DNA from: a virus
DNA length: 26,368 nt
Strand: one strand, 5' to 3'
IMG/VR virus record: IMGVR_UViG_3300025889_000826
Span: 1-26,368 of that record
Under the pieces are notes generated by a model. The model saw only the letters and a list, made by a program, of their open reading frames with translations, ran no database searches and had not been told where the DNA came from. Positions within the stretch are counted from its first letter, which is position 1. Each line of letters starts with the position of its first letter. Positions 1 through 26,368 of the stretch are shown here, piece by piece. The position numbers and the translations under genes were made by a program.

Positions 1-122
1 TGCCGGAGCTGCTGGAGGTGCTGCGGCTGCTAGTGGATCTGCTGCCGGATCTGCTGGAGGTGCTGCGGCTGCTAGTGGATCTGCTGCCGGATCTGCTGGG
101 GGTGCTGCGGCTGCTAGTGGAT
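1..122. repeat. 42-bp tandem repeat, about 3 copies
   Basis: The sequence GGTGCTGCGGCTGCTAGTGG recurs at 17, 59 and 101 with a period of exactly 42. The period is a multiple of three, so each copy adds the same 14 residues to the minus-strand protein. The leftmost visible copy carries a GAGCT/GATCT difference and the array probably continues beyond the window. It is a coding minisatellite, not a CRISPR: there are no spacers. Confidence 0.9.
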
Positions 123-660
123 CATCTTGCTCAAATGTGGGTGACCCTGAAAGTTCTTTGATGCGTGATAATTCTTCTAAGAACGTTTTACCGCCCCTTC
201 CTGCATAAGGGGGGTCTAATTCAGAGTCGCCATATGGATCATCTAAACCTGAAGCAGCATGAGCATGTTGTGTCTTATGATCTCCGGGTACTTTATCTGT
301 GAAACCGCGCTCTTTGGCTTGTTTCATTAATTCTAAGTACCTTCTTTTGATTTCCATTCTAGTTTCTGTATCTAGATCACCCTGAACCATTAGTTGCTTT
401 AGTGATTTTAATTTTTCATACAAATCTTCAGGATCACGTAATTCTGTAGAAACTTCGGATATAGTAGCGCCGTTTTCTTTTAAAATCTCTAGTAAAGTGT
501 CATCGCCCTGAACTACGATTCCGTCTTCGGTTAAACCCACTACACCAGTATCGATTGCTTCACTTTCATTCAATTCAAACGAAAATGTATCGTGCAATTC
601 TATCTCACCGTCAGTATCATCGATACTTTCTAGCGTAGACAACAGTTCTCTTATATCCAT
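1..660 (-). CDS. acidic phage protein with Ala/Pro repeat tail (3' end off window)
   Basis: An open frame of 220 codons runs from ATG at 660 to the window edge, so the C terminus is missing. The first ~130 residues are acidic and helical. The N terminus (MDIRELLSTLES) resembles the short leaders seen on several other proteins here. Residues ~180-220 are three copies of a 14-residue Asp-Pro/Ala/Pro repeat (DPLAAAAPPADPAA) encoded by a 42-bp tandem repeat. An SD (TTTGGAG) lies about 8 bases before the ATG, and a TAAATA-type late box lies 22 bases further up. I do not recognise a catalytic domain. The late box, leader and low-complexity tail would suit a structural or head-internal protein, but that is inference. 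Confidence 0.8.
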   Translation of the reverse strand, partial: MDIRELLSTLESIDDTDGEIELHDTFSFELNESEAIDTGVVGLTEDGIVVQGDDTLLEILKENGATISEVSTELRDPEDLYEKLKSLKQLMVQGDLDTETRMEIKRRYLELMKQAKERGFTDKVPGDHKTQHAHAASGLDDPYGDSELDPPYAGRGGKTFLEELSRIKELSGSPTFEQDDPLAAAAPPADPAADPLAAAAPPADPAADPLAAAAPPAAPA

Positions 661-682
661 AAAAACACTCCAAAGTTATAGA

Positions 683-691
683 GTATTTATC
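683..691 (-). promoter_or_regulatory. T4-late-like box GATAAATAC
   Basis: GATAAATAC on the minus strand ends 22 bases before the ATG at 660 and overlaps the stop codon of the upstream gene. It matches the T4/cyanophage late -10 element (NATAAATA). Transcription would start near 677, leaving room for the visible SD. Confidence 0.5.
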
Positions 692-1925
692 AATTTGCTA
701 AGTCTTTTAAAAGATGGTTGTGTCTCTTTATAAAAATGAATCTTTCTTGCATGTAGTAAACATACGAAGGTACTTTATATACTTCATTTGGTAAGGGATA
801 ATATTTTTCAAAAGTTAGTAGTCTGTTGAAATTATGTTTCAATTTTGGTAAGAGTTTTTTATACAATTCATCATAATCACTGGGTTCTAAATTTTCATAC
901 TTTTTTAACTCTAATATTGTCTTTTCTATTCTTTCTTCAGTATTTTCTATACTGTCAAAAGAATAATCAAACAATTCTTCAAATAATTCAAAACCATATT
1001 CTTTAAGTCTAGCATGTATAGTTGCGTGACCTATTAATAAAAATGGTTTCATAAACAAGATAGGTCTAACAGTTTTTTCAGAAATATCTTTTATATCTAC
1101 AGTAGTTTCAAAAACAAGTTCTATAAAAGAACTCATGTATTCATCATTGGGAAAATTATCCATCTTAAGGCTGTAATCTCCTAAATGTTCTTTAAAAGTG
1201 AGTTTTTTCGGGGTCCAGTATTTGTATGAATAATCTGCAAATGGTCCACCGAGACATATATTTAACATACTTTTATCATTAATCAAATTATATTTTGCCA
1301 GCATATCTATGCCATAACATCTAAAATATTTTCCTCGTCGTATCATAGAAACAAATAAATTGGTTTTAGGAAATTTTATTAATTTGTCTATATTAATATT
1401 TAAATGAGAGAAATGTATAGAAATAGCAATATAAAACCATATGTATGGTATGCCGATAATCTTTATATATTTTTCATCGACAGTTTTATTCAATGAGTTA
1501 AGAAAACTCTTATCCGGGGAGGTTGTGTCAACGCCGGACAACATAGTTACGGATAAATTTCTATTAGCACATATTTTAATTAAAAATTCTTTAAACCATG
1601 TTTCATTTTTTACTACAATATCACGTATAGATGAATCCCTACAATGTATATTAAATTCTTCTATTCCAGCCCAAATAAAGTCTGTGTTAGAACTTTCACA
1701 CAGTAACTTTAGAACTTTTTCAAAAACTCTACATTGCATTTCATGTGCAGATTGAAGTCTAGTACTTCTTGGTTTAAACTTAATGCCCAGCGAATTGTTT
1801 CTAGGATATGGGTCATATTCGAATCCCCACGGACTAAGTACTATGAGTTTTCGTTTAGTTTTAGGTATTATTTTTTCTACATCAAAATTTTTAGGTAAAT
1901 GTTTTTTTAAACTGTCTGGAATCAT
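690..1925 (-). CDS. glycosyltransferase-like phage protein (paralogue of 18633-19880)
   Basis: 411 residues. The C-terminal half contains SEKTVRPI at ~285, then PFLLIGHATI, a GFELFEELFDYSFD segment and a final HNFNRLL. The same order (TEKIFKPI, PFIVLG, GFKTFNEFWNEEYDDI, YNFEHL) occurs in the 415-residue protein at 18633-19880, so the two are divergent paralogues. The [ST]EK-x-x-[RK]PI...PF-x-x-G pattern recalls the nucleotide-sugar-binding end of fucosyltransferase-type GT-B enzymes. The glycosyltransferase call rests only on that resemblance. The N-terminal half is unrecognised. No SD is apparent, and the start lies two bases after the stop of the HAD gene. Confidence 0.75.
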   Translation of the reverse strand: MIPDSLKKHLPKNFDVEKIIPKTKRKLIVLSPWGFEYDPYPRNNSLGIKFKPRSTRLQSAHEMQCRVFEKVLKLLCESSNTDFIWAGIEEFNIHCRDSSIRDIVVKNETWFKEFLIKICANRNLSVTMLSGVDTTSPDKSFLNSLNKTVDEKYIKIIGIPYIWFYIAISIHFSHLNINIDKLIKFPKTNLFVSMIRRGKYFRCYGIDMLAKYNLINDKSMLNICLGGPFADYSYKYWTPKKLTFKEHLGDYSLKMDNFPNDEYMSSFIELVFETTVDIKDISEKTVRPILFMKPFLLIGHATIHARLKEYGFELFEELFDYSFDSIENTEERIEKTILELKKYENLEPSDYDELYKKLLPKLKHNFNRLLTFEKYYPLPNEVYKVPSYVYYMQERFIFIKRHNHLLKDLAN

Positions 1926-1927
1926 GA

Positions 1928-2515
1928 CTATTTCTTTAAATAGGGTTTATATATCTTTTCTAATTTTTCTATGGTATTTCTTCCGGTACCGGGATCTTCA
2001 TATTGATCTTCGTGCTTTACCGGTATGCCGCCCGCTCCGCTCCACGCATTTAAGTATTTACCATAATCGTCTACTAAAACGTTGGGTCTGCCCCCATCCA
2101 TAGCATGTTTATATTTGTTGGCAGTAAAGATAGCAGAACCTGATGTTCCAGGATGATATTTATCTAACCAGTCTTTTTTGGCTTGTACACTTGCATCTTT
2201 AAAAGGTCCCCTTAGAGGAGCACTTAGTACGGTATAAGGTATCTTGTTATCTTTTAGCCAGCGTATGACTTCCATACCCCCACTTAGTGGTTCTAACTCG
2301 TAAAAAAAGTTATAAACTTGATCTCCACTACTATGTGCTAATTCTTCGATTTCTGATTCTTTATTGTTTATAGCCTTCCAGTGATCTACTCCTGAACGTT
2401 TACTCCAAGCACCAAAAAAATCGGCTTGAACACCGTCCATGTCCAAGAATAAATGAGGCATATCTTTCTTGCTTCCGGGTTCTTCGTCTTCCCGGATGAT
2501 CTCTTTAATTATCAT
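1928..2515 (-). CDS. HAD-family 5'(3')-deoxyribonucleotidase-like phosphatase
   Basis: 195 residues. HAD motif I is DMDGVQADFF (D25 nucleophile, D27 acid/base), motif II is TVLSAP (S98), and motif IV is VLVDDYG (D149/D150), as in cytosolic 5'(3')-deoxynucleotidases (NT5C type). The likely role is dephosphorylation of dNMPs or another small phosphate ester. The first 18 residues (MIIKEIIREDEEPGSKKD) precede the HAD fold and look like a capsid-targeting-type leader. An alternative start at M19 (2461) would remove them. A late box sits only three bases before the ATG and no SD is visible. The gene ends two bases before the next start. Confidence 0.8.
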   Translation of the reverse strand: MIIKEIIREDEEPGSKKDMPHLFLDMDGVQADFFGAWSKRSGVDHWKAINNKESEIEELAHSSGDQVYNFFYELEPLSGGMEVIRWLKDNKIPYTVLSAPLRGPFKDASVQAKKDWLDKYHPGTSGSAIFTANKYKHAMDGGRPNVLVDDYGKYLNAWSGAGGIPVKHEDQYEDPGTGRNTIEKLEKIYKPYLKK

Positions 2516-2518
2516 TAT

Positions 2519-2527
2519 GTATTTATT
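2519..2527 (-). promoter_or_regulatory. late-type box AATAAATAC close to start codon
   Basis: AATAAATAC is followed by ATA and then the ATG at 2515. If used like a T4 late promoter, transcription would begin at or beside the start codon, giving an essentially leaderless mRNA for the HAD gene. Confidence 0.45.
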
Positions 2528-2729
2528 ACTTCTGCCAGATCAAGAATTTGCAGAAATCTTTCTCTGATTTAAAATAAAAACGATAGATTCCTGATTCTCT
2601 ACCAGGATTATCAATTACAGAAAAGTTCCAATCATCATCACAATTGTCAGTAGTCCACTCTATTATCTTTTTTAAAGTGCCAAAATTTAAACTAATATCA
2701 GTATGATATTCATTCGTAGTGGGTAACAT
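2526..2729 (-). CDS. small conserved-looking phage protein, unknown function
   Basis: 67 residues from the ATG at 2729, chosen because AGGTGG lies five bases upstream. A GTG three codons earlier overlaps that SD. The 5' end overlaps the dCMP deaminase gene by 20 bases. The protein has a Trp-rich centre (IIEWTTDNCDDDWNFSVID) and a C-terminal FYFKSEKDFCKFLIW segment, suggesting a small compact alpha/beta fold. There is no TM segment or catalytic motif. I cannot assign a function. Confidence 0.65.
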   Translation of the reverse strand: MLPTTNEYHTDISLNFGTLKKIIEWTTDNCDDDWNFSVIDNPGRESGIYRFYFKSEKDFCKFLIWQK

Positions 2730-3126
2730 CAACACCACCTAGACGTAAGAAATCTAAACCCTTACTGTCTCTGTATTCATTTTTAAAATACAATTTGCTA
2801 ATGCCCGATTGATATATCAACTTAGCACATTCTAAGCAAGGAGCGTGAGTGCAAAACATTGTTGCTCCCTTGCTACTCTCTGTACTTTGACTGACCTTTG
2901 CTATTGCATTTGTTTCAGCATGTAGTACTTCAGGTTTAGTTTTTAGTTCACCCTCTACTTCATATTCACATATGTTTTCCCAACCGCTTGGCATACCGTT
3001 GTAGCCAGTAGCGATAATCTGATTGTCGCTAACGATCACAGCACCAACTTGTAATCTCTTAGCATAAGAGAGGCTGGCAGTTAGTTCTGCTATGCTCATA
3101 AAATAATCAATAAACTTTTTTTTCAT
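2710..3126 (-). CDS. dCMP/cytidine deaminase family protein
   Basis: 138 residues. The zinc/catalytic signature is complete: H69-A-E71 (LHAETNAI), then P96-C97-x-x-C100 (APCLECAKL). This is the dCMP-deaminase (ComEB/T4 gpcd) branch, which turns dCMP into dUMP for dTTP synthesis. At 138 residues it is somewhat shorter than T4 gpcd (~190), because the insertion between the two motifs is small. Its ATG overlaps the ferredoxin stop as ATGA (3123-3126), so the two are probably translationally coupled. The nearby HAD nucleotidase fits a nucleotide-pool module. Confidence 0.9.
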
Positions 3127-3449
3127 TCTTCTATGTACTTCTTTTTGTCAGTAACTTCTCGCCATTCATCGGCGTCAGGTAATGGTTCTTTTTGTTTCCT
3201 GATGTTGGGCCACGCTAATGATTTTTCTGCGTTGAGTTTGATCCAGAAATCTATGTCTTTAGTGTTTTTATCATCGTCCATGACGATAGCGTCTACTGGA
3301 CATTCTGGTATGCAAACACCGCAGTCTATACATTCGTCTGGATTGATAACTAACATGTTGGGGCCCTCGTAGAAACAATCTACAGGGCATAGTTTTACAC
3401 AATCAGTAAATTTACATTTAATACAACTCTCAGTTACTATGTGTGTCAT
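3123..3449 (-). CDS. fdxA: FdxA-type 7Fe (3Fe-4S + 4Fe-4S) ferredoxin
   Basis: 108 residues, the usual size for FdxA. Cysteines follow the Azotobacter FdI pattern: C9, C17 and C50 are expected to hold the 3Fe-4S cluster; C21, C40, C43 and C46 the 4Fe-4S cluster; C12 and C25 are the usual extra cysteines. The characteristic VDCFYEGPN and [10 protein letters not shown] stretches and the FdxA C-terminal tail ([17 protein letters not shown]) are present. It is a low-potential electron carrier in the cytoplasm. SD GAGG lies six bases before the ATG. The gene overlaps its neighbours on both sides (20 bases upstream, ATGA downstream). A bacterial-type ferredoxin is an unusual phage gene; the redox partner is unknown. 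Confidence 0.92.
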
Positions 3450-3843
3450 CCACAGCCTCTTTTTGAATCTTGCCTTTTACAGCCCACATTATTTCATCAC
3501 CATTTATTAGTTGGGCTATAGGAATTTTCCTGTTACCTGTACCTTCATTTAACTTCTCGGCTATTTCTTGAAAAGAATTTCCCTGACATATAAACTCTTC
3601 TTCAACATTGTCATAAGCATAATAAGAGTTTCCATGCTTTTCTAAGACAAGAACAGTAGCCTCAGTTGCTTGATTTTCTTTCAACCATTTTTCAGGATTT
3701 TCTATTAATATAATTTTTTCTTCATAATCGTCTTTGATATCTCGCATAAATTCTCTTAGTTTAGAAATATTTTGATATTCCATATATGCTCTTCCCAAGA
3801 ACCAACCTGCGAGAAAAATCATGATAGTGTCTATGATAGTCAT
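3430..3843 (-). CDS. membrane-anchored phage protein, unknown function
   Basis: 137 residues. One N-terminal hydrophobic segment ([19 protein letters not shown], residues ~2-20) is followed by a charged cytoplasmic-type domain with a [14 protein letters not shown] beta-hairpin-like stretch and [18 protein letters not shown]. The gene has no SD. A TCTAAATAA box, which includes the stop codon of the cupin gene, ends four bases before the ATG. The 3' end overlaps the ferredoxin by 20 bases. I do not recognise a family with known function. Confidence 0.75.
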
Positions 3844-3847
3844 AATA

Positions 3848-3855
3848 TTATTTAG
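3848..3855 (-). promoter_or_regulatory. late-type box CTAAATAA close to start codon
   Basis: CTAAATAA, then TATT, then the ATG at 3843. The box coincides with the end and stop codon of the cupin gene, so part of the match is forced by coding. It is listed because the spacing matches the other start-adjacent boxes. Confidence 0.3.
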
Positions 3856-4315
3856 ATGTAACTAATTCTGCCCAATTATCTACACAAACATCGTGTCTTA
3901 TCCACTGGTTGTCAACTAGAAATCCCCACTCTCTTCGCTGCGGACCCATAAAAAATAATGTAGTAGCGGGTTCTTCATTTTTTAATTCTAGCCAATGATA
4001 CTCAGTAGCATTCCTGTAAATTACAGAACCTGGTCCCCTCCATGTCCTGCTGTCACCTATCACTTTACCATTCATATATACTGGAGTGTGTTCGTAATAT
4101 CCACCTGCTAGTATAACAGTACAATAAGCCCAAGGATGATCATGAAATATAGGATCGTCACTTCTTACTATCTTGTGTAATACAAGATTAAAAGGAAACA
4201 ACGTTCTGTTTTTCAAAAATAAATAATACCGGTGAAGATAATCTTCACCGGTACGTCTGTCGGGAATAATGCGATACCGACCAATTTTAGAAAAGAACTT
4301 TGTTAGATATTTCAT
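3848..4315 (-). CDS. cupin-fold protein (RmlC-like)
   Basis: 155 residues. The double-stranded beta-helix signature is visible: H-D-H-P-W with H58 and H60, the glycine-rich GGYYEH with E75, and a late histidine in ATEYHWLEL (H107), giving a plausible metal site. Such small cupins are common in T4-like marine phages, and their substrate is not known. The start lies only six bases after the U-tract of an intrinsic terminator. No independent SD is visible, so expression may depend on read-through or on a start further in. Confidence 0.75.
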   Translation of the reverse strand: MKYLTKFFSKIGRYRIIPDRRTGEDYLHRYYLFLKNRTLFPFNLVLHKIVRSDDPIFHDHPWAYCTVILAGGYYEHTPVYMNGKVIGDSRTWRGPGSVIYRNATEYHWLELKNEEPATTLFFMGPQRREWGFLVDNQWIRHDVCVDNWAELVTSK

Positions 4316-4320
4316 TCTTT

Positions 4321-4349
4321 AAAAAGAGGCGGGTCTTAAGGTGCCCGCC
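4321..4349 (-). terminator. rho-independent terminator after the HTH gene
   Basis: On the minus strand GGCGGG (4349-4344) pairs with CCCGCC (4333-4328) across a 10-base loop, followed directly by TCTTTTT (4327-4321). A GC stem plus U-tract just downstream of the HTH stop codon is a textbook intrinsic terminator. Confidence 0.85.
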
Positions 4350-4378
4350 ATATTTTCAACCTTTTCCTGTCTAATATA

Positions 4379-4645
4379 TTAGACGGGAAGACCCATAGCC
4401 AAAGCACGATAGCCAGCGGCTACTACTGCACGGCTAGGAGTGCCTAGACGATACTTAGTAGAAACACGGCCCTTCGTGTCTGTGTGCCTATTTCCATAGA
4501 CAGCATATCCCGCGAAGCGGAGATCGCTTACAGTTGCAGTCGGATTGGCGATACCAAAACGGCTAGCAATCTGCTTTGAGGTCAGTTCCTCACCATTACG
4601 CAGAGCCTCTAGAAGGCGTGCCTGCTTAGTTGTGTTATTTGTCAT
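4379..4645 (-). CDS. small helix-turn-helix DNA-binding protein
   Basis: 88 residues from the ATG at 4645. Residues ~5-45 form a winged-helix/HTH-like unit (LLEALRNGEELTSKQIASRF, then NPTATVSDLRFAGYAVY), followed by a beta wing (TKGRVSTKYRLG) and a short C-terminal helix. It is probably a phage transcription regulator. AGAGG lies 10 bases before this ATG. An in-frame ATG at 4693 was rejected because it overlaps the -10 box of a sigma70-like promoter. With its own promoter and terminator the gene is an isolated transcription unit. Its target is unknown. Confidence 0.8.
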   Translation of the reverse strand: MTNNTTKQARLLEALRNGEELTSKQIASRFGIANPTATVSDLRFAGYAVYGNRHTDTKGRVSTKYRLGTPSRAVVAAGYRALAMGLPV

Positions 4646-4691
4646 ACTCAATTTTCCTCTTAGAAATGCGTTGTTCTTACAACGTATTGAC

Positions 4692-4720
4692 ATAATACTT
4701 TATGTAGTGCTTGTAAGCAA
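4692..4720 (-). promoter_or_regulatory. sigma70-like promoter of the HTH gene
   Basis: TTGCTT (4720-4715), a 17-base spacer, and TATTAT (4697-4692) on the minus strand. Transcription would begin near 4685, giving a ~40-base leader with the SD. The -10 matches 5/6 and the -35 matches 3/6. Confidence 0.55.
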
Positions 4721-4755
4721 CTGAATTGGTTAAACAAATTAGATGATGTTACCAT

Positions 4756-5016
4756 TTAACTGAAAAATATTCTTAGCAAGCCGCCAGATAGCGTCATAGC
4801 AGCAACACCGTTGACTAACTGTATAGCACGATCATTCCATCGGAAGCCAACCCACCACCACATCAAACATCCTAGCCAAGAACAAAACATATCTACCCAT
4901 GCGTACTCTGTCACTCCGCTGGCTCTAACAGAGATGGCAAACAGCATCAAAATACTTCCCATCCATTTAACATACCAGGTAATGTCTTGTTTTGGTGTAG
5001 TTGATTCAGTTTTCAT
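4756..5016 (-). CDS. small polytopic membrane protein of phage type
   Basis: 86 residues. After a short polar N terminus there are about three hydrophobic segments: WYVKWMGSILMLFAISV, then WVDMFCSWLGCLMWWWVGF, then NGVAAMTLSGGLLRIFF. A WNDRA motif lies between the last two. The 'WYVKW...WNDR' layout is familiar from small membrane proteins of T4-like marine phages, all without assigned function. A strong SD (AAGGAG) lies eight bases before the ATG. The gene overlaps the end of the MazG-like gene by 11 bases and is the last member of the run behind the promoter at 6756-6784. Confidence 0.8.
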   Translation of the reverse strand: MKTESTTPKQDITWYVKWMGSILMLFAISVRASGVTEYAWVDMFCSWLGCLMWWWVGFRWNDRAIQLVNGVAAMTLSGGLLRIFFS

Positions 5017-5272
5017 TCTTATTACTCCTTAGGTGTACAGAATATTTGTCTAGTTTTTTCGATTTATCTTCCGCATAAGAAAAAAGATCATCAATATTGA
5101 TGATCTTATCTTCATGTAAGAACCTAAGTAAACAAAGAAAATCACCCAATTCTTTTTCTAATTGTTTGATATTTTTCTTTTCTAGGCCAAATCTCTTGAT
5201 CTTGCTTATCGCTTGTATTACCTCAGCACATTCTTCTTGCAAGATAGTTAATATTTCTTCTTCTCTATTCAT
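5006..5272 (-). CDS. MazG-like nucleotide pyrophosphohydrolase
   Basis: 88 residues, all-alpha. The metal-binding signature of the MazG/dUTPase-2 superfamily is present: E-E-C-A-E in ILQEECAEVIQAI (residues ~11-23), then ELGDFLCLLRFL (~41-52) giving the ExxD half. Relatives hydrolyse NTPs or dNTPs to NMP plus pyrophosphate. Phage versions are thought to trim nucleotide pools or lower host ppGpp, but that is family knowledge and not shown here. Its ATG overlaps the preceding gene by eight bases. Confidence 0.65.
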   Translation of the reverse strand: MNREEEILTILQEECAEVIQAISKIKRFGLEKKNIKQLEKELGDFLCLLRFLHEDKIINIDDLFSYAEDKSKKLDKYSVHLRSNKNEN

Positions 5273-5615
5273 TTAATGGATCATCGTTGTTATCATCTAT
5301 ATATTCTTTTTGAAGGTCATCAGCAGGAAATCTTTTCTCATATTCCTCTAGCCATGAGTCAGGATCTACGTTATCTTCCTTAATAGCCTTTCTCAGGGCA
5401 TAATTCTCTTTGCAATATTCTTCAAAAAGACCAAAGGCGCTTTCAAACTTTACTTCATAAAGTTCTCGGATACCAATAAGCATATTTGCTACCTTATCAT
5501 ATTGCTTGGGATCCATTGATCCCTTTTCAAGATAGTTCAATACGTGATCCAAATCTTTTGTTACGTTCCAGCAATCTAAGATTGCTTGTTCTAAGTCAAA
5601 TACAACATCACTCAC
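5265..5615 (-). CDS. conserved-type phage protein, unknown function
   Basis: 116 residues, acidic and mostly helical, with an AILDCWNVTKDLDHVLNYLE N-terminal helix and NMLIGIRELYEVKFESAFGL in the middle. It is of a type found in T4-like cyanophages with no known function. It starts at GTG (5615), supported by AAGGAG seven bases upstream. The GTG overlaps the stop of the preceding gene as GTGA, so translation is probably coupled. It belongs to the early-type run 6744 to 4756. Confidence 0.8.
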   Translation of the reverse strand: MSDVVFDLEQAILDCWNVTKDLDHVLNYLEKGSMDPKQYDKVANMLIGIRELYEVKFESAFGLFEEYCKENYALRKAIKEDNVDPDSWLEEYEKRFPADDLQKEYIDDNNDDPLNE

Positions 5616-5857
5616 TTCTGTTCTCCTTTACGAACTCTAGTACTTTTAACCGCTTTCTTTCTCTTTCTACTAGTTTTTTTCTTTGCTTGCGGAGGTGGTA
5701 ATTCTAAGAATTCTACTTTCTTTGGTGGCAAATCAAAGATAGCAGTCTTAGATTCTTTCTTGTACCACAACTTGTAGCCAAGCAAAAGTCCCGCACCAAA
5801 TGGTATTACCCAAAAAACTACACCTGCTAGTATGAAACTAACTAGGTTACTAGCCAC
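5612..5857 (-). CDS. single-pass membrane protein with basic tail
   Basis: 81 residues from the GTG at 5857, chosen because AGGA lies six bases upstream and because the upstream in-frame ATGs (5911, 5893) would overlap the neighbour by up to 62 bases. Residues ~3-28 form one long hydrophobic segment. The C-terminal half is proline-rich (DLPPKKVEFLELPPPQAKKK) and then strongly basic. This suggests an inner-membrane anchor with a cytoplasmic nucleic-acid-binding or acidic-partner-binding tail. No family recognised. Confidence 0.7.
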   Translation of the reverse strand: MASNLVSFILAGVVFWVIPFGAGLLLGYKLWYKKESKTAIFDLPPKKVEFLELPPPQAKKKTSRKRKKAVKSTRVRKGEQK

Positions 5858-6269
5858 GGCGCATCCTAGAAATCTCTTGCATTTGCTGTTCATCGATAAC
5901 CGGAACAGCATTTGACTTGTGCATAGTAGCGATACCGCGCACTAAAGTACCTGTGTATTGCATACTCTCATTACGATAAGTGTTACCTGTGTTAGTAGAG
6001 AGGCTAGGATATGCTTTCCTATGATCAGACATAGTAGGCAAACTTGTTGACAAGTGCTCGGGCTTGCTAACTGTATTAGACTTTTTCTTGCGGCCTAATC
6101 TGTAGTCACAATATTCTTCAAAAGAAATTTTGGGCAGTCCTTGACGTTTTTGATCGCGGTTGTATTCTTGCCAATCAAGTTGCCATTCATTATGCTTAGC
6201 CTTAGTCATCTTAAACTTAGGCTTGCGATTACTAAGAGTGCTAACACCCCTCAACAGATGCATAGTCAT
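5850..6269 (-). CDS. conserved-type phage protein, unknown function
   Basis: 139 residues. The N-terminal part is basic and rich in Trp/Tyr (WQLDWQEYNRDQKRQGLP, then FEEYCDYRLGRKKKS). The middle is Ser/Thr-rich and probably disordered. The C terminus is compact (GTLVRGIATMHKSNAVPV...ISRMRRG). An N-terminal LLRGVSTL and a C-terminal TMHKSN...ISRMRR are shared with hypothetical proteins of T4-like cyanophages as far as I recall. The function is unknown. No clear SD. It starts three bases after the SWIM-protein stop. Confidence 0.75.
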   Translation of the reverse strand: MTMHLLRGVSTLSNRKPKFKMTKAKHNEWQLDWQEYNRDQKRQGLPKISFEEYCDYRLGRKKKSNTVSKPEHLSTSLPTMSDHRKAYPSLSTNTGNTYRNESMQYTGTLVRGIATMHKSNAVPVIDEQQMQEISRMRRG

Positions 6270-6272
6270 AAC

Positions 6273-6605
6273 TTACTTTATCACTTCTTTGAGATGTTTG
6301 CAAGCACCGCGGAACTTAAAGCCCGGGCAAGTACAAGTACCCTCATTGGGATCTACAAAATAAGTGTCACCCTTACTGCCCACTATCTTGATCAATTCGG
6401 GCGAAGGTTTGACATCACCAAACGGATTCTTAGATAGTTCCTTGAACTTCCTGCGGGCCCTATCCAAACGCATGGGAGCCTTGAAGTATAAGGGCTTGCC
6501 CTTACCGTGAGGTATGTAAGCATGAGCCTTGTCACCATCCAGTAGGTAGATATGGTTGGGCTGGAAGTCCATGTCCCATACCGTTATCTCTTGTACTGCA
6601 ATCAT
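6273..6605 (-). CDS. SWIM zinc-finger protein
   Basis: 110 residues. The C terminus carries a SWIM motif, C-x-C-x(n)-C-x-H: C-T-C-P-G-F-K-F-R-G-A-C-K-H at residues ~91-104, which should bind one zinc. SWIM domains mediate DNA or protein contacts. The N-terminal ~70 residues are an unassigned beta-rich domain with a basic helix (RLDRARRKFKELSKN). GGGG lies about seven bases before the ATG. It follows the 44-residue membrane peptide by four bases in the same early-type unit. Confidence 0.8.
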   Translation of the reverse strand: MIAVQEITVWDMDFQPNHIYLLDGDKAHAYIPHGKGKPLYFKAPMRLDRARRKFKELSKNPFGDVKPSPELIKIVGSKGDTYFVDPNEGTCTCPGFKFRGACKHLKEVIK

Positions 6606-6609
6606 TAGT

Positions 6610-6744
6610 TTACCCCAATAGATAAAACAGATAGTACACGATAGACAAGATAATTACGAATGGTATGGCTAGCATGATCAATGACCATGACGCGACCAGT
6701 GACCAAATGTAAAATCCAGCAATAATTTTTTTAAAAGATTCCAT
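6610..6744 (-). CDS. 44-residue hydrophobic membrane peptide
   Basis: ATG at 6744 to TAA at 6610. After a short basic start (MESFKKI) nearly the whole peptide is hydrophobic (FYIWSLVASWSLIMLAIPFV, then IILSIVYYLFYLL), enough for one long or two short TM helices. TAGGA lies four to five bases before the ATG, and the perfect sigma70 promoter at 6756-6784 is immediately upstream, so it is the first gene of that early transcript. Unknown function. A small membrane peptide expressed first could act on the host envelope, but that is a guess. Confidence 0.65.
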   Translation of the reverse strand: MESFKKIIAGFYIWSLVASWSLIMLAIPFVIILSIVYYLFYLLG

Positions 6745-6755
6745 AATGTCCTACA

Positions 6756-6784
6756 ATTATAATATAAATCAATACCTTTGTCAA
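6756..6784 (-). promoter_or_regulatory. perfect consensus sigma70 promoter (early)
   Basis: TTGACA (6784-6779), a 17-base spacer and TATAAT (6761-6756) on the minus strand: both hexamers and the spacing are the exact consensus. It would drive the early-type genes from 6744 down to 4756 by unmodified host RNA polymerase. Confidence 0.9.
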
Positions 6785-6785
6785 G

Positions 6786-6832
6786 AAAAAAAATCTAATA
6801 AAATCAACAACTTATAACTTATTGATTTTATT
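6786..6832 (-). terminator. rho-independent terminator after clpP
   Basis: AATAAAATCAA (minus, 6832-6822) pairs perfectly over 11 bp with TTGATTTTATT (6807-6797) across a 14-base loop, followed by AGATTTTTTTT (6796-6786). The stem is AT-rich but long. It separates the clpP transcript from the next early promoter. Confidence 0.7.
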
Positions 6833-6871
6833 GAGGTTTTTACTCTTTATCAGACCGCCTATAAACGGATA

Positions 6872-6928
6872 TGAGCGGATCTAGCCCTAGCAATAGCAGT
6901 ATAGCACCAGGGTAGTCAGATCCGCTCA
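6872..6928 (-). other. strong hairpin 3' of clpP, possible structured RNA
   Basis: TGAGCGGATCT (6872-6882) and AGATCCGCTCA (6918-6928) are a perfect 11-bp inverted repeat. Inside it, CCCT (6885-6888) can pair with AGGG (6909-6912). The structure sits 9 bases after the clpP stop and ~40 bases before the terminator. It has no U-tract, so it is not itself a terminator. It may protect the clpP mRNA 3' end, form a small RNA, or be a protein-binding site. It occupies most of the gene-free stretch between clpP and the terminator. Confidence 0.55.
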
Positions 6929-6937
6929 GAAATGCTC

Positions 6938-7537
6938 CTATAATGCCCTAATACGGTTACTAACTACTTGGTCTACTAGACCATAATCCAATGCTTCCTG
7001 AGCAGACATAAACTTGTCGCGTTCCATGTCGCTAGCAAGGTCGTCAAAAGACTTGCCCTTGCTGTTGTGCTTGACATAGATGTTAGTTAGGTTTTTCTTC
7101 ATTTCAAGCAATTCCTTGACCTGAATCTCTACGTCAGTAGCCATACCCCTAGCACCGCCTGACGGCTGATGAATCATGTGCCTAGCATTGGGTAGCATTA
7201 GACGTTTGCCCGGGGCACCTGCTTGAGCGAGTAAACTTCCCATACTGCAAGCCTGTCCCATGACGATAGTGCTAACGTCGGCTTTGATGAACTGCATAGT
7301 ATCATAGATAGCCATACCCGCAGTAACAGAACCACCTGGACTGTTTATGTACAAGTTAATTTCTTTATCTGGATCTTCCGATTCTAGAAACAGCAATTGG
7401 GCTACAATGAGGTTAGCCATTTGATCATGTACTTCCCCTTCTAACAAGATAACTCTATCTCGTAGCAAGCGGGAATAAATGTCATAACTGCGCTCGCCGC
7501 GGCTAGTTTGTTCCAAAACAACAGGTACTAAAGTCAT
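6938..7537 (-). CDS. clpP: ClpP ATP-dependent protease proteolytic subunit
   Basis: 199 residues, full length. The catalytic triad is intact: S98 in [11 protein letters not shown]123 in [11 protein letters not shown], and D174 in MERDKF. The N terminus ([20 protein letters not shown]) is the mature ClpP pore-loop region, so there is little or no propeptide. The oxyanion SPGGSVTAG and handle regions are conserved, implying an active tetradecameric serine protease that needs a ClpX/ClpA-type unfoldase. ClpX and ClpS are encoded 3.2-6.2 kb away. An SD (GGAG) lies about 8 bases upstream, with a sigma70-like promoter of its own and a terminator 3'. Confidence 0.97.
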
Positions 7538-7558
7538 AATGATCTCCGATTTTTATTA

Positions 7559-7586
7559 ATTATAGATGATTAACAGGTTAAGTCAA
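7559..7586 (-). promoter_or_regulatory. sigma70-like promoter of clpP
   Basis: TTGACT (7586-7581), a 16-base spacer and TATAAT (7564-7559) on the minus strand, with the clpP SD and ATG 15-25 bases downstream. This suggests early expression by host polymerase. Confidence 0.75.
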
Positions 7587-7595
7587 CTTTATTGG

Positions 7596-9146
7596 TTACT
7601 TCTTTCTCTTCTTCCTGTTGGGACCAGTTGATTTTTTCTTTGCTTTCATTTTAGGTTCAACGATAGACTTTGCTGCTACTGACAAATCTAAAGAACGTCC
7701 CCTATTAGGCGCGAGACTTATCGGAGTTCCTATTCCTTCTTGATCATCATTGTCTGGCTTACCTGTACCTTTATCTATCTTGAAAGTGAAATTACCTTTT
7801 ATTCCCGTGCTGAAATAATTCTTACCAGCAGAGAAGTAAACGCCTTTGATAGTTTTGCTGGGGTAAACTGTATCGAAACTAGTTAGAGTCCATTCATTCG
7901 CACCCCTAGATGCTTTAGTATAAACCTGAACCAACGCACCGTTATTTAATATATCTCTGGCCGCGTCACTAAAATTAGTTTCATCATTTACTTTGATTGC
8001 AGCCTGATGTGCGATAGAAGCGATAAGATGATAGTAGAGGTTAACAGCGTCTGGATCTGCTGTTTGTCTATTTAAAGCATACTTCTTTAATCTGTCTGTT
8101 ATGTTAATACTTTTTAAATTATCTAGGTCAATTGCAGGAAGATTTCTCAAACGCCGTATTTGTTCTGCTTCTTTTTCATTGATGATTCTAAATTTCACTC
8201 CCAGATATAACGGTGCACCGTTTTGTCCTTCTTCTTGGACCTTCTTAATTATATCTACTTCTTCTTTATATTTCCTTAGTAATTTTTTACCATTAGAAGT
8301 TTCTTCTAATTCTTTTAATGAGTCTACTAGATTTTTAGCACTGGCTTCTGCACCCCTTCCTCCTTTGCTACTTAGTTTGATGAATCTACCGTCTGGTAAA
8401 GACAAAATACTGTCACTTAGTCCCGCAGTTTTACTATCGTCAAAAGTGATAGTAGTGTTAGAAAGGTCACCCCCTAAGAATATCTCTGCTGCGTCTGCTG
8501 CATTTCCTGTAAACTGACCTGTTTGCAACGCGATTGGCTGTAATATTTCACAAAAATAGTCCCTGAATGCTTCAAAAGTAACGTCGGGTGGTATAGGGAA
8601 TTTAATAGGTAGACCTGCCCCTGAAGCGAGTTCGTATGCTACTTTGTATAAGGGGCTATCTAAACCTAATTTACTTTCTAATTGTTTTAGTATAGCATTA
8701 GGTTTTAGATCATTTTTCTGGGTGAGTAAGTCTTGCGGGCTAACTCCTGATTTGGCCTTAGCAGCGGCTCGACCTGCGTAAGAATATCCATCTACTTGGT
8801 TTGGTATGTAGTTATCCCTATCAACAGGTTTGACCTGCTCTAGATATCTACCAAAATACATAGATTCGTTTGGTCCTTCAAATTTCATTATAGCGAATCC
8901 GCCAGTTCTAGCATTTCTAGCATTTTGCCATTTGACGTTTAGTGGGCTGACTTGTTTTAACGCTGCATCTAATTGTTTAGCATCAAACTTCCCTCCACCC
9001 TTTGGGTAGAATTCTATAGAATCAAAAGAGATAGTTTGATCGTCGGCGTTGGTAAAGATATCACCTGGTTTTCTATTAGCCAGACCTGTTGATTCCGACA
9101 AAGACTGTTGTTCTAAATTTTCAAAAATGTCTAGAATATCGCGCAT
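7596..9146 (-). CDS. putative virion/internal head protein, 516 residues
   Basis: 516 residues. The N terminus (MRDILDIFENLEQQS) resembles a T4-type capsid-targeting leader with an [IL]-x-x-[LE]-E cleavage-like site. Landmarks are DGYSYAGRAAAKAKSG (~118-133), KLSSKGGRGAEASAKNLVDS (~257-276), and a very basic C terminus (KAKKKSTGPNRKKRKK) suited to DNA contact. The middle is soluble alpha/beta without TM segments. No catalytic motif recognised. A late box lies three bases before the ATG, with no SD. Large proteins of this type occur in T4-like cyanophages as uncharacterised, possibly structural, products. The packaging role is inference from leader, promoter and basic tail. Confidence 0.75.
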   Translation of the reverse strand: MRDILDIFENLEQQSLSESTGLANRKPGDIFTNADDQTISFDSIEFYPKGGGKFDAKQLDAALKQVSPLNVKWQNARNARTGGFAIMKFEGPNESMYFGRYLEQVKPVDRDNYIPNQVDGYSYAGRAAAKAKSGVSPQDLLTQKNDLKPNAILKQLESKLGLDSPLYKVAYELASGAGLPIKFPIPPDVTFEAFRDYFCEILQPIALQTGQFTGNAADAAEIFLGGDLSNTTITFDDSKTAGLSDSILSLPDGRFIKLSSKGGRGAEASAKNLVDSLKELEETSNGKKLLRKYKEEVDIIKKVQEEGQNGAPLYLGVKFRIINEKEAEQIRRLRNLPAIDLDNLKSINITDRLKKYALNRQTADPDAVNLYYHLIASIAHQAAIKVNDETNFSDAARDILNNGALVQVYTKASRGANEWTLTSFDTVYPSKTIKGVYFSAGKNYFSTGIKGNFTFKIDKGTGKPDNDDQEGIGTPISLAPNRGRSLDLSVAAKSIVEPKMKAKKKSTGPNRKKRKK

Positions 9147-9149
9147 ATA

Positions 9150-9158
9150 GTATTTAGC
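9150..9158 (-). promoter_or_regulatory. late-type box GCTAAATAC close to start codon
   Basis: GCTAAATAC, then TAT, then the ATG at 9146. It overlaps the stop codon of the SprT-like gene (9154). Same layout as at 2519, 20366 and 23143. Confidence 0.5.
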
Positions 9159-9639
9159 ATTTCATTAAGTCTTGAAATTCAAACCATTTGTCTGGACTAT
9201 AAGCATCTTTTAAGGGAATGTTAGCCTTAGCGAACCTGTTCCTGAAAAGATAAAAACTGGGACCATGACTCATCAACGATTCCTTACCGTTTTTTTCACG
9301 TATCTTGCTCCATATGTCCCATTGATACTGATGAACCATTTCATGCGCTAAACACATTATAAACCATTGTTTACAGAACCAAGATGATGACATGATTATT
9401 TTACATCTGGATCTTTTTTCGCTGAAAGTAGAATGATCTCCTATGCATTCTCCCCAGTAACCCATGAGTCTTTCTTGTAAAATAATCTTTGGAATAACTA
9501 GTTGGTTCTTGAATAATTCTTGATTTAGTAGTCTATATACGGATCTTGCTTCACGTATAGAGGGTCTATATATCCTCTTTCTTTGTTCAGTCTTAGACGG
9601 CAAGTCTTCAGATATCAACTCTCGTATAGTTCTGGACAT
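9154..9639 (-). CDS. SprT-like zinc metalloprotease
   Basis: 161 residues. Zincin motif H99-E100-M-V-H103 (CLAHEMVHQYQ) with a third histidine H125 (SLMSHGPSF), as in the SprT/Spartan family. The upstream YRLLNQELFKNQLVIPKIIL helix-strand and MGYWGECIG stretch are also typical. Spartan-type proteases cleave proteins crosslinked to or bound on DNA; the phage role is unknown. The C-terminal Zn ribbon of SprT is absent. The first 12 residues (MSRTIRELISED) precede the fold and look like a capsid-targeting leader ending in a gp21-type L-x-x-E site. No SD. A late-type box lies five bases before the ATG. Confidence 0.85.
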   Translation of the reverse strand: MSRTIRELISEDLPSKTEQRKRIYRPSIREARSVYRLLNQELFKNQLVIPKIILQERLMGYWGECIGDHSTFSEKRSRCKIIMSSSWFCKQWFIMCLAHEMVHQYQWDIWSKIREKNGKESLMSHGPSFYLFRNRFAKANIPLKDAYSPDKWFEFQDLMKC

Positions 9640-9644
9640 ATAAT

Positions 9645-9653
9645 CTATTTAAC
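9645..9653 (-). promoter_or_regulatory. late-type box GTTAAATAG before the SprT-like gene
   Basis: GTTAAATAG followed by ATTAT and the ATG at 9639. It lies back-to-back with the plus-strand box at 9663, forming a 50-base divergent control region. Confidence 0.4.
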
Positions 9654-9662
9654 GAAAATTAG

Positions 9663-9671
9663 CATAAATAA
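9663..9671 (+). promoter_or_regulatory. T4-late-like box CATAAATAA on plus strand
   Basis: CATAAATAA ends 19 bases before the ATG at 9691, with AGGAG in between. This is the only such box at the start of a plus-strand gene, and it precedes the only plus-strand transcription unit. Confidence 0.55.
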
Positions 9672-9690
9672 CATTTTAGGAGAATGATTT

Positions 9691-10059
9691 ATGGAACTTG
9701 TTCTATTATTACTAGTTGCCGGCGTAGTTGGTTTGGTAGTAGTTGCTGCATTCAAGCATCAAGCAGAAGAAAAAAGTAATTTGGAAGATTTAGAATTACG
9801 TGCAAAAAAGTTACACGAAGATAACTATGGAGCAGTAAAACTAGAGCCAAAAGAAGAAGTTGTAGATGTTGAGCCAGCAGTCGAGGCTGTAGAAGCCGTG
9901 GCTGTAGTGGCATCTGATGCTGTAGTAGCATCCGACACAGAAGAGCAGCCAAAGAAGAAAGCAAAGAAAGCTGCTAAGAAGACTGCTGCTAAGAAAACTG
10001 CTAAGAAGAAGACTGCCGCGAAAACTAAAAGTAAACCGGATTTCAAAGTAGCAAAATAA
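9691..10059 (+). CDS. membrane-anchored lysine/alanine-rich (histone-H1-like tail) protein
   Basis: 122 residues. Residues 2-21 are a hydrophobic anchor (ELVLLLLVAGVVGLVVVAAF). The middle is acidic and Val/Ala/Glu-rich (~50-90). Residues ~90-122 are repeats of KK-A/T-A(K) like the C-terminal domains of histone H1 and bacterial Hc1 proteins (for example AKKAAKKTAAKKTAKKKTA). This suggests a protein that ties nucleic acid to the membrane, or simply a charged linker. SD AGGAG is eight bases upstream and a late box lies further up. Low-complexity composition makes homology weak. Followed after three bases by the phosphoesterase-like gene. Confidence 0.8.
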   Translation: MELVLLLLVAGVVGLVVVAAFKHQAEEKSNLEDLELRAKKLHEDNYGAVKLEPKEEVVDVEPAVEAVEAVAVVASDAVVASDTEEQPKKKAKKAAKKTAAKKTAKKKTAAKTKSKPDFKVAK

Positions 10060-10062
10060 AAA

Positions 10063-10761
10063 ATGAAAATAGGTTTCGACCTCATAAGTGACTTGTGCTT
10101 GTCACCCGAAGAAAATTTCAACTGGGAAAACAAAAGCACAAGTCTTATGTGTATTATAGCCGGTAATATCAGTAATGATATGAGGACTGTTAAGCAGACC
10201 CTGGGTCACCTATCTAGATTTTACCAGGGTATATTTTATACTCCGGGCTTCCTAGAATACGAAAATTGCGCCAATGTAGATCATCGAACAGAAGAATTAT
10301 TGGAATTATGTTCTGGATTACCTAATGTTGCTCTTTTATTTCAACATGTAGTAATCGTAGACGGTATAGCAATATTAGGGTGCAATGGTTGGTCTTTACC
10401 CTTTACTGACAAAATCGATAACCTAGAAGATGATAAAGAAACTGCTAGATACGAAGACGTTGTTTATCTGAAACGATCTATGGACAAGTTACAAAAACAT
10501 TTAGATGTTAAGAAGATAGTAATGGTTACTCATGCTGTACCCAACAAACAATTGTATTTCGGGGAGCAACCAAAATTTATAGAAGATCAAATAAACCTAG
10601 ACTATTGTTTAGATTTTGATTCTGAAAAGAAAGTATGTACTTGGGCTTTTGGTTCATACGAAAAAATAGTTGATACCACATTGCATGATATCAACTATGT
10701 CAACAACCCCTATAACAAAAGTCAGCCCTATTGGGCTAAAAGAGTCAACGTAGAAATTTAA
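10063..10761 (+). CDS. degenerate calcineurin-like phosphoesterase
   Basis: 232 residues. The order of segments matches metallophosphoesterases, but key ligands are replaced: FDLISDLCLS has D10-L-C12 in place of D-x-H; AGNISND has N35 in place of the GD aspartate; FYTPGFLEYE stands where GNHD/E is expected; and TWAFGSYEK stands in place of GHTH. Only THAVP (H157) looks normal. With most metal ligands missing it is probably not an active phosphatase and may be a binding or scaffold protein. Its last four bases overlap the 3' end of clpS in convergent orientation. The fold assignment is inference from motif order. Confidence 0.7.
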   Translation: MKIGFDLISDLCLSPEENFNWENKSTSLMCIIAGNISNDMRTVKQTLGHLSRFYQGIFYTPGFLEYENCANVDHRTEELLELCSGLPNVALLFQHVVIVDGIAILGCNGWSLPFTDKIDNLEDDKETARYEDVVYLKRSMDKLQKHLDVKKIVMVTHAVPNKQLYFGEQPKFIEDQINLDYCLDFDSEKKVCTWAFGSYEKIVDTTLHDINYVNNPYNKSQPYWAKRVNVEI

Positions 10762-11072
10762 CCTTTCTCCGCTTCGACCTTTACTTGTAAGGGATAACCT
10801 TGCGATCTGGCATCGAGAGTAACTTCGATTCCCTTTTGTTCTGCGATCTCATAGGGTAAAACTGCTACCACGGCGCTTCCCTCTTCATGAATATTCTTTG
10901 TAATTGACGATGCAGTATCGTTGTTATAGTTAAAATATTCAATTAGGCTATGTACTACAAAATCAAATGATGTAACATCATCGTTCATGTAAATTATCTT
11001 ATAAAGCGGTGGTTCTTGAAGATTAAGATTAGGCTTAATTTTACTCTTGATCTCTGGTGCTTCATGTGCCAT
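10758..11072 (-). CDS. clpS: ClpS adaptor (N-degron receptor)
   Basis: 104 residues. The ClpS core is complete: PPLYKIIYMNDDVTSFDFVV (N30, D31, D32 and T34 of the N-degron pocket), IHEEGSAVVAVLPYEIAEQK (H62), and a C-terminal VTLDARSQGYPLQVKVE. ClpS delivers proteins with bulky N-terminal residues to ClpA(P). No ClpA is in this window, so it may use host ClpA or have an altered partner. The gate residue equivalent to E. coli M40 is F36 here. The ~20-residue N-terminal extension needed for delivery is present. SD GAGG is eight bases upstream. Confidence 0.95.
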   Translation of the reverse strand: MAHEAPEIKSKIKPNLNLQEPPLYKIIYMNDDVTSFDFVVHSLIEYFNYNNDTASSITKNIHEEGSAVVAVLPYEIAEQKGIEVTLDARSQGYPLQVKVEAEKG

Positions 11073-11110
11073 CGTAGTTACCTCTCTTTGCTTGTAGATT
11101 ATCTACTATA

Positions 11111-11119
11111 CTATTTATT
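11111..11119 (-). promoter_or_regulatory. possible late box AATAAATAG before clpS
   Basis: AATAAATAG lies 38 bases before the clpS ATG, but it also encodes the last residues and stop of hsp20, so the match could be chance. A transcript from here would include the clpS SD. Confidence 0.3.
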
Positions 11120-11563
11120 GTATGTAATAGCAATCTTCTTTGGCTGCAATGCTTCTGGAATTTCACGCTTCAACTGAACCGTTAGGATTCCATGTTCTAG
11201 ATTTGCGCCAACGATCTCTACGTGTTCCGCCAATTTGAATTCTCTGCGGAAACTACGACCACCGATACCACGATGTAGATATGTGACTTCCTTTTCTAGT
11301 TCATCCAGAGACTCAATAATTTCTCCGGTAATCACAAGATGATTCTTATCCTTAGTTACGGACAAGTCAGAGGGCTTGAATCCTGCTACCGCTAGGCTGA
11401 TTTCATACTCATCTTCGTTAACTTGAACGACATTATATGGAGGATAATTATCAATCTGGCGTGTGTTGATAGAGTTTAACTCATCAAGCATTTCATCAAA
11501 ACCAACTGCGAATCTGTGAAGTCCTGGTACGTCGAATGAACGTAATGTTAGTGTTTTAGTCAT
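11111..11563 (-). CDS. hsp20: small heat-shock protein, Hsp20/IbpA type
   Basis: 150 residues from the ATG at 11563, chosen because AAAGGAG lies eight bases upstream; an in-frame ATG at 11587 would lie 5' of that SD. An alpha-crystallin domain covers ~40-135: YPPYNVVQVNEDEYEISLAV, AGFKPSDLSV, YLHRGIGGRSFRREFKLAEH and GILTVQLKREIPEAL. A C-terminal I-x-I type tail (KKIAI) is present. It binds unfolding proteins without ATP. Hsp20 is common in T4-like cyanophages. The 5' leader folds into two hairpins, the second masking the SD (see 11568-11624), so translation is probably temperature-controlled. Confidence 0.95.
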   Translation of the reverse strand: MTKTLTLRSFDVPGLHRFAVGFDEMLDELNSINTRQIDNYPPYNVVQVNEDEYEISLAVAGFKPSDLSVTKDKNHLVITGEIIESLDELEKEVTYLHRGIGGRSFRREFKLAEHVEIVGANLEHGILTVQLKREIPEALQPKKIAITYNK

Positions 11564-11567
11564 TTCT

Positions 11568-11624
11568 TTTCTCCTTTGTTTAAGCAAGAAATTTTATATT
11601 GTAGCCCTGACCATCAGCGACTAC
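11568..11624 (-). promoter_or_regulatory. ROSE-like RNA thermometer in the hsp20 leader
   Basis: Two hairpins in the minus-strand leader. Hairpin 1 (11624-11601): GTAG/CTAC closes a stem extended by CTGA/TCAG with a single bulged G. Hairpin 2 (11591-11568): UUUCUU-G-CUU pairs with AAGGAGAAA across the loop AAACA, giving nine pairs with G85 (position 11585) bulged. It buries the whole SD. The 5' arm contains UUGCU, the hallmark U(U/C)GCU of ROSE elements, which control bacterial hsp20 genes. The fold is done by eye; no energy was computed. Confidence 0.6.
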
Positions 11625-11629
11625 GATAT

Positions 11630-11638
11630 GTATTTATC
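11630..11638 (-). promoter_or_regulatory. T4-late-like box GATAAATAC of hsp20
   Basis: GATAAATAC flanked by GATATG and CATATC (11625-11643 is a near-palindrome). A start about six bases downstream would fall at 11624, exactly the first base of hairpin 1, which supports both the promoter and the leader structure. Confidence 0.55.
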
Positions 11639-11672
11639 ATATCAAATGTGACAAAAAAATCTACTATTTCGG

Positions 11673-11894
11673 TTAAAAATTTGTTTTTGGTAGGCTCTGC
11701 TGTGCTAGGTATTTCTTCCAACGCTTTACTGCCATAGCATGAGCCATTTTCTTCTGTACAGAAGGTTTGGTGTAAGTTTCTCTGTTTTGCAACTCTTGTA
11801 GCAAACCCGATTCTACAATCTTCTTTTTGAACTTGCGTAGGGCTTTATCTACGTTTCCATCTTTGACTTCTACTTTTCTACCTTGTAATCTCAT
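11673..11894 (-). CDS. rpsU: ribosomal protein bS21
   Basis: 73 residues. It has the bS21 layout: a beta start ([20 protein letters not shown]), a long basic helix ([19 protein letters not shown]) and the C-terminal [20 protein letters not shown]. bS21 sits at the platform of the 30S subunit near the anti-SD and helps start translation. Phage copies, known from pelagiphage HTVC008M and huge phages, are thought to steer host ribosomes toward phage mRNA. The ATG overlaps the clpX stop as ATGA (11891-11894), so it is translated in coupling with ClpX. Confidence 0.93.
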
Positions 11895-13099
11895 AATAAA
11901 CTTCTAGGCTCCTTAACTAATTCCTTTGTGATATTTATCTCGGTAATACCTTTTTCTTTATATTTGGATACATAATACATATGTTCCATCAAAACCCGTT
12001 CGATTTCTGTTTGCAAACCCCTTGCGCCCGTTTTTAATTTAGCGCAGTTAGCAGCCATTTCTTCTATAGCATCTTGCTCAAAAGTTAATTTAACATCGTC
12101 GATAGCAAACAAATGGGTATATTGATCTATAAAATTATTTTTAACCATAGTCAATACTTCTATTAATTGTGCTATCGTTAAGTCTTCTACTTTGATAGTT
12201 GTAGCAAATCTACCTATGAATTCTGGTATCATACCAAATCTAGTTAGATCATCAGGAGATATGTGCTTTAGATAGTCTTGATCTTCTTTAGACTGTATCG
12301 CTGCCGAAAATCCTATAGAAGTACCTTGCATCCTACTTTTTATGATATCATTCAATCCAACGAAAGCGCCGCCGGCTATGAATAATATGTTCTTAGTATC
12401 TACAATAATCATTTCACCTGATGGGTGCTTCCTGCCACCTGATGTTGGTACCCTACACTTAGTACCTTCTACTAGTTTGAGTAATGCTTGTTGTACTCCC
12501 TCACCTGATACATCTCTAGTGATACTAGCACTCTCACTCTTCCTAGCGATTTTATCTATCTCATCAATAAAAACTATTCCCCTCTCTGCTAGTGCTACAT
12601 TATTACCTGCTGCTTGTAGTAACATAGATATCATGCTTTCAACATCATCACCTACATATCCTGCTTCAGTTAGTGACGTAGCGTCTGCAACTACGAAAGG
12701 AACATTTAAATATTTAGCCACAGATTTTGCTAACAAAGTTTTGCCACTGCCTGTTGGGCCTATCAACAACACATTGCCTTTTTGTAATTCTATGTCTTCA
12801 GATGGATTATTAATCCTTTTATAGTGATTAGATATCGCTACACTTAGAACTTTTTTAGCCTGTTCTTGACCTATAACATGAAGATCAAGATATTCTTTGA
12901 TAGCAACCGGATCATCTACAGTCAAATTAGATTCTATAGTTTCAGGTTGAGCATTTCTTAGTACTAAGCCATGACATAGTTCTATACATTCGTTGCAGAT
13001 AGCAACATCGTTGGCTACTATTAGTTTCTTTACTTTATCTTTGTGTGTTTCACAAAAAGAACAAACATCTAATGTTGCATATTTATTATTGTCAGTCAT
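11891..13099 (-). CDS. clpX: ClpX unfoldase (AAA+ ATPase)
   Basis: 402 residues, close to full bacterial length. Zinc-binding domain C13/C16/C35/C38. Walker A GPTGSGKT (114-121), pore loop GYVG (147-150), Walker B IVFIDE (175-180), RKH loop (223-225), ClpP-docking IGF loop (262-264), arginine finger R297 in PEFIGR, and sensor II GAR (358-360). All parts needed for ATP-driven unfolding and docking on ClpP are present, so phage ClpX plus ClpP should form a working ClpXP. The zinc domain is the usual site for adaptors. It follows the frameshifted membrane gene by 18 bases, with no clear SD, and is coupled to bS21 downstream. Confidence 0.97.
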
Positions 13100-13117
13100 G
13101 GTATCAGATACTTATCT

Positions 13118-14556
13118 CTATTCTTCATTACGCAAATATTCTTCTATTTGATATTTTTCAGCATCTGACAAAAGATCAAGATCATATTCACCTATGTCTA
13201 TTTTATCTATCAGATACTTTATATATTCTTTTTCGTAGAGGTAAGTATCAGAAGTTTCTTTGTTTATCTCTATCCAGCTCTTGCCATCAAATTTAAACAC
13301 TCTGTTTGGCAACATATCTACTCTTATAAAGATATCGCCCTTATAAGCAGCCTTAGGAAACGCTGTGCCAAACGTCGTTTGATTTTTAGGTGCGTCTGCC
13401 TTAGTTAGAAATAATTCAGGATGAGCAGATATTAGTGCTTCTTTTTTATATAAGTGATTGTTGTATGACACATAGCCATCGTGTTTGTCTACTACAAATC
13501 TACTTTTAGGACCTAGAGGAGGTCTAATTAATTCTTCAGTTTTAACTTCTTCGACAGGTTCAGCAACGAATTCTTCAACTTTTTTTTTAAAGGCTGTGGT
13601 TCTTCTTTTACTTCTTCTGCCGGTTCTTCAACGATTTCTTCAATGACTTCAGGTAGTGGTTCTTCAACAACTTCTTCCTTGACCGGTTCTACCTTAGGTT
13701 CAGGGTTTTTGATTGTTACTACAGTTTCTACTTCAGGATATTCATATTTGTAACTTGCTAGCGCGGCTATGACTAAGCACAATGCTAGTGGATCAAATAC
13801 TAATACTAATAAAATGATAACCCAACGAACTGCTTTTTCTAAAGCATTAACATCGTCTTTAATATCATCGCCGTATATTAAAGCAGCAATGTACTTGATA
13901 GGACCAACTTCTGCTTCTACTTTACGTAGTTGAGAAGTGATAGGCAAACGCTCTTCGTTGAGAGTTGCTATCTCTGCATTTAGTTTCTCAATCTTTTCTT
14001 GTGCAGTTGTTATCTCTTTCGCTAAACTGTCTCTTTCTTCTTTTTGTTGTCTGCGAACTCTAAGACCAGCAGCAGCATCATCGCTAGAAAGTATACCCAT
14101 TCTAGCAGTTACTTGTGCATCTAACTGTGCTATGGCTGTTCTGGCCACTTCAATATTTTTCTTTTCTGCTTCTACTGTTTCTCTTCGTATAGTGATTTTT
14201 TCGTCTATCAACTGAATCTGAGCGGCTACATCACCGGTAGGTGTTGTTTGTTCTAAGTGCGCTTTTGACAAGAAACCAAATATGCCCATGCTTGTGATAA
14301 GTGCTAGCACGGCTACTGCTGGAACTAGATATGCTTTCATCAAGAAGCCGGCTCGTTTCCAGTGCTTGTGTAACCAGACAGTAGTAACTACTTTCGCTAG
14401 TTCAAGTGAAGCACCCATGATAATTACTGGGATCACAGCGGCTGCGAATATGGCTGTGAGGCCAATAATACTGTACCATGCTGCTATACCACTCAATATT
14501 AGAGCGGTTAATAGGGCGGCAGTGGATATACTAAAAACCTTTTTTAGAAATTTCAT
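13118..14556 (-). CDS. membrane coiled-coil protein, one gene across a -1 frameshift
   Basis: The 342-codon frame starting at ATG 14556 ends at 13528. A second frame, open from 13579 to the TAG at 13118, continues the same Glu/Val/Pro-rich linker. Joined at the A9 run they give 479 residues. Features: hydrophobic helices at ~12-30, ~33-55 and ~75-95, a long coiled coil (~110-215), a fourth TM (~240-265, VRWVIILLVLVFDPLALCLV), an acidic linker (~270-350), and a C-terminal domain with KGDIFIRVDMLPNRVFKFDG and DLLSDAEKYQIEEYL. The second part has no SD of its own. The architecture is familiar from T4-like cyanophages. Function unknown. A late-type box lies four bases before the ATG. Confidence 0.75.
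13579..13588 (-). other. slippery A-AAA-AAG site / A9 homopolymer (frameshift point)
   Basis: In the zero frame the codons are TTA AAA AAA AAG TTG. The heptamer A-AAA-AAG (13585-13579) is the E. coli dnaX-type -1 slippery sequence. A -1 slip leads into GTT GAA GAA, which is the frame that stays open to 13118. Without the slip the protein ends 17 codons later. A homopolymer sequencing error is the simple alternative. Confidence 0.7.
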
Positions 14557-14560
14557 AATA

Positions 14561-14569
14561 ATATTTATT
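14561..14569 (-). promoter_or_regulatory. late-type box AATAAATAT close to start codon
   Basis: AATAAATAT, then TATT, then the ATG at 14556. It overlaps the stop region of the 66-residue gene upstream (14565). Confidence 0.4.
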
Positions 14570-14765
14570 CAGGAAATAGATGTCCATATGTAGACATAAA
14601 TTCAGATATGGGCATTATTAGTTTTCTGGGAACTCCCGGACCCTGATGAACGAAATAAGTTACCCATTGCTCAGGTTCGCCATTGGTTTCCCTGTTTTTT
14701 ATTTGAAATACTTCGATTTTGTTACCGTCTTCAAAGGTATAACTTTTACCTGTCAAATCTCTCAT
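14565..14765 (-). CDS. small phage protein, unknown function
   Basis: 66 residues with an SH3-like or small beta-barrel look: GKSYTFEDGNKIEVFQI, then QWVTYFVHQGPGVPRKLI, then MPISEFMSTYGHLF. There is no membrane segment or catalytic motif. Its ATG overlaps the previous stop by one base (TAATG), so translation is probably by re-initiation. Function unknown. Confidence 0.7.
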   Translation of the reverse strand: MRDLTGKSYTFEDGNKIEVFQIKNRETNGEPEQWVTYFVHQGPGVPRKLIMPISEFMSTYGHLFPE

Positions 14766-15088
14766 TAGTGCAACGATGCCTTTTCTGTTTCAAAATCATG
14801 TTCTTCGATGCACTCTTTGAATTCAAAATATTCACTATCATGATGTTCTATTTCTCTAAACTCTTCTATGTCGTCCCATTCATCAATATATGGAGTAACT
14901 AAATTGACAACATATTCATGTCGTTCATGATTTGGATCTTGTAGAGCAAGGAGCATATCTGGAAAATCTTTTTCATTTATCTTTTCTAAGATAAAGATTT
15001 CAAAGATTTCTTCTTGAGTCAGATAACCTTCTGAGATGTTGGTGACTCGGAACTCTTCAGTTCTCTCAAAATAAAATACTTTTTTCAT
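14765..15088 (-). CDS. acidic phage protein, unknown function
   Basis: 107 residues from the ATG at 15088, preferred over 15106 because AGGAG lies seven bases upstream. It is strongly acidic in the C-terminal half (DEWDDIEEFREIEHHDSEYF). The N terminus is MKKVFYFERTEEFRV. There are no TM segments or known motifs. Such acidic small proteins in phages can be nucleic-acid mimics or inhibitors, but nothing here proves it. Followed by the 66-residue gene through a TAATG overlap. Confidence 0.7.
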   Translation of the reverse strand: MKKVFYFERTEEFRVTNISEGYLTQEEIFEIFILEKINEKDFPDMLLALQDPNHERHEYVVNLVTPYIDEWDDIEEFREIEHHDSEYFEFKECIEEHDFETEKASLH

Positions 15089-15129
15089 ACAAATACTCCT
15101 AGACAATCTTTATTATTATATCAGAAATA

Positions 15130-16395
15130 TTAAAATTCAAATAGTAGATTTTCCCTGTTTGCGTCATAATTACTATTATTTTTCCTGAATACCCAGATAG
15201 GTTCAACAAAGACACTATTCTTCTCGCTATCTACTATAGCATGGGGTCTGGCTTGCATCCTCATGCCTATCTTACCGAGATAATTAGAATCAGGAAACGT
15301 CAATATATCATCTACCATATCGTCGCAAAGATTTAATCTCTTTCCTTTTGCTGTTCTAGGTTCTATGATATTGATCATCATATAAGCATCATTCTTCAAA
15401 GTATCCCAGATTTTCCTGTTTACTTTGAAAAAGAAATCTTCTTTCCATTGTTCAAAAGACGGGTATCTAGTCCAACTCTGACTAGAGGGATCAATCATAC
15501 CATATCTTTCAGTCTCATAATAAGGCGGGCTGGTGAAATAAAAATCAAAGTAATCTTTGTATCTAGACCAATCTACATCTTCGCTGGGTAGATTATATAT
15601 GATTACCTTTTTGATACCAGTACAAACAAAATGATCTTCAAATATTTCTAGTTCAGGGGTAACTATATCTAATATTTTTTCATATTCAAGACATTGTTCT
15701 TGATATGTTTTGTATACTTCAGGATTTGGGTCACAACCAACATATACTTCTGTACCTGGAGTAGCATAAAACCCTGCTAGCCTGTCTCCCCATCCTGAGG
15801 AAGTATCTAAGATATTAGTTGCTGAATGTTTCTCGTATAAGGCCTTGGCCACACTTGGTTTGAATTGTGTAGCGGTATAAGTGCCTATGCGGAAAGCAGA
15901 ACGGAACGTAGCATCATTGATGTCAGATTTTCCTAACGCACCTAAACGCCAGAAGTGCCAGTTCATTTTCGCTAACTTATCTCTGTTAGTCCATATGTCA
16001 TATGGACTATCTACTAGATTGCTGCCACATTTCATCCTGTTTAATTGCTGGAAATAATTGCTAACAGAATTATATACGTGAGATTTGTCAATAACTCCCA
16101 GGGGTTTGTCTGCGTATGTGTATTTGTATTCCGCTCGTTCTTGAACAGATTGAAAATCTTTATACTCTGACAACATAGAAGTCCTACTAAATCGTAGGAA
16201 CAAATCTATCATTTCAGATTTAGTAATCTCTTTTACTGGAAATGGAACATTGTTTGTTGTTATGTACTCAGCCAAAGCATTCTTAATGTCTGATTCATCG
16301 TGTTCTTCGATGAATTTTAACCAGTCTTCATTTTGGATTTGTGGTATCTTTCTGTGATCTTGATGATCAGAAAAATATTTTAGTATGCTTTCCAT
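15130..16395 (-). CDS. DNA methyltransferase-like protein (SPPY motif)
   Basis: 421 residues. SAM-binding motif I is D197-T-S-S-G-W-G-D204 (ILDTSSGWGDRLAGF), with a following acidic strand end VYVGCDPNPE. The catalytic motif IV is TSPPYYETERYG (288-299), an (S/D/N)PPY tetrad of amino-methyltransferases (N6-A or N4-C). The order motif I then IV and the ~190-residue N-terminal region (probably target recognition) are visible. The C terminus has GKIGMRMQARPHAIV and a final EPIWVFRK strand. No restriction partner is nearby, so it is likely an orphan phage methylase. It overlaps the upstream gene by 16 bases; no SD. Confidence 0.8.
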   Translation of the reverse strand: MESILKYFSDHQDHRKIPQIQNEDWLKFIEEHDESDIKNALAEYITTNNVPFPVKEITKSEMIDLFLRFSRTSMLSEYKDFQSVQERAEYKYTYADKPLGVIDKSHVYNSVSNYFQQLNRMKCGSNLVDSPYDIWTNRDKLAKMNWHFWRLGALGKSDINDATFRSAFRIGTYTATQFKPSVAKALYEKHSATNILDTSSGWGDRLAGFYATPGTEVYVGCDPNPEVYKTYQEQCLEYEKILDIVTPELEIFEDHFVCTGIKKVIIYNLPSEDVDWSRYKDYFDFYFTSPPYYETERYGMIDPSSQSWTRYPSFEQWKEDFFFKVNRKIWDTLKNDAYMMINIIEPRTAKGKRLNLCDDMVDDILTFPDSNYLGKIGMRMQARPHAIVDSEKNSVFVEPIWVFRKNNSNYDANRENLLFEF

Positions 16396-17225
16396 GAAAC
16401 TACTTTATCACAATTTCTTACTTTATCAATAATAGTGGTTCTATCAAATTCTTCAATAAGTTTTCCCATAGATATATATCCAAAAGCCATTTTAGGGTCA
16501 TTCCATTTCATGACATTTTTTAGTGTGCTTTTTTGGTAAAAATCGTAAAATCTACCCTTTGTCCAGTGTTCTGGATAAATTATATCAGTACCATAAAATA
16601 TTAAACGATGATAAGGGGATATCATCGTTTGAGAAATTATTTGATCTTCAGGGCAGTTAAAATCATTAGCAAGAAACAACTCTAAAGGGTGCCTGCCTAC
16701 GTGACAATAATGAAGTGTTAAATCCCCAAAAAATCTTCTTGACGTAAATAATTTATAGTCATCTGGTTCTAAAGGACAAAATGTTGCTCCATCTGGGCAT
16801 AATAACAATTCAGGATAACTTTTTGGTTTTACTAAACTTTCTATTTCATGTATTAAGTCATTGTAGTGAGATAGTTGGTTCAAGCGTTGACTACTAGTTT
16901 CTGTTTTTTCATATTCAGGAAAGTGTATGTGCAGTCTATTTACAGATAATTGAGGATTATTATCATTCCATGTATAATTTATCTTATCGTAGTCAGGTAA
17001 CCAACTATTAAGATCATTTATTAAATTTTGTAATTCTTCTAATTTAGCAGGCAAAATAGATTTATCAAAATCTTTCCACGCATTTAGATTTTTTCTCAAT
17101 GCTTCAGGTGTAATAGAATTAATTAGACTTGCCCATATTTGAGCAGGTCTACAATCAATCAACTTATAAGTTAGTTTTACTTGTTCTTTACCTGAAAGAT
17201 TAATCTCATAATATTCATATGTCAT
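16380..17225 (-). CDS. unknown phage protein between ligase and methylase
   Basis: 281 residues. Starts with MTYEYYEINLSGKEQVKLTY and has a helical middle with LHIHFPEYE and NQLSHYNDLIHEIE. A conserved-looking C-terminal core has FFGDLTLHYCHVGRHPLELF (~165-185), CPEDQIISQT and SPYHRLIFYG. Several histidines in the core (LHYCHVGRH) could bind a metal, but no known signature fits. The ATG overlaps the ligase stop by one base (TAATG), and the 3' end overlaps the methylase start by 16 bases, so it is co-translated with two DNA-modifying enzymes. Confidence 0.75.
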   Translation of the reverse strand: MTYEYYEINLSGKEQVKLTYKLIDCRPAQIWASLINSITPEALRKNLNAWKDFDKSILPAKLEELQNLINDLNSWLPDYDKINYTWNDNNPQLSVNRLHIHFPEYEKTETSSQRLNQLSHYNDLIHEIESLVKPKSYPELLLCPDGATFCPLEPDDYKLFTSRRFFGDLTLHYCHVGRHPLELFLANDFNCPEDQIISQTMISPYHRLIFYGTDIIYPEHWTKGRFYDFYQKSTLKNVMKWNDPKMAFGYISMGKLIEEFDRTTIIDKVRNCDKVVSWKAY

Positions 17226-18571
17226 TACTTGTCGTCCCTGAACCTCACGAACCTGGGAAACCTGAGGGAGTATGATCCATCTTGATTTTGTGTTACAGCA
17301 TCACACAATACTTCTACAGTCCTTCCCACGACCTTCTTTTTGTGCTTCCAGTAATCGTCACGATCTTCGTCACTATAACCACTGCCCACGTTTACACGGA
17401 TCTGCTTACCATCATCAACACCCTCACATACAAGGGCACCCAAGCGGCCTTCGTTCCTTCCAGTGCCTTCTTCGATATCAACTACTTCTAAATCTACGGT
17501 AATAGTGGGCTTCCACTTCATCCAAGAAGTAGTGCGTTTGCACTGGTAGATAGAGTCAAGATCCTTGATCATGATGCCCTCGTAGCCCGCATTTACCATG
17601 TCCTTAGCATAACGATGCATCACGTCCCTGCCCTCAGCAGTAGACAAGTTAACATCGATATGAGGAACCAATTCTATATTAGGCATTTCATCGATCCTAG
17701 AACGCAACTTCTCCAAGATTTTTAAGCGGGCGGATAATTCATAGTTCCACTTGCCCTCTAGGAATGCTTCACGGGGCAAAATATCAAATATATGGAACAC
17801 GCTATCATCAGCCTTGACATCGGTTTTACGTCTGGCTTGACGCATTAGTTCTTGAAACGTCTTACCTACGATCTCACCATCAATAACGATAGCGTTATAA
17901 TTCCTGCCCATGTGCCAAGTAGTTGGTGTGGGCAGATAGTTGCGGAACAACTCAATAACTTGATCTTCGATATGGCCAAAATTATCGAACTGTTTACCGT
18001 TCCTGCTAAAAGAAACAGCAGACACTTGATATTGTGGTCCAGACTGAACAAACATCAAAACCCTTACACCATCAAGTTTGGGTTCTAGTCTTTTCTTACC
18101 TGTCAGTTCAGGACGGCCTTCGCTATTAGTAGCCAATTGGCAAGCGAACTTAGGAACTTCGTACTTAGTCTTTTTACAAATCTTATTGATAGTGACTTCA
18201 GAAATACCTGCCCTCAAATCTTTACGCAACACTGGGCGACAGAACGTATTCCATTCATGAGAATCAAATCTGCGACTCATCGCGTTTACAGCATCTTTAG
18301 CATCGTTGCCAGTCAAGTCTCTTAGTGCTAGGGTACTCAGTAGTTCCGCGAAACTTTCCCAAGGGTTCTCAGCATTGGTAATATCTGAAGTAGTGGGTAC
18401 TTGTTTGATACCAAAAGTAACGAAAGGGTTGTAACAAGCCCTGATCATAGTCAAGAAATTGTCGCTCACGTTATTTCCCAATAACGCCGCAGACAATGCT
18501 TGGTTTAAAACATCTTCCTTATGAAGCCTGCTGTCACTCTCGTTAAGTTTATCTACCCAACTTGCGCTCAC
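17225..18571 (-). CDS. ATP-dependent DNA ligase (T4 gp30-like)
   Basis: 448 residues. Nucleotidyltransferase motifs in order: I EPKLDGVR with adenylated K165; III SFSRNGKQF; an acidic IVIDGEIVG; IIIa FHIFDILP; IV YEGIMIKD; V WMKWKP. A C-terminal OB domain follows (LEVVDIEEGTGRNEGRLGAL). An N-terminal helical DNA-binding domain covers ~1-150. It seals nicks in duplex DNA during phage replication and repair. It starts at GTG (18571) with AGGA about seven bases upstream. Slightly shorter than T4 gp30 (487). Downstream genes overlap by single bases. Confidence 0.95.
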   Translation of the reverse strand: MSASWVDKLNESDSRLHKEDVLNQALSAALLGNNVSDNFLTMIRACYNPFVTFGIKQVPTTSDITNAENPWESFAELLSTLALRDLTGNDAKDAVNAMSRRFDSHEWNTFCRPVLRKDLRAGISEVTINKICKKTKYEVPKFACQLATNSEGRPELTGKKRLEPKLDGVRVLMFVQSGPQYQVSAVSFSRNGKQFDNFGHIEDQVIELFRNYLPTPTTWHMGRNYNAIVIDGEIVGKTFQELMRQARRKTDVKADDSVFHIFDILPREAFLEGKWNYELSARLKILEKLRSRIDEMPNIELVPHIDVNLSTAEGRDVMHRYAKDMVNAGYEGIMIKDLDSIYQCKRTTSWMKWKPTITVDLEVVDIEEGTGRNEGRLGALVCEGVDDGKQIRVNVGSGYSDEDRDDYWKHKKKVVGRTVEVLCDAVTQNQDGSYSLRFPRFVRFRDDK

Positions 18572-18632
18572 GTTTGTATCCTAAACGAACTACGATAAAG
18601 ATATAGTAACAAATATGGAAAAAGAAATCACT

Positions 18633-19880
18633 TTATCTGGGTAAATTTTTAGCCAAGATCGCTCGTAATTTAGGTACGAAAAACACTTCTGGGGTCAGAC
18701 TTTTAAGATGTTCAAAATTATATTCTAAAATGGGTTGTACTTTTTTGTTGAAGTCTGCTATTTTTTCATCGCTCCAGGTCGCTATTGTCTCGCACTCTTT
18801 CACTACAGCATTTAATCTCATTATTGGATCTGCTATATCGTCGTATTCTTCGTTCCAGAATTCATTGAAAGTTTTGAATCCCAACCTTTGAATATTTTTT
18901 ACCAGCTGGCAAGGTCCCAAAACTATGAAGGGATGCTTGCGCCTGATAGGTTTAAATATTTTTTCAGTAGTCTGAATAATGTCATCTTCAAATTTAGATT
19001 CTGTGACTATAGAAAGTAAACTATTTTCGTACAAATTTTCTACTCCTAAGTCAGCACCAGAAGGATCGTATCCAGATTTTGAATCATAATAGTTATCTAA
19101 TATTATGGGCAAAAGGTTATAAACATCTTTTAATTTTTTTGCGTCAAAGTCGGGGCACAAAGAACTGACAAGATATTGAAAGTGATCGAAATCAAAATTT
19201 GTTTCGTAAGGATCATTGTAACTAAAAAAACTTTTATCTAATAGGCCATTTTCATAGAAACGATACAGCAAAGATGATCTATGTGTTTTGCGTCTTTTAT
19301 TTAAGACTAGAAATAGTTTATTGATTTTCTTGTTGGGATCGTAAACAACATCCCCTTCTTGTTCAATCTGTTCGGAGGAACATCTTAGCCCGCAACTGTA
19401 ATACAATAAATTTAAATTTCCAGGAACCTTTTTACCATGATAGTCACAATTTATACATCCATTTACATAAATTACCTTCTTAGAAGGTATATTATATTCT
19501 GACAATACTGAATAAATTTTTTTAAGATGTTCTACTTCTACTTCCGGTTCCATTTGATAATTTATCAATAGAAATCCTTTATGATCGCTAATCAATTCAA
19601 TTACAGACTCGGGAATTTTTTCGAAAGTACTGTCTATTACTAATTTTCCTGATGGTTCAGTATAAAAAAAATCATAATTAACTTGAATAGGATAAATGAA
19701 TACGTCATTCTTCTTGATGTCTTTAGTATGAATTATCTCAAATATGTTTTTATTATAGAAATAGTCTCTATGCATGTGTCCGGAAATTGCGGGATCTGGA
19801 TAAGAATTATTGTAACTATTCCAATGGTCACGCAAATTTCCACTGTAATAATCCCAATTATCGAAAGCGACTTTGATCAT
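18633..19880 (-). CDS. glycosyltransferase-like phage protein (paralogue of 690-1925)
   Basis: 415 residues from the ATG at 19880, which overlaps the upstream stop as ATGA; a TTG two codons earlier is less likely. N-terminal half: IKVAFDNWDYYSGNLRDHW and IDSTFEKIPESVIELI. A Cys-containing middle has YVNGCINCDYHGK. The C-terminal core is TEKIFKPIRRKHPFIVLGPC (~314-333), then GFKTFNEFWNEEYDDI and a final LEYNFEHL. It shares this core, at modest identity, with the protein at 690-1925. The [ST]EK-x-x-[KR]PI signature resembles GT-B fucosyltransferase-type donor sites, so a glycosyltransferase role is possible but unproven. Confidence 0.75.
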   Translation of the reverse strand: MIKVAFDNWDYYSGNLRDHWNSYNNSYPDPAISGHMHRDYFYNKNIFEIIHTKDIKKNDVFIYPIQVNYDFFYTEPSGKLVIDSTFEKIPESVIELISDHKGFLLINYQMEPEVEVEHLKKIYSVLSEYNIPSKKVIYVNGCINCDYHGKKVPGNLNLLYYSCGLRCSSEQIEQEGDVVYDPNKKINKLFLVLNKRRKTHRSSLLYRFYENGLLDKSFFSYNDPYETNFDFDHFQYLVSSLCPDFDAKKLKDVYNLLPIILDNYYDSKSGYDPSGADLGVENLYENSLLSIVTESKFEDDIIQTTEKIFKPIRRKHPFIVLGPCQLVKNIQRLGFKTFNEFWNEEYDDIADPIMRLNAVVKECETIATWSDEKIADFNKKVQPILEYNFEHLKSLTPEVFFVPKLRAILAKNLPR

Positions 19881-20362
19881 TTGCAATCAAGAAGCAAAGA
19901 CTCTGTACCATCAAATGGTACTTCTATCCTTAAAGTATTGTTGTCTTTCTTAAATAAGAACCAAGTTACATCCGAACCGGTAGAGGTGGGAACAACCGTA
20001 GTGAAATATACTTGATCTTTGTTTTGCTTTTTACTCCACACACCAGTTTGAATGAATTTACCCTGGTCCCCGAATAAAGCATATTCTAGTTCAATCGTAA
20101 TGAAATAAACTGAAAATTCTCCCTTACCATCTGCTGCGTTCAATGAACGGCAGATCCACATTTCAGGTTGTGCTTCTGCAACTGTTTGCGATGGCACCCA
20201 ATTATCTTCAGGTTTGATGGGAATTATTTGATTTGGAAATATATAATAATCTTGAATGCCCGGTTCTTTCTTGCCATCTACATAACCTACATATCCTAGC
20301 AAACTAGCGAACGCGATTAGGATTATAACAAACACTAAACCAGAGAATTTTTTTAGCAGCAT
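19877..20362 (-). CDS. membrane-anchored protein, probably periplasmic domain
   Basis: 161 residues. One N-terminal TM/signal anchor (FSGLVFVIILIAFASLLGYV, residues ~6-25) is followed by a beta-rich domain with FSVYFITIELEYALFGDQGK and TSTGSDVTWFLFKKDN. With a positive MLLKK start the domain should face the periplasm. No known family. A late box (GATAAATAC) lies only three bases before the ATG, with no SD. Its start overlaps the coiled-coil gene by 10 bases. Confidence 0.75.
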   Translation of the reverse strand: MLLKKFSGLVFVIILIAFASLLGYVGYVDGKKEPGIQDYYIFPNQIIPIKPEDNWVPSQTVAEAQPEMWICRSLNAADGKGEFSVYFITIELEYALFGDQGKFIQTGVWSKKQNKDQVYFTTVVPTSTGSDVTWFLFKKDNNTLRIEVPFDGTESLLLDCK

Positions 20363-20523
20363 GAGGTATTTATCTCTGTATATTGCTCTTTCATAGTTTC
20401 CAATTCTTGCCTGAGAGATTCGACTTCTTCTTTAAGAGCGGCGATCTGTTTTTTATACTCTTCTATTTCCTGATCTTTCTTGTAAGAGTATTCGGTAAAT
20501 TGTAGGAATTCTTCTTGGTTCAT
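20353..20523 (-). CDS. 56-residue coiled-coil protein
   Basis: ATG 20523 to TAA 20353. The sequence is a continuous amphipathic helix (EIEEYKKQIAALKEEVESLR, then QELETMKEQY) ending in Cys-Cys. Its start (MNQEEFLQFTEY) closely parallels that of the 72-residue protein at 25494-25712 (MNKEDLLKFTQLY), which is also a coiled coil followed by CC. The two look like paralogues. It is probably an oligomerising adaptor. No SD seen. It overlaps the next gene by 10 bases. Confidence 0.65.
   Translation of the reverse strand: MNQEEFLQFTEYSYKKDQEIEEYKKQIAALKEEVESLRQELETMKEQYTEINTSCC
20366..20374 (-). promoter_or_regulatory. late-type box GATAAATAC close to start codon
   Basis: GATAAATAC, then CTC, then the ATG at 20362. 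It lies inside the 3' end of the 56-residue coiled-coil gene. Confidence 0.45.
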
Positions 20524-20535
20524 TAGAAGTTAATA

Positions 20536-21162
20536 TTAACACCAACCATTGTCATAGTCAACTTTGTACCTATCCTTTATCCACATAATTTCAATTTCTG
20601 TCAAAGAAGTTTTATTGTTATTTCCGCCTTGCTGCAACCTAAGATCAGGAAATATTCTGTTATAAGTTTCCTCAAAAAGTAATTTTACTTTATTCATTTC
20701 AGTAACGTCAAATACATGAGTATATGGATTTTGACTTGTTCCTAAAAAATCTGTTTGCGGTCTGAAGTGTTCTTTTACATCGGCTTCCGCTTTCCAATAA
20801 TCATCAAATTTTTCTATAAATTCATGGATGTCTGTACAATCCTTTTTAATTTTTTTATGATGCAAGACTCTGTTATTGAAGCCGCTAACAAATCTAGCAA
20901 CAGGATCACGTTTTACTGCTAGTCTTATCCTACTACTAGCACGGGGGAAAGTGCCATACAAACCAGGATAACGGGGTGGTTCTATAACAGTTCTTTTCCT
21001 CAGTTCATAATATCCATCGTGTTCTGTAGGATGGAAATGTTGGGGACAGTTAATAAAAAGGTCTGGCTCTTTAACAAGAGCCAGATATCCTATCATTGTT
21101 CTTGATCCGTTTTTTGGTACGTGATAGTACGCTATCTTATTATCGTAGGATTTAAATATCAT
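20536..21162 (-). CDS. sulfotransferase-family protein
   Basis: 208 residues. The PAPS-binding signatures are both present: the 5'-phosphosulfate loop YHVPKNGSRTM (P16-K17-x-G-S) and the 3'-phosphate motif KRDPVARFVSGF (R85-D86-P87...R90...S93). This is the membrane/carbohydrate sulfotransferase (Sulfotransfer_2) type, at the small end of the family. There is no TM segment, so it would act in the cytoplasm. The substrate is unknown; a cell-surface or virion glycan is plausible given two glycosyltransferase-like genes in the window. It starts directly after the stop of the upstream gene, without a clear SD. Confidence 0.85.
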   Translation of the reverse strand: MIFKSYDNKIAYYHVPKNGSRTMIGYLALVKEPDLFINCPQHFHPTEHDGYYELRKRTVIEPPRYPGLYGTFPRASSRIRLAVKRDPVARFVSGFNNRVLHHKKIKKDCTDIHEFIEKFDDYWKAEADVKEHFRPQTDFLGTSQNPYTHVFDVTEMNKVKLLFEETYNRIFPDLRLQQGGNNNKTSLTEIEIMWIKDRYKVDYDNGWC

Positions 21163-21375
21163 TTAGTTTTTCTGACACAAGTACTCTCTAGGATATTTAT
21201 GCTTCATCATTATATCAACCGTGTTATTCCTGATAGAAGAATGCATGTACCCATATGGGTCTACCCGCTTGCTGTAGATAGCCCTTACTGCTTGTTCACA
21301 AGATTCCTGACTAGAATAGTATCCTACGAAACTAGAATTTGCTAAAAGTATCAAAGTATATGCCATTGCTTCCAT
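21163..21375 (-). CDS. small, possibly exported phage protein
   Basis: 70 residues (an ATG three codons in, at 21366, is an equally good start). N-terminal hydrophobic segment AYTLILLANSSFVGYY, then SSQESCEQAVRAIYSK with one cysteine and a second near the end (EYLCQKN), which could form a disulfide if exported. Function unknown. It directly precedes the sulfotransferase. Confidence 0.6.
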   Translation of the reverse strand: MEAMAYTLILLANSSFVGYYSSQESCEQAVRAIYSKRVDPYGYMHSSIRNNTVDIMMKHKYPREYLCQKN

Positions 21376-21381
21376 TGTAGA

Positions 21382-21729
21382 TCACCAACTGCTATTGTAA
21401 AAAACTTTTAAACCCATGAACAAATTAAATCTAGCATCGGCGCAAAACTGCAAATCATGTTCACGATAATAATCGTCTCTTGAATTACCAAAAAAGAATC
21501 CGGTAGTGTTCAATTCTCTGACTGCGCCCGACTTGATATCTTTTTCAAGTCTTTCCAAATCTTTCCAAGTCAACTCAAGTTCCACACCGTTGAAAGTGTC
21601 ATAGTCTAGACCTTTCTCTTCTGCAAGTTTTTCCATCCAACCATGGAGATTAGGGTGCTTCCTCCAATATGCAAACTCTTTGCGGCTGTCATCCTTGGCT
21701 TTGCTATATGCGTATTGATCAAGACCCAT
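21382..21729 (-). CDS. conserved-type phage protein with WRKHPNLHGWM motif
   Basis: 115 residues: GLDQYAYSK start, FAYWRKHPNLHGWMEKLA (~19-36), ELTWKDLERLEKDI and GFFFGNSRDDYYREHDLQFC (~78-97). The 'MGLDxYAY...WRKHxxLhgWM' layout recurs in many phages; I know no function. SD GAGG lies seven to eight bases before the ATG. It belongs to the early-type cluster behind the promoter at 22600-22628. Confidence 0.75.
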   Translation of the reverse strand: MGLDQYAYSKAKDDSRKEFAYWRKHPNLHGWMEKLAEEKGLDYDTFNGVELELTWKDLERLEKDIKSGAVRELNTTGFFFGNSRDDYYREHDLQFCADARFNLFMGLKVFYNSSW

Positions 21730-21749
21730 AGTAGTACCTCAGTTTATCC

Positions 21750-21974
21750 TTAGTCCATCAAGTCTACTTGAACGTCCACACCGCTTCGGTTATGACCATG
21801 ACCAAGAACCTTCCAGCGGCTTATAAAACGCAGAGCCGATTCGATTTCTTCCCTGTGCGTAATCGATCCGATGTTTTGAACATCCTTGACTCGACAATAC
21901 ATCACGAAGTCACCGACAATAAAACGAATTTTCTGGTTGTTGTTCAGACCCGAAATAAATTGCTTGGTACGCAT
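21750..21974 (-). CDS. small protein, unknown function
   Basis: 74 residues, with strands KIRFIVGDFVMYCRVKDV and a helix REEIESALRFISRWKVLG; a compact alpha/beta fold is likely. Strong SD (AGGAG, eight bases upstream). Its ATG overlaps the stop of the upstream gene by one base (TAATG). GC-richer codon use and strong SDs set this cluster (21.4-22.6 kb) apart from the late-type genes. Not recognised. Confidence 0.65.
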   Translation of the reverse strand: MRTKQFISGLNNNQKIRFIVGDFVMYCRVKDVQNIGSITHREEIESALRFISRWKVLGHGHNRSGVDVQVDLMD

Positions 21975-22162
21975 TAGTTAATCTCCTCTACAATCTCATA
22001 GTTGCGAAATACAATACTACCGTTGCAGCAGCAATAGCAAGTGTATGGCACCCCATAGTCCTCTTCGATGTCCATATACCACGCATCGGCGCAGCGAGGA
22101 CAGGGAGCGATAGCCAGGGCATCTTGTGCGGCAAACTCAACGTATTCAGACCAATCAGACAT
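21974..22162 (-). CDS. small zinc-ribbon-like protein
   Basis: 62 residues from the ATG at 22162 (GGTG six bases upstream; 22168 is possible). Cysteine pairs CPRC (~21-24) and CYCCC (~42-46) are separated by an acidic loop, the spacing of a small zinc ribbon. The start is MSDWSEYVEFAAQDAL. It may bind nucleic acid or a protein partner. Not assigned to a family. Confidence 0.65.
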   Translation of the reverse strand: MSDWSEYVEFAAQDALAIAPCPRCADAWYMDIEEDYGVPYTCYCCCNGSIVFRNYEIVEEIN

Positions 22163-22167
22163 TTGCA

Positions 22168-22347
22168 TCACCCAATATATTCATTGTTCAGGATATCGGC
22201 GACAGCCTTCTTCGCCAGTTCGAGGGCCGCTAGCGCAGTCCAGAGATCGTCCTCGGTGGGTTCAGTGTCAGGCTGATTCACAAAACGATCAGCCACAGAC
22301 AACTTGCGAGCCACTTGATCCAGCAAATCTTGCTTGGTAGGGATCAT
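22168..22347 (-). CDS. small helical protein, unknown function
   Basis: 59 residues from the ATG at 22347, chosen because GGAGGA lies nine bases upstream; the in-frame ATG at 22356 abuts that SD. Predicted helices are TKQDLLDQVARKLSVADRFV and DLWTALAALELAKKAVADIL. No TM segment or motif recognised. Confidence 0.65.
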   Translation of the reverse strand: MIPTKQDLLDQVARKLSVADRFVNQPDTEPTEDDLWTALAALELAKKAVADILNNEYIG

Positions 22348-22348
22348 A

Positions 22349-22564
22349 TTACACATTCCTCCAAAAGTCGTCGCGGAACATCTCGATCGCCTCAGCGGCA
22401 GTCACGTTCTTGTAATAAGTCCACGGTGCCATATCATCATCCTCGGGTATTGCCACAAAGTGATCGCGCTTGTAAGAATACAGCACCCAACCACCACCAT
22501 GATCAAGCTCGCGCCAAATATACTCCCCACCACGATCAAACTCGCGCCAACGATACTCTTCCAT
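22349..22564 (-). CDS. small protein with internal duplication, first gene of early cluster
   Basis: 71 residues from the ATG at 22564 (GGAG about seven bases upstream; the ATG at 22588 lies 5' of this SD). The first 23 residues are a doubled unit, YRWREFDRGGE then YIWRELDHGGG, encoded by a 33-bp imperfect tandem duplication. The rest has VLYSYKRDHFVAIPEDD and AAEAIEMFRDDFW. Unknown function. First open frame behind the sigma70-like promoter at 22600-22628. Confidence 0.7.
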   Translation of the reverse strand: MEEYRWREFDRGGEYIWRELDHGGGWVLYSYKRDHFVAIPEDDDMAPWTYYKNVTAAEAIEMFRDDFWRNV

Positions 22565-22599
22565 CACTTTCTCCGATACCTTTCTCAAACTGTAAAGAT

Positions 22600-22628
22600 A
22601 TTATGAATCCTAATGGCTCAAAAGTCAA
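22600..22628 (-). promoter_or_regulatory. sigma70-like promoter of the early cluster
   Basis: TTGACT (22628-22623), a 17-base spacer and CATAAT (22605-22600) on the minus strand; both hexamers match 5/6. The start would be near 22593, giving a ~30-base leader with the SD of the 71-residue gene. Confidence 0.7.
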
Positions 22629-22643
22629 GCCCTTTGAGCCATT
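22612..22643. other. perfect inverted repeat around the -35 box, possible operator
   Basis: AATGGCTCAAA (22612-22622) and TTTGAGCCATT (22633-22643) form an 11-bp perfect inverted repeat with a 10-base spacer that holds the -35 hexamer. It lacks a clear minus-strand U-tract. It could be a repressor site controlling the early cluster. The rest of the gene-free stretch 22644-22704 holds only an imperfect direct repeat (TTGGAAATCAAT at 22663 and 22690). Confidence 0.5.
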
Positions 22644-22704
22644 ATTTTCAGGAAATAAACCTTTGGAAATCAATGACTTACAAAACCTGTTGGAAATCAA
22701 TAAC

Positions 22705-23139
22705 TTAGACGTTTAATTTATATTCTTTCGCGGCCTTACGCAATTCTGCTAGGGGCAAGGACAACACTTCTGACAAGATTTTTAGGTAGATTTTAACAAA
22801 GGAAGAGTCATGATAGTCGTATCCCATAGCATGAATCAATTCATGCACTAGCACTAGTTTATTCCTCTGGTTCCTAGACAATTGGATATAATTACCATCT
22901 TCCATTTCTTGACTAAAAGAATATAACATGTCTCCATGCGGAGTTCCCCTGCCGGCTACTATCCTGGGCATAGGTTTCTTTTTACCATATCTTTCCCATA
23001 TCTTTTCTGCCATGATTCTTAGATCGTTCATACTCATAGATTTGGTAGCCGGAGTACCATAGAAATAGTTAGCCTCGAAACTGTATAAGCGGCGAGTGTC
23101 CAATGCAGGACTAGATTTGGCTATTTCGTTAAAGCGCAT
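22705..23139 (-). CDS. zinc metallopeptidase-like protein (second zincin)
   Basis: 144 residues. Zinc motif H99-E100-L-I-H103 within LVLVHELIHAMGYDYHDSSF; the distal H110 gives HExxHxxGxxxH, one residue longer than the metzincin pattern. The upstream helix-strand (MNDLRIMAEKIWERYGKKKP, then IQLSRN) is like SprT/WLM-type minimal zincins. The N terminus MRFNEIAKSS may be a short packaging leader, though less typical than the others here. A near-consensus late box (TATAAATAC) lies three bases before the ATG; no SD. Substrate unknown. Confidence 0.8.
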   Translation of the reverse strand: MRFNEIAKSSPALDTRRLYSFEANYFYGTPATKSMSMNDLRIMAEKIWERYGKKKPMPRIVAGRGTPHGDMLYSFSQEMEDGNYIQLSRNQRNKLVLVHELIHAMGYDYHDSSFVKIYLKILSEVLSLPLAELRKAAKEYKLNV

Positions 23140-23142
23140 TAA

Positions 23143-23151
23143 GTATTTATA
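23143..23151 (-). promoter_or_regulatory. T4-late consensus box TATAAATAC close to start codon
   Basis: TATAAATAC, then TTA, then the ATG at 23139. This is the exact T4 late -10 sequence and the best match in the window. Confidence 0.55.
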
Positions 23152-23359
23152 GATAGGTCACGGTAACATCAGACTGCTTAACAAAAAAAGTAGTATCCAG
23201 TTTTTTGAAATGTAGTTCTTCGTTATTTTTATGTACTAAATGCTTGTCTGTAAAACTGGTTGGACGTTCTAAACGTACTGTAGAGAATGTAGTTGAAGTA
23301 GGTTTACTAATCTGAATAGAAACTCTAGATCCCTGCGTTATCGTGTAAGTCTTGGACAT
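23147..23359 (-). CDS. small beta-rich phage protein, unknown function
   Basis: 70 residues, almost all beta-strand-prone: TYTITQGSRVSIQISKPTST, then FSTVRLERPTSF and TFFVKQSDVTVTYL. There is no hydrophobic anchor. It could be a small structural protein. The ATG at 23359 lies inside the 3' end of the 55-residue membrane-protein gene. AGGA is present, but 12 bases away. Confidence 0.65.
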   Translation of the reverse strand: MSKTYTITQGSRVSIQISKPTSTTFSTVRLERPTSFTDKHLVHKNNEELHFKKLDTTFFVKQSDVTVTYL

Positions 23360-23492
23360 CGTGCTTTATCTTCCTGTATCCTGATATACCTATAATAATA
23401 GTACCAACTAAAATAAGCAAGGGTGTTAATGCTACTGATATAACAACACCTAGAAATAGTATAGCATAAAAATTAAGTAATTTTAGAAACAT
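23325..23492 (-). CDS. 55-residue membrane protein
   Basis: ATG 23492 to TAG 23325. Residues ~4-40 are hydrophobic (LLNFYAILFLGVVISVALTP, then LLILVGTIIIGISGY), room for a helical hairpin, followed by a charged tail (RKIKHDVQDLHDNAG). GGG lies near the start, and a late box with a small hairpin (ACTTCG/CGAAGT, 23499-23514) lies upstream. It overlaps the next gene by 35 bases, more than usual here, but composition and promoter position support it. Unknown function. Confidence 0.55.
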   Translation of the reverse strand: MFLKLLNFYAILFLGVVISVALTPLLILVGTIIIGISGYRKIKHDVQDLHDNAGI

Positions 23493-23512
23493 TTACCCAC
23501 TTCGCCAACGAA

Positions 23513-23521
23513 GTATTTATT
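23513..23521 (-). promoter_or_regulatory. T4-late-like box AATAAATAC
   Basis: AATAAATAC ends 20 bases before the ATG at 23492. Its last bases form part of a 6-bp hairpin (23499-23514). Confidence 0.45.
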
Positions 23522-23542
23522 ATAAATGTTTAAAAAATCGTG

Positions 23543-23761
23543 TTAAGGCTTGCAAGAATCCAAGCAAGCACTATATTTGTCTTCACACTTCTTGTAATCC
23601 ACATCTTTTTTTACATTGGCCATGCAGAGATCAGATTTCTCGTCGCATTTCGCTAGGCACATCTCTGGAGATTCCGATGGATTAGGCATCTCTGTTTCAT
23701 TACTGTCTTGTGCTAGAGTAACGCTAGAAAACAAGAATAGAACTAAGATAAAAAATCTCAT
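23543..23761 (-). CDS. secreted Cys-rich small protein
   Basis: 72 residues. Clear signal peptide (MRFFILVLFLFSSVTLA, cleavage after Ala17). The mature ~55 residues hold six cysteines in a C-x3-C, C, C, C-x3-C arrangement (MCLAKCDEKSDLC, KKCEDKYSACLDSC). This is a twin CX3C-like helical hairpin, expected to form disulfides in the periplasm. SD GAGG is five to six bases upstream. It starts seven bases after the polysaccharide lyase and is probably co-transcribed with it. Function unknown; it could be a lyase partner or envelope inhibitor. Confidence 0.8.
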   Translation of the reverse strand: MRFFILVLFLFSSVTLAQDSNETEMPNPSESPEMCLAKCDEKSDLCMANVKKDVDYKKCEDKYSACLDSCKP

Positions 23762-23768
23762 AATTTCC

Positions 23769-24701
23769 TCACTTTAAACCGGTTGGGGGATTTGGTTTGA
23801 ATACAACTGACTTTGGTGGGGCAACTTCATCATAACTGGAATTCGCGTCTCCAAATCTTACCTCATCATGATACAACAATCTCTCGTCTGGTCCCACCCA
23901 ATTGGTTCTATACTGCTCTCTCCAGCCCCAATTATAGATACCATATTGAAAGTATGCACCTTCTGGTTGTTCACCAAAGAAATTTTGTCCTTCACGCTCA
24001 TAGATCAACTTACCATCTGCCCATACTCTGATGAACCCGTTGTTATCATCTTTGGAGATATTACCAGAGAACTTGAAGTTAGCAACGAAGTCAGTCCACT
24101 GTCCAAGTTTGTATGGAGTGGTTACTTCAAAATATTTATAGTTACCAGGGTTATATCCATTATACCATCCATGATTGCGTAACACGAATCCAGTTTCCTG
24201 ATGCATCAGAGTCAATGGCAAAGTATGGCGCCAGCAAAAACTAGCACCATCGCTGCCACAATTCTTTGGATCGTTGAATCCTTTATCATGAAACTGAAAT
24301 ATGATGCCTCCTGAATACCCGTTCACATAATTCATATCCCAATTAGCAGGAATGAATATGCTTATGCCTAACCAGTATTCTTTACCTTTATCAAAGTTTA
24401 GGATTTTGGAACCCCATTGCGTTTTGCTGTATGGTACAATCACCTGAGACTCAGAACGATATGTCATTACTGTACTGGTCAAACGATTCAAATATGTTCG
24501 CTGCATCCATGATCCACTTCTAGGGGTCACACCGTTCTCTGCTTGAACAATTATATTTGTATTACCGTGACTACGAATAAATGGACTGTCTGCTACTTGA
24601 AGACCATCTTCGTAATCAGTACCACCAATGATGGCTGCGTTGGTATTACTACCTACAACTAGTCCAGAACAAATCAAAAATAGTAAAATATTTTTTAACA
24701 T
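23769..24701 (-). CDS. secreted polysaccharide lyase (ConA-like, heparin-lyase/PL20-type)
   Basis: 310 residues. Signal peptide at 1-22 (cleavage after SNTNA). The jelly-roll lyase features are GKEYWLGISIFIPANW, GGIIFQFHDK (the QFH strand), GQWTDFVANFKFSG, GFIRVWADGKLIYEREG, FQYGIYNWGW and a final LLYHDEVRFGD. These match the Polysacc_lyase (PF14099) type of uronate polysaccharide lyases. A signal peptide is unusual: phage depolymerases are normally tail proteins and lack one. Here the enzyme would be exported to the periplasm or outside by the infected cell. A late box and a GGGGTG SD are upstream. Confidence 0.85.
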   Translation of the reverse strand: MLKNILLFLICSGLVVGSNTNAAIIGGTDYEDGLQVADSPFIRSHGNTNIIVQAENGVTPRSGSWMQRTYLNRLTSTVMTYRSESQVIVPYSKTQWGSKILNFDKGKEYWLGISIFIPANWDMNYVNGYSGGIIFQFHDKGFNDPKNCGSDGASFCWRHTLPLTLMHQETGFVLRNHGWYNGYNPGNYKYFEVTTPYKLGQWTDFVANFKFSGNISKDDNNGFIRVWADGKLIYEREGQNFFGEQPEGAYFQYGIYNWGWREQYRTNWVGPDERLLYHDEVRFGDANSSYDEVAPPKSVVFKPNPPTGLK

Positions 24702-24724
24702 ACGATCACACCCCTGTGTTGACC

Positions 24725-24733
24725 GTATTTAGT
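24725..24733 (-). promoter_or_regulatory. T4-late-like box ACTAAATAC
   Basis: ACTAAATAC ends 23 bases before the lyase ATG (24701), leaving space for the SD. It is a likely late promoter for the lyase and Cys-rich genes. Confidence 0.5.
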
Positions 24734-24735
24734 CT

Positions 24736-24798
24736 TTAGTAAACAGCAACCACAAAAATAAGGACAACAACCAACAACCAAAATCCTATCGTAGACAT
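24736..24798 (-). CDS. possible 20-residue TM micropeptide
   Basis: ATG 24798 to TAA 24736 encodes MSTIGFWLLVVVLIFVVAVY, a single TM helix. It lies four bases after the stop of the beta-barrel-like gene and fills the gap before the lyase promoter. The SD is weak. Such a short frame can arise by chance; the uniformly hydrophobic sequence is the only support. Confidence 0.3.
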   Translation of the reverse strand: MSTIGFWLLVVVLIFVVAVY

Positions 24799-24801
24799 TA
24801 G

Positions 24802-25140
24802 TTACGATCCAAAATAATAACGGATCTCAGTTTCTAGTTTGGCATCATCTGCTTTAGTCTCAAACTTGCCCTTGAGTTGCAAACGATCAGTCAGTTTGAA
24901 CTTGTAACCGATCTCACTAGAAATATCAGTATTCCCATCACCGCTCAACATCGGACCAGCCTCAACATACCACTTGTCAAACTCAGCGCCGAAACGCAAA
25001 AATTGTTGTGTGTTCTTATAATTCCAAGAACTTAAAGACCACTCATTCTTGTACTCTGTATAGTACCATGGATCATCTGCCCAAATAGGTGTAGCGATTG
25101 TAGTAGTTAGTACCGCAAACAAAAATTTAATCTTAGGCAT
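24802..25140 (-). CDS. exported beta-barrel-like protein
   Basis: 112 residues. Signal peptide (MPKIKFLFAVLTTTIATPIWA, cleavage before DDPWYY). The rest alternates hydrophobic and polar residues in strands: EWSLSSWNY, FLRFGAEFDKWYVEAGP, SSEIGYKFKLTDRLQLKGKF, and KLETEIRYYF near the C terminus, as in outer-membrane barrels, though 112 residues would give only four to six strands. It may assemble as an oligomer or be a truncated porin-like piece. GGAG is seven bases upstream, overlapping the end of the previous gene. Phage-encoded OM-type proteins can alter host surface or block superinfection; not shown here. Confidence 0.75.
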   Translation of the reverse strand: MPKIKFLFAVLTTTIATPIWADDPWYYTEYKNEWSLSSWNYKNTQQFLRFGAEFDKWYVEAGPMLSGDGNTDISSEIGYKFKLTDRLQLKGKFETKADDAKLETEIRYYFGS

Positions 25141-25141
25141 T

Positions 25142-25507
25142 TCATTCTCCCCAATTAAAATTAATCCAATCTGTGTCTTCTGGCATGATATTGATCAAAT
25201 CTTGCCAACTCTCTTTAAAATTTTCGTAAATAGGATTTGTGGCACTGTTCAAGCGATAGCCATGCTTGTGACACTTGTATATGTTACCGCTCTTGCCTTC
25301 GAACACAAAATAATCTCCATCTTGCCTTGCCGATACAATACCGCTGTTCAACTTCCAAGCATCGCTAGATAGATATCCTCCCGTCCAACCAGACAAAATT
25401 CTGTAAAGGAAGTAAGGTCCTTTAATTGTAAGTGGAACAATGCGTAGCACTACCCAACAATCTGGTTGCCTGACTGCGCCGTCAATCATGTAATCAAACA
25501 TGTACAC
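25142..25507 (-). CDS. phage protein, unknown function
   Basis: About 121 residues. The start is uncertain: GTG 25507 (GGAGG ten bases upstream) or ATG 25501. The longer frame from 25558 overlaps the neighbour by 65 bases and is unlikely. Contains QPDCWVVLRIVPLTIKGPYF, ILSGWTGGYLSSDAWKLN and a beta hairpin DYFVFEGKSGNIYKCHKHGY. No known catalytic motif. Followed two bases later by the barrel-like gene. Confidence 0.65.
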   Translation of the reverse strand: MYMFDYMIDGAVRQPDCWVVLRIVPLTIKGPYFLYRILSGWTGGYLSSDAWKLNSGIVSARQDGDYFVFEGKSGNIYKCHKHGYRLNSATNPIYENFKESWQDLINIMPEDTDWINFNWGE

Positions 25508-25712
25508 AGCCGTTCTTGCCTCCATATGTGGGAGTGGCGCAGCACTCAAGACATTCATCTAAGTAAGTAACCGTCTGACGCAAGAGTTCTAGTTCCTCAC
25601 GAACTACCTGTAATTCAGTTCGTAGTTCTTCGTTCTGCCTCTGATACTCATCGTTCTCCATCAGCAGCTGCTGATACAGCTGAGTAAACTTCAACAAGTC
25701 TTCCTTATTCAT
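25494..25712 (-). CDS. 72-residue coiled-coil protein (paralogue of 20353-20523)
   Basis: The start MNKEDLLKFTQLYQQLLMEN is followed by a coiled coil (EYQRQNEELRTELQVVREEL, then ELLRQTVTYL) and a Cys-rich end ECLECCATPTYGGKNGC, which could bind zinc or form disulfides. The N terminus and overall plan match the 56-residue protein at 20353-20523. SD AGGAG is seven bases upstream. The ATG overlaps the previous stop as ATGA. Confidence 0.75.
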   Translation of the reverse strand: MNKEDLLKFTQLYQQLLMENDEYQRQNEELRTELQVVREELELLRQTVTYLDECLECCATPTYGGKNGCVHV

Positions 25713-26134
25713 TTCTCGCTCCTGTTACGAATTGCCTGTGCTAGTGCATAGCCTCCATCATCCCAAGCACCGCAGTAAGATTCTACAATCTTAGCGCATT
25801 CCTCCCGCTCGGCTGCAATCAATTTACCTTCATACTCATCAGTATAAATCAGATTGTGTATGGTTAGATAACCAGCCATCTGCGCCTGACCATAGGCTTC
25901 AGGACCAAAGCCAAACACTCCATAAAGAGCATGACGATAAGTGCCTTGATCTTCGATCTCAGCCTGATGGATGCGACGGACCACAGCGCAAAATGCCTTC
26001 AACTGATCCTCTTTGGACAGACTGTTCCAGTACTCTTCTTGCTCCTGTTCAAGTTTAGCGTGGGCTTCTTGAAAGATTTCTGCTAGTTCCCTGAGGTCTT
26101 GTTGTAGTTTATCATACTTTTCTATATCCATCAC
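25709..26134 (-). CDS. conserved-type phage protein, unknown function
   Basis: 141 residues. Helical acidic N terminus (IEKYDKLQQDLRELAEIF), then a core with LKAFCAVVRRIHQAEIEDQG and ALYGVFGFGPEAYGQAQMAG, and a C-terminal AAEREECAKIVE helix followed by ALAQAIRNRSEK. The AEREECAKI...AIRxR ending is very common in phage small proteins of unknown role. Its 5' end overlaps the previous stop by four bases. Confidence 0.75.
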   Translation of the reverse strand: MMDIEKYDKLQQDLRELAEIFQEAHAKLEQEQEEYWNSLSKEDQLKAFCAVVRRIHQAEIEDQGTYRHALYGVFGFGPEAYGQAQMAGYLTIHNLIYTDEYEGKLIAAEREECAKIVESYCGAWDDGGYALAQAIRNRSEK

Positions 26135-26368
26135 TCAACTCCGAAATGTTTTAGGATCATATTGCTCACGGCAATCTCACCAATCGTAGTCACTTCCCCA
26201 GTGGATTTGAAAGGAAGATTGGCACATTCCCTGACAATCAATTCGGCAAATTTTTTTTCAAACTGTAGATCAAACTCATTGTATTCCATATGGTAACCGT
26301 AGTGCTTACAATCATTCACATGAGACCGGGCATAGTCTCTAGCCTGTTCGGCCAGTTGTTCAATTCGT
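26131..26368 (-). CDS. phage protein of FAELIVREC type (5' end off window)
   Basis: The frame is open through the right edge, so the start is missing; the GTG at 26319 is only an internal codon. Upstream in-frame residues RIEQLAEQARDYARSHV join smoothly to the visible part. The core is EKKFAELIVRECANL and the end is MILKHFGVE, both hallmarks of a small family widespread in tailed phages of aquatic bacteria. No function known. The stop overlaps the next gene's start as ATGA-type coupling. Confidence 0.75.
   Translation of the reverse strand, partial: RIEQLAEQARDYARSHVNDCKHYGYHMEYNEFDLQFEKKFAELIVRECANLPFKSTGEVTTIGEIAVSNMILKHFGVE

Follow-up and report, generated by a model that had tools for sequence, protein, structure and literature searches.

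The question raised by this locus is whether a phage controls translation of its own small heat-shock protein with an RNA thermometer of the ROSE type. The locus lies in an IMG/VR virus record (IMGVR_UViG_3300025889_000826), whose 26,368 bases were analyzed as a whole and are referred to here as the window. Its phage genes encode DNA ligase, a head-maturation protease, ribosomal protein S21, a ClpX-like ATPase, ClpS, and Hsp20, and the region from 6938 to 13099 is rich in proteostasis genes (ClpP-like head-maturation protease, 6938-7537; ClpS, 10758-11072; Hsp20; S21; and the ClpX-like ATPase with a zinc finger, 11891-13099). The hsp20 gene itself (150 amino acids; 11111-11563) is encoded on the minus strand, as are all leader features described below, and was recognized by PF00011 (E = 4.5e-16) and phrog_432 (E = 5.3e-38).

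The hsp20 leader (11624-11559) comprises two hairpins. Upstream of it stands a putative T4-type late promoter box, GATAAATA, at 11638-11631; the original prediction had recognized this box but placed it at 11630-11638, off by one base. It was right that 11624 is the first base of hairpin 1, which is 7 nt beyond the box, and we predict that transcription starts at about this position. Among relatives, TAAATA ends 4 to 7 nt before hairpin 1 in 82 of 91 distinct leaders (exactly 5 nt in 51). A dyad that is apparent by eye around the late box was no better than those in shuffled sequences. Hairpin 1 (11624-11601; GUAGUC-[G]-CUGA-UGG-UCAG-GGCUAC, with a bulged G at 11618) is defined by the minimum free-energy fold and by covariation in relatives. 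Hairpin 2 opens with the anti-Shine-Dalgarno arm UUUCUUGCUU (11591-11582, bulged G at 11585), which contains CUUGCUU at 11588-11582 and, within it, the UUGCU that had been predicted there. In the ROSE register, the loop AAACA (11577-11581) leads into the 3' arm AAGGAGAAA (11576-11568), and CUU-[G]-CUU pairs with the Shine-Dalgarno (SD) sequence AAGGAG (11576-11571); this pairing is the ROSE signature, UYGCU. The start codon follows at 11563-11561.

The proposed fold between the late box and the hsp20 ATG is more than chance. The 70-nt leader folds with -17.0 kcal/mol compared with a mean of -8.2 for shuffled sequences (z = -4.1; none of 200 shuffles as good), and the window has a single match to the pattern CTTGCTTN{0,8}AAGGAGA, compared with no match in 100 shuffled versions. 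Hairpin 2 with nine pairs and one bulged G, as originally drawn, is a valid register at -14.9 kcal/mol but not the predicted minimum, which is a shifted register (AUUUCUU.CUU/GAG..AAGAAAU; -17.0 kcal/mol) in which the start codon is paired as well, through its AU. Nominal melting points of hairpin 2 were 49 to 57 C for phage medians and 56 C for the window, compared with 63 C for Pseudomonas ibpA and 70 C for Salmonella ibpA. If these modeled values hold, the marginal phage hairpin, weaker than its Pseudomonas and Salmonella counterparts, would suit cooler waters. The energy of SD opening in a nearest-neighbor model at 20 C was not above that of other phage leaders (median of 2.5 versus 3.05 kcal/mol) and was no discriminator; in the window, the same type of model predicted nearly constant opening from 5 to 55 C. 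Because nearest-neighbor models ignore the non-canonical contacts of ROSE, such computations neither prove nor exclude sensing.

Conservation of the leader in related phages is very strong. Searching named phages with megablast recovered no close relative of the window; distant matches to the leader led to Melnitz and S-H9-2, and a match to syn9 psbD was unrelated on inspection. Three IMG/VR relatives, with Hsp20 proteins 51 to 56% identical, keep hairpin 1 with compensatory changes as well as CUUGCUU followed by the SD. A pattern describing hairpin 1 matched 87 viral stretches against an estimated chance expectation of roughly one, and the gene 3' of the match encoded Hsp20, with groES-groEL in L049 as the sole other case. 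A looser pattern matched at least 119 stretches; among the matches listed, the gene was again hsp20, apart from a few chance matches and two dnaK genes. The design is present in cyanophages (S-H9-2, P-RSM1, S-CAM9, S-PRM1, S-RIM12, ACG-2014b, S-MbCM100, and S-MS29), Pelagibacter phage HTVC115P, methylophage Melnitz, Phage C48C1, and the jumbo phages Phosso and Atu_ph07; S-PM2, S-CAM7, P-SSM3, ACG-2014f, and Pseudomonas phage Ettore carry it too. Since patterns based on the motif select for the motif, we fetched hsp20 loci by protein similarity only, as an unbiased test. CUYGCU..GGAG was found in 141 of 143 distinct leaders (77 of 78 in the cyanophage-type group and 64 of 65 in a second protein group), so that the predicted pairing of UUGCU with the SD is very strongly conserved. 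Both exceptions are near-matches: L274 has GGGG instead of GGAG, and L342 has a longer loop. In protein-selected leaders, CUYGCUU is near-invariant at about 2 bits per position, versus about 0.2 to 1 bit in the linkers of the second group. A scan of bacterial genomes with the pattern gave 26 matches; apart from a phage-like contig that had been assigned to Parcubacteria, all were attributable to chance. Chaperone leaders of the phage type occur on two or more contigs of the Parcubacteria NP996 bin (L200/G006), which probably represent phage DNA placed in the wrong bin.

The two hairpins are supported in different ways. In an alignment of 28 leaders, 99.6% of pair cells were standard, and the covariation score was 0.392, compared with 0.115 after shuffling and at most 0.075 after sliding. 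For 94 protein-selected leaders, whose alignment was fitted to the model and leans towards it, the score was 0.367 versus 0.135 for shuffled alignments, with two-sided changes in 8 of 10 hairpin-1 pairs. Overall, 6 to 8 hairpin-1 pairs show two-sided compensatory changes in relatives; the bulged-G core (YGC/GG) is kept while the outer stem varies freely. The bulged-G core of the SD hairpin (Y-[G]-C paired with GG) recurs in hairpin 1 of all phage leaders, although no SD lies there. Hairpin 2 is paired in 99.3% of cells among the 94 relatives, with the Y-G pair being U-G in 50 and C-G in 44. The compensatory changes expected from the original prediction were found on both sides of hairpin-1 pairs, but in hairpin 2 of these 94 leaders every change affected one side of a pair (U-G became C-G at the Y position, and U-A became U-G), because the ribosome fixes the SD side. 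Support for hairpin 2 is conservation, not covariation. From such leaders we built a covariance model, R1, on which the window scores 64.8 bits by construction since it belongs to the training set. Leaders of named phages outside the training set matched R1 with E values from 1e-8 to 9e-4 (S-PRM1 is a weak exception, E = 0.4), and 29 of 30 whole phage records contained a match.

The phage leaders resemble one bacterial family in particular. The consensus of Rfam ROSE_3 (RF02523) is GAUGCCGAAgUCGGGUC..ACUcGCuGA..UCaGgAG, and bacterial ROSE_3 leaders read GCGGGAUGCCGAAGUCGGGUUCCGC..CUUGCUGA..UCAGGAG. Both ROSE_3 and the phage leaders have a first hairpin with an AUGCC..GGGU bulged-G core, a linker, and a second hairpin with CUYGCU/AGGAG, followed by the initiation codon of a small heat-shock gene. 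The hairpin-1 core of the window, GUCGCUGA..UCAGGGC, is a compensated variant of the ROSE_3 core GAUGCC..GGGUC. As in ROSE-like leaders generally, U(U/C)GCU lies opposite the SD in a 3' hairpin with a bulged G (CUUGCUU/AAGGAG in the window), directly upstream of a small heat-shock gene and, in phages, also of dnaK and groES. Unlike in ROSE_3, the phage hairpin 2 ends with CUU/AAG rather than CUGA/UCAG and is weaker, and transcription appears to come from a phage late promoter. Searches with the ROSE_3 model matched the exact site in L017 (35.7 bits), L200 (34.9), L208 (34.1), L240 (32.5), L096 (31.8), and L221 (28.0). The best of these has an E value of 6e-4 over all of Rfam, and no phage leader examined reaches the ROSE_3 gathering score of 43 bits. 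In several phages searched as single genomes, ROSE_3 was the top match at the chaperone leader. The search with Rfam ROSE models that the original prediction called for thus gave sub-threshold ROSE_3 matches on many relatives but none for the window, and at gathering scores Rfam returned nothing at the leaders of the window or its relatives. Conversely, R1 matches the ibpA leader of Pseudomonas (L452; E = 1.3e-6), a true ROSE_3 at 69.2 bits, and the two models match each other's sequences at the same site. R1 also recognizes an ibpA-like gene of bacterial type (L460) to which ROSE_3 gave no match at the threshold used. Taken together, sub-cut-off scores and reciprocal matches show the phage leaders to be closely related to ROSE_3 in both sequence and structure, though not members by the Rfam cut-off. 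The idea of a ROSE-like element in a phage is thus backed by the two-hairpin architecture with its UYGCU and bulged G, by these reciprocal matches, and by gene association, described below.

Other RNA families gave less. ROSE_2 (RF01832) had no match at phage leaders, ROSE_3 had none in four bacterial genomes, and the lone match of ROSE (RF00435), at the element in G001 (E = 4; 13.1 bits against a cut-off of 45), was unconvincing. ROSE_2, on enterobacterial ibpA, and the rhizobial ROSE share with the phage element a UYGCU anti-SD with a bulged G before a small heat-shock gene, and differ from it in their 5' hairpins. A fourU thermometer was rejected, as the anti-SD arm is CUUGCUU and no UUUU lies opposite AGGA; for freshwater-2 RNA (RF02980), a match of 22.9 bits (E = 0.11; threshold of 49.9 bits) agreed mainly in the SD region. 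Two records of the phage collection, L452 (OQ572409, "Pseudomonas phage Y7", unverified) and L453 (AFYI01000003), contain host ibpA with bacterial ROSE leaders and are probably host rather than phage DNA.

The element is associated with chaperone genes. Among 592 distinct SD-preceded open reading frames (ORFs) in 1.52 Mb of phage DNA, the motif preceded 114 of 119 Hsp20 genes, 10 of 10 DnaK genes, and 0 of 459 other genes, for which shuffling gives an expectation of about one; the Hsp20 count is inflated by how loci were found, whereas 8 of the 10 DnaK genes and the 459 others are free of that bias. Over 579 kb, R1 had 65 matches, all but one (E = 0.033) before hsp20, dnaK, or groES-groEL. Second copies of the R1 element precede dnaK in L038, L105, L108, L111, L123, L139, L147, L167, and L169, and the pattern scan yielded the dnaK leaders of L097 and L128. 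Copies before groES-groEL operons were found in L040, L049, L053, L077, L096, and L175, and one stands directly before groES in G003. The element also precedes a protein of 85 to 91 amino acids (MFTLDATIDAVQTGKKQFVKTFV..) in six large freshwater phages (L440 to L445), for which we found no convincing match to a Pfam, NCBIfam, or PHROG family, and, at L200:6000, a 70-amino-acid ORF without family match. Both look phasin-like by eye and are candidates for a new phage stress or chaperone protein. The scope is broader than originally proposed, both in genes (dnaK and groES besides hsp20) and in carriers (cyanophages, jumbo phages, a pelagiphage, and a methylophage).

With good confidence, we read the leader as a cis-regulatory RNA of two hairpins, related to ROSE_3, that would act as a thermometer for translation of phage chaperones. 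Late transcription would begin at the first base of hairpin 1, which would form a stable 5' hairpin and remain folded, while CUU-[G]-CUU on AAGGAG would hide the SD in a weak helix with a bulged G. Hairpin 2 would melt upon warming, or under a stress that frees the SD, so that ribosomes could bind and phage chaperone could be made. There is precedent in the ROSE-like ibpA leader of Pseudomonas, a two-hairpin thermometer proven to melt in hairpin II but not in hairpin I (Krajewski et al. 2013, PMC3669281). With one element on phage hsp20, dnaK, the groES-groEL operon, and a small uncharacterized gene, the result would be a small heat-shock regulon of viral origin that acts on translation. Given its place before almost every phage hsp20 examined and several dnaK and groES genes, many phages probably induce their own chaperones upon host warming or protein misfolding.

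A serious alternative to a thermometer, or a partner of it, is suggested by analogy with E. coli, where the ROSE leader of ibpA is bound and repressed by IbpA itself, R93 being indispensable and R97/K98 and the aromatic Y34 also needed (PMC10474464). The element might then be mainly a binding site for phage Hsp20, which would repress its own and other chaperone mRNAs until misfolded proteins titrate it away, with melting being secondary. Leader and protein are of the same kind in both systems, the critical R93 equivalent is Arg in the Hsp20 of the window and in most phage Hsp20s, and the equivalents of R97 and Y34 are retained in the window. Such a role would also fit the bulged-G core of hairpin 1, which is kept beyond the needs of a plain stabilizing stem, and a common site on hsp20, dnaK, and groES would be sensible as a regulon. 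Against it, not all charged residues are kept: the K98 equivalent is Glu in the window and Thr or Gly in others, and one large phage group with Lys at R93, which is inactive in E. coli, still keeps the element. We regard repression by Hsp20 as the main role as possible but doubtful. Equally tentative is a combination in which a mobile ROSE_3-type element would form a phage translational heat-shock regulon (hsp20, dnaK, groES-groEL, and the new small protein) that senses both temperature and free phage Hsp20; hairpin 1 would be the Hsp20 contact, so that chaperone output would follow misfolding during infection.

Strong sequence conservation would also be expected if the element bound another phage or host regulator, such as RegA, or a ligand, its resemblance to ROSE extending to SD masking only. 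The regA gene is directly upstream of hsp20 in S-H9-2, S-PRM1, S-PM2, and S-CAM7, but the window and jumbo phages keep the element with different neighbors, it is restricted to heat-shock genes, and its covariance-model similarity to ROSE_3 is reciprocal, all of which make such a regulator improbable. An ordinary strong late-gene leader, with a stabilizing 5' hairpin and a weakly paired SD of no regulatory role, would account for the late promoter directly upstream and for an SD opening energy like that of other leaders, but is already disfavored and very improbable given the motif's absence from all 459 non-chaperone ORFs and an anti-SD arm that is near-invariant between free linkers.

A thermometer of this kind would differ from those previously described. 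ROSE elements are described as always being on small heat-shock genes (PMC4166951), unlike the phage element with its dnaK, groES, and uncharacterized targets. The lambda cIII thermosensor and the SPbeta blyA fourU element are likewise RNA thermometers in phages (PMC10586365, PMC4166951); they have other structures and genes, neither controls a chaperone, they are single cases rather than a family, and cIII works in the opposite direction. The hsp17 thermometer of Synechocystis is relevant because many carriers of the phage element are cyanophages; as an excerpted account describes it (PMC4477652), its hairpin also masks the SD of a small heat-shock gene, as a single hairpin without hairpin 1. 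In the open-access literature, we found no report of a phage ROSE, a cyanophage thermometer, or a phage hsp20 leader. A 2023 paper names lambda cIII as the sole earlier phage thermometer besides its own SPbeta blyA (PMC10586365), and the excerpted text of the Melnitz genome paper reports riboswitches and no thermometer. Although hsp20 is listed as a core gene of T4-like cyanophages (PMC9004378), our search found no literature account of its control there. If our reading is true, ROSE extends from bacterial small heat-shock genes to viruses, Hsp70, and GroES, and a large share of aquatic phages translate chaperones under temperature control, which bears on infection in warming waters. How RNA thermometers set their temperature could then be studied on hundreds of natural variants, some perhaps adjusted to cooler habitats.

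Several leaders show further features. The hsp20 leaders of L028, L040, and L049 carry the anti-SD CUUCGUUU, a variant with the bulged G moved by one position and SD pairing retained, amounting to a natural register shift. An outer stem, GUCA:UGAC, surrounds hairpin 2 in many freshwater leaders (both sides in 88) and is treated as a lead because the context of the start codon fixes one side. In Prochlorococcus phage P-HM2 (L456), a weak R1 match (E = 0.016) at 425-478 falls within the annotated hsp20 ORF, which suggests that the annotated start (402 versus about 475) is too far upstream. In the groES leaders of L040, L049, L053, L096, and L175, the element is followed by an upstream ORF of 7 to 14 amino acids (MSKQTFLT, MSKHTYLT, MSMQYIF, MIKNLSPPDHSIST, and MTKSSQPVWLF), and in most of these five a TTGACA..TATAAT-type promoter lies between this ORF and groES. 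With a promoter 3' of the element, groES-groEL transcripts may be of two types, early and ungated or late and gated.
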